Origin: Deferrisoma camini S3R1
GTDB lineage: Bacteria > Desulfobacterota > Deferrisomatia > Deferrisomatales > Deferrisomataceae
Length of the DNA: 64,000 bases
NCBI RefSeq assembly: GCF_000526155.1
Contig: NZ_JAFN01000001.1
Span: forward strand, 2,319,014 to 2,383,013
Reading direction: 5' to 3'
Under the pieces are notes generated by a model. It had not been told where the DNA came from. It searched no databases and saw only the letters and a list, made by a program, of their open reading frames with translations. Below are positions 1 through 64,000 of this stretch, in pieces. The translations under genes and the position numbers were made by a program. The stretch's first letter is position 1. Each line of letters starts with the position of its first letter.

Positions 1-763
1 GAGTCTGCCCCCGGCCGAACACCGTGGCGTGCCCGATGCCACGGGAGGCCAGCTCGGCGGCCAGGTGACGGGCCTTCACGGCCCGGAACGCCCCGGCCCC
101 CATCCGCGCCGACCGACGGGTCTCGCGACCCGGGTGCTCCCGCCACAGGTACAGCACCCGGGGCACCTTGCCCACCCGGTATCCGAGGCGGTGCCACCGC
201 AGCAGGAGGTCCAGGTCTTCGGGGCCGTCTCCCTCCCACCACCCGCCACCCGCCACCAGGGCCTCCGTGCGGACCGCCAGGGTGGCATGGGTCACGGTGC
301 ACTCCACGTACCGCTCCCGCGCGATCTGCTGGGGAAGGACCAGACGGTTCTGCCACCGCAGGTACGAGGCCATGCGCTCCGACACCCGGACGACCGGGAA
401 CAGCCGCACCCGGCTCCCCACCGCTTGCCAGGAGGGGTTCCGGCCGAGGGCGTCCATCAACGCCTCCAACCGGTCGGGGTGGCACAGGTCGTCGGCGTCC
501 ATGCGGGCCACCACCGGCGCCGACACCTCCTCCAGGGCCCGGTTCAGGGCGGCCGCGACCCCCCGGCCGGGCCCGGGGACCAGGGTCAACCTCCGGTCGC
601 CCTCGGCCGCCCGGACCAGAACCTCGGCCGAGGCGTCGCGGCTGTGGTCGTCCACCGCGATCAGGCGCCAGTCGGGGAACCGCTGACGCCGCAGGCTCTC
701 CCAGGCCTGGGCGATCCACGGCCCGGCGTTCCGGAACGGCATGAGGATGTCCACGGCGGGCAC
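1..763 (-). CDS. Family 2 glycosyltransferase (3' end cut by window)
   Basis: This is a GT-A fold, family 2 glycosyltransferase of the cell-envelope or polysaccharide type, which transfers a sugar from a nucleotide-sugar donor. The translation begins VPAVDILMPFRNAG, the usual nucleotide-binding first strand. It continues with a VDDHSRDAS motif and MDADD, the DXD-like metal site. A later GDGPEDLDLLLRWHRLGY stretch matches the ED acceptor and base region. The start is GTG at 763 because a GGGGAAGG ribosome site lies 5 bases upstream; an in-frame ATG at 742 is the alternative. No stop is reached, so the C-terminus lies beyond position 1. Acceptor and donor cannot be read from the sequence. The gene diverges from the response regulator at 861. 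Confidence 0.85.
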   Translation of the reverse strand, partial: MPAVDILMPFRNAGPWIAQAWESLRRQRFPDWRLIAVDDHSRDASAEVLVRAAEGDRRLTLVPGPGRGVAAALNRALEEVSAPVVARMDADDLCHPDRLEALMDALGRNPSWQAVGSRVRLFPVVRVSERMASYLRWQNRLVLPQQIARERYVECTVTHATLAVRTEALVAGGGWWEGDGPEDLDLLLRWHRLGYRVGKVPRVLYLWREHPGRETRRSARMGAGAFRAVKARHLAAELASRGIGHATVFGRGQT

Positions 764-860
764 GCTTGCCTTCCCCAGGGGCTGTGGTAGCGTAGGGTCA
801 CGCGTTCGCCCGCGTCCGTGACGCGGGCGCGGGGGCACCGAGACGCGAGGGGGTGTGCGA

Positions 861-1853
861 ATGAGCGACACGATCCTGTACGTGGAGGACGAGCCCGGTC
901 TCGTCCGGCTGGCCGAGGCGGTGTTTCGGAAGATCGGTTTCGGGGGGCGCATCGTACCGGCCGGCAGCCTGGCCGAGGCCCGGCGCGCCCTGGCCAGGAT
1001 CCGCGAAGGCGGAGCCCTGCCCAAACTGGTGGTGACCGATCTCGGGCTCCCAGACGGCTCGGGGCTCGAACTGGTCCGCCAGATCAAGGAGGACCCGAGC
1101 CTGCGCGCCGTTCCCGTGGTCGTGCTGTCGGGCTCGGCCAGCCCCGAGACCGTGACCGAGGCGTACGCCCTGGGGGCCAACGCGTTTCTGTCGAAGACGC
1201 CCGCCGCCGGGGACCTCCTGTCGGCCATGGAGGGGCTGGTCCGGTGCTGGCTTCGGGAGGTGGAGCTGCCGAGCCCTCGGATCGGCGACCGGATCCAGTG
1301 GGACCTGACCCGGGCCGTGGGCTACGAGACCCGGGTGGCCCAGATCTATCTGGAGCTGGCCCGGCGGCTCCGGGCGGACCCCGCGGCCCTTCGGTTCTGG
1401 CTCGACCTGGCCCTGGCCGAGGGCAACCACGCCAACCTCCTTCGGTTCTTCGAGTCCCTGGTGGAAGCCTGCGACGCGCCCGCGCCCGTGCTCGACCGGC
1501 TCGAGGACCAGCTCGCCCAGGTGGAGACCTGCGTGGCCGGGATCGAGATGGGCCTCGGGGCCCGGCCCGAGATGGACCGGGACGGGGCCCTGGAGATCAC
1601 CCTGCGCATCGAGGAGTGCCCCAGCGAGGAACTGATCCTGGCCGGCCTCGGGATCCTCCTCCCCTGGGCGCCGGCGGCGGTGGCCACCCTGGCCGAGAGC
1701 TTGGCCGACCATGCGGCCCACATCGCGGACGGCGTCCGGAGGCTGACCCGGAGGCAGGACCTGTGGGCCCGGGCCCAGGCCTTCCTCACCCGGGCACGGA
1801 CCGTGCGGGACCGGTTCGCAACGGGACTGACCGACGCCCCCCCCGCTCCGTGA
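861..1853 (+). CDS. Response regulator with helical, ferritin-like C-terminal half
   Basis: This protein of 330 residues has an N-terminal CheY-like receiver domain at about 4-125. The acidic pair is in YVEDEP, the phosphoacceptor is Asp60 in VVTDLGLPDG, a Ser/Thr lies in VLSGSA and the conserved Lys is in FLSKTP. The remaining 200 residues are almost entirely helical and carry EGNHANLLRFFESL and a later EE/H-rich helix pair. This resembles the ferritin/rubrerythrin-like four-helix output seen in some Desulfobacterota regulators. It has no DNA-binding or GGDEF domain. ATG at 861 follows GAGGGGG by 7 bases; an in-frame GTG at 855 has a poorer spacing. No kinase is adjacent, so its partner is unknown. 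Confidence 0.8.
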   Translation: MSDTILYVEDEPGLVRLAEAVFRKIGFGGRIVPAGSLAEARRALARIREGGALPKLVVTDLGLPDGSGLELVRQIKEDPSLRAVPVVVLSGSASPETVTEAYALGANAFLSKTPAAGDLLSAMEGLVRCWLREVELPSPRIGDRIQWDLTRAVGYETRVAQIYLELARRLRADPAALRFWLDLALAEGNHANLLRFFESLVEACDAPAPVLDRLEDQLAQVETCVAGIEMGLGARPEMDRDGALEITLRIEECPSEELILAGLGILLPWAPAAVATLAESLADHAAHIADGVRRLTRRQDLWARAQAFLTRARTVRDRFATGLTDAPPAP

Positions 1854-1875
1854 GGCGACGGCAGCCCCCGCCGCC

Positions 1876-3210
1876 TCACCCCGCCAGATCGAGCCCCTCC
1901 ACGAGGACCGGCGGGGCCCCGAAGCCGCCGTGCGCCTCCAGGTCCGTGCCCACCACGGCCACCCGCAGCAGCAGCTCCCCCACGGTCCCCGACAGGGCCG
2001 CGCCGGTCACGGGATGGGCCGGCGTCCCCTCCTCGAACCAGACCCCCGAGCACCCCACGGAAAACTCGCCGGTGACCGGATCCGCCGTGTGCAGCCCCAG
2101 CACCTCGCGCACCCACAGCCCCCGGCCCGCCAGGGCCATGAGATCCGCGGCGCCGCCTCCATCGCCCGGGGCCCAGATCAGATTGGTCACGTCGGGCCGG
2201 GGGGGGACCGCCGCCCCCCCGGCCGCGTTGCCCGTGGAATCCCGCCCGGCCCGCCGACCGCTGGGCCGATCGTAGAGGAACCCCTTCAACACCCCTTGCT
2301 CGACCACCGCCGTGTTCTGCCGGGGCACCCCCTCCTCGTCCACCGGCCGGGTCTCGATCCCCCCAGGCCGGAGCCCCTCGTCCCGGATGGTGACCCCTCG
2401 GGCCGCCACCACCTCGCCTCGCTCCCGGAACAAGCCCAGCCCCTTCTCCACGGTCTCTCCGAGAAACGACGGGGCGAGAACGCCCAGGAGGTCCGCCGCG
2501 ACCCGAGCGTCGAGGATCAGGGGGAACCGGCCCGTGGGGGCCGGCCGGGCCCCCAGCAGCTCCACCGCCCGGTCCGCCGCGTCGGCCGCGAGACGCTCCG
2601 GTGCAATTTCGGCCCACTGCCGCACCTCGGCCGACGCCCACCCCGTCTGGGCCGTGCCCCCCTCGGCTGCGGACACCTCCAGGGAGGCGGAGGCCGAGGT
2701 CTCGACCCAGGCCACCTCCTCGGCCCGGTGGTTGCGGAGCATCCGGCGGATCACCACCGCCTCTGCCGAAGGCTTCCGCACGGAGACCACCCGACGGTCC
2801 CGGGCCCGGGCGGTGCGCTCCAGGGTCTGGACGACGCCGGCCAGGTCGGCGGCGGTGATCGCCTCCACCCGGGAGTCCCGGATCCCCAGGTCCCCCGACG
2901 GCGACGGCCCCAGGGCGCCTTCCAGGTCCGCGGCCGGAACCGGGTCCTGCGCCTCGGCGGCCTGGCGAGCCCACGCCACCAGCTCGCCGGCGTCCCACCG
3001 GGAACCCGGGCCGAGGGGCACGGCCGCGAACCCCACCCTACCGCCCCCCAGGTCCAGCCGCACCGACAGGTAGGACTCGCGCCACCGCTCCACGGCCGTC
3101 TCGCCGTCGCCGCCCTCGACCCGGATGCCCCGCTCCTCCCACACCGACGCCTGCCAGGGGCGGCCGGCCGCCGCCCGGGTCAGGGCCTCCCACAGGCCGG
3201 CGGGCGTCAC
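1876..3210 (-). CDS. TldD/PmbA (TldE)-family protein
   Basis: This protein of 444 residues belongs to the TldD/PmbA family, whose TldD/TldE complexes are metallopeptidases acting on modified peptides and unfolded proteins. The C-terminal half carries typical family stretches: PLILDARVAADLLGVLAPSF, FRERGEVVA, TRPVDEEGVPRQNT, GVLKGFLYD, and a final segment with GEFSVGCSGVWFEEG and PVTGAALSG. I find no HExxxH zinc motif, which points to the non-catalytic TldE/PmbA-like partner rather than TldD. The GTG start at 3210 overlaps the stop of the upstream acetyltransferase as GTGA, so it should be translationally coupled. It is the last gene of the nadK-recN-argA unit. No tldD partner is in the window. 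Confidence 0.85.
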   Translation of the reverse strand: MTPAGLWEALTRAAAGRPWQASVWEERGIRVEGGDGETAVERWRESYLSVRLDLGGGRVGFAAVPLGPGSRWDAGELVAWARQAAEAQDPVPAADLEGALGPSPSGDLGIRDSRVEAITAADLAGVVQTLERTARARDRRVVSVRKPSAEAVVIRRMLRNHRAEEVAWVETSASASLEVSAAEGGTAQTGWASAEVRQWAEIAPERLAADAADRAVELLGARPAPTGRFPLILDARVAADLLGVLAPSFLGETVEKGLGLFRERGEVVAARGVTIRDEGLRPGGIETRPVDEEGVPRQNTAVVEQGVLKGFLYDRPSGRRAGRDSTGNAAGGAAVPPRPDVTNLIWAPGDGGGAADLMALAGRGLWVREVLGLHTADPVTGEFSVGCSGVWFEEGTPAHPVTGAALSGTVGELLLRVAVVGTDLEAHGGFGAPPVLVEGLDLAG

Positions 3211-3671
3211 GGGCCCAGCTCCCGCATCACCGCCACCTCGTCGCACTCGGGGAACTTCGAGCAGTGGAGGCAGTCCTTCCAGACCTTGTGGGGGAGCTGG
3301 GACTTCTCCACCTCGTGGAAACCCATCTTGGCGAAGAACCCCGGCCGGTAGGTCAGGGCGAAGAGCCGCCGCAGCCCGAGGCACCGGGCCTGCTCCAGGC
3401 AGGCCTCCACGAGGCGGCGGCCGATGCCCCGGCCCTGGAGGTCCCGGCGCACGGCCAGGGAACGAACCTCCCCCAGGTCCACCCAGCAGATGTGCAGGGC
3501 CGACAGACCCACGATCTCGTCGCCGCGCCACGCCACCACGAAGTCCCGGAGGTTTTCGTACAGGTCCAGCCGGGACCGCGACAGGACCACCCCTTCCCGG
3601 GCGTAGTCGTCGAGGATGGCTTTCATGGCCTCCACGTCCTGGAGGCGGGCCGGGACCACGGTGATCGTCAC
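3207..3671 (-). CDS. argA: Short GNAT-type N-acetylglutamate synthase
   Basis: This is a stand-alone GNAT acetyltransferase of 154 residues. It closely resembles the short ArgA-type N-acetylglutamate synthases of Desulfobacterota, which make the first arginine-pathway intermediate from acetyl-CoA and glutamate. Visible signatures are RPx-like YENLRDFVVA, the strand SALHICWVDLGEVRSLAV, and the acetyl-CoA loop RDLQGRGIGRRLV. The C-terminal FFAKMGFHEVEKSQLPHKVW and DCLHCSKFPECDE are also seen, with four cysteines possibly binding a metal. The GTG start at 3671 overlaps recN's stop (GTGA), and its own stop overlaps the next gene the same way. It lacks the amino-acid kinase domain of classical ArgA. 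Another small-molecule acetyltransferase role is possible. Confidence 0.8.
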   Translation of the reverse strand: MTITVVPARLQDVEAMKAILDDYAREGVVLSRSRLDLYENLRDFVVAWRGDEIVGLSALHICWVDLGEVRSLAVRRDLQGRGIGRRLVEACLEQARCLGLRRLFALTYRPGFFAKMGFHEVEKSQLPHKVWKDCLHCSKFPECDEVAVMRELGP

Positions 3672-5344
3672 GACGCAAACCTTTCCACCAGTTCCTGCGC
3701 GTGGCGCAGGGAGGTTTCGGTCACATGGCGCCCGCCGAGCATGCGGGCCAGCTCCTCCAACCGGTCCCGCCCGACCAGGGGGCGCACCCGGGTCACGGTC
3801 CGGCCGACGGAGACCTCCTTCTCCACCCTCAGGTGGCCGGTGGCCCGGGCCGCGATCTGGGGCAGGTGGGTGATGCACAGCACCTGGCCGTGCTCGGCCA
3901 GCCGGGCCAGGCGTTCGGCCACGGCGTCGGCCGTGGCCCCTCCGATGCCGGCGTCCACCTCGTCGAACACCAGGGTGCCCACCCCCCGGTCCCGCAACGC
4001 GTTCTTCAGGGCCAGCAGAAGCCGGGACAGCTCCCCCCCCGAAGCCACCCGGGCCAGGGGCCGGGCCGGCTCCCCGGGGTTCGCGGCCAGAAGGAACCGC
4101 ACCCGGTCCCCGCCCCGGGGGCCCGGCTCCACCGGCTCGAGCTCCACCCGGAACCGCGCCCGGCCCATGGCCAGGGCGGCCAGCTCCTCGGCCATCCGGG
4201 TCTCCAGGGCCCGGGCCGCCCCCTCGCGAAAGGCCCGCACGGCGGCCACGGCCCGCTCCAGCGCACCCCGGGCGGACTCCAGGTCCCGGCGCGCGGTCTC
4301 CAGGTTCCACTCCAGGGCCTCGATCTCGGCCAGCTCGGCCTCCATGGCCCCCAGCCGCGCCAGCACCGTGTCCACGCCGGCCCCGTGCTTGCGTTCCAGG
4401 CGGCGGATCGTTTCCATGCGCGCCTCGACCGCCTCGAGCCGAGCCGGGTCCGCCTCCACCGCCCCCAGGCGGCGGCGAACCCGCAACGCGGCCTCGTCCA
4501 CCAATGCGGCGGCCTCGGCCACCAGGTCCAAGATCTCGCCGGCCCCCTCGTCCCAGGCCCTGGCCCCCTCCAGCTCCCGCTGGGCCCGGCCCAGCCGGGC
4601 CAGGGCCGCGGTCTCGGCCGCGTACAGCTCGGCCTCCGCCCGGCCGTAAGCCTCCCGGAGACGCTCCGCGTGGGCCAGGAGGTCTCGCTCGGCCCGCAGC
4701 CGCTCGTCCTCGCCGGGCTCCAGGCCGGCCGCGCGGATCTCCTCGATCTGGAACCGAAGGAACTCGGCCCGCTCGCGTCCCTCCCGCTCCAGCCGCTTCA
4801 GCCGGTCCACCTCGGCCCGAGCCGCCTGCCACGCGCGGTACGACTCCTGACATGCGCCCAGGGCCGTCCGGCCCTCGGGCCCCAGGGCCCCGTCCAGGAG
4901 CCGGCCGTGTTCGTCCTCCCGGAGCAGGGCCTGGTGCTGGTGCTGGCTCGACACCTCCACCAGGTGGGCGCCCAGCCGGGCCAGCACCCCGAGGGGGACC
5001 AGCGCCCCGTTCACGTGTGCCCGGCTGCGGCCGTCCCCGGTCAGGGTGCGGCTCACGATCAGGGGCTCGTCGGGGTCCCACGGAATCCCGGCCTCCTCCA
5101 GGATCGACCCCGCCGCCTCGCGGGCAGGGCCCTCGGGCGAGAACACCCCCTCGACCCGGGCCTGGGCCGCCCCGGCCCGAACCCAGTCCCTGCGGGCCCT
5201 CTCGCCCAGCAGGAGCCCCAAGGCCTGGAGCAGCAGCGACTTGCCGGCCCCGGTCTCGCCGGTGAGCACGGTGAAGCCGGGGGAAAGCTCCAGCTCCAGC
5301 TCGTCCACCAGGGCGAAGTCGCGGATCCGCACCCACTCGATCAC
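3668..5344 (-). CDS. recN: DNA repair protein RecN
   Basis: RecN is an SMC-like ATPase of double-strand-break repair, and this copy has 558 residues, the normal family length. The N-terminus has the Walker A GETGAGKS at about 29-36 and VSSQHQHQ, the RecN Q-loop region. The middle is a long coiled coil. The C-terminal lobe has the ABC signature ASGGELSRLLLALK, Walker B TLVFDEVDAGIGG and the ITHLPQIAA switch. The GTG start at 5344 overlaps the nadK stop (GTGA). It sits second in a four-gene unit that is translationally coupled throughout. I see no SOS box close by, so regulation would follow the nadK promoter. Confidence 0.95.
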   Translation of the reverse strand: MIEWVRIRDFALVDELELELSPGFTVLTGETGAGKSLLLQALGLLLGERARRDWVRAGAAQARVEGVFSPEGPAREAAGSILEEAGIPWDPDEPLIVSRTLTGDGRSRAHVNGALVPLGVLARLGAHLVEVSSQHQHQALLREDEHGRLLDGALGPEGRTALGACQESYRAWQAARAEVDRLKRLEREGRERAEFLRFQIEEIRAAGLEPGEDERLRAERDLLAHAERLREAYGRAEAELYAAETAALARLGRAQRELEGARAWDEGAGEILDLVAEAAALVDEAALRVRRRLGAVEADPARLEAVEARMETIRRLERKHGAGVDTVLARLGAMEAELAEIEALEWNLETARRDLESARGALERAVAAVRAFREGAARALETRMAEELAALAMGRARFRVELEPVEPGPRGGDRVRFLLAANPGEPARPLARVASGGELSRLLLALKNALRDRGVGTLVFDEVDAGIGGATADAVAERLARLAEHGQVLCITHLPQIAARATGHLRVEKEVSVGRTVTRVRPLVGRDRLEELARMLGGRHVTETSLRHAQELVERFAS

Positions 5345-6186
5345 CGCCCCTCCTCCAGCACGGGGAAGCCTCCCCACATGAGCTTGGTGCGCACGACCCG
5401 GTAGTAGTCCCGCTCGGCCGAGCGCACCAGCAGCACCCGGCTTTCGCCCCGCACCACCGTCACCCGGTCCCCCTCGTCCAGCTCCATGCCCTCCTGCCCG
5501 TCCAGGGTCAGGAACACCTCCCCGTTCTTCGAGGCCAGCCGCACCTCCACCCGGCAGGTGTCCGGCAGCAGGATCGGCCGTTGGGTGAGGGTGTGGGGAC
5601 AGATCGGCGAGAGGACCAGGGCGGGCACCTGGGGCTGCACGATCGGTCCCCCGGCCGAGAGGCTGTACGCCGTGGATCCGGTGGGGGTGGCCACGATCAG
5701 CCCGTCGCCCCGGTAGTTGGTGAGGTACGCCCCGTCCACGCGGACCTCGAGATCGCTGATCCGCGCCAGGGCCCCCTTGTTGAACACCACGTCGTTCAGG
5801 ACCCGGAACCGCTGGACCACCCGGCCCTGCCGCACCACCTCCCCCTCCAGGGTGGTGCGCGGATCCACGGTCCAGCCCTCCTTCCGGATCCGCTCCAGCG
5901 TGGAGAACAGCTCGGCCACGGGGATCTCGGTCAGGAACCCCAGGAACCCGATGTTCACACCCAGGATCGGGATCTCGCGGCCGCCCAGGGCCCGCACCGC
6001 CGCAAGGAGCGTCCCGTCGCCCCCCAGCACCACCACCAGGTCCGCCGGCTCCGGGGCCCGGCCGAAACGACCGTCTTCCAGCACCCGGACCCCCCGGGCC
6101 CGGGCCCACCGCCGCAGGTCCTCGGCGGCCCGGTCGGCCTCGGGGGAGCTGCGCTTACGGAACACGGACAACACGCGAAGGGGCAA
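5341..6186 (-). CDS. nadK: NAD kinase
   Basis: NadK phosphorylates NAD to NADP in the cytoplasm. This protein of 281 residues has the diagnostic GGDGT motif at 55-59 and the NE/D region VLNDVVFNKG. It also has the second substrate loop TPTGSTAYSLSAGGPIV and the family ending with LDGQEG. The best start is TTG at 6186, with CCGGAG 8 bases upstream; a GTG 12 bases further in is the alternative. It heads the operon nadK-recN-argA-pmbA, in which each stop overlaps the next start by four bases. Pairing nadK with recN is common in bacteria, including Firmicutes and Desulfobacterota. The 5' flank is a short repeat-rich spacer. Confidence 0.95.
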   Translation of the reverse strand: MPLRVLSVFRKRSSPEADRAAEDLRRWARARGVRVLEDGRFGRAPEPADLVVVLGGDGTLLAAVRALGGREIPILGVNIGFLGFLTEIPVAELFSTLERIRKEGWTVDPRTTLEGEVVRQGRVVQRFRVLNDVVFNKGALARISDLEVRVDGAYLTNYRGDGLIVATPTGSTAYSLSAGGPIVQPQVPALVLSPICPHTLTQRPILLPDTCRVEVRLASKNGEVFLTLDGQEGMELDEGDRVTVVRGESRVLLVRSAERDYYRVVRTKLMWGGFPVLEEGR

Positions 6187-6337
6187 ACGATCGGCTCCGG
6201 AAACGTGGGGACGTCAGGACGTTATGACGTTGGAACGTTGGGAGGCTAGGACGTTGGGACGCTTCGCGTCTGCTGGGCGGCTTCCAGCCCTCTGGCTTCC
6301 TAGCCTTCTAGCTTTCCAGCCGGTATTCTAACAAACC
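6187..6337. repeat. Octad-array intergenic repeat between nadK and rarA
   Basis: This spacer between the divergent nadK and rarA genes is built of short degenerate repeats. The left part repeats GGACGTT-like words; the right part, from about 6279, is a tandem series of octads ending in CTAGC, TTCTAGC and TTCCAGC. GGCTAGG near 6244 and CCTAGCC near 6299 form an inverted pair. It looks like a remnant of the octad module of the dispersed repeat family described in the findings. Promoters for both genes must lie here but I cannot place them reliably. Confidence 0.5.
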
Positions 6338-7672
6338 ATGAACCCACGGGAAACGAAGCACCGTGCCCCCCTGGCCGAGCGGATGCGGCCCCGGACCCTC
6401 GATGAGGTGGTGGGGCAGGACCACCTGCTGGGCCCGGGCCGCCCCCTGCGCACGGCGGTGGAGTCGGGGGCGCTGCCGTCCCTGCTGCTATGGGGGCCCC
6501 CGGGCAGCGGAAAGACCACCCTGGCCCATCTGCTGGCGCGGCTGGCCGGATACCGGCTCGAGACCCTGTCGGCCGTGGAGAGCGGGGTCAAACAGGTTCG
6601 GGAGGTGGTGGCCCGGGCCCAGCAGGCCCGCGGAGCGGGGGGGGCCACCCTGCTCTTTCTCGACGAGATCCACCGGTTCAACAAGGCCCAGCAGGACGCC
6701 CTGCTGCCTCACGTCGAGGCCGGCACCATCACCCTGGTGGGGGCCACCACCGAGAACCCCTCGTTCCAGGTGGTCTCGCCCCTGCTGTCGAGGATGCTGG
6801 TGGTGCGGCTCGAGCCCCTCGAAGACGAGGCGGTGCGGGCGATCGTGCGCCGGGCCCTCGAGGACCCCCAACGGGGGCTGCCCGGCGTGACCCTGGAGGA
6901 CGAGGCCGAACGCCTGCTGCTGCGGGCCGCCCAGGGGGATGCCCGCCGGGCCCTCAATCTGCTGGAGGCGGCGGCGGTCGCCGCCCCCCGGGCCGCCGAC
7001 GGCGGGACCACCGTGACCCGGGAGGTGCTGGCCCAGATCCTCCAGAGCCCGACCCTGTACCACGACACCCGGGGCGACTGGCACTACGACGTGGTGAGCG
7101 CCCTCATCAAGAGCCTTCGGGGCTCGGACCCGGACGCCGCCCTGTACTGGCTGGCCCGCATGGTCGAGGCCGGGGAGGATCCCTTGTTCATCGCCCGCCG
7201 GCTCGTGATCTTCGCCAGCGAGGACGTGGGCAACGCCGACCCCGAGGCCCTCCGGATCGCCCTGGCCGCAAAGGATGCCGTGCACTTCGTGGGCATGCCC
7301 GAGGGATGGATCCCCCTGGCCCAGGCCACCGTGTACCTGGCCACGGCTCCCAAGTCCAACGCCTCCTACGCAGCCTACCTGCGGGCCCGCAAGGACGTGC
7401 GGGAGCACGGCAACCTCCCGGTGCCCTTGCACCTGCGCAACGCCCCCACCCGGCTGGCCCGAGAGATGGGCCACGGCCGCGACTACCTCTACCCCCACGA
7501 CCACCCCGACGCCGTGGTGGCCCAGACCTATCTGCCCGATGCCCTGGCGGGCCGGAGGTACTTCCGGCCCGGCCGGTTCGGGTTCGAGCGCGAGATCGCC
7601 AAACGGCTGGCCTGGTGGGAGCGAAAGCGGGCCGAGCAACGGGAGCGAGACCCAGAGGAGGAGCACCGATGA
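6338..7672 (+). CDS. rarA: Replication-associated recombination protein A
   Basis: RarA (MgsA) is a clamp-loader-like AAA+ ATPase acting at stalled replication forks. It has 444 residues with Walker A GPPGSGKTT at 53-61 and Walker B LLFLDEIHRFNKAQQDALLPHVE. Sensor 1 is in VGATTENPSFQ, followed by the family's arginine finger LLSRMLVV. The C-terminal oligomerisation region carries KSLRGSDPDAALYWLARM, EDVGNADP and YLATAPKSNASY, all hallmark RarA segments. ATG at 6338 begins MNPRETKHRAPLAERMRPRTLDE, the normal N-terminus. Its TGA overlaps the ATG of the Usp gene (ATGA), so the two are coupled. Confidence 0.96.
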   Translation: MNPRETKHRAPLAERMRPRTLDEVVGQDHLLGPGRPLRTAVESGALPSLLLWGPPGSGKTTLAHLLARLAGYRLETLSAVESGVKQVREVVARAQQARGAGGATLLFLDEIHRFNKAQQDALLPHVEAGTITLVGATTENPSFQVVSPLLSRMLVVRLEPLEDEAVRAIVRRALEDPQRGLPGVTLEDEAERLLLRAAQGDARRALNLLEAAAVAAPRAADGGTTVTREVLAQILQSPTLYHDTRGDWHYDVVSALIKSLRGSDPDAALYWLARMVEAGEDPLFIARRLVIFASEDVGNADPEALRIALAAKDAVHFVGMPEGWIPLAQATVYLATAPKSNASYAAYLRARKDVREHGNLPVPLHLRNAPTRLAREMGHGRDYLYPHDHPDAVVAQTYLPDALAGRRYFRPGRFGFEREIAKRLAWWERKRAEQRERDPEEEHR

Positions 7673-8169
7673 GCCGACCGGAACCCGCCCCCGAAAGGGG
7701 CACGCCCGAGCGCGGCACCACCTTCCGACGGATCGTGGCCACCACCGACTTCACCCCCGGGTCCAAGCGGGCCTTCCGGCGGGCCCTGACCCTGGCCCGG
7801 GACCTGGGGGCCGAGCTCCACCTGCTCCACGTGGCCTGCCAGCCCAACCTGAGATCCGTGTTCTTCGTGCGGGTGAGCGGGGATGCGATGGAGCGCCTGT
7901 GCGCCCGGGCCCGTCAGCGGGCCCGGCGGCGCATGGAGGACTTCCTGCGGGGGGAGGATCTGGAAGGGGTTCGCCTGGTCCCCCACGTGGTCACCGGTCA
8001 CCCGGCCCGGGAGATCGTGGGGTATGCCGAACGGGTGGGCGCCGACCTCATCGTGGTCGGCGAGCGACCGGAGAGCCGGAGCCAGCACCTGCTCCAGCAC
8101 GTGGCGTTCGAGAGCGTGGGGGAGCGGGTCCGGCGCACCGCGCCGTGCTCGGTGCTCACGGTGCGCTGA
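7669..8169 (+). CDS. Universal stress protein (UspA) family
   Basis: This single-domain Usp protein has 166 residues. After a leader of about 20 residues it has FRRIVATTDFTPGSKRAFRRAL, the first strand with the conserved Asp. It then has LHLLHVA and the C-terminal nucleotide-loop region ADLIVVGERPESRSQHLLQHVAFESVGERVRRTAPCSVLTVR. The loop diverges from the usual GxxGxxxxxxGS by lacking the first glycines, so ATP binding is uncertain. The ATG overlaps rarA's stop and follows GAGGAGGAG at good spacing. It converges on csrA with a gap of only three bases. The function is a general stress role known for the family; the specific stimulus is unknown. Confidence 0.88.
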   Translation: MSRPEPAPERGTPERGTTFRRIVATTDFTPGSKRAFRRALTLARDLGAELHLLHVACQPNLRSVFFVRVSGDAMERLCARARQRARRRMEDFLRGEDLEGVRLVPHVVTGHPAREIVGYAERVGADLIVVGERPESRSQHLLQHVAFESVGERVRRTAPCSVLTVR

Positions 8170-8172
8170 GGA

Positions 8173-8406
8173 TCACCCCTTCTTCCGCAGCAGATCCTTG
8201 AGGCGGTCCACGTCCAGCGTGGGCGCGCGGGTGGCGGCCACGTTCTCCCTGCGAATCTCCTCGTAGATCTCCTTGCGGTGGACGGGGATCTCCCGGGGAG
8301 CCTGGATGCCCAGCTTCACGGCCCCGCCGTCGATGCCGAGCACCTTCACCTCGATCGTGTCCCCGATCATGATGGATTCGTCAACCTTCCGTGTCAGAAC
8401 CAGCAT
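8173..8406 (-). CDS. csrA: Carbon storage regulator CsrA
   Basis: CsrA is a small RNA-binding dimer that represses or stabilises mRNAs carrying GGA motifs. The protein is 77 residues. It begins [16 protein letters not shown] and continues with [34 protein letters not shown], matching the family closely, including the RNA-contacting [12 protein letters not shown]. The last 15 residues form a longer, basic tail than in E. coli. It is not next to fliW or flagellar genes, its usual partners. A good vegetative promoter lies upstream at 8454-8483. Its own leader around 8410-8430 carries GGG and GGAA words but no clear CsrA hairpin. Confidence 0.96.
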
Positions 8407-8453
8407 CCCGACCCCCTGAACCCCGAAAGAGAGATAGGAAACGGATGGACCGG

Positions 8454-8483
8454 ACTATACCCCCGTTTCCCAACCCCTTTCAA
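8454..8483 (-). promoter_or_regulatory. Sigma-70-type promoter of csrA
   Basis: On the minus strand, TTGAAA (8483-8478) and TATAGT (8459-8454) are separated by 18 bases, about 50 bases upstream of the csrA ATG. It is one of the closest consensus matches in the window. Confidence 0.65.
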
Positions 8484-8627
8484 GAAAGTGCTACCGTTTG
8501 GGGACACCTTCCGGACGACCTCGGTCGTCGGTCGGGGCGGCTCGCAAGCCCCGCCAAAACCTCGGGGGCACGGAGCCTGATGGAACGACGGGCGCCCCCG
8601 GGCCCGCAGCAGGGGCTGCGGCGCGGG

Positions 8628-8656
8628 TTGTGTTCGCGGCTTGGAGCTCGTAGAAT
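8628..8656 (+). promoter_or_regulatory. Sigma-70-type promoter of DUF882 gene
   Basis: TTGTGT at 8628-8633 and TAGAAT at 8651-8656 are 17 bases apart. They lie about 30 bases before the GTG start at 8685, with the Shine-Dalgarno GGAAAGGAGG between. Confidence 0.5.
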
Positions 8657-8684
8657 CCGCGGCCGCCGGGGGAAAGGAGGCCGA

Positions 8685-9236
8685 GTGAACCGAAGGGAGG
8701 CGTTGGGACGGATCGCTCTCGCGTGCGGGGGGCTGATGCTGCCCCAATGGCTGGGCGACGAGGCGTGGGCCGCGCAATCCGCCCCGCCCACAGGGGTTCT
8801 GGCGGTGGGCAACGTCCACACCGGCGAGACCTGCCGGGCGCGGTACCTGGACCCGGGCGGCGGGTGGAACCCCGCGGGGCTGGAGGCGTTGAACCGCCTG
8901 TTCCGTTGCCACTACACGGGGGAGGTGCGCCCCATCGATCCGAAGCTGTATCTCCTGCTCGACCGGCTGGGGTCCGCCCTGGGCCGGGCCGACGAATCCT
9001 ACGAGCTCATCTCCGGATACCGATCCCCCCGATACAACGAGCTTCTTCGGCGCAACGGCCATGCGGTGGCCCGACGCAGCTACCACCTGCGCGGCATGGC
9101 GGCCGACGTGCGGCTGCCGGGGGTGCCCCTGGCTCGCCTGCGCCGGGCCGCCCAGAGCCTTCGGGCCGGGGGGGTGGGGTCGTACCGGGAGTTCGTCCAC
9201 GTGGACGTGGGCCCGGTGCGCTACTGGCGGGGATGA
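8685..9236 (+). CDS. DUF882/YcbK-like murein peptidase with Tat-type signal
   Basis: This exported peptidase of 183 residues belongs to the DUF882 (YcbK, M15-like) family, which cleaves peptidoglycan cross-links. The N-terminus VNRREALGRIALACGGLMLP has the RR pair plus hydrophobic stretch of a Tat or Sec/Tat signal. The catalytic region shows ELISGYRSPRYNELLR, then SYHLRGMAADVRLPG (the first His and Asp of the zinc site), and EFVHVDVGPVRYW with the second His. This order is the same as in YcbK. GTG at 8685 sits 4 bases after GGAAAGGAGG. The gene is monocistronic with its own promoter and converges on the small membrane gene at 9246. Confidence 0.85.
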   Translation: MNRREALGRIALACGGLMLPQWLGDEAWAAQSAPPTGVLAVGNVHTGETCRARYLDPGGGWNPAGLEALNRLFRCHYTGEVRPIDPKLYLLLDRLGSALGRADESYELISGYRSPRYNELLRRNGHAVARRSYHLRGMAADVRLPGVPLARLRRAAQSLRAGGVGSYREFVHVDVGPVRYWRG

Positions 9237-9245
9237 GAGGGGCGG

Positions 9246-9491
9246 CTACCCGCCGTTCGTCGGCGGCCGTTGGCAAGGCGGACGAGATCGCAGACGCCGC
9301 CAGGCGATCGCGTAGTACAACCCGAACACGATGACCACCGGGGCCAGGAACCCCGCCAGGACCGCCGCCCCCAGCCCCCCCTTCAGCTGCCAGGCCACGA
9401 ACAGTCCCACGGCCACCAGGGCCAGCGCCGGCACCCCCACCACCACCTGGGCCCGGCCCAGACGCCGGGGGTGGGGCTCGGCCGGGCTCAA
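9246..9491 (-). CDS. Small two-helix membrane protein
   Basis: This small protein of 81 residues is not assignable to a family. After about 14 polar residues come two hydrophobic segments, roughly VVVGVPALALVAVGLFVAW and AAVLAGFLAPVVIVFGLYYA. They are separated by a short QLKGGLG loop and followed by a strongly basic tail. The start is inferred as TTG at 9491, overlapping the stop of the Hsp70-like gene as TTGA, the same four-base coupling seen throughout the window. The coupling suggests it works with the Hsp70-like protein, possibly at the membrane, but that is inference. Confidence 0.6.
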   Translation of the reverse strand: MSPAEPHPRRLGRAQVVVGVPALALVAVGLFVAWQLKGGLGAAVLAGFLAPVVIVFGLYYAIAWRRLRSRPPCQRPPTNGG

Positions 9492-10948
9492 CTCAGCTCG
9501 ATCAGGGGCCGTTCCTCCCAAATCACCTTCTCCTCCCGCAGATCCTTCACGGTCACGGTCAGGCGCTTGCGGGCGTCCACCTTGAACTCCAGCAGGAACC
9601 GGCGCTCCCCCACCCGACCCGGAGGGTGCACCGGGATCACCAGGGGCCCGTCCATGGCCGGCTCGTGGGTCTCGTCCTCCTGGGAGGCCACGAAGCTGAT
9701 CCGGCCGTCGTCGCCGTAGAGGATCTCCCGGGCCTCGGCCCGGGGTCCCCCACCGGCCGACCGGTAGATCCGCAGATGCAGCTCGTACTGGCCGTCGTAG
9801 AAGGTGTTCACGATGTAGCGGGCCGTGGGGTTTCGGGTGGGATAGCGCGTGAACCGCTCCACCACCACCGGGTAGTGGTACTCTCCGCTGATCGGGTCCC
9901 GCACCTGGAGCGAGTAGGTGTCGCGCACCATGTCGTCCACCGGGCTGTCCGACAGGAACCGCAGGGCCCCACGGCCCGTGGCCAGCTCGGGCTGGGTCCC
10001 CAGGATCCGGTCGCCGAAGTTCTCCTCCAGGGTCCGGCGCACGATGGGGATCCGGGTGCCGCCCCCGAGCAGGAGCACCTTGCGGATCGCTTCGGGTTCG
10101 ACCCCACCCAGGCGGGCTTCCTCCAGGGCCCGGTCCAAGGCCCGCTGCACCTCGGCGGCCAGGTTCTCGCGCTCCAGGATCTTGCGGAACTCCTCCTGGC
10201 CCCAGGTATGGGCGTCGGCTTCGTGGAGCACGAATCTCTTCCAGTAGAACGAGGGCAAGGGTTTGCCCATGTCGTCGGCGTGGAGCTCCCGGAGGATGCG
10301 CTGCTTCAGGTCGGCCGTGCCCACCGGCACGCTCACCGAGGCCTTGATCACGGGGGGCGAGTACGCCTCGCGCCCCATCCAGTGGAACTGGACCACCCGC
10401 ACCCGCAGGGCCGAGAACCCGAAGTCGAACACGGCCACCAGGTCGTCGGTGAACAGGTTCAGGCCGTACCCCAGGGCCAGAGCGGTGTCCTCGTCCACCA
10501 GGGTCACGGACCGTACCGGATCCAGATCCACGTCTCCCAGCCACTCCCGGAACGCCTCGCCCCCTACCGAGGGGAACAGGATGACCGCGTGGACCCCCTC
10601 GTCCAGCTCCCCCGCCAGCCGCTCCATCACCCCCCGCAGGAACGCGGCCGCCGCCTCCTTGTGGGTGATCCGCCGCTCCCCCACCTTCCTGCCCACCGGG
10701 GTGGGGTGGAGCACGTGGTCCTTGAGGTCGCGGAACGTGGCGTCGTCGCCGTACACCCCGGCCCGCAGAACCTCCTCCCCCAGGAGGAGCTGCCTGCCGA
10801 AGTGCACCAGCGAGGGCACGAACAGGGTCCCCGGCACGTCCCGCACCCGCCGGGCCACCCCCTTCAGCAGCCCCCGATACCGGGTGTCCCCCTCCCGGAA
10901 GGTGATCAGGGTGTTGTAGTTGCCCAGATCCACAGCGATGTCGGCCAC
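9488..10948 (-). CDS. Hsp70-like (DnaK superfamily) protein, divergent
   Basis: This protein of 486 residues has an actin-like ATPase fold of the Hsp70 family. It has IAVDLGNYNTLITF (phosphate-1 loop), LVDEDTALALGYGLN (connect-1), VAVFDFGFSALRVRVV in place of the canonical DxGGGTxD phosphate-2 loop, and KVLLLGGGTRIPIVRRTL (adenosine motif). About 150 residues of beta-rich sequence follow, but the alpha-helical lid of DnaK is missing. No grpE or dnaJ is nearby. The GTG start at 10948 has GAGG 8 bases upstream. It is coupled downstream to a small membrane protein and lies upstream of nothing on its strand except a repeat and the HEAT/DUF1257/AAA set. It is probably a specialised chaperone-like protein, not housekeeping DnaK. 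Confidence 0.82.
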   Translation of the reverse strand: MADIAVDLGNYNTLITFREGDTRYRGLLKGVARRVRDVPGTLFVPSLVHFGRQLLLGEEVLRAGVYGDDATFRDLKDHVLHPTPVGRKVGERRITHKEAAAAFLRGVMERLAGELDEGVHAVILFPSVGGEAFREWLGDVDLDPVRSVTLVDEDTALALGYGLNLFTDDLVAVFDFGFSALRVRVVQFHWMGREAYSPPVIKASVSVPVGTADLKQRILRELHADDMGKPLPSFYWKRFVLHEADAHTWGQEEFRKILERENLAAEVQRALDRALEEARLGGVEPEAIRKVLLLGGGTRIPIVRRTLEENFGDRILGTQPELATGRGALRFLSDSPVDDMVRDTYSLQVRDPISGEYHYPVVVERFTRYPTRNPTARYIVNTFYDGQYELHLRIYRSAGGGPRAEAREILYGDDGRISFVASQEDETHEPAMDGPLVIPVHPPGRVGERRFLLEFKVDARKRLTVTVKDLREEKVIWEERPLIELS

Positions 10949-11020
10949 GAAAAGAACCTCTGGAAGGCGGGAAAGCGATCAACCCGGCGGACAAACAGGT
11001 GCTACCGCTCCCTGCTCGGA

Positions 11021-11207
11021 GGGGCAAGGGACCTGTCGGAGAGCCGGGCGCGGCCCCTTAGCTCGCCGCGCAGCGCCTCTGACGCTCGGACCGCGAAACG
11101 GTTTGGATTCCAGCGAGTTGTCATGAAATCGGCTCTTCGGTCCTGTGCCTGCGCGGCGAATCTCAATGCCCGGCTTCGCGCCCGGCCGGAGGCAGGTCCC
11201 TTGCCCC
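11021..11207. repeat. Dispersed repeat element copy, 15-bp TIRs, 187 bp
   Basis: GGGGCAAGGGACCTG at 11021-11035 is the exact inverted repeat of CAGGTCCCTTGCCCC at 11193-11207. Inside the left end comes the conserved GAGAGCCGGGCGCGGC; inside the right end comes CCCGGCTTCGCGCCCGGCCGG. This copy has the CAAGGGACCTG version of the terminal repeat rather than CATGGGGCCTG. It fills the gap of 374 bases between the Hsp70-like and HEAT genes. The remaining flanks (10949-11020 and 11208-11322) show no gene. Confidence 0.85.
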
Positions 11208-11322
11208 ACCCTTGCCCCACCCTCCGAGGAGGCGCGTCTATTTTGTCGCCGGGTCAATAGAAAGCCCGGAAGCTAGAAGGCTGGGGGGCCGGAAGCCAAA
11301 GGCCGGCCGCGGACCGCCACCC

Positions 11323-13077
11323 TCACAGCGCCTCGATCAGCACCATATCGCCCCGCACCTGTCCCTCCACCAGGAGCACCATGTCCCGGCACTCGGCCTT
11401 GAGCGCGGTCCGGGCCCGGTCGAGCATGTGGCGCACCGGCCCCACCACGGCCCCTTCGGCCGGCAGTTCGGCCGCGATCCGATCCAACTCGGGCAGGTCC
11501 CGGTCCGTCCGGCCCTGGATCCACCGCCCCAGGGCGGTGGGCAGGCCGTGGAACAGGGCCCGGCCGAGCCCGCCCCGGTGCACCCCCTCCCAGCACAGGA
11601 ACAGCTCCAGGAGCGGGTCTCCCCGGTCCTCGAGCTGGACCATCAGCGCCCACAGCCGGTGAAGGGCCTCCCGCCGGCCGGGCTTTGCCGCGGCCAGGGC
11701 CGACAGGTACCGGCCCAGGGACCTCTCCGCCGGACCGGAGAACCGCGACTCCGGGTCCTCGGCCGGGGGATAGGCTCCCGCGGCGAACCTCTGCCCGAGC
11801 TGCCGCTCCAGATCCTCGAGGTCCACCAGCCCCTCGTCCAGGAACGAGGCCAGGTTCACGACCGGGTTCGCCTCGGCCGCGGTGACCTCCAAGAGCCGTT
11901 CCGGATCGGCCCCCGCCGGCAGGTCATCGGCCTCCACCAGACCGGGCCGCCCCAGGGCGGCCACGGCCTCCGCCAGGAACGCGGTGGTGGGGATCTGCAT
12001 CAGGCACCGGGCGGCCAGGTACGCCGGAAGGAGCTCCCCCCGGCGCCACACGGCCTCCAGGTCCGGGGCGTATCGGGGGTCCTCCCGGAAGGCCGTCACG
12101 AGCAGGAGCTCCCGCAGGGGGCGGCCCGACTCCCGGGGCAGCCGCAACACGAGCCGCTCCAGGGCCGCCGGGGCCGTGGCCCGGCGCAGCCCCCGGTACA
12201 CCGGCACCGGGTCTGCGGGCTCGGATCGGCGCCGCCGGAACAGTCGTCCCCAGAACCCCTTGGGCTCCCGGGGGTCCAGGGTCCGGGCCACGAACTCCTG
12301 GGCCTCGGGGTGCGGAACCGCGCCGAGGGCCTCTAACATCCAAGGCTCGGGCTCCTCCCCTGCCGCCTCCAGAAGCGGACCCACCCCTGCGGGGGCCCCG
12401 AGCGCGGCGTAGGCCTCGAACGCAGACCGCGCCTTCTCCCGATCCGGGACCGCGAGCCAGGGGATCAGATCCTCGGCCAGCCCGGGGTCGCCCAACCGAC
12501 CGATCCCCAGGGCCGCCCAGGCCCCCACCGGGGAGTCCTCGGCCAGACGCTCCCGGAAGCGGTCCCGGGCGCCCGCCGCCCCCATCCGGGCCAGAGCGTG
12601 GAACGCGGCCGGATCGTCGGCCAAGGGAAGGAGCGCTGCCTCGGCCTCCGGCCCCCCGTACCCGGACAGGGCCTCGCAGGCGGCCGCCCTGAGGAACGGG
12701 TGCTCCAGGGCGGCGAGCACCAGCGGGAGCGCCTTGGGGCCCCGGATCCGGCCCAGGGCCCGGAGCGCCTGGCCGGCCGCGTCCAGGGCGGAGCGTTCCC
12801 GGCACAACCGGGCCAGGTATCCCTCGGCCAAGGGGTGGCCCAGGCTGCCCAGGCCCAGCATGACCCCCCGCTTCTGCGGCGAGTCCGGCCGGGCCACCCA
12901 CTCGTGGAGCACCTCGTCCACCTCGGGCCCCAGGCACAGACCACCCACCAGCACCGCCAGCCGGTACGGCCGCGGGGCCGAGCCCACCGGGGGGAGGTGA
13001 CGGGGGAACGCCCCCGGCCCCCGGTCGAGGATCTCCTCGAGGAGGTCCCCCAGGGGGCGGTGGACCTGGGCATCCAT
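11323..13077 (-). CDS. HEAT-repeat protein
   Basis: This is an alpha-solenoid protein of 584 residues. From about residue 60 to 260 it shows regular repeats of about 30 residues such as LGSLGHPLAEGYLARLC, ALRALGRIRGPKALPLVLAAL and ALGIGRLGDPGLAEDLIPWL. A linker rich in Arg (FWGRLFRRRRSEP) separates these from a second helical half with REDPRYAPDLEAVW and a final MVLLVEGQVRGDMVLIEAL. No enzymatic motif is visible, so a scaffold role is likely. It lies 6 bases after the DUF2997 gene and is the distal member of the AAA-DUF1257-DUF2997-HEAT minus-strand unit. The ATG at 13077 has only a weak ribosome site. Confidence 0.8.
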   Translation of the reverse strand: MDAQVHRPLGDLLEEILDRGPGAFPRHLPPVGSAPRPYRLAVLVGGLCLGPEVDEVLHEWVARPDSPQKRGVMLGLGSLGHPLAEGYLARLCRERSALDAAGQALRALGRIRGPKALPLVLAALEHPFLRAAACEALSGYGGPEAEAALLPLADDPAAFHALARMGAAGARDRFRERLAEDSPVGAWAALGIGRLGDPGLAEDLIPWLAVPDREKARSAFEAYAALGAPAGVGPLLEAAGEEPEPWMLEALGAVPHPEAQEFVARTLDPREPKGFWGRLFRRRRSEPADPVPVYRGLRRATAPAALERLVLRLPRESGRPLRELLLVTAFREDPRYAPDLEAVWRRGELLPAYLAARCLMQIPTTAFLAEAVAALGRPGLVEADDLPAGADPERLLEVTAAEANPVVNLASFLDEGLVDLEDLERQLGQRFAAGAYPPAEDPESRFSGPAERSLGRYLSALAAAKPGRREALHRLWALMVQLEDRGDPLLELFLCWEGVHRGGLGRALFHGLPTALGRWIQGRTDRDLPELDRIAAELPAEGAVVGPVRHMLDRARTALKAECRDMVLLVEGQVRGDMVLIEAL

Positions 13078-13083
13078 GGGCGG

Positions 13084-13281
13084 CTACGCCTTCTCCCGGA
13101 CCCGGGCCTTTTCCTCGTCGGTCAGCTGCTCGTAGTACTCCGACGTGAACTCCCGCTCCACCTGCCCACCGAGGAGGGCCTCGATCTTCTCGGTGATCTC
13201 CAGACACCGCCCCCCCTTGGCCCCGAACACGGTGACCTTCACGTTGCCCTCTTCGTCGATGGTCACCTTCACCTCTTCCAC
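13084..13281 (-). CDS. DUF2997 family small protein
   Basis: This protein of about 65 residues reads EEVKVTIDEEGNVKVTVFGAKGGRCLEITEKIEALLG and then a charged tail of about 25 residues. This matches DUF2997 proteins, which are found next to DUF1257 (Ycf35-like) genes. Start choice: GTG at 13281 lies 8 bases after GAGGAGG. A GTG at 13287 would overlap the previous stop as GTGA but sits only 2 bases from the ribosome site. The single conserved Cys in GGRCLEIT is typical of the family. The molecular function is unknown. Confidence 0.8.
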   Translation of the reverse strand: MEEVKVTIDEEGNVKVTVFGAKGGRCLEITEKIEALLGGQVEREFTSEYYEQLTDEEKARVREKA

Positions 13282-13283
13282 GG

Positions 13284-13658
13284 TCACATCCTCCTCAGGG
13301 TCAGGCTGACGGTCTCGCCCTGGCGGTCCTCGTTGACCACCTGGAACTCCTGCTCCGCCAACTGGTCCTTGACCACGTGGTACGCGTACCGGCGGGTGAC
13401 CTCCTTGACGAACGCCTCCTGGGAGAACGAGCGAACCATGTCCCAGTCGGCCACAACCTCGTAGGTGTCGCCGTTCTTGATGAACCCGATGTCGTACCCC
13501 TCGGGCGTGCGCACCTTGAGATCCACGGTCATCTTGCGGCCCAGGTAGCCCCGGATCTTGCTGCGGCCCTCCACCACGTCGAGCTCCATGTCGGCCAGGG
13601 CCCGCTTCAGAAACAGCAGGTCCACGATCCGGGTCTTCAGTCGGGAGAAGTGGGACAT
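13284..13658 (-). CDS. DUF1257 (Ycf35-like) protein
   Basis: This protein of 124 residues starts MSHFSRLKTRIVDLLFLKRALADM and has GYLGRKMTVDLKV, YDIGFIKNGDTYEVVADWDMV and RRYAYHVVKDQLAEQEFQV. These are the recognisable segments of DUF1257, known as Ycf35 in algal plastids and cyanobacteria. Its biochemical role is unknown. It lies between the Ycf46-like AAA ATPase (45-base gap) and the DUF2997 gene, the same trio that occurs together in cyanobacteria and some anaerobes. The order implies a shared complex. Confidence 0.88.
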   Translation of the reverse strand: MSHFSRLKTRIVDLLFLKRALADMELDVVEGRSKIRGYLGRKMTVDLKVRTPEGYDIGFIKNGDTYEVVADWDMVRSFSQEAFVKEVTRRYAYHVVKDQLAEQEFQVVNEDRQGETVSLTLRRM

Positions 13659-13703
13659 GGGAAACCTCGGCTGTCGGCCGTCGGGGGGCTCGCCCCCGCC
13701 GCG

Positions 13704-15191
13704 TCAGTGCACCTCTTTGTTCGCCTTCCGGGTCCGGTCGGCGGCCCACTCGCGCAGGCGCTCGATCCGCTCGCTCATCAGCTTCGAGATGGGCACCACC
13801 TCCCGGATGCCCTGCAGGATGTCCTCGGTGGTGAAATCCCGCTCCCCGTCGTCGAAGGCGTTGTACATGGCGTTGATGATGGCCTGCTCGATCTCGGCCC
13901 CGCTGAACCCCTCGGTCTCCCCCGCCAGCAGGGCCACGTCGTAGTTGCGGATGACCGGCCGCACCTTCGACAGATGGACCCGGAAGATCTCCATGCGCTC
14001 CTCGTAGTGGGGAAGATCCACGAAGAAGATCTCGTCGAACCGCCCCTTGCGCATCAGCTCCGGCGGCAGGTTCGTGATGTCGTTGCCGGTGGCGATGACG
14101 AACACCGGCTTCTCCTTCTCCTGCATCCATGTCAGGAACGTGCCGAACACGCGGGCCGAGGTGCCCGAGTCCCCGGCGCCCGTGACCGACGAGAACGCCT
14201 TCTCGATCTCGTCGATCCATAGGATGCAGGGGCTGATCGTCTCGGCCAGCAGCAGGGCCTTGCGCATCCGCTCCTCCGACTCCCCCACCAGGCTGCCGAA
14301 CACCTTGCCCATGTCGAGCCGGAGCAGCGGCAGGCGCCACAGGGCCGATGTGGCCTTGGCGGTGAGGCTCTTGCCGGTTCCCTGGATGCCGATGATCAGG
14401 ATCCCCTTGGGGTTGGGCAGTCCGTACTCCTTGGCCCGGCTGCTGAAGGCCTTGTCCCGCTTCTTGAGCCAGTCCTTGAGGTTGTCGAGCCCCCCGATGT
14501 CCGAGATCCTCTCCCGGGCCGGGAAAAACTCCAGCACCTCCTCCTTGCGGATGACCTTCTGCTTTTCCGACAGCACCAGCTGGATCGCGGACTGATCGAG
14601 CACTTTGTGCTTCAGGATCGACTTGACGAACACGCCCCGGGCCTGGTTCTCGGTAAGCCCCAGGGCGGACTTCACGAGCTTCTCCTCCGCGTCCTTGCTC
14701 AGGTCCACCTTCACGTCCCGCGAGTCGCAGATCTCGTGGAGGATCTCCCGGAGCGCCTCGTAGTCCGGCAGGGGGAGGAACACCTGGGGCACGTCGTCGC
14801 GGATCTCGGGGGGGAGTCTGAAGAAGGGGGACAGGAGGATCACGGTCTTCCGGGACGAGCGCAGGGAGTGGAGAAGGTTCCGGAGCATCCGGACGATGAC
14901 CGGTTGCTCGAAGAACGGGTGGAAGTCCTCCAACACGAAGATCGCGTCGCCCCGGTACCCTTCGATGCGCTGCAGCGCCGTGAGGGGGTCCATCCGCCCC
15001 TCCTCCAGGGGGTTCGAACCCCCTTCCCGCCGGAACCCCATGACCGTGTTCCAGAAGAACAGCTCCCGCCCGTTCAGGCGCTGCGCGACCCCTTTCACCA
15101 GATCGTGGGCGCGCTCCTCCTCACCGGTCACCAGCGAGATCACCGGCTGCCGGGAACGGATCAGGATGTCGAGCTCCTCGCGGATGTCCAT
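13704..15191 (-). CDS. Ycf46-like AAA+ ATPase
   Basis: This protein of 495 residues has a degenerate N-terminal NTPase-like domain ([30 protein letters not shown]). A complete AAA module follows: Walker A GIQGTGKS at 268-275, Walker [13 protein letters not shown] at 322-333, sensor 1 FVIATGNDI, and arginine fingers in [16 protein letters not shown]. The C-terminal lid is [18 protein letters not shown]. This two-part layout is that of Ycf46, a plastid/cyanobacterial ATPase of poorly understood function. The ATG at 15191 follows GGGAGG by about 10 bases. It heads the unit AAA-DUF1257-DUF2997-HEAT. I infer a protein-remodelling machine. Confidence 0.87.
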
Positions 15192-15300
15192 GGCTCTGCC
15201 ACACCTCCCTCGGCCCAACCGAACCTCCGGTCGAACCTGCGTTTTCGGCTACTCTAGGGCAGCGGTGGTCGACGGGTCAACGCCGGGCCCCGGCGGGCTC

Positions 15301-15470
15301 GGGGCCTTCGGCCCGCCAGGCGGCGAGTGTCCCGTTTTGCAAGAAAGGATTCCGACGGATTGCGGCGGTGGAGCTGAGGGCTCCGGCGCAGGGCGACGGC
15401 CGAGCACGCCGGGGAGCCCAGGATCCTTGCGGGTTACCCTTCTTCGCTGCCCGGCCCCGCAGGGGGCTTC
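15301..15470. repeat. Partial dispersed repeat, modules around a deleted core
   Basis: GGGGCCTTCGGCCCGCC at about 15300-15316 matches the hairpin module, and GTTACCCTTCTTCGCTGCCC at 15431-15450 matches the right-hand end of the long copies. The inverted terminal repeats and core are missing. The right end overlaps the last codons of the PilZ gene, so the PilZ C-terminus GPGSEEG and its TAA stop are encoded by repeat sequence. Confidence 0.55.
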
Positions 15471-15865
15471 CTCAGCCGCTCCTTCTCCCGCTCCAGGTAG
15501 ACCCGCATGGCCTTCCAGTGGTCGTCCCAGATGTCCACGAACTCGATCCCCACCTCCACCCGCCCCCCCTCCACCGGCCGGGTGCGCACCACCCGCCCGA
15601 TGGCGGTCAGGGGTCGGGTCACCGAGTCCTCCCCATACTTCAAAAACTCCGAGGTGTGGCGGTGCCAACCGGCCAGCCTCAGGGCCACCTGCACGGGCCG
15701 GCCCGGCTCCAGGGGCTGGTCCAGGACCAGCCTCACCCCCCCCTCGCTGACGTCGCGCATCTCGGCCTCGAGCTCGGGCGCCCGCCCCAAGGGGTAGGTG
15801 ATCTCCTGGCAGGTGATCCGCGCCCGCTTGGGAATGCGTTCGTGCCTGCGTCGTTCCCGGTCCAT
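15434..15865 (-). CDS. PilZ domain protein (c-di-GMP binding)
   Basis: This single PilZ domain of 143 residues shows both c-di-GMP contact motifs: RRHERIPKRAR near the N-terminus (RxxxR) and MRDVSEGGVRLVL (D/NxSxxG). The sequence VALRLAGWHRH, TAIGRVVRTRPVEGGRVEVGIEFVDI continues the beta-barrel. A basic helix ends the protein. It has no enzymatic or membrane segment, so it is probably a c-di-GMP receptor acting on a partner. ATG at 15865 follows GGGAGGA by 5 bases. The gene lies between two partial copies of the dispersed repeat, one overlapping its 3' end and one beginning 14 bases before its start. Confidence 0.88.
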   Translation of the reverse strand: MDRERRRHERIPKRARITCQEITYPLGRAPELEAEMRDVSEGGVRLVLDQPLEPGRPVQVALRLAGWHRHTSEFLKYGEDSVTRPLTAIGRVVRTRPVEGGRVEVGIEFVDIWDDHWKAMRVYLEREKERLRKPPAGPGSEEG

Positions 15866-15879
15866 GGTGAGTCCTCCCG

Positions 15880-16040
15880 GTAACTTCGGTCGTCGGTCGT
15901 CGGTCGTCGGTCCTCGGTCAACGGTCAACGGTCTGGGGCCTTCGGCCCGCTAGGCGGCCAGGCGGCTCTCGAACCGCGCCAAAGCTCGGGGGGCATGGGG
16001 TCTGCTGGAGAGCCGCGTGCGGCCCCTTGGCTCGCCGCCC
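15880..16040. repeat. Dispersed repeat, left half with seven heptads
   Basis: Starts with GTAACTTC at 15880. Seven 7-bp units follow at 15888-15936: GGTCGTC three times, GGTCCTC, GGTCAAC twice, GGTCTGG. Next come the hairpin GGGGCCTTCGGCCC and a short octad run (GCTAGGCG, GCCAGGCG). The terminal repeat GGGGCATGGGGTCTGCT and CTTGGCTCGCCGC follow. The right half is absent. It occupies most of the 330-base gap between the PilZ gene and 16196; nothing else is recognisable there. Confidence 0.8.
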
Positions 16041-16195
16041 GGCCCACCGGCCCTGACAGGGGGTTCGTGCGCCGCACTGTACCGAAAGGCCCGCGGGGAA
16101 CGCCAGGTGCCCCCCGGCCGGGCTTGGAGTTGCCGCCGACGGCGTATTAGACTCCAGGCACCGAAGGCTTCGCCAACCCCCACGAAAGGACGCGC

Positions 16196-17572
16196 ATGTT
16201 CCGCACGTTGCGAGGCCCCGGGGTCGTTCTGCTGGTCGGCGCCGCCGCCGGCGCCGTGCTGGGCGCGGCCCGGACCCGGGAGGCGGCCCTCCACCTGCTG
16301 GCCAAGAACCGGGCGCTCCTGGACGCGGGCGTTCCCGCCCTGCCGGGCCCGGGGCACCTGGGCACCCTGGGCTCCTGGGCCCCGGCCGGCGCGGGTGCGG
16401 TGTTCTTCGGCCTGAGCCTGGGGCTGGGCGGCGCGGCGCTCCTGGCCCTTCTGGCGGCGGCCCTCGGTCTTGCGCCCGGACGGGCCGGGAGGCTCCTCCC
16501 CTGGGCCACGGCCCTGGTTCCCCTGGGGCTGGGGTTTTGGGGGCGGGACTGGGGCCTTGCCGCGGCGGCCGAGCCCGCGGCCCTGGCCGCTGCGGCGTGG
16601 GCCGCGGGCCGGGCGGGCCGGGGGGTGCCGGCCCTTCGCCTGGCGTGCGCCGGCCTGGCGATGGTCGGCCTCCTGCCTTGGGCCCGGGCCCCGGAAGGGC
16701 CGTTCACCCGGTTCCGGGATCGGGTGCTCCTGGCCCGGCAGACCGGACCGGCGCTTGCCCTGGACACCTTCTATTACCGCTGGACCCTGTACCCGGCCGA
16801 GGCCCTCAAACCCCTGGCCGCCCGCAGCCAGCCCACGGTCTGGGCGGACCCGGCCGCCGGGGACCGGGCCGCGCTGTGCGGGGCCGCGGCCCGGGTCGGG
16901 TTGTGGTGCGTGGACGATCCCTCCGGCGCGGACGTGCGGATCGAGCCGGGCCCCCGGCTGGTCCACGGCCCGGCCGAGGCCCCGTGGGCCGGCCCCCCCC
17001 AGGCCCGCCGGCGGGCGTGGAACGATCTGTCGGCCCGGGCCGACCGGGCCCGACCCCTTCGGAGGGTCACGGCGGTGTCGCTCTTCTACGGGTGCCCGCT
17101 GGTGTTGGCGGGCCTGCTTTCCGGCTTGGCTGTCTGGCTGGGGGCCTGGATGCCCCACCCGGGCCATCGGAAGGCGGCGGCCCTGGTGTGCGCCGGGTTT
17201 CTGGGAGGGCTCGTGGCAGCGGTGGCGATGCAGCCTCCGTGGCTCGTGCGGGTCCGACGGGACCTGGCGGACTCACCCACCCCCGAGGCCGGCCGGGTGG
17301 AGGCCGCCCTTCGCGCCCGCCGCCCGGTGGAGAGGTTCTATGGGGCTCGGGCGGCCGGCCGACTGGGCGAGGGGTGGGAGCCCGCCCTGGAGGCGGCCCT
17401 GGCCGATCCGGTGATCAACGTCCGCTACGCGGCGGCCCAGGCCCTGGGCCGCGTCGCAAGCCCCCGCGCCCGGGAGGTGCTTCGGGCGGTGCTGGAGGGC
17501 CCGGCGGATTGGTACGTGAAGGAGCGTGCGTGGGCCGGGCTCCGGAGGTCCGGGTGGCGGCCCGGGAGGTGA
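16196..17572 (+). CDS. Polytopic membrane protein with C-terminal HEAT-like repeats
   Basis: I do not recognise a named family. The protein is 458 residues. Hydrophobic segments lie at about 8-25, 62-90, 100-115, 120-160, and two more near 300-345. The soluble loop between (about 190-295) has YYRWTLYPAEALKPLAARSQPTVW. The last 90 residues are HEAT-like: ERFYGARAAGRLGEGWEPALEAALADPVINVRYAAAQALGRVASPRAREVLRAVLEG. ATG at 16196 follows GAAAGGA by 5-6 bases. Its stop overlaps the next gene, a CPBP intramembrane protease, which suggests a shared membrane function. Confidence 0.65.
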   Translation: MFRTLRGPGVVLLVGAAAGAVLGAARTREAALHLLAKNRALLDAGVPALPGPGHLGTLGSWAPAGAGAVFFGLSLGLGGAALLALLAAALGLAPGRAGRLLPWATALVPLGLGFWGRDWGLAAAAEPAALAAAAWAAGRAGRGVPALRLACAGLAMVGLLPWARAPEGPFTRFRDRVLLARQTGPALALDTFYYRWTLYPAEALKPLAARSQPTVWADPAAGDRAALCGAAARVGLWCVDDPSGADVRIEPGPRLVHGPAEAPWAGPPQARRRAWNDLSARADRARPLRRVTAVSLFYGCPLVLAGLLSGLAVWLGAWMPHPGHRKAAALVCAGFLGGLVAAVAMQPPWLVRVRRDLADSPTPEAGRVEAALRARRPVERFYGARAAGRLGEGWEPALEAALADPVINVRYAAAQALGRVASPRAREVLRAVLEGPADWYVKERAWAGLRRSGWRPGR

Positions 17573-18210
17573 CCGTTGCCGAGGCCGCCCTGGTCGTGGC
17601 CGTTTGGGCAGCGGCCGAGACGGCCCTCAGCCGGCTCGTGCCCAGGCCGGGATCGGCGGCGGCTGCCCTGATCTGGACCGGCGCGATCCGGCTCGTCGAG
17701 ACCGGAGGTCTCGCCCTGTGGTGGCGCGCCCGCCGCTTCGCCCCGGGCTCCCTGGGGCTCACCGGCCGGCACGCCCGGCAAGGGCTGCGGATCGGGCTGT
17801 GGGTGGCCGCCGGGTTCGGGGCCGTGGTCCTCGGCACCGAGCTCCTGGCCCGGATGATGGTCGGCCGGGGCTGGCTCGCGGCGGTCACGGGCCCGGCCCG
17901 GCCTTTGGACGAGACCCTGTGGCTGGTGGCGGTGGGGGCCGTGGTGGCCCCGGCGTTCGAGGAGCTCCTGTTCCGGGGCGTGGTCTACCGGGCCGTTCGC
18001 GTGCGGTGGGGGGTGACGGTCGGGGTGGCGGCGTCGACCACGCTGTTCGGCCTGGCCCACCTGGCCACGGCCTCCATCCCCTGGACCCAGATGGTGGGAG
18101 GAGCGGTGTTCTGCCTGGTGTACGAGGTATCGGGAAGCCTGTGGGCCCCCTATACGGTGCACGCCCTGGGGAACGGCTGCCTGTTCCTGCTCCCCTTTGT
18201 GCTTCGATGA
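17554..18210 (+). CDS. CPBP family intramembrane protease
   Basis: This membrane protein of 218 residues belongs to the CPBP (CAAX/Abi) family of glutamic intramembrane proteases. The key motif is APAFEELLFRGVVYRAV (EExxxR). It is followed by TTLFGLAHL (FxxxH) and a late YEVSGSLWAPYTVHALGN, carrying the last conserved His/Asn. About six hydrophobic segments are present. GTG at 17554 is preferred because GGAGG lies 5 bases before it. GTG at 17569 would give a GTGA overlap with the upstream stop. Roles in the family range from prenyl-protein processing to bacteriocin immunity; the substrate here is unknown. Confidence 0.85.
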   Translation: MAAREVTVAEAALVVAVWAAAETALSRLVPRPGSAAAALIWTGAIRLVETGGLALWWRARRFAPGSLGLTGRHARQGLRIGLWVAAGFGAVVLGTELLARMMVGRGWLAAVTGPARPLDETLWLVAVGAVVAPAFEELLFRGVVYRAVRVRWGVTVGVAASTTLFGLAHLATASIPWTQMVGGAVFCLVYEVSGSLWAPYTVHALGNGCLFLLPFVLR

Positions 18211-18255
18211 CGGGGAGGCGACGATCGCCCCGACGAGCAGACCGTAGGGGTCGGG

Positions 18256-18572
18256 GTGCCGGTTCGTTGGTGGCGGGGGCATGGGGCCTGCTTCCGGCCG
18301 GGCGCGAGTGCAGCATCCGATCGCCGCGCCTTCGCATGCCGTTGCCGGAGCCGCTTGTTCGGGCAGCGACAGCGGAGGGGCCTGGAATTCGACAAAGCTA
18401 CGGATGTTCGGAGGGCGCGGCGAGCCAATGAGCCGCGCCCGGCTCTCCAGCAGGCCCCATGCCCCCCGTGGTCTTGGCGTCGGCGCTCAGGAGCCGCCTG
18501 CCCGCCTAGCCGCCCAGCGGGCCGGGGGCCCCGGCCAACGACCAACGACTGACGACCAGAAACCGAAGTCAC
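18256..18572. repeat. Full dispersed repeat copy, reverse orientation
   Basis: A perfect 17-bp terminal inverted repeat is present: GGGGCATGGGGCCTGCT at 18276-18292 and AGCAGGCCCCATGCCCC at 18449-18465. To the right, read on the minus strand, come octads (GCTCCTGA-side), the hairpin region and degenerate heptads, ending at GTGACTTC near 18565-18572. This end lies 15 bases before the ATG of the AI-2E transporter. The core is nearly identical, in inverted orientation, to the copy at 20336-20678. It fills the 376-base gap after the CPBP gene. Confidence 0.88.
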
Positions 18573-18586
18573 AAGGAGCAACCCTG

Positions 18587-19663
18587 ATGATCCGGGAGCG
18601 CATCGGCCTGACCGTGTGGGGCCTGGCCGCGGTGGCGGCGGGCCTGTGGTTGTTGGCCCGCCTGGAGGCCGTGGTGGTGCCGCTGCTCCTGGGCTGGTTC
18701 ATCGCCTACGCCCTGGACCCCGTGCTCGACCGGCTGGAGACCTGGCGGATCCCCCGGGCGGTCGGGATCTTCCTGCTTCTCTCCGGAGCGTTCCTGCTCG
18801 CGTTCCTGTCGGTGGTGGTGGTGATCCCGGCCTTCGTCGAGCAGGTGAGGGGCGCCGCCGGAGCCCTGCCCGGCTACCTGGAGGCCACCCGGGGCTCCTG
18901 GCTTCCGCGCATCGAAGGTCTGCTGGGCCGCCCGTTGCCCGTGGACCCTGCGGCGAGCCTCGCGGAGATCCTGAAGGCCGTGGGTGCGAACCTGCCGGAC
19001 CTGGGAAGCCGGGCCGCGGCCCTGGCCGGGGCGGTGGCCGCGAACCTGTGGCGGCTGCTGGGCACCCTGCTGGGCCTGGCCCTGATCCCCGTGTTCGCGT
19101 TCTACCTGCTGCTCGACTTCAACGGCCTCGGGGAGCGGGTGGTGGGCCTGCTGCCGCCCCGCCACCAGGGGCTGGCGAACCGGATCCTGTCGCGGGCCGA
19201 CGAGGCGCTGGGCGCGTTCGTGCGCGGCCAGATCACGGTGTGCGCCTCGCTGGCCCTGGTGTACTCGGTGGGGCTCGGCTTCACCGGCATCGACATGCCG
19301 TGGGTGGTGGGGACCCTGGCCGGCGTGCTGTTCCTGGTCCCGTACCTCGGCACCCTGGTCGGACTCGTGCTCGCCACCCTGCTGGCCCTGCTCAAGTTCC
19401 ACGACCTGGCCCACGTGCTTGCCGTGTGGGGGGTGTTCGCGGCGGGGCAGGCCCTGGAGGGGTTCGTGCTGACCCCCCGGCTGGTGGGGAACCGGGTGGG
19501 GCTGCACCCGGTGGCGGTCATCGTGGCCATCCTGGCCGGGGGGGAGCTGTTCGGAGCCGTGGGGGTTTTGCTCGCCGTGCCCTCGGCGGCCGTGCTCCGG
19601 GTGACGCTGGCCGAACTGCTGGCGCTCTACCGGACGTCGGCGTGGTACCGGGAGGAGGCCTGA
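18587..19663 (+). CDS. AI-2E family transporter (PerM/YhhT-like)
   Basis: This membrane protein of 358 residues belongs to the AI-2E/PerM superfamily. Eight or so hydrophobic segments are visible. The conserved central signature is SLALVYSVGLGFTGIDMPWVVGTLAGVLFLVPYLGTLVG. The C-terminal signature is GQALEGFVLTPRLVGNRVGLHPVAVIVAILAGGELFGAVGVLLAVPSAAVLRV. Both are typical. Members export autoinducer-2 or act as Na+/H+ antiporters; the substrate cannot be told from sequence. ATG at 18587 has AAGGAG 8 bases upstream. The leader comes directly from the adjacent repeat element. Its stop overlaps the next start as TGATG. Confidence 0.9.
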   Translation: MIRERIGLTVWGLAAVAAGLWLLARLEAVVVPLLLGWFIAYALDPVLDRLETWRIPRAVGIFLLLSGAFLLAFLSVVVVIPAFVEQVRGAAGALPGYLEATRGSWLPRIEGLLGRPLPVDPAASLAEILKAVGANLPDLGSRAAALAGAVAANLWRLLGTLLGLALIPVFAFYLLLDFNGLGERVVGLLPPRHQGLANRILSRADEALGAFVRGQITVCASLALVYSVGLGFTGIDMPWVVGTLAGVLFLVPYLGTLVGLVLATLLALLKFHDLAHVLAVWGVFAAGQALEGFVLTPRLVGNRVGLHPVAVIVAILAGGELFGAVGVLLAVPSAAVLRVTLAELLALYRTSAWYREEA

Positions 19664-20361
19664 TGCTCCCCGTGGCCGCGCTGTTCCCCCACCTTCGGCT
19701 CCGGGCCCCGGCCCTGGCCCGTCGCCTGGACGGCATCACCGGCCTCGAGCGGGCCGGCGAGGTCCTGCGGATCCGGGTGCCCGCCGGGGGCTGGGCCCAC
19801 CAGGAGCTCCTGAAGTGCCTGCCGGAGCTCCGAGCCCGGGCACGGGAGCTGTTCGGGCCCTCCACCGGGGTCGAACTCGCCGAGGGCCCGCCCGATCCCG
19901 AGCGCCTCCCGTTTCCGGTGCTCTCGTCCAAGCACTGGAACCTCGTGGCCTTCTGGGCGTGGAACGGTACCCGCTGGGCCTGCGCGGCCGTGCCCAAGCC
20001 CGAGTACCGGAAGGCGCTGGAGGGCGGATCGCCCCCCGAGCCCCGGTTCCTGCGGCAGGGACCGCTCCCGCCCGGGGGCCCCGCAGAGGTCCTTCCGGAC
20101 CTCCTGGAAGACCTCGCCCGCAAGGCCCAGGCCGACCGGTCCTACGCCCACCTGGTGATCCCCTTCCCCGGGGACACCGTGGCCCGGGACCTGGAAACCG
20201 CCCTCTACACGGCCAAGGATTGGGGAACCCCCCGGGTGCCTGGCCCCGTGCTCCAGAAGTACGTGGGCCGCATTCACTGCACCGACCCGGCCCGCCCCCC
20301 CTTGGGCGTTCGGATGGCCCAGGGGCTGCTTCCCTGTAACTTCGGGCCTTCGGCCCGCTAG
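19663..20361 (+). CDS. Hypothetical protein, DUF721-like N-terminus
   Basis: This protein of 232 residues has no firm family. Residues 1-70 (LRLRAPALARRLDGITGLERAGEVLRIRVPAGGWAHQELLKCLPELRARARELFG) resemble the DUF721/DciA fold, a helicase-loading factor. The rest (HWNLVAFWAWNGTRWACAAVPKPEYRKAL, LVIPFPGDTVARDLETALYTAKDWG) is unfamiliar. It is coupled to the AI-2E gene by a TGATG junction. The last residues NFGPSAR and the TAG stop are encoded by the repeat element starting at 20336 (GTAACTTCGGGCCTTCGGCC), so the native C-terminus may have been replaced when the element arrived. Confidence 0.6.
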   Translation: MLPVAALFPHLRLRAPALARRLDGITGLERAGEVLRIRVPAGGWAHQELLKCLPELRARARELFGPSTGVELAEGPPDPERLPFPVLSSKHWNLVAFWAWNGTRWACAAVPKPEYRKALEGGSPPEPRFLRQGPLPPGGPAEVLPDLLEDLARKAQADRSYAHLVIPFPGDTVARDLETALYTAKDWGTPRVPGPVLQKYVGRIHCTDPARPPLGVRMAQGLLPCNFGPSAR

Positions 20362-20678
20362 GCGGCTGGGCGGCTAGGCCGCTAGGCGGCTCCTGAGCGC
20401 CGACGCCAAGACCTCGGGGGGCATGGGGCCTGCTGGAGCGCCGGGCGCGGCTCCTTGGCTCGCCGCGCCCCCCGAACATCCGTAGCTTTGTCGAATTCCA
20501 GGGCCCTCCGCTGTCGCCGCCCGAACAGGCTGCTTCGGCAACGGCATGCGAAGGCGCGGCGATCGGATGCCGCACTCGCGCCCGGCCGGAAGCAGGCCCC
20601 ATGCCCCGCCGCCGGCAATGAGCACCGGACCAATGAAAGTTACCCTCCCTACTGCCGGGCCCCGCAGGGGCCGGCGCG
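20336..20678. repeat. Full dispersed repeat copy with five octads
   Basis: GTAACTTC at 20336 passes directly to the hairpin GGGCCTTCGGCCC. Five octads follow at 20357-20396: GCTAGGCG, GCTGGGCG, GCTAGGCC, GCTAGGCG, GCTCCTGA. A perfect 17-bp terminal inverted repeat lies at 20418-20434 and 20591-20607. The right end has AAAGTTACCC at about 20637. It fills the 402-base gap before the sensor kinase; the bases from 20679 to 20763 hold only that gene's leader. Confidence 0.9.
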
Positions 20679-20763
20679 CCCCATGGCGGGGCCACCGGTA
20701 AAGTTTCGGCCCTCCCCGCCGAAAAGGGGAGAAATATCGTGTTCTGTTTGCGGAGGCTCCGCA

Positions 20764-24162
<3,399 letters not shown>

Positions 24163-24259
24163 CCTTTGCTGGGAGGCTAAAAGCCCTTTTGTCACCCCAC
24201 GTGCAGCTCACACCCCCATGGTGTGCCCCCCTTCCTGGGCCACGGCGGGGGGCCTGCTG

Positions 24260-24482
24260 ATACCAAGTTGCATTCAAAGCTATGGGCCCCCTGCTCAGAG
24301 GGGCAAAGGGACCTGCCGGAGAGCCGGGCGCGGCCGTGTCAGGGCCCAGAATTCAGAGGACAGTGGACAGAAGAATCGCAGGAGCGGTTTTCCCTGTCTC
24401 CTGTCCACCGAGCCCTGACTCCTGAAAGGCAGGTCCCTTGCCCCGCCCCCGGATACGTATCCGATGGATGGCAACTTGGTAT
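24260..24482. repeat. Dispersed repeat variant with ATACCAAGTTGC ends
   Basis: The outer 12-bp inverted repeat ATACCAAGTTGC (24260-24271) / GCAACTTGGTAT (24471-24482) is perfect. The inner pair GGGGCAAAGGGACCTGCC and GGCAGGTCCCTTGCCCC is imperfect by one extra A. The core holds a second hairpin-prone pair (CAGGGCCC near 24343, GAGCCCTGAC near 24410) and shows no gene. The same outer end is found beside the RAYT gene at 32729-32796. Confidence 0.8.
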
Positions 24483-24493
24483 GAAGCGTGGGG

Positions 24494-25039
24494 TCAGTGG
24501 CCCTCCCCCGCCTCCGGGAACACCCGCTCCGCCAACGCGTCGAGGCTGTGGCGCTCCTGGAACGCCTCCTTGGCGCCTTCGAAGTCGTAGGCCTCGGCCC
24601 GTTCCAGGAGCTCCTCGGCCCGGTCGCGCACCTGCTCCGCCTCCAGCCGCCGCACCTCGTCCCACGCGAGCTCGGCTACCCAGGCGGGCTCGAGGTCCTC
24701 GTCCAGGAACCCCACCCGGACCCGCTCCTGCCGGGCCAGGGACCCCAGCAAGCCGAGGTCCGACGGATCGGCAGGGTCCAGGTACACCTCGCCCACCAGG
24801 TCCCCGGCACCCGACGCCTCGCACCGCACCAGCCAGCACACCACGGGGCCGTGGGCCGTGGCCTCCACGACCCACCCGGTCTCCACCGGGGCACGGGCGG
24901 CCCGCAGGGCCTCGGCCACGTCGCGGCGGGTCTTGACGAGCACCACCACCTCCTCGCCGGAGCCCAGGTCCAGGTTCACCGCGACCACGGCGAACGGTTG
25001 TTCCGCGAGGAAGCGTCGGACCTCTTCGTCCACATGCAT
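24494..25039 (-). CDS. Hypothetical cytoplasmic protein
   Basis: I do not recognise this protein of 181 residues. The N-terminal half (VRRFLAEQPFAVVAVNLDLGSGEEVVVLVKTRRDVAEALRAA, then TGWVVEATAHGPVVCWLVRC) looks like an alpha/beta domain. The C-terminal half is acidic and helical (AWVAELAWDEVRRLEAEQVRDRAEELLERAEAYDFEGAKEAFQE). It has no signal or membrane segment. ATG at 25039 follows GAGGTG by 6 bases. It lies 22 bases downstream of the broken alpha/beta hydrolase on the same strand and may be in its transcription unit. Confidence 0.55.
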   Translation of the reverse strand: MHVDEEVRRFLAEQPFAVVAVNLDLGSGEEVVVLVKTRRDVAEALRAARAPVETGWVVEATAHGPVVCWLVRCEASGAGDLVGEVYLDPADPSDLGLLGSLARQERVRVGFLDEDLEPAWVAELAWDEVRRLEAEQVRDRAEELLERAEAYDFEGAKEAFQERHSLDALAERVFPEAGEGH

Positions 25040-25061
25040 CGAGACACCTCGGAGAAAGCGG

Positions 25062-25832
25062 TTATGGGCCTCCGGCCCGCGAGCCGGGATCCAGCGACTC
25101 CACGAACCCCCGGAGGATCGCACCGAACTCGTCGGCCCGGCCCAGGCACAGGATGTGGTCGGCCCCTTCCAACACGCGCAGGCAGGCCCGGGGCAGGCCC
25201 CGGACCAGGGCGCGGGCGTGGGCCGGCGGGGCCAGCCAGTCCCGCGAGCCGGCCACCACCAGGCTCGGCATGCGAAGCCCCGGGAGCCCCGGCTCAAGGT
25301 CGGCGCGAATCAGGTCGATGTACAACGCTCGCATGGTGGGCCGATGGGCCTTCCGGACCATGTCCTTCACCACCGGCCGGGCCCACCCCGGCCCGTGGTG
25401 CCGGCCGAAGGCCAGGAGCACCGAGGCCTGGAACGCCTCCATGGCCAGGCGGCGGCCGATGCCGGCGAACGCCAGGCCGGCCCACCGCCGCAGCCCCCGG
25501 GCCCAGTGGGCCGAGGTGCAACACAGCCCGAGGCCCGCCACCCCGTCCGGGTGCTGGAGCGCGGCGGTCAGGGCCAGGGTGCCGCCCATGGAGTACCCCA
25601 GGAGCACCACGGGCCCCGACCCGAAGCGCTGCCGGATGCGGGCCCACAGCTACCGGGCGTACGCATCGATCCGGCGCTGGGCCGCGGGCAACGGGGGCTC
25701 CGCCCCGAACCCGGGCAGGTCCGGGGCCCAAACCCGGCCTACATCTTGCAGAACCGGCACCTGGAGGTTCCACATCCGGTGATCCACACCCAGGCCGTGG
25801 ATCAGCACGATCGGGAGGTTACGGACGGCCAT
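25062..25832 (-). pseudogene. Alpha/beta hydrolase interrupted by one amber codon
   Basis: The reading frame from ATG at 25832 encodes a typical alpha/beta hydrolase: LPIVLIHGLGVDHRMW (oxyanion HG), then after the break VVLLGYSMGGTLALTAA (nucleophile Ser), VVAGSRDWLAPPAHARAL (acid) and EGADHILCLG (His). Codon 61 (25652-25650) is TAG, in the sequence DAYAR-stop-LWARIRQRFG. No frameshift is present, and both halves stay in the same frame with all catalytic residues intact. It is either a fresh nonsense mutation or a base-call error. A restart at ATG 25610 would lack the oxyanion strand. The start codon overlaps that of the divergent TlpA-like gene. Confidence 0.8.
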
Positions 25833-26451
25833 GACCGCTACCCCGTGGAAAACGAGACGAAATCGACGCGCCCGTCTGCTCCTGGCCCTCCTCTGGATCG
25901 CCACCCTGGGGTCCGCCGGCCCGGCCGCTGCTGCGCCTTCCTCCACGGACGGCACGGTTCGGGTGGGGGATATGGCGCCCGAGTTCGGGCTGACCGCCTT
26001 CGACGGCTCCCCCTTGCGGCTCTCCGACTACCTGGGCAAGGGCCGACCGGTCCTGATCGTATTCTGGAGCTACTTCTGCTTTCCGTGCCAGCGGGAGATG
26101 CCCCTGGTGGCCGAGATGGCCCGCAACCTGTCCGACCGGGTCCAGGTCGTGGGCATCTGCCTCGACGGGCCCGAGTACGACGGGAAGATCCTGCCCTACG
26201 TCGAGTCGAACCGTATCACATTCCCCAACGCCTACGACAGGCAGACGGACGACTTCTTCGAGGTGGCCGCGAGCTACGGCGTGGTGGGCACCCCCACGTT
26301 CTACCTGGTCGACCCGGCCGGCCGGGTGCGGTTCATCCACCTGGGGCGGCTTCCGATCGACGTGCTGGAGAAGGTGATCGCCTCGGCCCGGGACCCGAGC
26401 TTCTGCGCCGAGATCCTTCCGCCCCAGGCCCAGAAGGCCCCCTCCCCTTGA
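25831..26451 (+). CDS. Exported TlpA/ResA-like thioredoxin
   Basis: This secreted thiol-disulfide oxidoreductase has 206 residues. The N-terminus is basic (KTRRNRRAR), followed by LLLALLWIATLGSAGPAAAA, a Sec signal. The redoxin domain begins VRVGDMAPEFGLTAFDGSPLRLSDYLGKGRPVLIVFWS. The active site is Cys83-Phe-Pro-Cys86 in YFCFPCQREMP. The cis-proline lies in YGVVGTPTFYLVDPAGRVRF. Family members reduce apocytochrome c or other periplasmic disulfides. ATG at 25831 shares two bases with the start codon of the divergent hydrolase, leaving no intergenic space for a standard promoter. Confidence 0.87.
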   Translation: MTATPWKTRRNRRARLLLALLWIATLGSAGPAAAAPSSTDGTVRVGDMAPEFGLTAFDGSPLRLSDYLGKGRPVLIVFWSYFCFPCQREMPLVAEMARNLSDRVQVVGICLDGPEYDGKILPYVESNRITFPNAYDRQTDDFFEVAASYGVVGTPTFYLVDPAGRVRFIHLGRLPIDVLEKVIASARDPSFCAEILPPQAQKAPSP

Positions 26452-26477
26452 CTCGTTCCGCGGCTTTGCCCTACCGT
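26448..26477 (+). promoter_or_regulatory. Possible promoter before pilT
   Basis: TTGACT at 26448-26453 overlaps the stop codon of the TlpA-like gene. TACCGT at 26472-26477 is 18 bases further on, 8 bases before the pilT ATG, which would give a very short leader. The -10 match is modest. Confidence 0.35.
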
Positions 26478-26484
26478 CCGGCCC

Positions 26485-27546
26485 ATGCCGCGGATCGACG
26501 CCCTTCTCCGACACCTGGTTGATCTCGGGGGATCCGACCTCCACCTGAGCGCGGGGGCCCCCCCGGTGTTCCGGGTGAACGGGCGGCTGCAGAAGGCGCG
26601 GCACCCGCCCCTGGATCCGGCCGAGGTGGAGGACCTCCTCTACGAGATCCTGTCGGACCCGGAGATCGCCCGGCTCGAGGCCGACGGCGACCTGGACTTC
26701 GCCTACGGGGCCGAGGGGATCGGCCGGTTTCGGGGGAACGCGTTCGTCCACCGTAAGGGGTACGGCGCCGCGTTTCGATGGATCCCCGCCTCGCCCCCCG
26801 ACCTGGAACAGCTGGGGCATCCCCCCGTGGTGGCCGAGCTCGCCCTGGCCCAGAAGGGCCTCGTGGTGGTCACCGGCCCCACCGGCAGCGGCAAGTCCAC
26901 CACCCTGGCCGCGATGATCCACCGCCGCAACCAGGAGCGCGCCGACCACATCATCACCCTGGAGGACCCGCTGGAGTTCCTCCACGAGGACGGCCGGTGC
27001 CTGATCCACCAGCGGGAGGTGGGCCGACACGCCTCGTCGTTCGCGGCCGGCCTTCGGGCGGCGCTTCGGGAGGATCCCGACGTGCTGCTGGTGGGCGAGA
27101 TGCGCGACACCGAGACCATCGCCATGGCGCTCACCGCGGCCGAGACGGGCATGCTGGTGCTGGGCACCCTCCACACCCAGAGCGCGGCCAAGACCGTGGA
27201 CCGGATCATCGACGCGTTTCCGGCGGGACAACAGGACCAGGTGAGGGCCATGCTGGCCGAGAGCCTCCGGGGGGTGGTGGCCCAGGTGCTCCTGCGCCGG
27301 GCCGACGGTCGGGGCCGGGTTGCGGGGCTGGAGATCCTGGTGAACGTTCCGGCCGTGGGCCACCTGATCCGCGAGGGCAAGACCTTCCAGATCCCTTCGG
27401 TGATCCAGACGGGCCGCAAGCAGGGCATGCAGCTGTTGGACCAGCACCTCCTGGAGCTGGTGAACACCAAGACGATCACGCCGGAGGAGGCCCTGCGCCA
27501 TGCCCAGAACCGGGCCCTGTTCGAACGGATGATCGCGGCGCCATGA
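26485..27546 (+). CDS. pilT: Type IV pilus retraction ATPase PilT
   Basis: PilT is the hexameric ATPase that powers pilus retraction. The protein is 353 residues. It has the N-terminal PAS-like SDLHLSAGAPPVFRVNGRL, Walker A GPTGSGKSTT at 131-140, the Asp-box IITLEDPLEFLH, Walker B VLLVGEMRD and the His-box TLHTQSAAKTVDRIID. PilT-type features are the AIRNLIREGK-like GHLIREGKTFQIPSVIQTGRKQGMQLLDQHL and the C-terminal KTITPEEALRHAQN. Its stop overlaps the start of the MshEN protein gene (ATGA). No pilin or pilB is in the window, so the rest of the pilus system lies elsewhere. Confidence 0.94.
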   Translation: MPRIDALLRHLVDLGGSDLHLSAGAPPVFRVNGRLQKARHPPLDPAEVEDLLYEILSDPEIARLEADGDLDFAYGAEGIGRFRGNAFVHRKGYGAAFRWIPASPPDLEQLGHPPVVAELALAQKGLVVVTGPTGSGKSTTLAAMIHRRNQERADHIITLEDPLEFLHEDGRCLIHQREVGRHASSFAAGLRAALREDPDVLLVGEMRDTETIAMALTAAETGMLVLGTLHTQSAAKTVDRIIDAFPAGQQDQVRAMLAESLRGVVAQVLLRRADGRGRVAGLEILVNVPAVGHLIREGKTFQIPSVIQTGRKQGMQLLDQHLLELVNTKTITPEEALRHAQNRALFERMIAAP

Positions 27547-29375
27547 GCCCCGCCCCCCGCCCCCGTCTGGGAGACATCCTGCTCCGGGCCGGTCTCGTGA
27601 CCTCGTCGGCCCTGGAGCGCGCCCTGGACCGGCAGCAGGTCCAGCCCGGCCGCCTGGGCAGCCATCTGCTGGAGCTGGGCGCCGTCAAGGAGGAGGATCT
27701 GGCCAAGGCGCTGTCGATCCAGCACCGGGTTCCGCCGTTCCTGCCCTCCCTGTGCCCCGACGACCCCGGGGCCACGGCCCGGATCTCCGAGGAGCTGGCC
27801 CGGCGACGGCGGGCCGTGCCCGTGGCGTGGGACGCCGAGCGCGGAGTGCTCCAGGTGGCCATGGCCGATCCCCAGGACCTGGAGGCCCTGGACGAGCTGC
27901 GGTTCGCCTCGGGCGCCCGGAGGGTGGTGCCCTTGGTGGCTCCGGAACACGTGGTGGAACGGGAGATCGCCCGGCGGTATCGGGGCGTGGAGCCGGAGCC
28001 CCTGGGCGGGGTCCCGCTGACCGGAGGGGGCGAGGCCTCCCCTTTGCTGGAGCCCCGCCGGGACGCGAGGCGCAAGGCCCTGGTGGCCGACCCCTCGCCC
28101 CGCAGGGCCCGGGCCGTGGGGGCCTTGCTCGAGGCGCACGGGTTCCGGGTGACCCGGGCGGGCTCGGCCGCGGAGGCCTCGGAGCTCGGACGGCGGGGCG
28201 GGTGGGACGAGGTGTGGGTCCACAGCGACTGGCGCGACGCGGTGCCGGGCCGGGCCCGCGTGTACTCGGACCCGGTGGCGGAATGGGCCGAGAGCCTCGG
28301 GCCGGCGGACGCGTTCGCCCGGGAGGCCGAGCAACTGGCCCGAGAGGCGGTGCCGGCCGAGCGCCGGCCACGGGCCGAGGAAACCGTGGCCCTGGTGCGG
28401 CTCCTGGCCGCGCGGAGCGGGATCGGGGGCTGGGAGGCCCGATGGCTGATGCTGCGCACCTGGCGCGCCGCCGCACGGGCCTGGGACCTGCCCGGGGAGG
28501 AGCCCGTCCCCCCCGGCATCGGCCTGGCCCGGGCCGCCGTGGCGTTCGCCCGGGCGGTGGAGGAGACGGGGTCCCCGCGGGAGGCCGTGACCCGGCTCGG
28601 GCGGATCCCGGGGCTCGACCCCGACGCGGTCACCGCGGTGACCCGGTTCGTGTCGGGGGCCGACCTGCTGGCCACCCTGGGGGGAGCGCCCCGGGCGCTC
28701 GCCCTGTTCCCCGCCGAAGGCGGCCCCGAGCCCATCCTCCGGGCCCTGCAGGCGGCCGGGTGGGAGGTGGTCCGGGGTGAGGGGCCGCAGGACACCGAGG
28801 GGTTCCAGGTGGTTCTCGTGCCCGTCCGGCCCGGGGTGGAGTGGATCGAGGCAGGGGCCCTGCCCCCCACGACCCCCGTGTTCGTGGTGGGCGAGCTCGC
28901 CCACCCGGCGGACATGCTCTACGCCCTGCGCGCCGGCGCCGAGGACGTGATCGACCCGTCGGCTCACCCGGAGGTGGTGGTGGCCAAGCTGGAGCGGGCC
29001 GCGGCCCGTCAGCGGCCGGCCGGCCAGGGCGTGGAGGGGAGCCTCTCGGACCTGACCGTGGCGGAGGTGGTCCAGGTGCTGGCCCACGGGCTGCGCACGG
29101 CGGTGGTCCGCATCGAAGGAACGGACGGATCGGGGGAGATCGCCCTGGAGCAGGGCCGCATCGTGGACGCCCGGGCGGGCGACCTGGTGGGCGAGGAGGC
29201 CGTGTACGCCATGGTGGCCTGGGAAGAAGGGCGGTTCCGGATCACCCCCGGCATCGACCCCGACCGGCCCCGCACGGTGCAGGGGGCGGACACCGAGGGC
29301 CTGCTGATGGAGGGGTTCCGCCGGCTCGACGAGTCCAGGCGGCCGCAGGGGCCTGAGGGGCCTTCGGCCCGCTAG
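27543..29375 (+). CDS. MshEN - receiver-like - DUF4388 protein
   Basis: This multidomain protein of 610 residues has no catalytic motif. Residues about 8-140 form an MshEN/T2SSE_N region: RLGDILLRAGLVTSSALERALDRQQVQPGRLGSHLLELGAVKEEDLAKALSIQHRVPPF, a known c-di-GMP binding module. A receiver-like segment follows (KALVADPSPRRARAVGALLEAHGFRVTRA), then a helical middle. A second receiver-like fold comes next (VPVRPGVEWIEA, VFVVGELAHPADMLYALRAGAEDVID). A C-terminal DUF4388 ends the protein (GSLSDLTVAEVVQVLAHGLRTAVVRIEG, GEIALEQGRIVDARAG). It is coupled to pilT (ATGA), suggesting c-di-GMP control of retraction. The last residues GPSAR and the stop come from the repeat at 29357. Confidence 0.8.
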   Translation: MSPAPRPRLGDILLRAGLVTSSALERALDRQQVQPGRLGSHLLELGAVKEEDLAKALSIQHRVPPFLPSLCPDDPGATARISEELARRRRAVPVAWDAERGVLQVAMADPQDLEALDELRFASGARRVVPLVAPEHVVEREIARRYRGVEPEPLGGVPLTGGGEASPLLEPRRDARRKALVADPSPRRARAVGALLEAHGFRVTRAGSAAEASELGRRGGWDEVWVHSDWRDAVPGRARVYSDPVAEWAESLGPADAFAREAEQLAREAVPAERRPRAEETVALVRLLAARSGIGGWEARWLMLRTWRAAARAWDLPGEEPVPPGIGLARAAVAFARAVEETGSPREAVTRLGRIPGLDPDAVTAVTRFVSGADLLATLGGAPRALALFPAEGGPEPILRALQAAGWEVVRGEGPQDTEGFQVVLVPVRPGVEWIEAGALPPTTPVFVVGELAHPADMLYALRAGAEDVIDPSAHPEVVVAKLERAAARQRPAGQGVEGSLSDLTVAEVVQVLAHGLRTAVVRIEGTDGSGEIALEQGRIVDARAGDLVGEEAVYAMVAWEEGRFRITPGIDPDRPRTVQGADTEGLLMEGFRRLDESRRPQGPEGPSAR

Positions 29376-29690
29376 GAGGCTGGGCAGCTAGGCGGCGGGG
29401 CGGCCCCAGAGCCATCACCAAAGCCCCGGGGGGCATGGGGCCTGCTGGAGCGCCGCGTGCGGCTCCTCTGTTCGCCGCGCAGCGCCTCCAACGCTCGTAC
29501 CGTGCAACCGATCATTCCCGACCGGGCTGCCATGAAATCGCGTCCGGTGCCCCGTGCCTGCGCGGCGAATCTCAACGCCCGGCTTCGCGCGCGGCCGGAA
29601 GCAGGCCCCATGCCCGCCGCCGGCAACGGCCCCGGGCCAACGCAAGTTACCCTTCCTCGTTGCCCGACCCCACAGGGGCCGGGGGTTGGC
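29357..29690. repeat. Full dispersed repeat copy, overlaps gene end
   Basis: The hairpin GGGGCCTTCGGCCC spans 29357-29370. Octads GCTAGGAG, GCTGGGCA, GCTAGGCG and GCGGGGCG lie at 29371-29402. The terminal inverted repeat is GGGGCATGGGGCCTGCT at 29430-29446 and AGCAGGCCCCATGCCC at 29600-29615. The right end AAGTTACCCTTCCTCGTTGCC begins near 29644. The first octad (GCTAG) gives the TAG stop of the upstream gene. Nothing else is seen in the 334-base gap. Confidence 0.9.
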
Positions 29691-29709
29691 CGAGGGTCGA
29701 TCCCCGCTC

Positions 29710-31359
29710 CTACATCACGTCCCACATCTCCGCCAGGCTCACCTCCCCTGCGGCCACGGCCGCGGCCACCTGTTCCGCCAGGCCCGGGCGGACCCGGGCG
29801 GCCACGTCGTCCACCCTCCCCTCGCCCCACGATACCCGGTACAGCGCGTCGCGCACCCCCGCGTCCACGGGCAGCACCTCGAAGAACGCCCGGCGTCCCG
29901 TCACCCCTTTCCCCCCGCACCGATCGCACCCGTCCCCCTCCTGGAACAGGGGGAGGTCGCCCGGGAGCCACCGGTGGAGCGCCTCGCGCTCGGCCGTTCC
30001 CAGGGAGCACTCCACCCGGCAGCCGGGACACAGCAGGGGTACCAGCCGCTGGTGCACCACGGCCCGGAGCCCGAACAGGGGCAGGTCGCGGGCCCGCGCG
30101 GCCAGGTCGGCCAACGCCTCGGCCAGGCTCGCCTCGGGTGAGGCGGCCAGCACCCATCGTCCCCTCACGGCCAGGGAGAGCAGGGGGCCCAGGCCGCCCG
30201 GGCCGATCCGGTCCACCACGATGCGGCTGAACTCCAGATGGCGCAACTCGGCCAGCACCTGGCGCCGGCCGGCCGGGGTAAGGTTGAGCGTCTCCACCTG
30301 GAGCACCTCGGGCGCCCGGTAGAACACCTCGTCCTCGATCGTGACCGTCCGGCCCCGGCCCGGGATCTCGGCCAGCAGGGCGAACAGGGTGCTGGCCGCC
30401 CCCTCCTCCGAGGGGCTCGTGACCCACACCAGCCCCGGCCGCTCGAGCGCCGCCCGCAGCTCCCGCTGCTGGGCCGATCGGAGCCCCAGGGCCTCCAGGC
30501 TGCGCGGGGGTCCCTCGGGCAGCACCAGGCGGGCCTGGGCCTCCTCGCCGCCCACCCCCCTCAGGATCGACAACCGAAACAGGCGAGCCTCGGCCGGATC
30601 GACCCCGAAGGTGAACCGACCCCGCTGGAGCACCCCCCGCACCCGGGAGTCGAGCCCGGCGAGCTGGCGAAGCCGATCCACGAGAATCGTATGCCAAGTG
30701 GCCCCCCCGCGAAACAGCACCCCTCCCTCCAGGTCCTCGGCCCGAAGCTCCCCCTCCACCAGCCGCAGATGGAGCCCGCCCCGCCCCTCGGCGACCACCG
30801 CCTCGAGCAGCCGGCGCAACAGGGCGGTGCCCGTGGGGTCGGAGAGCACCTCGTCCTCGCACCCCTCGCACACCCCCACCTCCCGGACCCCCGTGTCCAT
30901 GGGGCCGCCCGGGCCGTGGAGCCGCTCCAAGGCCTCCTCGATCTCCTCCCGCAGGGCGGCCACCACCCGCAGCGGCATCCCCAGCCGGCGCTCCAGGTCG
31001 GCCAGCGCGGCCCGATCGGAGGGATCGGCCGCCGCCACCACCAGGGGCGCGCCGGCCTCCTCCTCTTCCGGGATCCGGTACAGGGGCAGCACCCCATAGC
31101 GGCGGCACAGGTCCGGGGGCACCAGGGCCAGGGCGTCCGGGTCCAAGGCCGCGGGATCCGGATGGACCAGCGGCAGGTCCATCTGCTCGGCCAGGGCCCA
31201 CCGCACCGCCTGCTCGTCCAGGAGCCCTTGTTCCAACAGGACCTCTCCGAGCGGCCGGCCGGTGGCCTTCTGGGTCTCCAGGGCCCGCTCCAGATCGGCC
31301 CGCTCCAGCAGGCCCCGCTCCACCAGGAGCTCCCCGAGCCGTTGCTGCGGACGGGACAT
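29710..31359 (-). CDS. GspE/PilB-like protein with lost ATPase motifs
   Basis: This protein of 549 residues aligns end to end with GspE/PilB assembly ATPases. It has an N-terminal MshEN c-di-GMP domain (RLGELLVERGLLERADLERALETQKATGRPLGEVLLEQGLLDEQ) and an N2-like region with FTFGVDPAEARLFRLSIL. The C-terminal zinc module has LCPGC (444-447) and DGCDRCGGKGVTGRRAFFEVLPV. The expected Walker A (GPTGSGKTTT) is replaced by TSPSEEGAAST at 314-324, and the Walker B GExRD by IVVDRIGP at 380-387. It therefore should not hydrolyse ATP in the usual way. ATG at 31359 follows AGGAGGAG closely. It converges on the pilT operon and is probably a c-di-GMP-responsive pseudo-ATPase. Confidence 0.82.
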   Translation of the reverse strand: MSRPQQRLGELLVERGLLERADLERALETQKATGRPLGEVLLEQGLLDEQAVRWALAEQMDLPLVHPDPAALDPDALALVPPDLCRRYGVLPLYRIPEEEEAGAPLVVAAADPSDRAALADLERRLGMPLRVVAALREEIEEALERLHGPGGPMDTGVREVGVCEGCEDEVLSDPTGTALLRRLLEAVVAEGRGGLHLRLVEGELRAEDLEGGVLFRGGATWHTILVDRLRQLAGLDSRVRGVLQRGRFTFGVDPAEARLFRLSILRGVGGEEAQARLVLPEGPPRSLEALGLRSAQQRELRAALERPGLVWVTSPSEEGAASTLFALLAEIPGRGRTVTIEDEVFYRAPEVLQVETLNLTPAGRRQVLAELRHLEFSRIVVDRIGPGGLGPLLSLAVRGRWVLAASPEASLAEALADLAARARDLPLFGLRAVVHQRLVPLLCPGCRVECSLGTAEREALHRWLPGDLPLFQEGDGCDRCGGKGVTGRRAFFEVLPVDAGVRDALYRVSWGEGRVDDVAARVRPGLAEQVAAAVAAGEVSLAEMWDVM

Positions 31360-31466
31360 TTCTCTCCTCCTGGGCATCAATTTCACCCTTTGGGGGGATG
31401 CGTCCCCTTCCCGACGGTGGTAGCGTTCCCCCGCTGTTTGGGGAATCGGCGAACGGGAGGGGGACC

Positions 31467-31859
31467 ATGGGGGCAAACGGGGAACGTCCGACGGTGTTAC
31501 TGATCGACACCGACCCGGACATTCTGAACCTCTTGGACTACGTGTTCCGCAGCGAGGGGTTCGGCACGATCTGCTGCACCGATCCGGGTGAGGCGGTCCG
31601 GCATGTGCTCCAAGGGGGGGTGGACTGCGCGGTGGTGGACCTGCACCACGCACGCACGCCGGAGAGCCTGGGGTTCCTGTCGGCGGTGCGGTCGTCGCCC
31701 CTGGCGAAGGGGGTCCCGGTGCTCGTCACCTCGGCGACCCTGAATGCGGAAACCGTCAAGCAAGCCCTCACGCTCGGGGCCCGGAGGTTCATTCCGAAGC
31801 CGTTCTATCCTTCGGAGATCCTGAGCGAGGTCCGGGCCGCCGTAAGCCAGGCGGCCTAA
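31467..31859 (+). CDS. Stand-alone receiver-domain protein
   Basis: This CheY-like single receiver has 130 residues. The acidic cluster is in VLLIDTDPDILNLLDYVFRSEGF, the phosphoacceptor is Asp58 in CAVVDLHHAR, Thr/Ser is in VLVTSATL and Lys in RRFIPKPFYPSEIL. Two adjacent cysteines (ICCTD) are unusual. ATG at 31467 follows GGGAGGGGG by 5 bases. It is divergent from the degenerate GspE-like gene, sharing a 107-base promoter region. That suggests a shared signalling task. Its stop overlaps the convergent mqnD stop. Confidence 0.87.
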   Translation: MGANGERPTVLLIDTDPDILNLLDYVFRSEGFGTICCTDPGEAVRHVLQGGVDCAVVDLHHARTPESLGFLSAVRSSPLAKGVPVLVTSATLNAETVKQALTLGARRFIPKPFYPSEILSEVRAAVSQAA

Positions 31860-32704
31860 GCTCCCGGAAGCTCTTCCGGGGGGAAGAGCGGCCCTTCCCA
31901 CCGGGGAAAGGTTTCCCCCACCTTTCCCCGGTGGAGCAGGGTTCTGACGGCCCGGCACCCTTCCTCCCCCAAATCCAGGCTGAACCGGTTCACGTACAGC
32001 TCGATGTGGCGGCGCATCACCGCCTCGTCCATCTCCTGGGCGTGGGCCCGCACGTATGCCATGGGCTCGTCCGGTCGTTCCAGGGCGTAGGCCACGCTTC
32101 GCCGCAGCACCCGCTGCACCCGGCCCGGGTCTACCCCGGCGTCGCGCCGCAGGACGATCCCTCCCAACGGCACCGGCACCCGGAACCGCTCCTCCCACCA
32201 CGCCCCCAGGTCCTCGACCCCCACCAAACCGAACCGCTCGAAGGTGAACCGGCCCTCGTGGATCACCACCCCGCAGGTCACCTCGCCCCGGGCCACCGCC
32301 GGCATGACCTCGTGGAACACCATGGGCACCGCCTCCACGGCCCGGCCCGCGCGCAGCTCCAGCAGCCGGTAGGCGGTGGTCCGGAGCCCGGGCACGGCCA
32401 CCGGTCCCGCCAGCAATTCGTCCAGGGGCCGCGGCTCCCGGGCCACTACCAGGGGGCCGCATCCCCAGCCCAGGGCGCCCCCCGACCGTAGGCACCAGTA
32501 GCGGGCCGCCAACTCCCCGACCACGCCGTAGCTCACCTTCGACATGGGGAGCCGGCCGTCCAGGGCCCAGGCGTTCAGGGTCTCCACGTCCTCGAGCACC
32601 GGCTCGAACCGCAGGCCCTCGGTGTCCACCCGGCCGTGGACCAGGGCGTAGAACAGGAACGTGTCGTTGGGGCAGGGGGAAAGGCCGAGACGGATCACGG
32701 ACAT
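31856..32704 (-). CDS. mqnD: 1,4-dihydroxy-6-naphthoate synthase MqnD
   Basis: MqnD catalyses the last specific step of the futalosine route to menaquinone, converting cyclic dehypoxanthine futalosine to 1,4-dihydroxy-6-naphthoate. The protein is 282 residues with the diagnostic N-terminus LGLSPCPNDTFLFYALVHGRV, a central PMSKVSYG and GWGCGPLVVA, and GEVTCGVVIHEGRFTFERFGL. The ATG at 32704 has no strong ribosome site; GTG at 32728 is a longer option. The gene is alone: other mqn genes are not in the window. It implies menaquinone-based anaerobic respiration. Confidence 0.9.
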   Translation of the reverse strand: MSVIRLGLSPCPNDTFLFYALVHGRVDTEGLRFEPVLEDVETLNAWALDGRLPMSKVSYGVVGELAARYWCLRSGGALGWGCGPLVVAREPRPLDELLAGPVAVPGLRTTAYRLLELRAGRAVEAVPMVFHEVMPAVARGEVTCGVVIHEGRFTFERFGLVGVEDLGAWWEERFRVPVPLGGIVLRRDAGVDPGRVQRVLRRSVAYALERPDEPMAYVRAHAQEMDEAVMRRHIELYVNRFSLDLGEEGCRAVRTLLHRGKVGETFPRWEGPLFPPEELPGA

Positions 32705-32728
32705 GGGGCACCGTTGGGAGGAGGTCAC

Positions 32729-32796
32729 ACCGAGTTGCGTTCAAACCGAGAGTTCTCGTCGGGCGAGGCAAGGACCTCGAATGTAACTTGGTATCA
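32729..32796. repeat. Short repeat end copy touching the RAYT stop codon
   Basis: ACCGAGTTGCGTTCAAAC at about 32729 and GTAACTTGGTATCA at 32783-32796 form imperfect inverted ends like those of the copy at 24260-24482. The last three bases are the complement of the RAYT gene's TGA stop. Only about 68 bp long, it lacks the large core. Confidence 0.6.
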
Positions 32797-33822
32797 GAAG
32801 AGCTTGAGCTGCTCTCGGCCGCCGTCCCTCTTCCGGGCCCGGCGGCGGGGCCGCCTCTCCCGGGGCGGGGCGGCGGGGGCCGGCTCCGGCCTGGAGGCCA
32901 CGAACCCGGCCTCCAGGTCGCGGATCATCGCGTCCAGGGCCGGGTCCCGGCGACGGCGCTCCTCGGTGCGGCGCACGGACATGTGCACCGAGGTGTAGTC
33001 GAGGCCGAACGCCCGGCCGATGTCCCGAAGGGTGAGGCCCGTGTACCGGCGGGCGAGATACAGGGCGACCTTGCGGGCCAACACCCGTTGGTACTTGCCC
33101 CGGACCACCTGCTCGGGGGTGAGCCCGGTGTACTCGGCCACCCGACCGATCACGGCGTCCAGGTCGGCCACCGGATCGGGCCGGCCGAACCCGGCTGCCT
33201 CCCGCAGATCCCGGCCCTCCACCAGCTCCCGCACCCGGTCCCGCAGGCCCTCGCCCCCCAGCACCACCTGCTTCCATACCCGGTCCCAGGGAGGGGGCGA
33301 CGGCCGCCGGGTCTCGCGTTCGAGGAGCGCCTGGTACGCCTCCGTTCCGCCGGCGAGCGCCAGGACGCGATCCGTGGTGACCGGCCCAGGGTCCCCGTTC
33401 AGGTACGCCCCCGCGCTGGACGGCCCGTAGGCCCCGGGCGCGGCCGCGAGCCCCTTGCGCACGGGGTTCAGGTGGACGTGGACCGACAACGGCACCAGCC
33501 ACTCGTCCGGGTCGACCAACACCGCCCGGTAGCGGCCCCGCAAAACGGGGCCGTCCCCCCGCCTGCGGGCGGCCACGAACCCGTTCCACCGATGGATCGC
33601 CTGGGAGAGGTTCGCCCGGGGGGTCTCCACCAGCAGGTGGTAGTGGTCCGGCAGCAGGCAGTAGGCGTGTACCCGCACCCCGTAGGCGTCCACCAGGTCC
33701 GGGAGCCGGGCGGCCAGCGCCAGGGCGTCGTCCTCGGACCGGAACAGCTTCCGCCGGGGCAGGGCCTTTCCGGTCACCAGATGGACGGCCCCCGGGAACT
33801 CCACGCGAAGCGGTCGTGCCAT
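32794..33822 (-). CDS. RAYT-type Y1 transposase with DnaA-like C-terminus
   Basis: This protein of 342 residues belongs to the REP-associated transposase (Y1_Tnp, HUH) family, single-strand endonucleases linked to REP palindromes. The HUH pair is His60-Tyr-His62 in LPDHYHLLVETP, after VHAYC. The NLSQAIHRWNGFVAARR, GRYRAVLVD and HLNPVRKGL segments follow the family. The usual catalytic Tyr of the YIHLNPVR motif appears to be His115. Residues about 230-315 (VIGRVAEYTGLTPEQVVRGKYQRVLARKVALYLARRYTGLTLRDIGRAFGLDYTSVHMSVRR) look like DnaA domain IV. ATG at 33822 follows GGAGG by about 5 bases. Its stop lies inside a repeat end. Confidence 0.87.
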   Translation of the reverse strand: MARPLRVEFPGAVHLVTGKALPRRKLFRSEDDALALAARLPDLVDAYGVRVHAYCLLPDHYHLLVETPRANLSQAIHRWNGFVAARRRGDGPVLRGRYRAVLVDPDEWLVPLSVHVHLNPVRKGLAAAPGAYGPSSAGAYLNGDPGPVTTDRVLALAGGTEAYQALLERETRRPSPPPWDRVWKQVVLGGEGLRDRVRELVEGRDLREAAGFGRPDPVADLDAVIGRVAEYTGLTPEQVVRGKYQRVLARKVALYLARRYTGLTLRDIGRAFGLDYTSVHMSVRRTEERRRRDPALDAMIRDLEAGFVASRPEPAPAAPPRERRPRRRARKRDGGREQLKLF

Positions 33823-33883
33823 GGCACCTCCGGGGCAAGGGGGAACTCGAGGCGGGATTCCTACCAGCCCCGGCCCCCTGGGT

Positions 33884-34432
33884 TCAAGGCCCAAGGCCCT
33901 GGCGCAGCATCCGATCGAGGGGAATCCGCCCCTGGGGCCATCCCGTCTCCCTGCGGTACAGCCCGTCCACCGCGTCGGCGAGCAGGGCCAGGCGCTCCTC
34001 CTCGAGCACCATGGTGCCGGGGACGTCCGCGCCGGCCAGGCCCTGGAAGTTCTCGGGGCAGTGGTGGAGGACGGCCCGCCCCGCCTCCCGGCGGAGCAGG
34101 AGCAGGCCGTGGGTGCGGCACACCACGGGCCGGTGAGCGTAGCTCAGACAGATTCCGGCGTGGAGCAGCGGGCACCCGGACGATCCCGCGCCCAGGTTGC
34201 GCCGCACCACGTCCCGGGCCGCCCGGGGGAGCTCCCGGGCCCCCTCCCACAGGTAGGCGGCCTCCACCGGCCGCAGGCGCAGCACCTGCCCGCAGCACGC
34301 GTCGCACCCCGGCCGGCACCCCACGGCATCCCCCAAGACGCGCACCACCCGGTCCCAGAACGCCTCGATCTTGGAGTGCAGGGTCAGCAGCGCCCGACGC
34401 GCCTCGCCCGAAGGGCGGGGGGGAAGGCTCAC
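33884..34432 (-). CDS. YkgJ-family cysteine cluster protein
   Basis: This protein of 182 residues has the metal-binding Cys pattern of the YkgJ (CxxCxxCC) family: [17 protein letters not shown], then [24 protein letters not shown] and a later HHCPENF. Family members probably bind iron or zinc; the function is unknown. The GTG start overlaps the slipin stop as GTGA, so it is translationally coupled to slipin and lies in the NfeD-slipin unit. This placement is not usual and may mean a metal-related accessory role. Confidence 0.82.
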
Positions 34433-35196
34433 CGCTCCTCCGCCGCCCGATCGGCAAAGGCCTTCAGGAGGTCCACCGGCAGGGGGAACACCACGGTCTT
34501 GGCGCCGCTGGAGGCGCTGACCTCGAGCAGAGTCTGGAGGAACCGCAGCTGGATCGCCGTGGGCTCCGTCCCGATGGTGCGGGCCGCGGCCGTGAGCTTC
34601 TCGGCGGCCTGGAACTCGCCCTCGGCCGCGATGATCTTGGCGCGCCGCTCCCGCTCGGCCTCGGCCTGGCGGGCCATGGCCCGCTGCATCTCGGTGGGCA
34701 GGTCGATGTGCTTGAGCTCCACGGTCGAGACCTTCACCCCCCAGGGATCGGTGTGCCGGTCCAGGATCTCCTGGAGCTTCTGGTTGATCTTCTCCCGGTG
34801 GGACAGGAGCTCGTCCATCTGGGCCTCCCCCGACACGCTCCGGAGCGTGGTCTGTGCGAGCTGGCTCGTGGCGTACAGGTAGTCCTCCACCTCCACGATC
34901 GCCCTCATCGGATCGATGACCCGGAAGTACACCACCGCGTTCACCTTGACCGACACGTTGTCGGCCGTGATCACGTCCTGGGCAGGCACGTCGTGGGCCA
35001 CGGTGCGCAGGCTCACCTTGACCATCCGGTCCACGAACGGGATGAGCAGAATGAGCCCCGGCCCTTTCACCCCGATGGCTCGGCCGAGCCGGAAGACCAC
35101 GGCCCGCTCGTACTCCCGAAGGATCCGGATGGCCGAGACCAGGAAAACCAGCAGCACGAGGATGAACACCGGAAGGAACAAAAGGATGCTGGGCAT
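34429..35196 (-). CDS. Slipin (stomatin/prohibitin-like SPFH protein)
   Basis: This membrane-anchored SPFH protein has 255 residues. It has an N-terminal hydrophobic hairpin ([19 protein letters not shown]), then [36 protein letters not shown]. The SPFH core includes [40 protein letters not shown] and a coiled segment [29 protein letters not shown]. Slipins form large membrane oligomers and are cleaved or assisted by NfeD partners, whose gene is immediately upstream. ATG at 35196. A 63-base gap separates it from nfeD. Confidence 0.93.
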
Positions 35197-35259
35197 GGCG
35201 ACTCCTCCTCCGTCATCTGGGCAGCCGAAACGCGGCGCCCGGGTTCTGCCGCGCTCCGC

Positions 35260-36564
35260 TCACCGCCCCTTGTCTTCGGTCCTCGGAACCGGCCGCACCG
35301 TGAGGGTGAGCCCCTTGATCCCGATCACCTCCACCGGCGACCCCGGCTCCACCGGCTCGGAGCTCCGGGCGTTCCAGTACTCCCCGTGCACGAACACCCG
35401 ACCCACCCGATCCGGCCCCAACGGCTCCACGGCCTCGCCCCTCTCGCCCACCAGCCCCTCCTGCCCCCCCAGGCGCCGGATCTTCTGGGCGGCCAGCCCC
35501 TTACCGACCGCGAACGCGAAGAACGCCACGGTCCCGGCCACCGCGGGCACCATCACGGACCAGCTCACCCGGTAGTACGCGGCGTTGGACTTGAACAGCA
35601 TCAGGCTCCCCAGCACCAGGCACACCACTCCGCCCACGGTGAGGAGCCCGAACGAGGTGATCTTCACCTCCAGGATCAGGAGCACCAGCCCCAGCAGGAT
35701 CAGCAGCACCCCCCCGTAGCGGAACGGCAGGGTCTGGAGGCCCACGAAGGCCAGGATGAGGCACAGCCCTCCGAGTACCCCCGGGAAAATGCTGCCCGGG
35801 TTGGCCAGTTCGAAGAAGAGGCCGTAGAACCCCAGCAACAACAGCAGATAGGCCACGTTGGGGTCGGACAGCACCCGCAGGATCCGGTGGCGAAGCCCCA
35901 TGGGCACCGGCTCGACCCGGGCTCCCTTCAACCGGAGTTCGACCTCGGCCGTTCCAAACCGGACCCTGCGGCCGTCGAGGTCGGCCAGAAGGGCGTCCAC
36001 AGAGGGGGCCAACACGTCCACCACGCCGCGACCCAACGCCTCCTGCGCGGCCAGGCTTCGGCTCTCCCGAACCGCCTCCTCGAACCACTGGGGGTCCCGC
36101 CCCCGCTGGCGGGCCAGGGACCGCAGATAGGCGGCCGCGTCCTCCTCGGCCTTCTTGGCCAGGGTCCCCCCGCCGTCGCCCCCCCCGATGGCCACCGGGT
36201 GGGCCGCCCCCAGGTTCGTGCTCGGCGCCATGGCCGCCACGTGGGCCGCGGCCACGATGAACAGCCCGGCGCTCGCAGCCCGGGCTCCCGCCGGCCCCAC
36301 CCAGGCCACCACCGGCACCGGGCTGCGCAGCACCGCCCGAACGATCCGCCGCATCGAGGCGTCCAGACCTCCCGGGGTGTCGATCCGGAGGATCACGGCC
36401 GGCGACCGCAGCGGGTCCACCCGGGCCAGGGCGTCCTCCACGTACTCGGCCGCCACGGGTCCGATGGGCCCCTCCACCTCCACCAGGGGCACCACCGCGG
36501 CCCGGCCGGCCCCGGCGGGCAGGGCGAAGACGACCATCAGCGCAAAGAGGATCCGAACGGACAT
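35260..36564 (-). CDS. NfeD-family membrane serine protease (ClpP class)
   Basis: This long-form NfeD has 434 residues. A signal segment precedes a ClpP-like domain: VEGPIGPVAAEYVEDAL, ILRIDTPGGLDASMRRIV, and GPAGARAASAGLFIVAAAHVAAM with the likely nucleophile Ser98. A candidate Lys/Glu-rich region is in RESRSLAAQEALGRGVVD. About five membrane segments follow. The C-terminal OB-fold is GLVGERGEAVEPLGPDRVGRVFVHGEYWNARS. NfeD1b proteases cut slipin C-termini, consistent with the slipin gene next door. The ATG at 36564 has a weak ribosome site. The upstream gap holds a full repeat element. Confidence 0.92.
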   Translation of the reverse strand: MSVRILFALMVVFALPAGAGRAAVVPLVEVEGPIGPVAAEYVEDALARVDPLRSPAVILRIDTPGGLDASMRRIVRAVLRSPVPVVAWVGPAGARAASAGLFIVAAAHVAAMAPSTNLGAAHPVAIGGGDGGGTLAKKAEEDAAAYLRSLARQRGRDPQWFEEAVRESRSLAAQEALGRGVVDVLAPSVDALLADLDGRRVRFGTAEVELRLKGARVEPVPMGLRHRILRVLSDPNVAYLLLLLGFYGLFFELANPGSIFPGVLGGLCLILAFVGLQTLPFRYGGVLLILLGLVLLILEVKITSFGLLTVGGVVCLVLGSLMLFKSNAAYYRVSWSVMVPAVAGTVAFFAFAVGKGLAAQKIRRLGGQEGLVGERGEAVEPLGPDRVGRVFVHGEYWNARSSEPVEPGSPVEVIGIKGLTLTVRPVPRTEDKGR

Positions 36565-36638
36565 GGGTGCCAAGATACCACGTCGCGGCCCCCAGACCAG
36601 GGGGCGGCGCGGCGCCGGGCGACACGCCCGTCGCCCAT

Positions 36639-36975
36639 GTAACTTCGGTCGTCGGTCAACGGTTGTCGGTCTGGCGCTTTCGGCCCGCTGGGCAACTGGG
36701 CGGCCGAACGGCTCCCGAGCCGCGCCAAAGCTCGGAGGGCATGGGGTCTGCTGGAGAGCCGCGTGCGGCTCCTTGGCTCGCCGCGCAGCGCCTCCAACGC
36801 TCGTACCGTGAATTCGTTCGGGCCTCACCGAACGGTTATGAAGCCACCGCCGGTGCCCCGTGCCTGCGCGGCGAATCTCCATGCCCGGCTTCGCGCGCGG
36901 CCGGAAGCAGGCCCCATGCCCTCCGGCGCCAACGGCCCGAACCAACGAAAGTTACCCTTCTCCGTTGTAGGGTCG
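36639..36975. repeat. Full dispersed repeat copy with four heptads
   Basis: GTAACTTC begins at 36639. Four heptads follow (GGTCGTC, GGTCAAC, GGTTGTC, GGTCTGG), then the hairpin variant GCGCTTTCGGCCC and octads (GCTGGGCA, ACTGGGCG, GCCGAACG, GCTCCCGA). The terminal repeats are GGGCATGGGGTCTGCT at 36737-36752 and AGCAGGCCCCATGCCC at 36906-36921, with one mismatch. The right end is AAAGTTACCCTTC near 36948. With the promoter at 37020 it accounts for the 546-base gap 36565-37110. Confidence 0.9.
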
Positions 36976-37019
36976 CGCAGCGGCCGATGGGGGCTTCCCG
37001 CGGTCGGGCCTTCGATTCC

Positions 37020-37048
37020 TTGACACCTCCCGGTGTTGCCGATACATT
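37020..37048 (+). promoter_or_regulatory. Strong sigma-70-type promoter
   Basis: A perfect -35 TTGACA at 37020-37025 and TACATT at 37043-37048 are 17 bases apart, 63 bases before the ATG at 37111. It is the best consensus promoter in the window. Confidence 0.75.
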
Positions 37049-37110
37049 CGCGTGCCTCAAACTTGGTGAAAATCCGTTCATCGCACGAGCTCTGGGGAAA
37101 GGAGGCGGCC

Positions 37111-37683
37111 ATGGCCAGCCAGGGTGAGAGCCTCATCCGGAAGACCCAGAAGGGAATTTCGGTTCTGGCGTTCGAGACCACCAAGCAAAGCCGGATCCTG
37201 AAACGGCGGATGCGCATCGCGGCCCTCCAGAAGGAGATCAAGGCGGACCTCCGGGACCTGGGCAACCTGGTGTACAACGCCATGATCAACGACCAGCCCG
37301 GGATCCTCGAGGAAGAGGAGGTGAAGCTCCTGGTCGAAAGCATCCGCAAGAACCGGGAGGAGATCGACCACCTGCGCGACGCCATCGCCCGGCTGAGCCG
37401 CGCCCGCAAGCACTTCCCCGAGCACGAAGGGCCGGAGGTGGAGCCCCAGGCTCCGGAGGGGGACCAAGCCGAACCGCCCGCGGCCGAGGCGGAGCCAGCG
37501 GCCGCGGCCCCCGCAGCCGACGAGTCCGGCCCGGAGGGGAAGGACGAGGAGGCGGTTCTGGAGCCCGAACCGGCCCCGGCCGAGGAGAAGGCGCAGGAGG
37601 AGCCGGCGGTGCCCCCCCCGCCGGGGACCGACCCCGGCCGCCCCACGGGAGAGGGGGAGGCGCAGAAGGAGGACAAATCGTAA
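37111..37683 (+). CDS. Coiled-coil protein with acidic Pro/Ala-rich tail
   Basis: This protein of 190 residues belongs to no family I can name. Residues 1-110 are helical and basic: [53 protein letters not shown], then [23 protein letters not shown]. The last 80 residues are a low-complexity tail of E, A and P. It has no signal peptide. ATG at 37111 follows AAAGGAGG by 5-6 bases. The gene has its own strong promoter and a rho-independent terminator, so it is monocistronic and probably well expressed. Confidence 0.7.
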
Positions 37684-37706
37684 CCAGACGAAAACGCTCC
37701 CGAATG

Positions 37707-37735
37707 GAGGCGGCCTGTCCGGCCGCCTCTTTTTT
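37707..37735 (+). terminator. Rho-independent terminator
   Basis: GAGGCGGCC (37707-37715), loop TGTCC, GGCCGCCTC (37721-37729), then six T residues to 37735. It is a perfect 9-bp stem placed 24 bases after the stop of the coiled-coil gene. Confidence 0.92.
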
Positions 37736-37751
37736 GTCCCCAGGATCGGGG

Positions 37752-37781
37752 TTGACCCACTAGATCTTGAAGTTGTATGTA
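37752..37781 (+). promoter_or_regulatory. Promoter of nrdJ
   Basis: TTGACC at 37752-37757 and TATGTA at 37776-37781 are separated by 18 bases. The two NrdR-like boxes overlap and follow this promoter, as expected for repression. Confidence 0.55.
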
Positions 37782-37802
37782 CCCACTCCACCACATGTAG
37801 TG
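37758..37802 (+). promoter_or_regulatory. Tandem NrdR-box operator
   Basis: CACTAGATCTTGAA (37758-37771) and CACCACATGTAGTG (37789-37802) each match the known NrdR box (CACwAtATaTwGtg) at 10-11 of 14 positions. They are spaced 31 bp start to start, the three-turn phasing typical of NrdR operators. The first box lies between -35 and -10. NrdR represses ribonucleotide reductase genes, and nrdJ is the next gene. Confidence 0.65.
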
Positions 37803-37882
37803 CAGCCCGCTCGTTCGAACCGAAACCTTCCCGACGAGCACGCACCCGAACCGCCGGCTCCCACCCCTCAGGAGGTTGCCCC

Positions 37883-40105
37883 ATGCCCGAATCGGCCGCC
37901 CGCGTCATCCCCCTGGAGATCGAACCCGCCTTCTCCGACAACGCCCTGGTGGTGCTGCGGAAACGCTACCTCCGAAAGCATCCGGACGGCACCCCGGCGG
38001 AGACCCCGAAGGAGATGCTGTGGCGGGTGGCCCGGGCCGTGGCCGAGGCCGACCGGGGCTACGACGCCGAGGCCGACGTGGACCAGACGGCGGTGGCCTT
38101 CTACCAGGCCATGGCCCGGCTGGAGTTCCTGCCCAACTCCCCCACCCTCATGAACGCCGGCCGAGAGCTGGGCCAGCTCTCGGCGTGCTTCGTGCTGCCC
38201 GTGGACGACAGCATGGAGAGCATCTTCGAGGCCGTGAAGAACACGGCCCTCATCCACAAGTCGGGCGGGGGGACCGGGTTTAGCTTCTCGCGGATCCGGC
38301 CCAAGAACGACATCGTGCGCTCCACCAGCGGGGTCTCGTCGGGCCCCATCAGCTTCATGAAGGTGTTCGACACGGCCACCGAGATGATCAAGCAGGGGGG
38401 GACCCGGCGGGGCGCCAACATGGGCATCCTCCGGGTGGACCACCCCGACATCCTGGAGTTCATCTCGGTCAAGTCCGACCCCACCGTGCTCACCAACTTC
38501 AACCTCTCGGTGGCCATCACCGAGGCGTTCATGGAGGCGGTGCGCTCCGACGGCGAGTACGACCTGGTGAACCCCCGGGACGGCCGGGTGGTGGGTCGGC
38601 TGCGGGCCCGGGAGGTGTTCGACCGCATCGTGGACGAGGCGTGGAAGTCCGGCGAGCCCGGCATCGTGTTCATCGACCGGATCAACCGCGACAACCCCAC
38701 GCCCCACGTGGGCGCGATCGAGTCCACCAACCCGTGCGGGGAGCAGCCCCTGCTGCCCTACGAGTCGTGCAACCTGGGCAGCGTCAACCTGGCGCGCATG
38801 GTGAAGGGCGCGGAGGTGGACTGGGAGAAGCTCGAAGAGACGGTGCGGCTGGCCGTGCACTTCCTCGACAACGTGGTGGACGTGAACCGTTACCCCCTGG
38901 AGGAGATCGCCCGGATGACCCGGGCCAACCGCAAGATCGGCCTGGGGGTCATGGGGTGGGCCGACCTCCTGTTCCGGCTCGGCATCCGGTACGGATCGGA
39001 CGAATCCGTCGCCCTGGCCCGCAGGCTCATGGGGTTCGTGGACCGGGTGGCCCGGGAGGCCAGCGAGGAGCTGGCGGCGGAGCGGGGTCCGTTCCCCAAC
39101 TTCCAGGGGTCGGTGTACGACCGGCCCGGGGCCCGGCCGCTTCGCAACGCCACCCGCACCACCATCGCCCCCACCGGGACCATCTCGATCCTGGCCGGGT
39201 GCTCGTCGGGCATCGAGCCGGTGTTCTCGCTGGCGTTCGTGCGCCGGGTGCTCGACGGCGAGGAGCTCGTCGAGGTGAACCCGGTGTTCGCCGAGGAGGC
39301 CCGGCAGCGGGGCTTCGACTCCCCCGAGGTCCTGCGCCGGATCGCCCAGGGGGCGCCCCTGTCCGAGGTGGCCCAGGTGCCGGCCGACGTGAAGGAGGTG
39401 TTCGTCACGGCCCACGACATCGACCCCCAGGCCCACCTGGAGATGCAGGCGGCGTTCCAGGAGCACACGAACAACGCCGTGTCGAAGACCGTGAACTTCC
39501 CCCGGGCGGCCACCCGGCAGGACGTGGCCCGGGCGTTCTGGCTGGCCTACGAGCTGGGGTGCAAGGGGCTCACCATCTACCGGGACGGGAGCCGGGAAAG
39601 CCAGGTCCTGGTCACCCCCTCGTCCGACCCCCAGAAGCCGGCCGAGGAGCCGCCGGCCCGGAAACGGGACCGGCCGCGGGTGCTCACGGGCAAGACCTAC
39701 CAGATGCAGACCGGGTGCGGGCCCCTGTATGTCACGATCAACGAGGACGACCAAGGGCTGTTCGAGGTGTTCACCACCATGGGCAAGGCCGGGGGCTGCG
39801 CGGCGAGCCAGTGCGAGGCCATCGGCCGCTTGGTCTCGCTCTCCTGGCGCTCCGGGGTCCCCCCCGAACCGGTGGTGCGGCAGCTCCGGGGCATCTCGTG
39901 CCACAAGCCGGCGGGGTTCGGCCCGAACCGGGTGCTGTCGTGCGCGGACGCGCTCGCCATCGCGGTGCAGCAGCACCTGGCCCCGGAGCAGGAGATCGAG
40001 AAGCACGTGGACGTGGGCGGAGCGTGCCCCGAGTGCGGCGACGCCCTGGAGCACGAGGAGGGATGCGTGCTGTGCCGCAGCTGCGGCTACTCCGAGTGCG
40101 GATGA
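37883..40105 (+). CDS. nrdJ: Adenosylcobalamin-dependent (class II) ribonucleotide reductase
   Basis: This enzyme of 740 residues makes deoxyribonucleotides with coenzyme B12. It shows [57 protein letters not shown], the active-site [18 protein letters not shown] and the phosphate-binding [26 protein letters not shown]-terminal Cys-rich tail ([29 protein letters not shown]) acts as the redox shuttle and zinc site. The C-terminal TSCPD-like domain ([18 protein letters not shown]) is the usual extension of the long class II enzymes. No cobalamin riboswitch was found upstream; control appears to be by NrdR. It acts in the cytoplasm and works with or without oxygen. Confidence 0.95.
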
Positions 40106-40139
40106 TCCTCAGAACCTCGAAACCGCTCCTTTCTCCGTT

Positions 40140-40166
40140 CGGCCCCCTGGACTACAATGGGGGCCG
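40140..40166 (+). terminator. Hairpin after nrdJ (weak terminator or leader structure)
   Basis: CGGCCCCC (40140-40147) pairs with GGGGGCCG (40159-40166) across an 11-base loop that contains TACAAT. It is followed only by TTCGTTTG, so termination would be weak. TACAAT (40153-40158) could instead be a -10 element for the next gene. Confidence 0.4.
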
Positions 40167-40194
40167 TTCGTTTGTCCGGGAGGAGAGAGCAACC

Positions 40195-40413
40195 ATGAGC
40201 GAAAAGGACGTCTCCGAAGGCCGCGACACCTCGCACCGGGGATCGTGGTTTCGGCTGCCCGGGAAGACCCGGTGGCACAGCGAGGCCCATCGGGAGTACG
40301 GGGTGCTGTGGTCCCTGTGCGGCGTGCGGACCATCGCGATGCAGGCCGAGACGAAGCAGAGCCTGGACGAGGACGACCTGGCCTGCGTCCGGTGCACGGG
40401 CATGAGGGACTGA
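40195..40413 (+). CDS. Small hypothetical protein with two CxxC-like pairs
   Basis: This small protein of 72 residues has an N-terminal charged region and SWFRLPGKTRWHSEAHREYGVLWSLCGVRTIAMQAE. It ends with DDLACVRCTGMRD. Three Cys plus His residues suggest a small zinc-binding protein. ATG at 40195 has GGGAGGAG upstream. It is separated by one base from the DUF493 gene and may be co-transcribed with it. The family is unknown. Confidence 0.6.
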   Translation: MSEKDVSEGRDTSHRGSWFRLPGKTRWHSEAHREYGVLWSLCGVRTIAMQAETKQSLDEDDLACVRCTGMRD

Positions 40414-40414
40414 C

Positions 40415-40693
40415 GTGGAGGATCGCCGCATCCCGGTGGAGGAGCTGATCGAGTTCCCCACGCGGTTCTCGTTCAAGGCGATCGGGCACCACACCCGTGA
40501 GTTCGCCCCCTCGGCGTACCGGGCGGTGCTCTCCACGGTGGGTGAGGACCGGGCCGTGGAGCTCCGGACCCGGTTGAGCCGGAAGGCCGCGTACGTGTCG
40601 GCCACGATCACGGCGCGGATCGACTCGGCCGAGGAGCTCAAGGCCGTGTACGCCGCCCTGTGGGATCTGGACGGCGTGATCACGGTGCTGTGA
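40415..40693 (+). CDS. DUF493/YbeD family protein
   Basis: This ACT-like small protein has 92 residues: IEFPTRFSFKAIGHHTREFAPSAYRAVLSTVGEDRAVELRTRLSRKAAYVSATITARIDSAEELKAVYAALWDLDGVITVL. It matches the DUF493 (YbeD) family, notably the LIEFPTxFxFKxIG start and YxSxTxxxxxxSxEELxxxYxAL end. YbeD folds like an allosteric ACT domain; its function is not settled. The GTG start at 40415 lies directly after the stop of the preceding small gene. Confidence 0.8.
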   Translation: MEDRRIPVEELIEFPTRFSFKAIGHHTREFAPSAYRAVLSTVGEDRAVELRTRLSRKAAYVSATITARIDSAEELKAVYAALWDLDGVITVL

Positions 40694-40741
40694 GTCCGTG
40701 AACGGGTGACGAACCGCTCCCCGATCGGGAAACCGAGGGTC

Positions 40742-41812
40742 ATGTACCGCACATTCGTTGTGTTGCCGACGATTCTCTTCTTCGTATCGGCCTGCGCCGG
40801 CCGGTCGCCGGCTCCTCGGAAGCCCCTTCCGGCAGAGGGCCCTCACCTGCGCAACGTGCGCCAGCTCACCTTCGATGGAGACAACGGCGAGGCGTACTTC
40901 TCCTGGGACGGCACCCGGCTGACCTGGCAGTCGAACCGCGGCGGGGCCGGGTGCGACAAGATCTGGGTCATGAACGCCGACGGCACCGGCAAGCGCCGGG
41001 TGAGCCCGGACCGCGGGGCCCACACCTGCGCGTTCTTCTTCCCGGGCGACCGGAAGATCGTGTACGCCTCCACGGCCCACCTGTCCGGGGACTGCCCGCC
41101 CCGGCCCCCGCCCCCGCCGGGCCGGCGGTACGTGTGGCCCCTGTTCCCCTACGACATCTTCGTGGCCGATGCGGACGGGTCGAACCCGGTGCGGATCACG
41201 GACAACCCGGCCTACGACGCCGAGCCGGTCGTGTCGCCCGACGGCACCCGGATCGTGTTCGGCTCGAAGCGGGACGGGGACTTCGACATCTACGTGATGG
41301 ACGCCGATGGGTCGAACGTCCGGCGCCTGACCCGCTGGGTGGGGTACGACGGCGGCCCCTGGTGGTCCCCCGACGGCACCAAGATCGTGTGGCGGGCCTG
41401 GCACCCTCAGACCCCCGAGGACAAGGCCCTGTGGCGCGAGTGCATGGAGAACGACTACATCGTGCCCGTGCCCCTGGACCTGTGGGTCATGGACGCCGAC
41501 GGATCGAACCAACGCCGCATCCTCGCGAACGGTGCCACCAACTGGGCCCCCTCGTGGCACCCCGACGGCCGGCGGATCGTGTTCTCGAGCAACATGGACG
41601 ACTGGCGGTCCGACCTGGGCAGGTACGGCCACAACTTCGAGCTGTACCTGATCAACCTGGACGGAACAGGCCTGGAGCGGATCACCTTCAACCGGGTGTT
41701 CGACGGGTTCCCCATGTTCAGCCCGGACGGACGACGCTTGGTGTGGGCCTCGAACCGCAACCCTCGAAAACCCCGGGCCACCGACATCTTCGTGGCCGAC
41801 TGGGTGGAGTAG
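40742..41812 (+). CDS. TolB-like beta-propeller lipoprotein
   Basis: This exported protein of 356 residues has a lipoprotein signal (TFVVLPTILFFVSACAG, Cys18). The rest is six-bladed propeller repeats of the PD40/TolB type: LRNVRQLTFDGDNGEAYFSWDGTRLTW, IFVADADGSNPVRITDNPAYDAEPVVSPDGTRIVF, IYVMDADGSNVRRLTR, LWVMDADGSNQRR and LYLINLDGTGLERITF. Such proteins bind partners at the outer membrane or periplasm. No pal/tol genes are nearby, so it is not the housekeeping TolB. ATG at 40742 is chosen because it starts the signal peptide; upstream in-frame codons are less suitable. Confidence 0.85.
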   Translation: MYRTFVVLPTILFFVSACAGRSPAPRKPLPAEGPHLRNVRQLTFDGDNGEAYFSWDGTRLTWQSNRGGAGCDKIWVMNADGTGKRRVSPDRGAHTCAFFFPGDRKIVYASTAHLSGDCPPRPPPPPGRRYVWPLFPYDIFVADADGSNPVRITDNPAYDAEPVVSPDGTRIVFGSKRDGDFDIYVMDADGSNVRRLTRWVGYDGGPWWSPDGTKIVWRAWHPQTPEDKALWRECMENDYIVPVPLDLWVMDADGSNQRRILANGATNWAPSWHPDGRRIVFSSNMDDWRSDLGRYGHNFELYLINLDGTGLERITFNRVFDGFPMFSPDGRRLVWASNRNPRKPRATDIFVADWVE

Positions 41813-41821
41813 CCGCACCCC

Positions 41822-42796
41822 GTGGGCCCGTCCGCGCCGCTTCGCCGCCACGCCTTCGTCCTGGGGCTCGCGGCCGTGACGGCCCTGGTGCTGTGGAACC
41901 CCGGGGGGCTGCCCCAGACCCTGGGCCTGTGGCTCAAGGCCCACCGGGCCCCGGAGGCGGTGATCGCTGCGATCTTCCTGCTGTCGGGGCTGCGGCTGTC
42001 CGTGCGCTCCGCCCTGGCCGGGGCGGCCGACCTGCCGGTGGTGGCCCTGGGGTTCGCGGGGATCTTCGTCGTCTCGCCCCTGCTGGCCCTGGGGTTCTCG
42101 GCCCTTCCCCTGGCCCCAGGCCTGGTGGTGGGGCTCTTCCTGGTCGCCTCGATGCCAACCACCCTGACCACGGGGGTGGTCATGACCGCGGCCGCCGGGG
42201 GAAACGAGGCCACCGCCCTGGTGATCACCCTGGGGGCCAACGCCCTGGCCGTGGCGGCCGTGCCGGTGGTTCTGCCGTGGCTCCTGGGCACGGCCCGGGC
42301 CGTACCGCCCGACCTGTTCGACCGGGGGGCCATGGCGGCCCGGATCGCCGGCCTGGTGCTGGTTCCCCTCGCCGTGGGGATGGCCATCCGCAGCCGGGCT
42401 CCGGAGGCGTTCACCCGGGCCGGACCGGGGCTCAGGCGGGCCAGCCTGGGGCTCGTGCTCACCATCGTGGGCATCGCCGTGGCGGGCTCGCGGACCACGT
42501 TGCTGGGCCACGCCGGCGATCTGGCCGTGGCCGTGGGCCTTTCGGCCGCGTTCCACGCAACGGTGCTTGCCTGCCTGTTCGGCCTGGTGTTTCTGGGCCG
42601 GATCGGGCCGGGCCGGAGGGAGGCCGCGATCTTCATGGGCGGCCAGAAGACCCTGCCCCTGGCCGTGCTCCTCCAGACCTCGCTGTTCCCCGGCCTCGGG
42701 CAGGCCCTTGTGGTGTGCGTGGTGCACCATCTGGTGCACCTGCTCATGGACGGCTACCTGGTGGGCCGCCTGTCGGGCCGGGGAGCGGCGGCGTAG
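41822..42796 (+). CDS. Bile acid:sodium symporter-like (SBF) membrane protein
   Basis: This membrane protein of 324 residues has about ten hydrophobic segments and belongs to the SBF-like/BASS family. Signatures include AAIFLLSGLRLSVRSAL, LFLVASMPTTLTTGVVMTAAAGGNEATALVITLGANALAV (core motif with substrate-site residues), and FMGGQKTLPLAVLLQTSLFP. Family members carry organic anions with sodium. GTG at 41822 lies 9 bases after the TolB-like gene, and the two are probably co-transcribed. Substrate unknown; the proximity to hgcA may be coincidental. Confidence 0.85.
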   Translation: MGPSAPLRRHAFVLGLAAVTALVLWNPGGLPQTLGLWLKAHRAPEAVIAAIFLLSGLRLSVRSALAGAADLPVVALGFAGIFVVSPLLALGFSALPLAPGLVVGLFLVASMPTTLTTGVVMTAAAGGNEATALVITLGANALAVAAVPVVLPWLLGTARAVPPDLFDRGAMAARIAGLVLVPLAVGMAIRSRAPEAFTRAGPGLRRASLGLVLTIVGIAVAGSRTTLLGHAGDLAVAVGLSAAFHATVLACLFGLVFLGRIGPGRREAAIFMGGQKTLPLAVLLQTSLFPGLGQALVVCVVHHLVHLLMDGYLVGRLSGRGAAA

Positions 42797-42908
42797 GGGT
42801 GGGGATGCCAGTGACGAACTCGAAAGTGCAGTTTCCCGGTAACCACAGGAAAACCCGGACATCTAAAATTCGACCGAGGACCGGCTCCACCCGCCGAGGG
42901 ACTTTCCC

Positions 42909-44120
42909 ATGACCGAGACCGACCCCTGCTGCTCCCCAGCCCCGCCTGGCGATTCCCTTCCCATGGCCGAGGCGTGCTGCCCCCCGCCGGGATCCACAGC
43001 CCTCGCGATGGCCGAGCCGTGCTGCGGGTCGGCCGCGGAGGCGGTGGGGCCACGATGGGCCGACCGGGAGCGTCCGGGCTACCGGATCTGGCCGTTCGTG
43101 GACGAATGGATCGAGACCCCGGTGGGCGATGTGCCCGTGGTGTCGACCCGCCTCGGCAAGGGGGACGTGCTCGGCCGATGGGCCATGCGCTGGGGTATCG
43201 GCCGCGACCGGTACCGAATCGCGCCGGGCCTGTACGCGGTGGGCCGGCCCACGCCGGACTCCCCGGTGGTGGTCACGGCCAACTACAAGATGACCTTCGA
43301 CCTGGTGCGGAAGGACCTCGGCGGGGTGAACGCGTGGATCCTGGTGCTCGAGACGTGGGGGATCAACGTGTGGTGCGCGGCCGGCAAGGGCACCTTCGGC
43401 ACCGACGAGCTCGTGGCCCGGGTCCGAAAGGCGGGCCTGGACCGGGTGGTGAGCCACCGCACCCTGGTCGTGCCCCAGCTCGGGGCCACCGGCGTGGCCG
43501 CCCACGAGGTGCGCCGCCGCTGCGGGTTCCGGGTGGTGTACGGGCCGGTGCGCAGCCGGGACCTGGCCGCGTTCCTGCGGGCCGGCATGAAGGCCTCGCC
43601 GAACATGCGCAGGGTCACGTTCTCCCTGTGGGAGCGGCTCGTGCTCACACCGGTGGAGCTGCGGGTGATCCTGATGCGGCCCAGCCTGGCCCTGGCCGCC
43701 CTGCTCCTGGTGCTGGGCGGCATCGGCCCGGGCGGCTACTCCCTGGCCGGCGCGCTGGTGCGGGGCGGGGCCGCGGTGGGCACCCTGGCCGCCGGGGTCC
43801 TGGCCGGGGCCGTGGCCGCCCCGGTGCTGCTCCCCTGGCTTCCGGGCCGGATGTTCGCGGTCAAGGGCGTGTGGACCGGGCTGGGGGCCGCGCTCGTGCT
43901 CGCGGCCCGGTTCGGGACCCGCCTCAACGGGTGGGGGCTCATGGCCCTGGTGCTCGCCGTGACGGCGGCCTCGTCCTACTGCGCCATGAACTTCACCGGG
44001 TCCACGCCGTTCACCTCGCCCTCGGGCGTGGAGGCGGAGATGCGCCGCGCCCTCCCCTGGCAGATCGGAGCGGCCGGCTTGGCCCTGGTGGCCTGGATGG
44101 TCTCGGCCTGGAGCCTTTAG
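42909..44120 (+). CDS. hgcA: Mercury methylation corrinoid protein HgcA
   Basis: HgcA carries a methyl-corrinoid that transfers a methyl group to Hg(II), giving methylmercury. The diagnostic cap-helix motif GINVWCAAGKGTFGT is present, with the cobalt-ligand Cys156. The flanking corrinoid-domain segments VVSTRLGKGDVLGRWAMRWGIGRDRYRIAPGLYAVG, VTANYKMTFDLVRKDLGG, VVSHRTLVVPQLGA and GVAAHEVRRRCGFRVVYGPVRSRDL all match. About five membrane helices make up the C-terminal 165 residues. The N-terminus is unusual: three vicinal Cys pairs (7-8, 23-24, 38-39) in repeated MAE-CC units. The ATG codons at 42963 and 43008 are alternative starts. hgcB follows, but only after a 313-base gap with a repeat. Confidence 0.95.
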   Translation: MTETDPCCSPAPPGDSLPMAEACCPPPGSTALAMAEPCCGSAAEAVGPRWADRERPGYRIWPFVDEWIETPVGDVPVVSTRLGKGDVLGRWAMRWGIGRDRYRIAPGLYAVGRPTPDSPVVVTANYKMTFDLVRKDLGGVNAWILVLETWGINVWCAAGKGTFGTDELVARVRKAGLDRVVSHRTLVVPQLGATGVAAHEVRRRCGFRVVYGPVRSRDLAAFLRAGMKASPNMRRVTFSLWERLVLTPVELRVILMRPSLALAALLLVLGGIGPGGYSLAGALVRGGAAVGTLAAGVLAGAVAAPVLLPWLPGRMFAVKGVWTGLGAALVLAARFGTRLNGWGLMALVLAVTAASSYCAMNFTGSTPFTSPSGVEAEMRRALPWQIGAAGLALVAWMVSAWSL

Positions 44121-44173
44121 ACCCGGCGGGAAACGGCCGCCTACCTGCCCAGCGGTCCGAAGGCCTCACCGTC

Positions 44174-44433
44174 TAGAGACTAGAAACTAGAAACTAGGGA
44201 CTAGGGGAACCGGGGATTTCGGACCGTTGGGCGGGCGCTTTCTCAGGCCCCATGCCCCCGAGACCGTAAGGTGACGCCAAAAAGGCGTGGTCACGCTTGG
44301 AATGCTGGGAGATCACAGAGGTTTTCAAGCCTTCTGGCATCCTAGCCTTCCAGCTTCCTAGCCTTTGAGCCTCCCAGCGGGCCGAAGGCCCCAGACCGAC
44401 GACCAACGACTGACGACCGGAGACCGAAGTCAC
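44174..44433. repeat. Dispersed repeat (reverse) between hgcA and hgcB
   Basis: Five heptads TAGAGAC, TAGAAAC, TAGAAAC, TAGGGAC, TAGGGGA lie at 44174-44208. CAGGCCCCATGCCCCCG at 44244-44260 is the right inverted repeat. Then, read on the minus strand, come about seven octads (GCTGGGAG, GCTCAAAG, GCTAGGAA, GCTGGAAG...), the hairpin GGGGCCTTCGGCCC, and five GGTCNNC-type heptads. It ends in GTGACTTC directly before the hgcB ATG. The left inverted repeat and most of the core are missing. Confidence 0.8.
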
Positions 44434-44727
44434 ATGGAAGGCTTCCGCTACCTCGACGGAGTGGCCACCCTGGAGCTGCACGCGGACCGGTGTGTGGGGT
44501 GCGGCCTGTGCGAGACCGTGTGCCCCCACGGCGTGCTGGCCGTGTCCGACGGCAAGGCCCGGATCACGGACCGGGACGCGTGCATGGAGTGCGGGGCCTG
44601 CGCCCGCAACTGCCCCGTGGAGGCGCTGAGCGTGAGCGCCGGTGTCGGGTGCGCCGGGGCCATCATCAAGAGCTGGCTCACCGGCGCGCCCCCCACCTGC
44701 GGGTGCGAGGGCGGCGGAGGCTGCTGA
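44434..44727 (+). CDS. hgcB: HgcB, ferredoxin partner of HgcA
   Basis: HgcB is the 2[4Fe-4S] ferredoxin thought to keep HgcA's corrinoid reduced during mercury methylation. The protein is 97 residues, with clusters CVGCGLCETVCP (20-31) and CMECGACARNCP (50-61). The HgcB-specific Cys73 is in VSAGVGCAGAIIKSWL, and the C-terminal vicinal-type cysteines are CGCEGGGGC (89-97). All features that separate HgcB from ordinary ferredoxins are present. ATG at 44434 directly follows a repeat-element end that supplies the leader, including CCGGAG about 11 bases upstream. Co-transcription with hgcA is possible but would have to read through the repeat. Confidence 0.94.
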   Translation: MEGFRYLDGVATLELHADRCVGCGLCETVCPHGVLAVSDGKARITDRDACMECGACARNCPVEALSVSAGVGCAGAIIKSWLTGAPPTCGCEGGGGC

Positions 44728-44749
44728 CCTCGGGCCCTCGGCGCTCCCC

Positions 44750-45931
44750 TCAGCTCTGCGTCCCGTACACCCCCAGGGCCGCGGCCACGGCCGCGCCCCG
44801 GTCCACCGGGGCCCCGGCGTCGGCCAGCGCCGCCTCCAGGGCCCCGAGGCACACCAGCACGTTTTGCCGCTTGGCCGCGTACCCCATGAGCCCGATCCGC
44901 CACACCCGGCCGGCGAACGCCCCCAAGCCGGCGCCGATCTCCAGGCTGTAGTCCTCCAGCAGCCGACGGCGCACCGCGGCCTCGTCCACCCCCTCGGGGG
45001 CGAACACCGCGTTGAGCTGGGGCAGCCGATGGGGCTCGTCCACCACGAACCCCAGGCCCATGGCCTCGAGCCCGGCCCGCAGGGCCCGATGGTGGAGGCG
45101 GTGGCGCCGCCACGCGTTCTCGATCCCTTCCTCCCGGAGCAGGGTCAGGGCCTCGTGCAGGGCGTACAGCCCGTTCACCGGCGCGGTGTGGTGGTAGGTG
45201 CGCTTGCCGTCGCCCCCCCAGTACCCCAGGACCAGGTTGAGGTCCAGGAACCAACTCTGCACCGGGGTCCTGCGGGACCGCAGCTTCTCGAGCGCCCGCT
45301 CCCCGAACGTCACCGGCGCCAGCCCGGGCACGCACGACAGGCACTTCTGGCTGCCACTGTACACCGCGTCGAGCCCCCACTCGTCCACCCGCACCGGCAT
45401 GCCGCCCAGGGAGGTGACCGTGTCCACGATGGTCAGGCATCCGTGATCCCGGGCGATCCGGGCCAAGGCCTGGGCGTCGGAGGCCGCGCCGGTGGAGGTC
45501 TCGGCGTGCACGAACGCCACGATCTTGGCCTCCGGATGCTGCCGGAGGGTCGCCTCCAGCTTGTCCGGGTCCACCGGCCGGCCCCACTCGTCGTCCACCA
45601 CCACGGCCCGGCCGCCGCACCGCTCCACGTTCTGGCGCATGCGCTCGCCGAACACGCCGTTGCGGCACACCACCACCGTGTCGCCCGGCTCCACCAGGTT
45701 CACGAAGCACGCCTCCATGCCGGCCGATCCCGGCGCGGACACGGCAAAGGTCACCTCGTTGCGGGTCTGGAACGCGTAGCGCAGCAGGTCCTTGAGCTCG
45801 TCCATCATCCGGACGAACTCGGGGTCCAGGTGGCCCACCGTGGGACGAGACAGGGCCTGGAGGACCCGGGGATGGATGTCGGAGGGGCCGGGCCCCATCA
45901 GGATCCGCTGGGGGGGATGGAACGAAGACAT
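44750..45931 (-). CDS. Alanine-glyoxylate / serine-pyruvate type aminotransferase
   Basis: This PLP enzyme of 393 residues belongs to the class V aminotransferase family of AGT/SPT. It has LMGPGPSDIHPRVLQALSRPTVGHLDPEF at the N-terminus, VSAPGSAGMEACFVNLVEPGD, HAETSTGAA, TIVDTVTSLGG with Asp170, and the Schiff-base Lys196 in YSGSQKCLS. It also has YHHTAPVNGLYALHEAL. Such enzymes convert glyoxylate plus alanine or serine to glycine. The upstream same-strand gene is a 4-hydroxy-2-oxoglutarate aldolase-like protein that would make glyoxylate. ATG at 45931; the leader includes the left end of a repeat element with TAGGAGGA as ribosome site. Confidence 0.9.
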   Translation of the reverse strand: MSSFHPPQRILMGPGPSDIHPRVLQALSRPTVGHLDPEFVRMMDELKDLLRYAFQTRNEVTFAVSAPGSAGMEACFVNLVEPGDTVVVCRNGVFGERMRQNVERCGGRAVVVDDEWGRPVDPDKLEATLRQHPEAKIVAFVHAETSTGAASDAQALARIARDHGCLTIVDTVTSLGGMPVRVDEWGLDAVYSGSQKCLSCVPGLAPVTFGERALEKLRSRRTPVQSWFLDLNLVLGYWGGDGKRTYHHTAPVNGLYALHEALTLLREEGIENAWRRHRLHHRALRAGLEAMGLGFVVDEPHRLPQLNAVFAPEGVDEAAVRRRLLEDYSLEIGAGLGAFAGRVWRIGLMGYAAKRQNVLVCLGALEAALADAGAPVDRGAAVAAALGVYGTQS

Positions 45932-45948
45932 CTTTCGGATTCCTCCTA

Positions 45949-46178
45949 GTAACTGCGGTCTACGGTCGTCGGTCGCCGGTTTAGGGCCTTCGGCCCGCTA
46001 GGAGGCCCAAAGGCTGGAACGCTGGACAGCTAGAAGGCTAAAAGCCTCTTTCACCTCGCAACCTGTCTTCTTCCAACTGGCTTCCGACCCGGCGGTCAAA
46101 GCCCGGGGGGCATGGGGTCTACCTCCGGCCGGGCGGCTCTCGAACCGCGCCAAAGCTCAAGGGCATGGGGGCTGGTGG
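45949..46178. repeat. Dispersed repeat copy, right half degraded
   Basis: GTAACTGC at 45949 is followed by heptads GGTCTAC, GGTCGTC, GGTCGCC, GGTTTAG. The hairpin GGGCCTTCGGCCC, octads (GCTAGGAG, then AAGGCTGG-like units) and GGGGCATGGGGTCT near 46107 come next. A second GGGCATGGGG near 46160 ends the copy. The left end lies 18 bases before the aminotransferase ATG on the minus strand. Confidence 0.75.
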
Positions 46179-46180
46179 AG

Positions 46181-47086
46181 CTACGAAGCCGGTTCGGACA
46201 CGCCCGCCTCCAGCACCGTCTCCAGCTCTTTGGCGATCTCGTGGGCCGCCTCCACCGTGGGCATGGTGAGGGGGGGCCGGACTCCGCCGCCTTTGTACCC
46301 TCGCATGGACAGGGCAAGCTTGAGCCCACCGATGCCGTGGGCCACGGTGACCAGACGTGCCAACCGGGCGATCCGGCGCTGGAGGACGAGCGCCCCTTGG
46401 TGGTCCTCCCGCCGGAACGCCTCGTACAGGGCCACGCACGCCTCGGGGGCGCAGTTGGCCACGGCCAGGATGGCGCCCACGGCCCCCACGCACAGGGCCG
46501 GGTAGGCCACGCCCGCGTTGCCCACGAACACCGCAAAATCCTCGGGGACCACCCGGCAGGTCTCGGCCAGCAGCCCCACGTTGCCCGAGCTGTCCTTCAG
46601 GCCCACGATGTTGGGGTGCTCGGCCAGCCGGGCCACGGTCTCGGGCGAGAGGGCCACCCCGGTGAACTGGGGCACGCTGTAGAGGAGCACCGGGATCGGG
46701 GAGTCGTCGGCCACCCGGCGGAAGTGGGCCTCCAGCCGGTCAGCGGTCATCTGTCCCTTGAAATAGTGGGGCGTGATCACCAGGGCGCAGTCGGCACCGA
46801 GCTCGGCGGCCCGACGGGTGGCCCGAACCGTGTCCCGGGTGGATTCGCGGCCCGTCCCGGCCATCAGGATCCGGTCGGCCGGGATCGCCTCGCGGGCCGC
46901 TGCCAGCACCTGGTCCCGCTCCCGGTCGTCCAGGTACACGGCCTCGCCGTTGGACCCGAGCACCAGGTATCCGGCGAGCCCGGTCCGGTTCCACAGGCCG
47001 AGGTTCGTCCGGAACGCGTCCAGGTCCACCTCGTCGCCCCGGAACGGGGTCACCACCGGGGGCAGAATCCCTTCGAACCTTCGCAC
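46181..47086 (-). CDS. DapA-family aldolase, 4-hydroxy-2-oxoglutarate aldolase-like
   Basis: This TIM-barrel Schiff-base aldolase has 301 residues. The general DapA/NAL motifs are present: GILPPVVTPF, GSNGEAVYL, YSVPQFTG with Tyr136, and the Schiff-base Lys164 in NIVGLKDSSGN. The details AGTGRESTRDTVRAT, VITPHYFKGQM and SPIPVLLYSVPQ look closer to eukaryotic-type HOGA1 than to dihydrodipicolinate synthase. HOGA1 cleaves 4-hydroxy-2-oxoglutarate to glyoxylate and pyruvate. The adjacent aminotransferase fits this reading. GTG at 47086 follows GGGAGGTG. A promoter lies at 47124-47153. Other substrates cannot be excluded. Confidence 0.85.
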   Translation of the reverse strand: MRRFEGILPPVVTPFRGDEVDLDAFRTNLGLWNRTGLAGYLVLGSNGEAVYLDDRERDQVLAAAREAIPADRILMAGTGRESTRDTVRATRRAAELGADCALVITPHYFKGQMTADRLEAHFRRVADDSPIPVLLYSVPQFTGVALSPETVARLAEHPNIVGLKDSSGNVGLLAETCRVVPEDFAVFVGNAGVAYPALCVGAVGAILAVANCAPEACVALYEAFRREDHQGALVLQRRIARLARLVTVAHGIGGLKLALSMRGYKGGGVRPPLTMPTVEAAHEIAKELETVLEAGVSEPAS

Positions 47087-47123
47087 ACGGCACCTCCCTG
47101 GGGGTTGGGGGACGGGAAGCGCC

Positions 47124-47153
47124 TTAGTATCTCACGCCCCGGCCGAAACGCAA
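47124..47153 (-). promoter_or_regulatory. Promoter of the aldolase gene
   Basis: On the minus strand, TTGCGT (47153-47148) and TACTAA (47129-47124) are 18 bases apart, 38 bases upstream of the GTG start. Confidence 0.45.
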
Positions 47154-47163
47154 CTCCCACGGC

Positions 47164-47871
47164 TCACCTTGGGCGGGGCCGCCCCCCGGGCCGCCGGCCT
47201 CCGGCGGCCCGGCCCAGGTACACCACATGGCGACGCGCCCCGGTGACCGGCCGGTGGACCCGCACCGCGAACCCGGCGTGCCGGAGGGTCTTCTCGAACC
47301 CGGGGTCGTGGTCCTCGCCCCACACCGCGAACACCCCGCCCCGCCGGAGCGCCCGCCGGGTCGCCTCCACCGCGGCCGTGCCGTACAGGGGGTGGTCCCG
47401 CCGGCGGGAGCTCAGGTGGGGCCCCTGGTACAGGTCGAGCACCACGGCGTTCCAGGCCTGGCCGGCCTCTGCGAACCGCCGGATCACCGCGGCCACGTCG
47501 GCCACCTCCACGGTCACCCGAGGGTCGTCCACGGCCCGGTCCGTGAGCGCGGCCAGCGGGCCCCGGCACCACTCGACCACGGTCGGGTTGATCTCGGCCA
47601 CCCGCACCCGGCCCCCCGGGGGCAGCAGATCCAGGATCGTGCGGAGCGTGTACCCCATGCCCAGCCCCCCCACCAGCACCTCGGGCCCCCGGCGGCCGGC
47701 CAGGCCGGCGCAGGCCAGCTCGCCCAGGGCCTCCTCGGACCGGTGGGCGGCGCTCGACATGAGCACCCGGCCGGCCACGGTGATCAGGTAGTCCCGCCCC
47801 CCACGGCACCGGAGCTCCAACGGGCCCTCGCCGGTGGCCACCGAGTCCAGGGTTTTCCAGGGCAGGGCCAT
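47164..47871 (-). CDS. Spermidine synthase-like methyltransferase-fold protein
   Basis: This Rossmann-fold protein of 235 residues resembles spermidine synthases. It has LELRCRGGRDYLITVAGRVLMSS, SEEALGELACAGLAGRRGPEVLVGGLGMGYTLRTIL (nucleotide loop), VRVAEINPTVVEWCRGPL, VTVEVADVAAVIRRFAEAGQAWNAVVLDLYQGPH and RALRRGGVFAVWGEDHDPGFE. The polyamine gatekeeper GGGDG is replaced by GGLGMGY, so it may be an aminopropyl- or methyl-transferase of unknown substrate. ATG at 47871 lies just after the rhlE gene end (4 bases). Confidence 0.8.
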   Translation of the reverse strand: MALPWKTLDSVATGEGPLELRCRGGRDYLITVAGRVLMSSAAHRSEEALGELACAGLAGRRGPEVLVGGLGMGYTLRTILDLLPPGGRVRVAEINPTVVEWCRGPLAALTDRAVDDPRVTVEVADVAAVIRRFAEAGQAWNAVVLDLYQGPHLSSRRRDHPLYGTAAVEATRRALRRGGVFAVWGEDHDPGFEKTLRHAGFAVRVHRPVTGARRHVVYLGRAAGGRRPGGRPRPR

Positions 47872-47875
47872 CGGT

Positions 47876-49075
47876 CTACCGTCCCCTGGATCCCACCGCC
47901 CGCGGCCCGGAGCGGGACCGGGTCCTCGGCCGGGAGGGGGCCCCGGCGGGCCCGGCCGCGTAGTCGAACCCAGGCACCCTGCGCCGCTCCAAGGGGGCGC
48001 CCAGGGCTCGCTCGATGGCCCGAACCATGCCGGCGTCCTCCGGGGTCGCCAGGGTGAAGGCGTCGCCGGACCGGCGGGCCCGCCCCGTGCGGCCGATCCG
48101 GTGGGTGTAGGCGTCCACCGTGTCGGGCATGTCGTAGTTGATCACGTGGGACACGCCCGCCACGTCGATCCCCCGGGCCGCGATGTCGGTGGCCACGAGG
48201 ATCCGGAACCGCCCGTCCCGGAACCCCTTGAGGGCGGCCTGTCGCCGGCTCTGGGACAGGTTCCCCTGGAGCGAGGCGGCCCGGTGCCCGGCCCGGGCGA
48301 GCTGTTCGGCGAGCCGCTTCGCCCGGTGCTTGGTCCGGGTGAACACGAGGATCGACCCCGCCTCGGTGCGGCGCAGCAGCTCCTGCAGAAGCGGTGTCTT
48401 CCTGTGGGGAGGCACCGGGTACAGGGCATGGGCCACCGTGGCCGCGGGGGCCGTGGGATCCACCTGCACGGTCACCGGTTCGCGGAGCATCTCCCGAGCC
48501 AGGTGTCCGAGCTCCGGGGGCATGGTGGCCGAAAACAAGAGGGTCTGCCGCTCCCGGGGGAGCCGGTCCAAAATGCGGCGCACGTCGGGGAGGAAACCCA
48601 TGTCGAACATGCGGTCGGCCTCGTCCAGGACCACCACCTCCACGGCCGAGAGGTCACAGGTCCCCCGGCCCAGGTGGTCCAGGAGGCGGCCCGGGCAGGC
48701 CACCACGATCTCGACCCCGGCCCGCAGCCGCCGGATCTGGGGGCTCATGCCCACCCCGCCGTACACCGTGAGCGAGCGAAGCCCGGTGCGCCGGCCGAGC
48801 GCCTGGAACGACTCGTGGATCTGTTCGGTGAGCTCCCGGGTGGGGGCCACCACCAGGGCCCGCACCCGGCCCCGGGGGCCGCGGCTGAGGCGATGGAGGA
48901 TGGGCAGGGCGAACGCCGCGGTCTTGCCGGTGCCGGTCTGGGCGAGGCCCAGCACGTCGCGGCCCTGGAGGGCCGGCGGGATCGAGCCCGTCTGGATGGG
49001 GGTGGGGGAAACGAAGCCACAGGCAGCCACTCCGTCCGCGATCCGCGGATGGAGGCCAAACGATGCGAAGCTCAA
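47876..49075 (-). CDS. rhlE: DEAD-box RNA helicase RhlE-like
   Basis: This RNA helicase of 399 residues shows all DEAD-box motifs: Q motif GFVSPTPIQTGSIP, AQTGTGKTAAF (I), APTRELTEQI (Ia), VACPGRLLDHL (Ib), VVLDEADRMFDMGF (II), LLFSATMP (III), SILVFTRTKHRAKRLAE (IV), ATDIAARGIDVAGVSHVINYDMP (V) and HRIGRTGRARRSG (VI). A short basic tail follows. The start is TTG at 49075 with AAAGGA upstream. RhlE proteins assist ribosome assembly and RNA decay. The repeat upstream is only a remnant. Confidence 0.93.
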   Translation of the reverse strand: MSFASFGLHPRIADGVAACGFVSPTPIQTGSIPPALQGRDVLGLAQTGTGKTAAFALPILHRLSRGPRGRVRALVVAPTRELTEQIHESFQALGRRTGLRSLTVYGGVGMSPQIRRLRAGVEIVVACPGRLLDHLGRGTCDLSAVEVVVLDEADRMFDMGFLPDVRRILDRLPRERQTLLFSATMPPELGHLAREMLREPVTVQVDPTAPAATVAHALYPVPPHRKTPLLQELLRRTEAGSILVFTRTKHRAKRLAEQLARAGHRAASLQGNLSQSRRQAALKGFRDGRFRILVATDIAARGIDVAGVSHVINYDMPDTVDAYTHRIGRTGRARRSGDAFTLATPEDAGMVRAIERALGAPLERRRVPGFDYAAGPAGAPSRPRTRSRSGPRAVGSRGR

Positions 49076-49187
49076 GCAATTGTCCTTTTCTTTGGAGGGA
49101 AATCAGAGTTCTTCGGAGAGGCTTCAGGCGGGGGCTCAGAAGCGAGGTCGCGCCACCTTACAGGGAACCGGCGGGCAAAGCAAACGC

Positions 49188-49310
49188 GGGGCTTCGGCCC
49201 GTAGCCCGCTGGGCGGCTCCGGAGCCATCACCAAAGCGGCGGGGGCGCGGGGCCTCGTGGCGTGCCGGGCGCGGCTCCTTGGCTCGCCCCGACGCAGCAT
49301 GGGGCCCGCA
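49188..49310. repeat. Decayed dispersed repeat remnant
   Basis: GGGGCTTCGGCCCG and GCTGGGCGGCTC near 49188-49217 resemble the hairpin and octads. GAGCCATCACCAAAGC and GGGGGCGCGGGGCCTCG (about 49221-49256) correspond to the left terminal repeat with several changes, and CTCCTTGGCTCGCC follows. No right half is seen. Confidence 0.6.
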
Positions 49311-49334
49311 CGGTCCAGGCTCGGGAGCGGGCGC

Positions 49335-49856
49335 TCATTGTCCCCGCACCGTCCACCGCACCAGGAACGGAAACCGCCGGTCCGGCCGGCGACGCAGGCG
49401 GGCCGGGGGCGGGAACGCGGCCAGGAGTCGGGCCTCCACCTCGTCCGGCTCCACCGCCTCGCACCGCAGGTCGGCCACGAGGCGGCCTTGGTCCTCGTAC
49501 ACCGGGAAGTCCGTGCACCCCGGAGGCTTGGCCGGGGTGTCGTACACCGCACACCGACCGTCCCGGAACGCCGGGCAGACGCTTCCGTGGGCGTAGTACA
49601 TGCCCCCCTCGGCCCGGATCTCCGGGGGGCCCTCCCCCCGGGCCAGGCGCCGGTCGAAGGCCTCCCGGGCCTCCTCGATCCCCCACAGGGCCCGGAGCCG
49701 GGGCCAGTCGAGCTCGATCACCAGGCTCTCCAGCCGGCAGCACGGCCGGCGACACCCACCGCACCGGGGAATCACCTTCTCGGCCTGGTACTCCCGGGCG
49801 ACCGCGCGCAGGCGGGAGACCGAACCGGGCGGCGGCTCCGGTCCTCCCCTCCTCAT
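49335..49856 (-). CDS. YkgJ-type cysteine cluster protein
   Basis: This protein of 173 residues has two cysteine groups: VIPRCGGCRRPCCRLESLVIEL (CxxCxxxCC) and SVCPAFRDGRCAVYDTPAKPPGCTDFPVY. This is the YkgJ/Fe-S-or-zinc binding pattern. ATG at 49856 overlaps the stop of the flavoprotein gene (ATGA), so it belongs to the korABC-flavoprotein operon as its last gene. A metal-cluster delivery or maturation role for the oxidoreductase is a reasonable inference but not proven. Confidence 0.78.
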   Translation of the reverse strand: MRRGGPEPPPGSVSRLRAVAREYQAEKVIPRCGGCRRPCCRLESLVIELDWPRLRALWGIEEAREAFDRRLARGEGPPEIRAEGGMYYAHGSVCPAFRDGRCAVYDTPAKPPGCTDFPVYEDQGRLVADLRCEAVEPDEVEARLLAAFPPPARLRRRPDRRFPFLVRWTVRGQ

Positions 49857-51445
49857 CCCTCGGCCACCATCCGGACGGCGCCCCGGGGGCAGAAGGCGGC
49901 GCAGATGCCGCAGCCCTTGCACCAGTCGAGGTCGATCGAGACGCGGCCCTGGCCGTCCCGGGTGATGGCGAGGTCCGGGCAGAGGTGCCGGCACACCGAG
50001 CACTCGGTGCACCCCACGGTTCGCAGGCACGTCCGGGCCTCCTCCCGAAGGTCCGGAGGGACGTCCCCCTCGGGCGCCCCCGAGACCCGAGTCGGGTCCC
50101 AGGGCTCCAGCCCCAGGGACTTCGCCACGGCCCGGGCCGCCCTCCGACCCGAGGCCAGGGCCTCGGTGAGGTACCCCGGCCCGGTCGCGCCGTCCCCGGC
50201 CGCGAACACCCCCGGGAGCCCTGGCACCTCGCCCCCCGGCCCGCCCTGGACGCGGCCCCGCGCGTCCAGGCACGAGGACGGCAGGAACGGGTGTTCCGGC
50301 GCCTGGCCCACGGCGGCCAGCACCCAGCCCGCCTCTAGGTCCTCGACCTCGGGTCCCGCGACCACGGGCTCCCCCCGGCCGGCCGGCAGGGTCTCCCGAA
50401 GCCGCAGCAGAACCCCCTCTCCCCGCGGTTCCAGCGCCTCCGGCATTCGTAGGAACCGAAACGACACGCCCTCGGCCCGGGCCTCGGCCACCTCGTCCGG
50501 GTCGGCCGGCATCTGGGCCTCGCCCCGGCGGTAGACCAGGACCACCTCGTCGGCCCCGGCCCGGCCGGCCGCCCGGGCCGCGTCCACGGCCACGTTGCCC
50601 CCGCCCACCACCACGACCCGTCCTGTGAGGTCGGGCGGTCGGCCGTTGCAGAACGCCCGAAGGAACGAAAGCGCGTCGAGGCACCGGTCGCCGCCCCAGC
50701 CGGGAAGGTCCAGCCCCAGCCCGCGGCCGGCTCCCAGGGCCAGGACCACGGCGTCGTGCCGCGCGCGGAGCCCCTCCCAGTCTCCCGGGTCCCGGACGCG
50801 GGTGCCCAGCCGGACCTCGGCGCAGAGCCGGAGGATGGGGGCGAGGTCCGCCTCCACCACCTCCCGCGGCAGCCGGAATGGGGGGATGGTCTGAACCAGC
50901 ATCCCCCCGGCCGCCTCGGCCGCATCCACCAGGGTGACCCGGCAGCCGGCCAGGGCCAGGTCCCGGGCCGCGGCAAGCCCGGCCGGGCCGGCACCCACCA
51001 CGGCCACCCGGGGCCCCTCCGGTGGCGGCCCCTCCGGGAGCCACGGCAGGAGCGCGCCGGGCCGGGAGCGGGCCAGGCGGGCCACCGCTTCCTTGAGCCG
51101 CCGGGCCGGCACCCGGGGCTCGGCCACGCAGGCCGCCTCGCACGGCCGGTGGCACAGGTGGCCGCTCACGCCCGGGAGCGGGTTCGGCCCGAACACCTCG
51201 GCCAGGGCCGCTGCCATATCCCCTCGGGCCAAGGCCTCGGCATAGACGCCTGGGTGCTGGCCCAGGGGGCAGGCGGCCCGGCAGGGGGCCGCGCCGTCCG
51301 CCCCGGCCCGAGCCCACCGGGGCGAACACGTCCAGTCCGGGTCGGCGCCCAGGGTCTCCAGCACCGAGGCCGGGCAGGCCCCCTCGCACACCCGGCACGC
51401 CCCGCACCGGGCCGGGTCGATCTCGGGTCGGAACGCCCGGCTCAC
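49853..51445 (-). CDS. GltD-like iron-sulfur flavoprotein (NAD(P)H-ferredoxin coupling)
   Basis: This protein of 530 residues begins with a four-Cys cluster (CGACRVCEGACP, 14-25). It has the GltD-type linker (CPLGQHPGVYAEALARGDMAAALAEVFGPNPLPGVSGHLCHRPCEAACV), FAD-binding VAVVGAGPAGLAAARDLALAG and NAD(P)-binding VVVVGGGNVAVDAARAAGRAGADEVVLVYRR. It closes with GVFAAGDGATGPGYLTEALASGRRAA. The C-terminus has two more [4Fe-4S] motifs (CTECSVCRHLCP and CKGCGICAAFCP), the layout of the delta-type ferredoxin subunit of 2-oxoacid oxidoreductases. It is coupled by GTGA to the gamma subunit, so it probably links the oxidoreductase to NAD(P)H. Confidence 0.87.
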   Translation of the reverse strand: MSRAFRPEIDPARCGACRVCEGACPASVLETLGADPDWTCSPRWARAGADGAAPCRAACPLGQHPGVYAEALARGDMAAALAEVFGPNPLPGVSGHLCHRPCEAACVAEPRVPARRLKEAVARLARSRPGALLPWLPEGPPPEGPRVAVVGAGPAGLAAARDLALAGCRVTLVDAAEAAGGMLVQTIPPFRLPREVVEADLAPILRLCAEVRLGTRVRDPGDWEGLRARHDAVVLALGAGRGLGLDLPGWGGDRCLDALSFLRAFCNGRPPDLTGRVVVVGGGNVAVDAARAAGRAGADEVVLVYRRGEAQMPADPDEVAEARAEGVSFRFLRMPEALEPRGEGVLLRLRETLPAGRGEPVVAGPEVEDLEAGWVLAAVGQAPEHPFLPSSCLDARGRVQGGPGGEVPGLPGVFAAGDGATGPGYLTEALASGRRAARAVAKSLGLEPWDPTRVSGAPEGDVPPDLREEARTCLRTVGCTECSVCRHLCPDLAITRDGQGRVSIDLDWCKGCGICAAFCPRGAVRMVAEG

Positions 51446-52029
51446 GCCGGAGCCTCCAGGCCCCGGCGACGGCGCCACCCGGCCAAGTCCGGGGCCAGGG
51501 CCGCGCCCAGGCCCACCCCCTCGGCCAGGGCCCTCCGGTTGAGCTCCAGGAGCCGGGAGGGCACGGCCTCTGCCAGCGCGGCCTCGATCGCTCCCGCCCC
51601 CACCAGGCGGGTGGCCCCGGCCACCGCGCCGAGGAGCACCACGTTCGCCACCTGGGGGTTCCCCAGGGCGTCCCGGGCCACCTCGAGGGCCGGCACCCAG
51701 AGCCGGGGTCGGCCCTCGTCCGGCGCCGCGGCCACCCCCCGGTCGATCAGCACGGCCCCGTCCGGGGCGAGCCACGGCAGGTAGCGCTCGTAGGCGTCCT
51801 GGGACAGGGCCACCAGCAGGTCCGGCTCCAGCACGTGGGGGAAGTCCGCGGGTTCCGGTGCCAGGACCACCCCGGCCCGGCAGGCCGATCCCCGGGCCTG
51901 GGCGCCGTAGGACCCGGCGCCGGCCGCCCACCGGCCCTCGGCCACGGCCGCGAGGCCCAGCAGGTGCCCCATGAGCAGCACCCCCTGGCCGCCGAACCCG
52001 CAGAACAGAACCTCGACCCGGCCGGTCAC
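51442..52029 (-). CDS. korC: 2-oxoacid:ferredoxin oxidoreductase, gamma subunit
   Basis: This gamma subunit has 195 residues. It has VEVLFCGFGGQGVLLMGHLLGLAAV, YGAQARGSACRAGVVL, PHVLEPDLLVALSQDAYERYLPWLAPDGAVLIDRG and GNPQVANVVLLGAVAGATRLV. These are typical of the domain that binds CoA or links subunits in 2-oxoacid oxidoreductases. The GTG start at 52029 overlaps the beta-subunit stop, and its own stop overlaps the flavoprotein start, both as GTGA. Substrate assignment follows the whole operon (2-oxoglutarate most likely, branched-chain possible). Confidence 0.88.
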   Translation of the reverse strand: MTGRVEVLFCGFGGQGVLLMGHLLGLAAVAEGRWAAGAGSYGAQARGSACRAGVVLAPEPADFPHVLEPDLLVALSQDAYERYLPWLAPDGAVLIDRGVAAAPDEGRPRLWVPALEVARDALGNPQVANVVLLGAVAGATRLVGAGAIEAALAEAVPSRLLELNRRALAEGVGLGAALAPDLAGWRRRRGLEAPA

Positions 52030-52784
52030 GCCACGAACTCCCCGACCACGATCCGGCCGGCGCGCTCCCCGGCCGGCAGGGCCTCGGCCTCCTCCCGGCC
52101 GATCAGCCGCTCCCGCAGGGCGGCCAGGGCCCGGGCCGGATCGGCCTCGTCGTTGCGGCGGCCGTACTGGGTGGGGCACGGGCTCACCACCTCCACGAAC
52201 GCGAACCCGGGCGTGGCGATGCCCCGGGCCACGGCCCGGGCCACCCGGTCGGGCTGCACCACCGCGTACCGGGCCACGTACGAGGCGCCGGCCGCGGCCA
52301 CCAGGCGGCACAGGTCGAACGGCCGGTGGGGGTTGCCGGCCGGGGTGGTGGCCGTGCGCGCCCCCCGGGGCGTGGTGGCCGCCACCTGGCCGCCGGTCAT
52401 GCCGTAGATCGAGTTGTTCGCGCACACCACGGTGACGTCCAGGTCCCGCCGGGCCGCGTGGATCAAGTGGTTCCCGCCGATCGAGGCCAGATCGCCGTCG
52501 CCGCTCACCACCAGGGTCACCCGATCGGGCCGGTACAGCTTGGCGCCGGTGGCAAAGGCCAGGGCCCGCCCGTGGAGGGTATGCAGGGTGTCGGCCCGCA
52601 GGTGGGGCGAGGGGATCCACGCGGCGCACCCGATCCCCGAGACCACCAGGAGCCGCTCCCGTTCCACCCCGGCCAGGTCCAGGGCCCGGCATACGGCCCC
52701 CAGCAGGATGCCGTGGCCGCACCCCGGGCAGAACGGGGTGGCCCCGAGCCCTTCGCGCAGCCAGTGGCTCAGATCCCGGGCCAT
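52026..52784 (-). CDS. korB: 2-oxoacid:ferredoxin oxidoreductase, beta (TPP) subunit
   Basis: This TPP-binding subunit has 252 residues. CPGCGHGILLGA, VVSGIGCAAWIPSPHL, TLHGRALAFATGAKL and the TPP-Mg motif GDGDLASIGGNHLIHAARRDLDVTVVCANNSIYGMTGGQ are all present. PCPTQYGRRN near the C-terminus is typical of the KorB type. It decarboxylates a 2-oxoacid and passes electrons to ferredoxin. ATG at 52784 follows GGAGG by 7 bases and lies 16 bases inside the end of the alpha gene. Confidence 0.92.
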   Translation of the reverse strand: MARDLSHWLREGLGATPFCPGCGHGILLGAVCRALDLAGVERERLLVVSGIGCAAWIPSPHLRADTLHTLHGRALAFATGAKLYRPDRVTLVVSGDGDLASIGGNHLIHAARRDLDVTVVCANNSIYGMTGGQVAATTPRGARTATTPAGNPHRPFDLCRLVAAAGASYVARYAVVQPDRVARAVARGIATPGFAFVEVVSPCPTQYGRRNDEADPARALAALRERLIGREEAEALPAGERAGRIVVGEFVA

Positions 52785-53932
52785 TGCACCGCCTCCTTCA
52801 CCCAGGCCGCGATCCGGCGGGGGTCGATGACCTCTCCGTTCACCTGGTGGAGCCCGTCCACCGGGCATCGGGCCTCCTTGCGGACCTCTCCCTGCACCTG
52901 ACCCAGGTTCATCTCGGGCACCCCGATCCATGCCACCCGCCGGGCCAGGGCCGCCACCTCCTCGGCCGGGAACGGCCACAGGGTCTGGAGCCGCAGCAGC
53001 CCCACCGGCACCCCCTCGGCCCGCAGCCGCCGGACCGCGGCCAGGGCCGACCGGGCGGTGAACCCGTAGGCCACCAGGGCGAACCGGGCGTCGTCCAGGA
53101 GGTACCCCTCGGTGCGGCAGATCTCGGGCCGCCGGTCCCACACCTTGCGGTGGAGCCGGGTCACCAGCCGCTCGTGCACCTCGGGGTCCTCGGTGCGGCG
53201 CCAGCCCCACGGGTCGTGGGTGGACCCGGTCACCAGCAGGTCGGCGCCGTCGCCGAAGCAGGGCATCGGCGGCACCCCCTGGGGCTCGTCCGTGCCGAAC
53301 GGCGGCCCCGACGGGTCCCGGTCCCTTCCGGCCACGGCCACCTCGGCGGGCACGTCCACCCGCTCCCTGAGGTGGCCCACCGCCTCCTCGGCCAGCAGGA
53401 TCACCGGCACCCGGTAGCGCTCGGCTAACTCGAACGCCCGCACGGTCAGGTCGAACATCTCCTGCACCGACCAGGGCGACAGCGCGATCACCGGGTAGTC
53501 TCCGTGGGACCCCCACCGGGCCTGCTGCACGTCGCCCGCGCCCGGGCGGGTGGCCTGGCCGGTGCAGGGGCCGGCCCGCTGCACGTCCACGATCACCAGC
53601 GGGGTCTCCGTGAACGCGGCATACCCCAGGGCCTCCATCATCAGGGAGAACCCCGGCCCCGAGGTGGCGGTCATGCCCTTGGCCCCGGCCCACACCGCCC
53701 CGATCACCGCCCCGATCGAGGCGATCTCGTCCTCCATCTGCACGAACACGCGGCCGAGCTCCGCGAACCGGGCCGCGATCCGCTCCATGATCTCGCTGGA
53801 GGGGGTGATGGGGTAGCCGGCGTAGAAGTCGCACCCGGCCGCCACGGCCGCATCGGCCGCGGCCTCGTTGCCCGACAAGTAACGGGGCCCGGGCTCGAAC
53901 GGCACCGGCGCGGTGGTCACCGGCACGGACAC
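52769..53932 (-). CDS. korA: 2-oxoacid:ferredoxin oxidoreductase, alpha subunit
   Basis: This alpha subunit has 387 residues. It has YLSGNEAAADAAVAAGCDFYAGYPITPSSEIMERIAARF, FVQMEDEIASIGAVIGAVWAGAKGMTATSGPGFSLMMEALGYAAFTETPLVIVDVQRAGPCTGQATRPGAGDV and LRLQTLWPFPAEEVAALARRVAWIGVPEMNLGQVQGEV. The first two are the pyrimidine-binding and alpha-core motifs of KorA-type proteins. The start is GTG at 53932. It heads an operon korA-korB-korC-flavoprotein-YkgJ. No separate small ferredoxin gene is present. Confidence 0.92.
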   Translation of the reverse strand: MSVPVTTAPVPFEPGPRYLSGNEAAADAAVAAGCDFYAGYPITPSSEIMERIAARFAELGRVFVQMEDEIASIGAVIGAVWAGAKGMTATSGPGFSLMMEALGYAAFTETPLVIVDVQRAGPCTGQATRPGAGDVQQARWGSHGDYPVIALSPWSVQEMFDLTVRAFELAERYRVPVILLAEEAVGHLRERVDVPAEVAVAGRDRDPSGPPFGTDEPQGVPPMPCFGDGADLLVTGSTHDPWGWRRTEDPEVHERLVTRLHRKVWDRRPEICRTEGYLLDDARFALVAYGFTARSALAAVRRLRAEGVPVGLLRLQTLWPFPAEEVAALARRVAWIGVPEMNLGQVQGEVRKEARCPVDGLHQVNGEVIDPRRIAAWVKEAVQWPGI

Positions 53933-53949
53933 GGCCCTCCCCTTTCGGC

Positions 53950-54085
53950 TGTAAGGCTGGGAGGCTGGAAAGCTGGAAGGCTCAAGAATCTCTTCCCGGC
54001 AACTTCGGTTCGTTGGTCGTTAGTCGTTGGTCGAAAGCTCGCCCCGACATCGGAGCCGGGGGCAGGGGTCCCAACCGACGACCGA
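53950..54085. repeat. Octad and heptad repeat region
   Basis: Octads like AAGGCTGG, GAGGCTGG, AAAGCTGG, AAGGCTCA run from about 53953. CAACTTCGG near 54000 is followed by four heptads (GGTTCGT, TGGTCGT, TAGTCGT, TGGTCGA). No inverted terminal repeat or core is present. It fills the gap between aapP and korA. Confidence 0.65.
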
Positions 54086-54087
54086 CC

Positions 54088-54864
54088 CTAATGCAAAATC
54101 TGGCTCAGGAACAGCTTCGTGCGTTCGTGCCGGGGGTGGTCGAAGAACTCGTGGGGGGTGTTCTCCTCGACGATCTGGCCGGCGTCCATGAAGATCACCC
54201 GGTCGGCCACGCTCTTGGCGAACCCCATCTCGTGGGTCACCACCAGCATGGTCATGCCCTCCTCGGCCAGCTCGATCATCACGTCGAGCACCTCCTTGAC
54301 CATCTCGGGGTCCAGGGCCGAGGTGGGCTCGTCGAACAGCATGATCTTGGGCTTCATGCACAGGCTCCGCGCGATCGCCACCCGCTGCTGCTGGCCGCCC
54401 GAGAGCTGGCCCGGGTACTTCTTGGCCTGGTCCGCGATCCGGACCTTCTCGAGGAAGTGCATGGCCATCTCCTCGGCCTCCTTCCGGGGGGTCTTGCGCA
54501 CCCAGATCGGGCCCAGGGTCAGGTTCTCCAGGATCGTGAGGTGGGGGAACAGGTTGAAGTGCTGGAACACCATGCCCACCTCGGCGCGGATCCGCTCGAT
54601 GTTCTTCACGTCGTTGGTGAGCTCGATGCCGTCCACCAGGATCCGGCCCCGCTGGTGCTTCTCCAGGCGGTTGATGCACCGGATCAGGGTGGACTTGCCC
54701 GACCCCGAGGGCCCGCAGATCACGATCCGCTCCCGGGGGGCCACCTCCAGGTTGATATCGTTGAGCACGTGCAGATCGCCGAACCACTTGTGCACGTGGA
54801 TCATCTGGATGATCGCCTCGTGGGCCGGCTTCACGGGTGCGGCCGGCTCGGGCTGGCGCGCCAT
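54088..54864 (-). CDS. aapP: Amino-acid ABC transporter ATP-binding protein
   Basis: This ABC ATPase of the polar amino acid (AapP/GlnQ) family has 258 residues: Walker [12 protein letters not shown]-loop [22 protein letters not shown], signature [15 protein letters not shown], Walker [17 protein letters not shown] and switch [29 protein letters not shown] at 54864. It is the last gene of aapJ-aapQ-aapM-aapP, starting 10 bases after aapM. It energises uptake of amino acids, most likely general L-amino acids. Confidence 0.95.
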
Positions 54865-54874
54865 CGGGAACCTC

Positions 54875-55975
54875 CTACCGGGTGCGGCCGGCCGTGCCCG
54901 GGGTCAGTTCCCGCTCGAGCCGCCGGCTGTAGCTGGACATGGAGAAGCAGCCCAGGAAGTACAGAAGCGCGAGGAACAGGTACGCCTCGGTGCTGAACCC
55001 CATCCACTGGGGGTTGGACAGGGTGGACTTGGTGGTGTTGAGCACGTCGTACAAGGCGATGATCACCACCAGCGAGGTGTCCTTGAACGCCGAGATCAGG
55101 ATGCCCACGGTGGGCGGGATCACGATCTTCAGAGCCTGGGGCAGGATGATCAGCCGCATGGTCTGCACGTAGTTGAGCCCCAGGGACTCGGCCGCCTCGT
55201 ACTGTCCCCGGGGAATGGCCTGGAGCCCTCCCCGCACCACCTCGGCGATGTAGGCCGCGGTGAACAGGATGATCGCGACCAGGGCCCGGAGGATCTTGTT
55301 CACGGTGACCCCCTCGGGCAGGAACAGGGGGAACATCACCGACGACATGAACAGCAGGCTGATCAGCGGCACCCCCCGGATCAGCTCGATGTAGGCCACG
55401 CACAGGCTCTTCACGGCCGGCAGTCGGGAGCGCCGGCCCAGGGCCAGCACCACGCCCAGGGGGTAGGCGGCCACCATGCCGAACACCGACAGGAGCAGCG
55501 TCAGCGGCAGCCCGCTCCACTGGCTGGTCTCCACCGGCTCGAGCCCCAGGATCCCGCCCCGCATCAGCACGCCCATCACCACCAGCGCCACCAGCCAGAT
55601 CCAGCCCAGCGACCTCTTCCACCGGCGGCGGTCCTTGCTGTACCACAGCAGGGCCACCAGCAGCCCCATGGCCACGGCCGGCCGCCACTGCTCGGGGTGG
55701 GGGTAGAACCCGAAGATGATGAACCGCAGGTTCTTGGTGATGACCGACCAGCACGCGCCCCCACCCACCCGGCAGGCCTCGGCCGGCGTGTTCCACAGGG
55801 CGTCCCAGAAGGCCCACCGCAGGAAGGGGGGCACCACCCAGCCCAGCCCGGCCACGGTGACCACGGTCAGGAGCGAGTTGAACCAGCCGTTGAACAGGTT
55901 CACCCGCATCCAGCCCCACACCCCCAGGCGGGTGGAGGGGGGCCGCAACGGTTGGGAGGGGCTCGATGCGCTCAC
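54875..55975 (-). CDS. aapM: Amino-acid ABC transporter permease
   Basis: This permease has 366 residues with the long N-terminal extension of AapM ([20 protein letters not shown]) and about eight hydrophobic segments. The permease core shows [67 protein letters not shown], including the EAA loop. The GTG start at 55975 overlaps the aapQ stop (GTGA). The protein pairs with AapQ to form the membrane channel. Confidence 0.93.
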
Positions 55976-57153
55976 CGTTCCACCAGCGCGATGCGTTTGT
56001 TGTACCAGTTCATGAAGGCCGACGTGGACAGGCTGAACATCAGGTACACGGCCATGATGAGGGCCACCCCCTCGATGGCCTGGCCGGTCTGGTTGATGGT
56101 GGTGTTGGCCACCGACACGAAGTCCGGGAACCCGATCGCCACGGCCAGGGAGCTGTTCTTGGTGAGGTTGAGCATCTGGCTCGTGAGCGGCGGCACGATC
56201 ACCCGCAGCGCCTGGGGCAGGATCACCAGGTTCAGGGTCTGGCCGGAGGTGAGCCCCAGGCTCATGGCCGCCTCGGTCTGGCCGTGGCTCACCGACTGGA
56301 TGCCGGCCCGGACGATCTCGGCCACGAACGCCGAGGTGTAGAGGACGAGCCCCAGCAGCAGGGCCGCGAACTCCGGGCTCAGCGACAGGCCGCCCCGGAA
56401 GTTGAACCCCTTGAGGTGGGGCACGTTCATGGCCGTGGGCGCCCCGCCGAGCCACCAGGCCAGGGCCGGCAGCCCCAGCAGCAGGGCCAGGCCCACCCGG
56501 AACGTGGGGAAGATCCGGCCCGTGGCCTCCTGCCGCTTTCGGGCCCAACGCCGAAGGAGCCACACCCCCACGCAGGCGGCCACGAACGCCGCGGCCATCC
56601 ACCGGTAGGCCGGGTGGGCGGCCGGGATCGGAAGCAGCAGCCCCCGGTTGCACAGGAACACCCCGGGCAGGGGGCTCAGGGCCTGGCGGGGCGAGGGCAG
56701 GATCTCGTTGAACAGGGCGTACCAGAAGAAGAGCTGCAGAAGCACCGGGATGTCCTGGAGCACCTCGATGTAGGCCCCGGCCAGCTTCGACACCAGCCAG
56801 TTGGTCGACAGGCGGGCGATGCCCACGAAGGTGCCCAGGAGCACGGTGAGCACGATGCCGAGGAACGACACCCGCAGGGTGTTGAGCACCCCCACCAGCA
56901 GGGCCTTGGCGTAGGTGTCGGCGGCCGAGTAGGCGATCGGGGACTCCCCGATCTCGAACCCGGACTCCCGGCCCAGGAACCCGAACCCGGTGGCGATGTT
57001 CTGGCGGGCCAGGTTGGCCTGGACGTTGGCGAACAGGTAGTACCCCACGGCCAGCACCACCGCCAGGACCGCGGCCTGGAAGGCCAGGGCCCTCTTGGCC
57101 GGGTCGTTCCAGAACGGGGTGGCGGCCGCGGGTGCGCTCGTGCTCTGGATCAT
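55972..57153 (-). CDS. aapQ: Amino-acid ABC transporter permease
   Basis: This permease has 393 residues. It has GFGFLGRESGFEIGESPIAYSAADTYAKALLVGVLNTLRVSFLGIVLTVLLGTFVGIARLSTNWLV, typical of AapQ. The EAA region is VRAGIQSVSHGQTEAAMSLGLTSGQTLNLVILPQALRVIVPPLTSQMLNLTKNSSLAVAIG. About eight membrane helices are visible. ATG at 57153. A stable hairpin at 57196-57224 separates it from aapJ, a common place for dosage control between binding protein and channel genes. Confidence 0.94.
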   Translation of the reverse strand: MIQSTSAPAAATPFWNDPAKRALAFQAAVLAVVLAVGYYLFANVQANLARQNIATGFGFLGRESGFEIGESPIAYSAADTYAKALLVGVLNTLRVSFLGIVLTVLLGTFVGIARLSTNWLVSKLAGAYIEVLQDIPVLLQLFFWYALFNEILPSPRQALSPLPGVFLCNRGLLLPIPAAHPAYRWMAAAFVAACVGVWLLRRWARKRQEATGRIFPTFRVGLALLLGLPALAWWLGGAPTAMNVPHLKGFNFRGGLSLSPEFAALLLGLVLYTSAFVAEIVRAGIQSVSHGQTEAAMSLGLTSGQTLNLVILPQALRVIVPPLTSQMLNLTKNSSLAVAIGFPDFVSVANTTINQTGQAIEGVALIMAVYLMFSLSTSAFMNWYNKRIALVER

Positions 57154-57195
57154 GGGCTCGTGCGGGCGTCCGTGGTGGGATCCGGTGGGGGCACC

Positions 57196-57224
57196 GGGCC
57201 GGCCCCGGCGAAGGGGGCCGGCCC
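57196..57224 (-). promoter_or_regulatory. Intercistronic hairpin between aapJ and aapQ
   Basis: GGGCCGGCCCC (57196-57206) pairs with GGGGCCGGCCC (57214-57224) around a 7-base loop, an 11-bp all-GC stem. There is no T run on the minus strand, so it is more likely an mRNA stabiliser or attenuator than a full terminator. Confidence 0.6.
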
Positions 57225-57238
57225 CGGCTCGCGTTCCT

Positions 57239-58255
57239 CTACTTGAAGGGCGGCACGTACATCAGGCCGCCGTCGGTCCACAGGGCGTTCAGGCCCCGCT
57301 CCAGCCCCAGGGGGGTGTTGGGGCCCACGTTGCGCTCGAACACCTCGGCGTAGTTGCCCACCTGCTTGATGATGTTGTAGGCCCACTTCTCGTCGAGGCC
57401 CAGGGCCTTGCCGTTGCCCGGGGTCACGCCCAGGAACCGCTGGATCTTGGGGTCCTTGCTCTTGAGCATCTGGTCCACGTTCTTGGAGGTGATGCCCATC
57501 TCCTCGGCCGCGATCATGGCCATGACCGCGTAGTCCACGATGTCGCGCCACTGCTCGTCGCCGTGGCGCACGGCCGGGGCCAGGGGCTCCTTGGAGATGA
57601 TCTCGGGCAGGATCACGTAGTCGTCCGGGTTGGGGGCCACGGCGCGGGTGCCGGCGAGCTGGGAGGCGTCCGAGGTGAGCACGTCGCACCGGCCCGAGAA
57701 GAAGGTCTTGGCCAGCTCGGCCGTGTTCTCGATGACCACCGGCTTCCACTCCATGTTGTTCGTGCGGAAGAAGTCGGCCGCGTTCATCTCGGTGGTGGTG
57801 CCGGGCAGCACGCACACCGTGGCGCCGTCGAGCTCCTTGGCGCTCTTCACGCCGAGCTTCTTGGGCACCATGAACCCCTGGCCGTCGTAGTAGTTCACGT
57901 GCACGAAGTCCAGGCCCAGGGCCGTGTCCCGGGTCAGGGTCCGGGTGGCGTTGCGGCACAGCACGTCGATCTCGCCCGACTGGAGCGCGGTGAACCGCTG
58001 CACCGCGGTCAGCGGCACCCACTTCACCTTGGAGGCGTCGCCGAACACGGCCGCGGCGATGGCCCGGCCGGTGTCCACGTCCAGCCCCTTCCACACGCCC
58101 TTCTCGTCGGGCATGCCGAACCCGAAAAGGCTCCCGTTCACGCCCACGATCACGTATCCTCGGGCGCGCACGGTGTCCAGGGTCTTCCCGGCCAAGGCCG
58201 GGCCCGCGGCCAGGACCGCGGCGAGGGTCAGGGTGGCGATGCGTCGCAGGCTCAT
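57239..58255 (-). CDS. aapJ: Amino-acid ABC transporter substrate-binding protein
   Basis: This periplasmic binding protein of the AapJ family has 338 residues. The signal peptide is SLRRIATLTLAAVLAAGPALAGKT. The mature part has LDTVRARGYVIVGVNGSLFGFGMPDEKGVWKGLDVDTGRAIAAAVFGD, WVPLTAVQRFTALQSGEIDVLCRNATRTLTRD and LDFVHVNYYDGQGFMVPKKLG. The C-terminal RNVGPNTPLGLERGLNALWTDGGLMY matches the family ending. ATG at 58255 follows GGAGGAGG. It is the first gene of aapJQMP; the leader to 58440 is AT-richer (TTGAATATACTGAACG) and should hold the promoter. Confidence 0.95.
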   Translation of the reverse strand: MSLRRIATLTLAAVLAAGPALAGKTLDTVRARGYVIVGVNGSLFGFGMPDEKGVWKGLDVDTGRAIAAAVFGDASKVKWVPLTAVQRFTALQSGEIDVLCRNATRTLTRDTALGLDFVHVNYYDGQGFMVPKKLGVKSAKELDGATVCVLPGTTTEMNAADFFRTNNMEWKPVVIENTAELAKTFFSGRCDVLTSDASQLAGTRAVAPNPDDYVILPEIISKEPLAPAVRHGDEQWRDIVDYAVMAMIAAEEMGITSKNVDQMLKSKDPKIQRFLGVTPGNGKALGLDEKWAYNIIKQVGNYAEVFERNVGPNTPLGLERGLNALWTDGGLMYVPPFK

Positions 58256-58464
58256 GATCCTCCTCCTTTCCGGGCGGCTACGCGCCCCGTGAGCGAAGGG
58301 CCCCTGGGTACCACAGGCTCGACTCGTTTGGCAAGAACAAAGGGTTTTTGAATATACTGAACGCTGTCCACCATAACCAAACCCCCGCTTCCCTGCGCCA
58401 ATGGAACGCACTGCCAGCGCCTTGTCAAGGGATGCGAGAGGAACAGACGGAAGCGCTTCGGCCG

Positions 58465-58511
58465 TCCGAGGGCCCGGGACCGAAGGCCGATGACCGGAGA
58501 CCGAGGTCGAC
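58465..58511. repeat. Short repeat end directly before the EamA gene
   Basis: Read on the minus strand, GTCGACCTCGGTCTCCGGTCATCGGCC-type sequence (about 58485-58511) matches the left end and the first heptads of the family. The ATG of the EamA gene follows at once at 58512. Confidence 0.5.
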
Positions 58512-59423
58512 ATGGTAATCAACCGTGGGTTGTACGTCCGGCTGGCCGGGGCGGCCGTGCTGTGGGGGGGCACGTTCGTGGCGGGCCGGCTCCTGGCGGC
58601 CGAGGTGTCGCCGGCCGCGGCCGCGTTCGTGCGGTTCGCCCTGGCCGGGGCGGTGCTGGCCGCCCTGGCCTGGCGCGAGGGCGAGCCCGTGGCCTGGACC
58701 CCGCGCACCCTGGGGTGGTTCGCGCTCCTGGGCCTGACCGGCGTGGCCGGGTACAACCTGCTCTTCTTCACGGGGCTTCGCACCGTGGAGGCGGGCCGGG
58801 CGGCGCTCATTATCGCCAACAACCCCGTGGCCATCGCGGCCGGAGCCGCCCTGGTGCTGGGCGAGAGGCTGGGGCTGCGGGCCAGCCTGGGCATCGGGGT
58901 GGCCGTGGTGGGGGCCTGCGTGGTGGTGAGCCGGGGCCACCCCCTGCAGGTCCTCAGGGGGGGCGTGGGCGTGGGCGAGCTGTGCATCGCCGGATGCGTG
59001 GTGTGCTGGACCGCCTACACCCTGATCGGCCGGAGGGCCCTGGCCGGCCTGAGCCCCCTTCAGGCCACGGCCGGGGCCTGCGTGGTCGGCGCCGCGATCC
59101 TGGCCGGACCGGCCCTGGCCGGGGGCCTGGCCCGCGGCATCGGGGCCTGGTCGGCCACGGCCTGGGCGAGCGCCCTGTACCTGGCCCTGGGGGGGACGGT
59201 GCTCGCGTTCGTGTGGTACTACCGGGGGGTGCAGGCCCTGGGCGCGGCCCGGGCCGGGGTGTTCATCAACCTGGTTCCGGTGAGCGGGGTGGTGTTCGGG
59301 TGGCTGTTCCTGGGCGAGCGTCTGGACCCCTCGGTCTGGGTCGGCGGGGCCCTGGTGGCCACGGGCATCGCCCTCACCCGGACCCGGGCCGAGGCTCCAC
59401 CGGTTCGAACCGGTTCGTCCTGA
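58512..59423 (+). CDS. EamA-family (DMT) transporter
   Basis: This membrane protein of 303 residues has ten hydrophobic segments in two EamA halves: LAGAAVLWGGTFVAGRLLAAEVSPAAAAFVRFALAGAVLAALAW and the second GELCIAGCVVCWTAYTLIGRRALAGLSPLQATAGACVVGA. The typical ends are RAALIIANNPVAIAAGAALVLGERLG and AARAGVFINLVPVSGVVFGWLFLGERLDPSVWVGGALVATGIAL. Family members export metabolites or amino acids; the substrate is unknown. ATG at 58512 abuts a repeat end. The last 50 bases overlap the convergent asparaginase gene. Confidence 0.9.
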   Translation: MVINRGLYVRLAGAAVLWGGTFVAGRLLAAEVSPAAAAFVRFALAGAVLAALAWREGEPVAWTPRTLGWFALLGLTGVAGYNLLFFTGLRTVEAGRAALIIANNPVAIAAGAALVLGERLGLRASLGIGVAVVGACVVVSRGHPLQVLRGGVGVGELCIAGCVVCWTAYTLIGRRALAGLSPLQATAGACVVGAAILAGPALAGGLARGIGAWSATAWASALYLALGGTVLAFVWYYRGVQALGAARAGVFINLVPVSGVVFGWLFLGERLDPSVWVGGALVATGIALTRTRAEAPPVRTGSS

Positions 59424-59877
59424 GGTTCTTGCGCACCCGGAACGGGTCGAACACCCGGCCGTTCATGGCCAGGTACACCCCGGGCGGCAGGATCTGCACC
59501 GCGGCCACGGCGAACCCCAGGTTGAACGGCGCGTCCGTGGACCGGAACCGGCCCGGCTGGATCGCACCCGTGAGCACCACGGTCTTGCCGGGGATGCCGG
59601 CGAGCGCCCGGCCGGTCTCGGCCATGGTGTCGGTGCCGTGGGTCACCACCACCCGGTCCTCGGGGCACCGCTCCACCGCCTCGCGGATCCGGGCCCGGTC
59701 CTCGGGCGTGATCTCCAGGCTGTCCTTGCGCATCACCGGCTCCACCTCGTACTCGAACGCCACCCCGGCCTCCCGGAGCACCTCCCCGGCCAGGGGCTCG
59801 CCCACCTGGTAGGTGCTCTTGGCGTCGAAGTACACCTTGTCGATCGTACCCCCCGTGGTGATCACCCGGATCCGCAC
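59374..59877 (-). CDS. Short asparaginase-domain protein
   Basis: This protein of 167 residues covers only the N-terminal domain of L-asparaginases: IRVITTGGTIDKVYFDAKSTYQVG with the first catalytic Thr, and VVVTHGTDTMAETGRAL with the second Thr-Asp pair. VLTGAIQPGRFRSTDAPFNLGFAVAAVQILPPGVYLAMNGRVF follows. The usual enzyme is about 330 residues, with a C-terminal domain that completes the active site in a dimer. Such short forms occur in several anaerobes and may form a different assembly. GTG at 59877. It is convergent with EamA and overlaps it by 50 bases. Confidence 0.82.
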   Translation of the reverse strand: MRIRVITTGGTIDKVYFDAKSTYQVGEPLAGEVLREAGVAFEYEVEPVMRKDSLEITPEDRARIREAVERCPEDRVVVTHGTDTMAETGRALAGIPGKTVVLTGAIQPGRFRSTDAPFNLGFAVAAVQILPPGVYLAMNGRVFDPFRVRKNLRTNRFEPVEPRPGSG

Positions 59878-59891
59878 CGCTCACCTCCCGG

Positions 59892-60146
59892 TCAACGCGG
59901 CAGCCCGTCTTCGTCGCACCCGAGGATCTCGTCGTCCGGGCGCGGGTCCTGCACCGGCAACGAGGCGCAGTGACGGGCGATCTCGTCCAACTCGTCGGCC
60001 AAGCGCCGCCCCCCGCGTTCCCGGCGGATCCGCTCCAGCCGTTCCCGGAGGGCTCGGGTGACCGCTTCGGTCTTGGTCTCACCGGTCAATCGGGCCAGAA
60101 CCGTTGCGAGCCGGTCGGTTTCGGGATTTCGAATGTTCAGAGCCAT
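59892..60146 (-). CDS. VapB-like antitoxin, no VapC partner
   Basis: This protein of 84 residues begins [44 protein letters not shown], the standard N-terminus of the VapB/PSK antitoxin type (ribbon-helix-helix DNA binding). The C-terminus is acidic and would bind a PIN-domain toxin. No vapC follows: the next gene downstream is the asparaginase. An ATG at 60149 is an alternative start one codon upstream. Tandem 12-bp repeats lie 16 bases upstream and may be its operator. Confidence 0.8.
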
Positions 60147-60161
60147 CATCTCCCCGCAACC

Positions 60162-60185
60162 ATACAGCTACACATATAACTACAC
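60162..60185 (-). promoter_or_regulatory. Tandem 12-bp repeats, putative antitoxin operator
   Basis: On the minus strand GTGTAGTTATAT and GTGTAGCTGTAT are directly adjacent (60185-60174 and 60173-60162), differing at two positions. They lie just upstream of the VapB-like start and overlap the AT-rich stretch where a promoter would sit. Ribbon-helix-helix antitoxins usually bind such repeats. Confidence 0.5.
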
Positions 60186-60247
60186 GGTGCCCGACCGGGC
60201 CCCTGTTGTCAAACCGCGTTCTCCCGCCCCCCAGCCGCCCACTCCAG

Positions 60248-60450
60248 ACTCCTCCGAAGCCTCCGGACGAGGCCGTTCTCGGTCACATACGGAACCACCA
60301 GCTCGTACCGGCCCGGGTGATGGCCACGTAGGCGAGGTTCTTGAGCTGCTCCTTCCCGACCGCCACCGGCCCCTTCACCCTGTGAGGGCGTCGGCCAGGC
60401 ACAGGGAGCGTTCCCGCCGCAGGCGCTCCAGGATCTGGTTCTTGTCCTCC
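60248..60450 (-). pseudogene. Remnant of a second NERD/UvrD-like helicase gene
   Basis: Two blocks match the intact helicase gene at 61911-63764. Block 1 (about 60250-60347) matches its 3' end at about 61920-62022. Block 2 (about 60360-60450) matches its 5' region at about 63372-63462. They are joined directly, so about 1.35 kb is deleted. Base changes and small indels (for example CCTGTGAGGGCG versus CCTTGTGCGGGTCG) break the frame. It is a relic of a duplicate copy in the same orientation. Confidence 0.8.
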
Positions 60451-60514
60451 GAGTCCTGTGGAAGCCGGGTAGAGAGCCCGGCTGGGGAACCGCAGCCGCG
60501 GGGCGCCCGGTTCA

Positions 60515-60545
60515 TGACGATTGAATATCGGATATTCAATCGTCA
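60515..60545. repeat. Perfect 31-bp palindrome
   Basis: TGACGATTGAATATC, a central G, then GATATTCAATCGTCA: 15-bp arms without mismatch. It is AT-rich against a GC-rich background. It lies 25 bases beyond the stop of the DUF4143 ATPase gene, and a diverged copy lies at the other end of that gene. Confidence 0.9.
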
Positions 60546-60569
60546 CGCCACCCGCCCGCCACCCCCGGC

Positions 60570-61787
60570 TCACGGGGATCTCTGCGCCACCCCGAACCAG
60601 GGAAGCACCACCACGCCCGACCGCCGGAAGGCCCGGTCGCCTCCGTAGAACAGGGCCGCCGGTCCGTCGGGGTCGCCGGAGAGGTTCCGCCAGTAGCGGA
60701 GGTTGGCGAAGAACTCGGGGGTGACGGTCTGGCCGGATTTGATCTCCACCGGGATCCGGTGGGCGCCCAGGTCCACGAGGATGTCGACCTCGTGGCCGGC
60801 TGCGTCGCGCCAGTAGTAGAGGCTCGGCTGCTCGCCCCGGTGCAGAAACGCCTTCAGGAGTTCGCTCACCACGAAGCTCTCGAACACCGCGCCCCGCTCG
60901 GCACGGTGGAACAGCTCCTCCGGGGACCGGATCTGCAGGAGGTAGCACAGGAGCCCCGGGTCCAGGAAGTACAGCTTGGGGCTCTTGATCAGCCGCTTTC
61001 CGAAGTTCTCGTGGTGGGGCCGCAGCAGAGCGATGAGAAAGCTCGCCTCGAGCACCGAGATCCAGCGCCGCGCGGTGGAGTGGGTGACGCCGGCGTCCGA
61101 AGCCAGGGCCGAGAGGTTCAGCAACTGGCCCGTCCGGCCGGCACAGAGGCGGACGAACCTGCCGAACGTCTCCAGGTCCCCCACGTTCACCACGGTCCGC
61201 ACGTCCCGCTCCAGGTAGGTCTGGTAGTAGCTCGCCAGCCAATCCCGGGGCTCGATGCCCCGGTCGTGGATCCGGGGATAGAACCCGGTGTAGAGCGTTT
61301 CGAGCAGGCCGCGGTCCGGTGCCGGGAGCCGGTTGGCCGGGACCTCCCGGCCCAGGGCGTCGAACGAAAGGGGCTCCGCGCCAAGAAGCTCGGCCAGGGA
61401 GAGCGGAAGCAGGTGCAGCACCGCGGACCGGCCGGCCAGCGACTGGGAGATCCGCTCCAGCATGAGGAAGTTGTGGGACCCCGTCAGCACGAAGCGCCCG
61501 GTCGTTTGGGGGTCTTCGTCGACCATGACCTGGATGTACGAGAACAGGTCCGGGGCCCGTTGCACCTCGTCGAGGATCACCGGCCCGGCGAACTGCTCCA
61601 GGAAGCCCCGCGGGTCCTCGAGGGCGAACTGCCGCTGGTCGGGGAGCTCGAGGGAGGTGTACGCGTGGTGGGGAAACACCGCCCGCACCAGGGTGGTCTT
61701 GCCGGACTGGCGCGGGCCGGTGACGCTGACCACCGGGAACGCCCCGGCGGCCCGGAGCAGTGTTGGGGCGAGCGTGCGCGGGATCAT
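60570..61787 (-). CDS. AAA ATPase with DUF4143
   Basis: This protein of 405 residues has the layout of the widespread ATP-binding/DUF4143 family: Walker A VSVTGPRQSGKTTLVRAVF at about 24-32, Walker B GPVILDEVQRAPDLFSYIQ, and sensor VLTGSHNFLMLERISQSLAGRSAVLHLLPLSLAEL. A winged-helix region lies in LSALASDAGVTHSTARRWISVLEASFL. A nuclease-like DUF4143 end is in RGAVFESFVVSELLKAF, YYWRDAAGHEVDILVD and RIPVEIKSGQT. Its function is unknown; members are often mobile or strain-specific. ATG at 61787 has GGAG 6-7 bases upstream. It is bracketed by AT-rich palindromes at 60515 and 61798. Confidence 0.9.
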   Translation of the reverse strand: MIPRTLAPTLLRAAGAFPVVSVTGPRQSGKTTLVRAVFPHHAYTSLELPDQRQFALEDPRGFLEQFAGPVILDEVQRAPDLFSYIQVMVDEDPQTTGRFVLTGSHNFLMLERISQSLAGRSAVLHLLPLSLAELLGAEPLSFDALGREVPANRLPAPDRGLLETLYTGFYPRIHDRGIEPRDWLASYYQTYLERDVRTVVNVGDLETFGRFVRLCAGRTGQLLNLSALASDAGVTHSTARRWISVLEASFLIALLRPHHENFGKRLIKSPKLYFLDPGLLCYLLQIRSPEELFHRAERGAVFESFVVSELLKAFLHRGEQPSLYYWRDAAGHEVDILVDLGAHRIPVEIKSGQTVTPEFFANLRYWRNLSGDPDGPAALFYGGDRAFRRSGVVVLPWFGVAQRSP

Positions 61788-61797
61788 GGGGGCTCCG

Positions 61798-61828
61798 TGA
61801 CGATTGAATATTCGATGTTCAATTATCA
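61798..61828. repeat. Imperfect 31-bp palindrome, second copy
   Basis: TGACGATTGAATATT, C, GATGTTCAATTATCA: the arms pair at 11 of 15 positions. It is homologous to the perfect palindrome at 60515-60545 and starts 11 bases upstream of the DUF4143 start codon. Confidence 0.8.
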
Positions 61829-61910
61829 CGAATCCGCTGAGACCGCAACGTCCCCGGTCGGTGTGGCTTCCCCCGTTTCCGGCTTCCCCGTGGCCCGGCC
61901 CGACAACGGC

Positions 61911-63764
61911 TCACCCCAGGCTCCTCCGAAGCCTCCGGACGAGGCCGTTCTCGGTCACGTACGGGACCACCAGCTCGTACCGGGCCCGGGTGATCGCCAC
62001 GTAGGCGAGGTTCTTGAGCTGCTCCTTGCTCCACCGGTTCCCCGGCTCCAGGGCGTCGAGCCCCACCACGAACACCACCGACCAGTCCATGCCCTTGGCC
62101 GTGTGCACGGTGGAGATGGTGACCGAGTCGATGGTGATGTCGTGGCCCGCCTTGCTCCGGTAGTCCTCCGCAGCCCACCGGGCCAGCACGCCCCGGGCCA
62201 GGAGCTCCTGCTCCAGCCTCTTGGGAAGGGGCGGCCCCTCCGGGTCGTAGGGGCGCTTCGTGGGGTAGAGCACCGCCACCTCCGAGGCGGGCACCCCCCT
62301 TTTCAGGACCCGCTCGGCCACCGCCTCGGCCACGAACGCCACCACCGCCTTCGGGTCTGGGAGCCGAACGAGGGCCGGATCGGGCCCGGGGGCCGTGAGA
62401 TACCCCGAAAAGAGCTCCAACTGGGTCGCGCCGGGGCTGGGCTCGGCCGACGTCTCGAGGCCCCGAAACCGCCCGGCAAAGCCAGCGAGCTCCTCGGTGC
62501 TCCGGTAGGCCGTGCGCAGGCGGTGAACCCGGCCCCGGGCCCGGATTCCCAGATCCGACCACCGCGCCCGGCCGCCCCGCCGGTACAGGTCCTGATGCTC
62601 GTCCAGGGCGATGAGCAGATGATCCGTGTCCGGGTTCAAAAGCCCCACCACCAGGCGGAGCATGGCATCCGAGAAATCCTGGCCCTCGTCCACCAGCACC
62701 GCATCGTAGCGCTCCGGAAACTCCGCCAGCCGCCCGAGCGCCTCCTCGACCACCAGATCGTAGTACCCTGGCTCCTCCTTCTCGAACGCGACCGGCTCCC
62801 CCACCACCCGCTGACACAGCTCGAACACGTGGCACACCTCGACCCCGCCGCCCGGCCCCAGCCCCAGCCCCTGGCGAACGCACAGCCGCTTCAGGTACGG
62901 CACGAGGGCCACGTTGTAGCAGACCAGGAGAACCCGCTGGACCTTGGGGTTGTACTTCCGCAGGAACCGGGCCCGGTGGACGAGGACCAGGGTCTTGCCG
63001 CAGCCGGAAGGCCCCGCCACGATCCGGTGGCCGCCGTCCCACCGCCGGGCCAGGCTCTCCTGGTTGTGGTCGAGGAGCCGAAGCCGCTCCCGGTCCTCCC
63101 CGGGCGCGGGCGGCCGCACGGCCGGAATCCGCACCTCGGGGAAACGGACCTGCCGCACCCGGCCCTGCTCGCGGCCCGTGAGCCGACAGGGGAAGAGCGG
63201 CCGGAACGACGCCTCGAGCCGCTCGCGGAACTTGCGGCCCGACGGGTCGGTGAACAGATCGCCCTGGGGGTGGAGGTCGTCCCAGAAAAACGAAAGGCCC
63301 GACGGGATCACCCGGTCGAGCCCCTTCTCCTCGTACTCGTGGCGGTTGATGTTCGCGAACACCACCCCGGCCGCCACCGGCACCTTCACCTTGTGCGGGT
63401 CGTTGGCCAGGCACAGGGGGCGTTCCCGCCGCAGCCGCTCCAGGATCTGGTTCTTGTACTCCCGGGCCTGGCGCAGGGGGTTCGGCCGGGCCTCCTCCCG
63501 GCCGGTCACCTCGATCACCCAGCCGTGGGGGTTGGCCCTGCGAATCTGATGAAGGGCCCAGTCCTTGACCTCGAACACCACGAGCCCGAGATCGGGGTGA
63601 AAGAGCACGAAGTCCGGCTCCCGGCCGCCCACGTCCGGGGTGTACCAAGCCACGAACTCCCTGTCGGGCCGGGCCACCTGCTGGAGAAACCGGTAGAACC
63701 TCCGCTCCCCTTCGGTGTGGAACGCCTCCACCCCTTCCGGAATTTCCGGAATCATCGTGGCCAT
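61911..63764 (-). CDS. NERD-domain DNA helicase (UvrD/Rep-like)
   Basis: This protein of 617 residues has an N-terminal NERD nuclease-related domain. GREPDFVLFHPDLGLVVFEVKDW provides the PD-(D/E)xK residues Asp51, Glu65 and Lys67. A superfamily 1 helicase follows: Walker A VAGPSGCGKTLVLVHRA at about 255, motif II VLVDEGQDFSDAML, motif III LIALDEHQDLYRR, motif IV-like LRTAYRSTEELAGFA, then ISTVHTAKGMDWSVVFVVG (V) and NLAYVAITRARYELVVPY (VI). Such proteins are found in accessory and defence-associated regions. ATG at 63764. A decayed duplicate is present at 60248-60450. Confidence 0.9.
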   Translation of the reverse strand: MATMIPEIPEGVEAFHTEGERRFYRFLQQVARPDREFVAWYTPDVGGREPDFVLFHPDLGLVVFEVKDWALHQIRRANPHGWVIEVTGREEARPNPLRQAREYKNQILERLRRERPLCLANDPHKVKVPVAAGVVFANINRHEYEEKGLDRVIPSGLSFFWDDLHPQGDLFTDPSGRKFRERLEASFRPLFPCRLTGREQGRVRQVRFPEVRIPAVRPPAPGEDRERLRLLDHNQESLARRWDGGHRIVAGPSGCGKTLVLVHRARFLRKYNPKVQRVLLVCYNVALVPYLKRLCVRQGLGLGPGGGVEVCHVFELCQRVVGEPVAFEKEEPGYYDLVVEEALGRLAEFPERYDAVLVDEGQDFSDAMLRLVVGLLNPDTDHLLIALDEHQDLYRRGGRARWSDLGIRARGRVHRLRTAYRSTEELAGFAGRFRGLETSAEPSPGATQLELFSGYLTAPGPDPALVRLPDPKAVVAFVAEAVAERVLKRGVPASEVAVLYPTKRPYDPEGPPLPKRLEQELLARGVLARWAAEDYRSKAGHDITIDSVTISTVHTAKGMDWSVVFVVGLDALEPGNRWSKEQLKNLAYVAITRARYELVVPYVTENGLVRRLRRSLG

Positions 63765-63988
63765 GGGCCCCTCCCTCTCGAAACATTCTCCGGCCGGCTA
63801 CGGCCCCACTGGAAACTTTTCGTCGCCTTGATCCGGTACCCCCGTGCCTTGAACTCCTCGATCACCGAATCCCAATCAGCCGGTGAAGGGTTGGGCTCGA
63901 CGTCGGCCACCTCCACACAGTCCTTATAATGCGGGTGGTTCGCAAACCTAGGTTTCCAAGAGTGTTGATGGAGCGTGCGAGCAAGCAC
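63752..63988 (-). CDS. Hypothetical protein at the window edge
   Basis: This frame of 78 residues runs from GTG at 63988: HQHSWKPRFANHPHYKDCVEVADVEPNPSPADWDSVIEEFKARGYRIKATKSFQWGRSRPENVSRGRGPWPR. It has no family I recognise. It overlaps the start of the helicase gene by 13 bases, which suggests they are transcribed together. The real start may be further upstream, beyond the window, because the frame stays open to position 64000. Confidence 0.4.
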   Translation of the reverse strand: MLARTLHQHSWKPRFANHPHYKDCVEVADVEPNPSPADWDSVIEEFKARGYRIKATKSFQWGRSRPENVSRGRGPWPR

Positions 63989-64000
63989 CCTTCCTTTCTC

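What the first reader, a model, noticed from the sequence alone, without database searches (positions are those of the whole stretch)
42909..44727. hgcA and hgcB: mercury methylation capacity
HgcA has the NVWCAAGK cap helix with Cys156 and the membrane domain; HgcB has both ferredoxin motifs, Cys73 and the C-terminal cysteines. Together these are the accepted markers of Hg(II) methylation.
Basis: partly seen in the sequence, partly recalled or inferred. Interest (0 to 1): 0.85.

Follow-up and report, generated by a model that had tools for sequence, protein, structure and literature searches.

The report
Mercury-methylation gene pair hgcA and hgcB
This bacterium carries an intact copy of the two known genes that turn mercury into toxic methylmercury; the pair is of a known kind, but the first protein also has a flexible front tail with three pairs of neighbouring cysteines that may pick up mercury, and that tail is worth testing.

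Summary
The finding is right. Window 42909-44120 (+) encodes HgcA and 44434-44727 (+) encodes HgcB; both pass NCBI's curated cut-offs (435 vs 275 and 130 vs 99 bits). HgcA Cys156 and HgcB Cys73 are invariant in alignments. The genome encodes CdhD/CdhE-type proteins separately. Ten of 11 other genomes of the order also have hgcA.

Not noticed before: HgcA begins with a disordered ~55-residue tail whose six cysteines form three vicinal CC pairs (shuffle p = 2e-4), all kept in genus mates. Of 101 homologues, 55 carry CC in this tail and about 20 have Cys followed by an in-frame TGA there. The selenocysteine 'CU' form is published (listed in PMC13188914); I found no description of the repeated CC tail, but the key paper (Haft and Gwadz 2023) could not be read. 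I infer a Hg(II)-capture arm. The genome also carries a merA locus. Methylation activity is predicted, not shown.

The parts
42909..44120 (+). hgcA, 403 aa, mercury-methylation corrinoid protein HgcA
   Evidence: NF040863 435.3 bits vs cut-off 275; start supported by conserved MTET-PCC / MTDTCC starts in genus and family
42909..43073 (+). N-terminal cysteine tail of HgcA (residues 1-55), outside the NF040863 model (which begins at residue 75), predicted disordered
   Evidence: pLDDT 51-60 for residues 1-50; 6 Cys, all in CC pairs, shuffle p = 2.35e-4; Cys 6/6 kept in two genus mates
42927..42932 (+). CC pair 1 (Cys7-Cys8)
   Evidence: sequence
42975..42980 (+). CC pair 2 (Cys23-Cys24)
   Evidence: sequence
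43020..43025 (+). CC pair 3 (Cys38-Cys39)
   Evidence: sequence
43221..43565 (+). corrinoid-binding domain (PF03599 match, residues 105-219)
   Evidence: PF03599 48.9 bits vs 24.8; Foldseek to CFeSP large subunit 4c1n, 2ycl, 2h9a, E 1e-8 to 1e-9
43365..43388 (+). cap helix NVWCAAGK (residues 153-160); Cys156 codon 43374-43376
   Evidence: N153 V154 W155 C156 G159 invariant in 66 HgcA; helix 154-160 in the model
43677..44114 (+). C-terminal transmembrane domain (residues 257-402; five helices in the model)
   Evidence: model helices 257-269, 279-310, 316-338, 341-360, 371-402; hydropathy
44121..44433 (+). hgcA-hgcB intergenic gap, mostly a dispersed, strongly folding intergenic repeat of this genome
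   Evidence: 46 matches in own genome, 72-94% identity; fold z = -4.4; nearly same in G001, shorter in G002
44434..44727 (+). hgcB, 97 aa, dicluster ferredoxin HgcB; Cys73 codon 44650-44652; C-terminal Cys89/91/97
   Evidence: NF040864 130 bits vs cut-off 99; alignment
41822..42796 (+). SBF-like (PF13593) membrane transporter gene just upstream of hgcA, same strand; possible but unproven partner
   Evidence: PF13593 144.8 bits; next to hgcA in both genus mates, not found in family/order relatives

Best explanation
The locus encodes a complete, vertically inherited HgcAB mercury-methylation pair. I propose that in this protein Hg(II) is captured not only by the HgcB tail cysteines (Cys89/91/97) but also by the flexible HgcA N-terminal tail with three vicinal CC pairs, which works as a second delivery arm. 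Shown here by sequence: identity of both genes, all known essential residues, fold, clade, tail and its conservation. Taken from published work on relatives: electron path, methyl donor, Co-S ligation. Inferred: that this pair is expressed and active, and that the CC tail binds Hg(II).
For: NF040863 and NF040864 over curated cut-offs, HgcAB-like fusion and CdhE models under theirs; single copies in the genome; C156 and C73 invariant; AlphaFold2 pLDDT 87.9 and best PDB matches 9a0b (HgcAB model, TMt 0.68, 49% identity) then CFeSP; HgcA clade apart from CdhE with 100/100 support, window with genus and family mates 100/99; hgcA also over the cut-off in 10 of 11 other genomes of the order. Tail: three CC pairs, shuffle p 2.35e-4; pooled over 92 tails 108 CC vs 18.8 expected, maximum of 2000 shuffles 32; Cys 5.9% in tails vs 0.9% in the core and no CC in the core; Cys kept 6/6 while other tail residues drop to 30/49 in G001; 21 homologues have a TGA stop directly after a Cys codon at this place, against 1 Cys before 44 TAA/TAG stops, which is what Cys/Sec exchange at a working chalcogen pair predicts; 'CU' in HgcA and 'GVGU' in HgcB are listed as predicted selenoprotein motifs in PMC13188914.
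Against: No activity or expression data. hgcA and hgcB are separated by 313 nt of repeat instead of the ~20-50 nt in several relatives, which could lower hgcB expression. Seven of 101 homologues have no Cys in the tail read and eleven have one, so the tail is not universally required, and some of those may be mis-called starts. The HgcB C-terminus lacks the adjacent CC of ND132. The 21 CU cases include one (L132) that I discount because its tail also has a plain CC, and no SECIS element was tested.
Confidence: 0.85

Rival explanations
1. The pair is a true HgcAB, but its normal job is a different methyl transfer or a thiol/metalloid-related reaction (for example coupled to arsenic), and mercury methylation is a side activity. 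The CC tail would then bind As(III), another soft metal, or take part in redox.
For: Native role of HgcAB is unsettled; hgcAB is often next to ars genes in other organisms and is not regarded as mercury resistance (PMC7438021, PMC7305189). This genome has a separate merA locus with MerP-like and MerT-like genes for Hg(II), so it does not need HgcAB for Hg(II) removal. An SBF-superfamily transporter lies directly upstream.
Against: No ars gene was recognised among the ten neighbouring genes scanned. The transporter is PF13593-type, not an identified ACR3, and its position is kept only within the genus. All residues known to be needed for Hg methylation are present.
Confidence: 0.2
2. A relic: the genes are intact but hgcB is poorly expressed because a folded repeat separates it from hgcA, so little or no methylmercury is made.
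For: 313-nt gap with z = -4.4 fold; no consensus promoter found in 42700-44800.
Against: Both ORFs are intact and conserved (HgcA 93% and HgcB 97% identical to G002, 62-locus), and G001 and G002 keep both genes with a gap of 318 and about 120 nt. The promoter scan covers sigma-70 consensus only.
Confidence: 0.07
3. The protein is a CdhD/CdhE-type corrinoid iron-sulfur protein of the acetyl-CoA pathway, not HgcA.
For: Shared PF03599 domain; the genome does use that pathway's proteins.
Against: PRK04165 (CdhE) 72.6 bits vs cut-off 306; only the C-terminal third of PF03599 is matched; tree separates it with 100/100 and branch length 4.7; genuine CdhE and CdhD are elsewhere in the genome.
Confidence: 0.005
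4. The CC tail is neutral low-complexity sequence that expands by slippage (MAE-x-CC units), without function.
For: Repeated MAEACC / MAEPCC units and different numbers of CC (3 or 4) within the genus; low pLDDT.
Against: Cys kept in preference to other residues; CC pairs recur across divergent HgcA lineages; interchange with Cys-TGA at the same place.
Confidence: 0.2

Closest known systems
HgcA/HgcB of Pseudodesulfovibrio mercurii ND132 (experimentally proven Hg methylator; PMC7305189, PMC11588087)
   Same: Corrinoid domain with cap-helix Cys (Cys93 there, Cys156 here), transmembrane domain, dicluster ferredoxin HgcB with Cys73 and C-terminal cysteines
   Different: Here three CC pairs in an extra N-terminal tail; HgcB ends C-x-C...C instead of adjacent CC; 313-nt gap between the genes. 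I did not have the ND132 sequence itself; numbering is from the papers.
Selenoprotein forms of HgcA ('CU') and HgcB ('GVGU') (Haft and Gwadz 2023, listed in PMC13188914; NF040863, NF040864)
   Same: Chalcogen pair ahead of the corrinoid domain; same place in the protein
   Different: The window protein uses Cys only (in-frame stop upstream is TAA), although the genome has selA; pairs are repeated three times
HgcAB-like fusion protein (NF043039, Pyrococcus-type)
   Same: Same corrinoid domain and ferredoxin (192.8 bits to HgcA)
   Different: Below cut-off 285; two separate genes here. PMC8261052 states that a fused-gene strain (P. furiosus) does not methylate Hg(II).
CFeSP large subunit / CdhE (PF03599; 2h9a, 4djd)
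   Same: C-terminal corrinoid-binding domain, ~25% identity
   Different: No cap-helix Cys, no membrane domain, has TIM-barrel and Fe-S domains; separate clade
MerT / MerA of mercury resistance
   Same: Works-like only: vicinal cysteines that pass Hg(II) from one thiol pair to the next
   Different: No sequence relationship to the HgcA tail is claimed

Membership tests
HgcA (NF040863) | Score over the curated equivalog cut-off | tested here: met
   435.3 bits vs 275, whole model 1-324/325
HgcA (NF040863) | Cap helix N-V/I-W-C-A-A/S-G-K with the corrinoid-ligating Cys | tested here: met
   NVWCAAGK, C156 invariant in 66 sequences
HgcA (NF040863) | Corrinoid-binding fold related to the CFeSP large subunit | tested here: met
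   PF03599; Foldseek 4c1n, 2ycl, 2h9a, 4djd
HgcA (NF040863) | C-terminal domain of five transmembrane helices | tested here: met
   five helices in the AlphaFold2 model and hydrophobic stretches from 249 to 362; the last model helix, 371-402, did not exceed the hydropathy threshold
HgcA (NF040863) | Falls in the HgcA clade, not CdhD/CdhE | tested here: met
   CdhE separated at 100/100; HgcA group 94/63 against one long-branched fusion-like row
HgcA (NF040863) | Hg(II) methylation activity | not testable with these tools
   needs a methylmercury assay
HgcB (NF040864) | Score over the curated equivalog cut-off | tested here: met
   130 bits vs 99; next best ferredoxin in the genome 42 bits
HgcB (NF040864) | Two CxxCxxCxxxC [4Fe-4S] motifs and Cys73 | tested here: met
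   invariant in nine HgcB
HgcB (NF040864) | At least one Cys in the C-terminal tail | tested here: met
   Cys89, 91, 97; not an adjacent CC
HgcAB-like fusion (NF043039) | Score over cut-off; single fused gene | tested here: not met
   192.8 vs 285; separate ORFs
CdhE / CFeSP large subunit | Score over the PRK04165 cut-off and full PF03599 length | tested here: not met
   72.6 vs 306; PF03599 positions 269-383 only
Selenoprotein HgcA | In-frame TGA at the second Cys of the tail | tested here: not met
   window has TGC-TGC pairs and a TAA stop upstream of the ORF

The most novel reading that the evidence does not exclude
HgcA proteins generally carry an N-terminal, disordered chalcogen arm (CC, C-Sec, or repeated CC as here) that captures Hg(II) and presents it to the methyl-corrinoid, and this arm lies outside the family model and outside some annotated gene starts. 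In a Pseudodesulfovibrio MAG (L107) the cap Cys is residue 114 after the TGA and a GTG lies at residue 22, so a start there would number it Cys93, the number used for strain ND132; the reference protein may therefore be annotated, and studied as a recombinant, without its arm.
Probability: 0.35. Interest if true: 0.7.

Novelty: new member of a known kind. Interest (0 to 1): 0.42.

Why it matters
Methylmercury is a neurotoxin made almost only by hgcAB carriers, and the gene pair is how producers are found in the environment; this adds a complete genome of a lineage in which the trait is nearly order-wide. How Hg(II) reaches the HgcA active site is an open question; a conserved, exchangeable CC/CU arm on HgcA would make it directly testable. 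The genome carries a merA locus too, so reduction and methylation of mercury could be compared in one organism.

Tried and rejected
CdhE identity: rejected by score and tree. HgcAB-like fusion: rejected by score. Selenocysteine in the window protein: looked for an upstream in-frame TGA; the stop is TAA. Sec in HgcA and Sec in HgcB going together: they did not coincide in these loci (CU tails 19 of 19 with Cys73; four Desulfotignum loci with GVGU have single-Cys tails). Upstream SBF-like gene as a conserved hgc partner: only genus-level. MerB: no match, but the control search was silent too, so absence is not shown. Two pattern searches for the intergenic repeat were badly chosen: the first had too short a gap before ATG and missed even the window copy, the second found only that copy; the DNA search is the one to use. 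One search with NF010391 was a wrong accession and is ignored. Rfam: nothing in the window. Papers: no text on a vicinal-Cys tail of HgcA in the library, but Haft and Gwadz 2023 and the ND132 mutagenesis paper are not held.

Full report
The observation. The window holds two intact genes on the + strand: 42909-44120 (403 aa) and 44434-44727 (97 aa). NCBIfam names them HgcA (NF040863, 435.3 bits, cut-off 275) and HgcB (NF040864, 130 bits, cut-off 99); the fusion model NF043039 and the CdhE model PRK04165 stay far below their cut-offs. HgcB has both cluster motifs, Cys73, and C-terminal Cys89, Cys91 and Cys97. The window is part of a single-contig genome of 4,236,551 bases, 98% complete, with one match over the cut-off for each gene.

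A maximum-likelihood tree of 50 HgcA, seven CdhE-type domains (one from this genome) and one fusion-like protein separates CdhE from the rest at 100/100 with a branch of 4.7; HgcA is one group at 94/63 (the fusion-like row is a long branch), and the window protein sits with G001, G002 and G003 of its genus and family at 100/99. That agrees with vertical inheritance. Of 11 other genomes of the order, 10 have hgcA over the cut-off, and 113 of 395 genomes sampled across the phylum do. The genome's own CdhE-like and CdhD-like proteins are at 3.03 Mb.

Fold. AlphaFold2 with the 66-row alignment gives mean pLDDT 87.9 and pTM 0.80: residues 1-50 at 51-60 (disordered), a corrinoid domain, a cap helix at 154-160, and a helical membrane domain. 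The best PDB matches are 9a0b, the HgcAB model of PMC7305189, then CFeSP structures. A sequence search of the PDB finds only CFeSP/CODH-ACS large subunits.

How it works. From published work on relatives: HgcB reduces the corrinoid, S-adenosylmethionine methylates it with a Co-S(Cys) bond in the methylated state, and the methyl goes to a thiol-bound Hg(II); the C-terminal cysteines of HgcB are proposed to carry Hg(II) (PMC11588087, PMC7305189). Every residue named there has its counterpart here. Activity in this organism is inferred.

The N-terminal tail. All six cysteines are in three vicinal pairs (3 or more pairs in 0.0235% of composition shuffles). In the two genus mates all six are kept (non-Cys positions 42/49 and 30/49), with a fourth pair in G002. 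Family members further off have two CC in the same region with little other similarity. Pooled over 92 homologues the tails hold 108 CC where shuffling gives 18.8 (maximum 32 of 2000 shuffles); cysteine is 5.9% of tail residues and 0.9% of the rest, where there is no CC at all. I note that the tails were delimited by me, partly using the position of the first CC to pick the Met, which favours tails with CC somewhat; the shuffles keep composition and length but not this choice.

Cys and TGA. In 21 of 101 homologues the HgcA reading frame opens directly after a TGA that follows a Cys codon, and is followed by G, P, A or similar (for example ...DAPC-TGA-GPKPDPEAGVHERPGY in L060); before TAA or TAG a Cys codon occurred once in 44. 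I discount one of the 21 (L132). This fits the published prediction of selenocysteine 'CU' in HgcA (PMC13188914, citing Haft and Gwadz 2023). I did not test for SECIS elements. The window protein is the all-Cys form; its upstream stop is TAA, although the genome encodes SelA (591.7 bits). Cys/Sec exchange at one place is a usual sign of a chemically working pair, so I infer a soft-metal ligand; Hg(II) is the obvious candidate in HgcA. In L107, titled Pseudodesulfovibrio, a GTG start at residue 22 after the TGA would number the cap Cys as 93, the number in the ND132 literature.

Surroundings. Upstream on the same strand lie a B12-dependent ribonucleotide reductase, a DUF493 protein, a TolB-like propeller and an SBF-like transporter that ends 112 nt before hgcA; downstream on the other strand are a class V aminotransferase, a DapA-like lyase, a spermidine-synthase-like protein and a DEAD helicase. 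This order is kept in G001 and G002 and, apart from hgcAB, not in the fetched pieces of family and order relatives, some of which are short. The 313-nt hgcA-hgcB gap consists largely of a repeat found at least 46 times in the genome, folds strongly (z -4.4), is nearly the same in G001 and shorter in G002. At about 2.66 Mb there is a MerA (541 bits, cut-off 454) with a C-terminal CC, a MerP-like protein (NF041115 95.8 vs 95; MerP model under cut-off) and a MerT-like protein (under cut-off). MerB was not found, but that search had no positive control.

Verdict. A sound call of a known, important system; membership of the HgcA and HgcB families is met on every testable feature. What may be new is the repeated CC arm, its breadth in the family and its exchange with Cys-TGA. 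The CU form is published; whether the CC form is described there I could not check.

Noticed in passing
window 44165-44432 (between hgcA and hgcB): A dispersed intergenic repeat: at least 46 matches of 72-94% identity in the same genome (513 first-look candidates, 40 scored), mosaic in extent, strongly folding; partly absent in genus mate G002.
   Followed up: partly
L162 and L164 (own genome 2650500-2662500): A mer-type locus: MerA over its curated cut-off with C-terminal CC, MerP-like and MerT-like proteins and a small thioredoxin-like protein with CC; so this genome encodes both Hg(II) reduction and Hg methylation.
   Followed up: partly
L147 and L148 (genome G007, order relative): Two different hgcA-hgcB pairs, each over the HgcA cut-off, in one genome assembly (contamination estimate 6%); G354 also has two hgcA. 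PMC8261052 states that no genome had been shown to have several copies.
   Followed up: partly
L107, near 6001 (Pseudodesulfovibrio MAG); also L118, L122: HgcA frame opens after Cys-TGA; a GTG at residue 22 would number the cap Cys as 93 as in the ND132 literature, so common gene starts may cut off a Sec-containing arm.
   Followed up: partly
L124, L133, L134, L135 (Desulfotignum): HgcB with TGA at the Cys73 position (GVGU) while the HgcA tail of the same loci has only single cysteines; HgcA-CU and HgcB-U did not coincide.
   Followed up: partly
L151 (genome G041, 2068284-2068967): HgcA match limited to model positions 1-223 inside a much longer open frame, with no hgcB found nearby: a possible fusion or altered membrane domain.
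   Followed up: no
window 41822-42796: SBF-like (PF13593) transporter 112 nt upstream of hgcA on the same strand, kept in the genus; possible co-transcription.
   Followed up: partly
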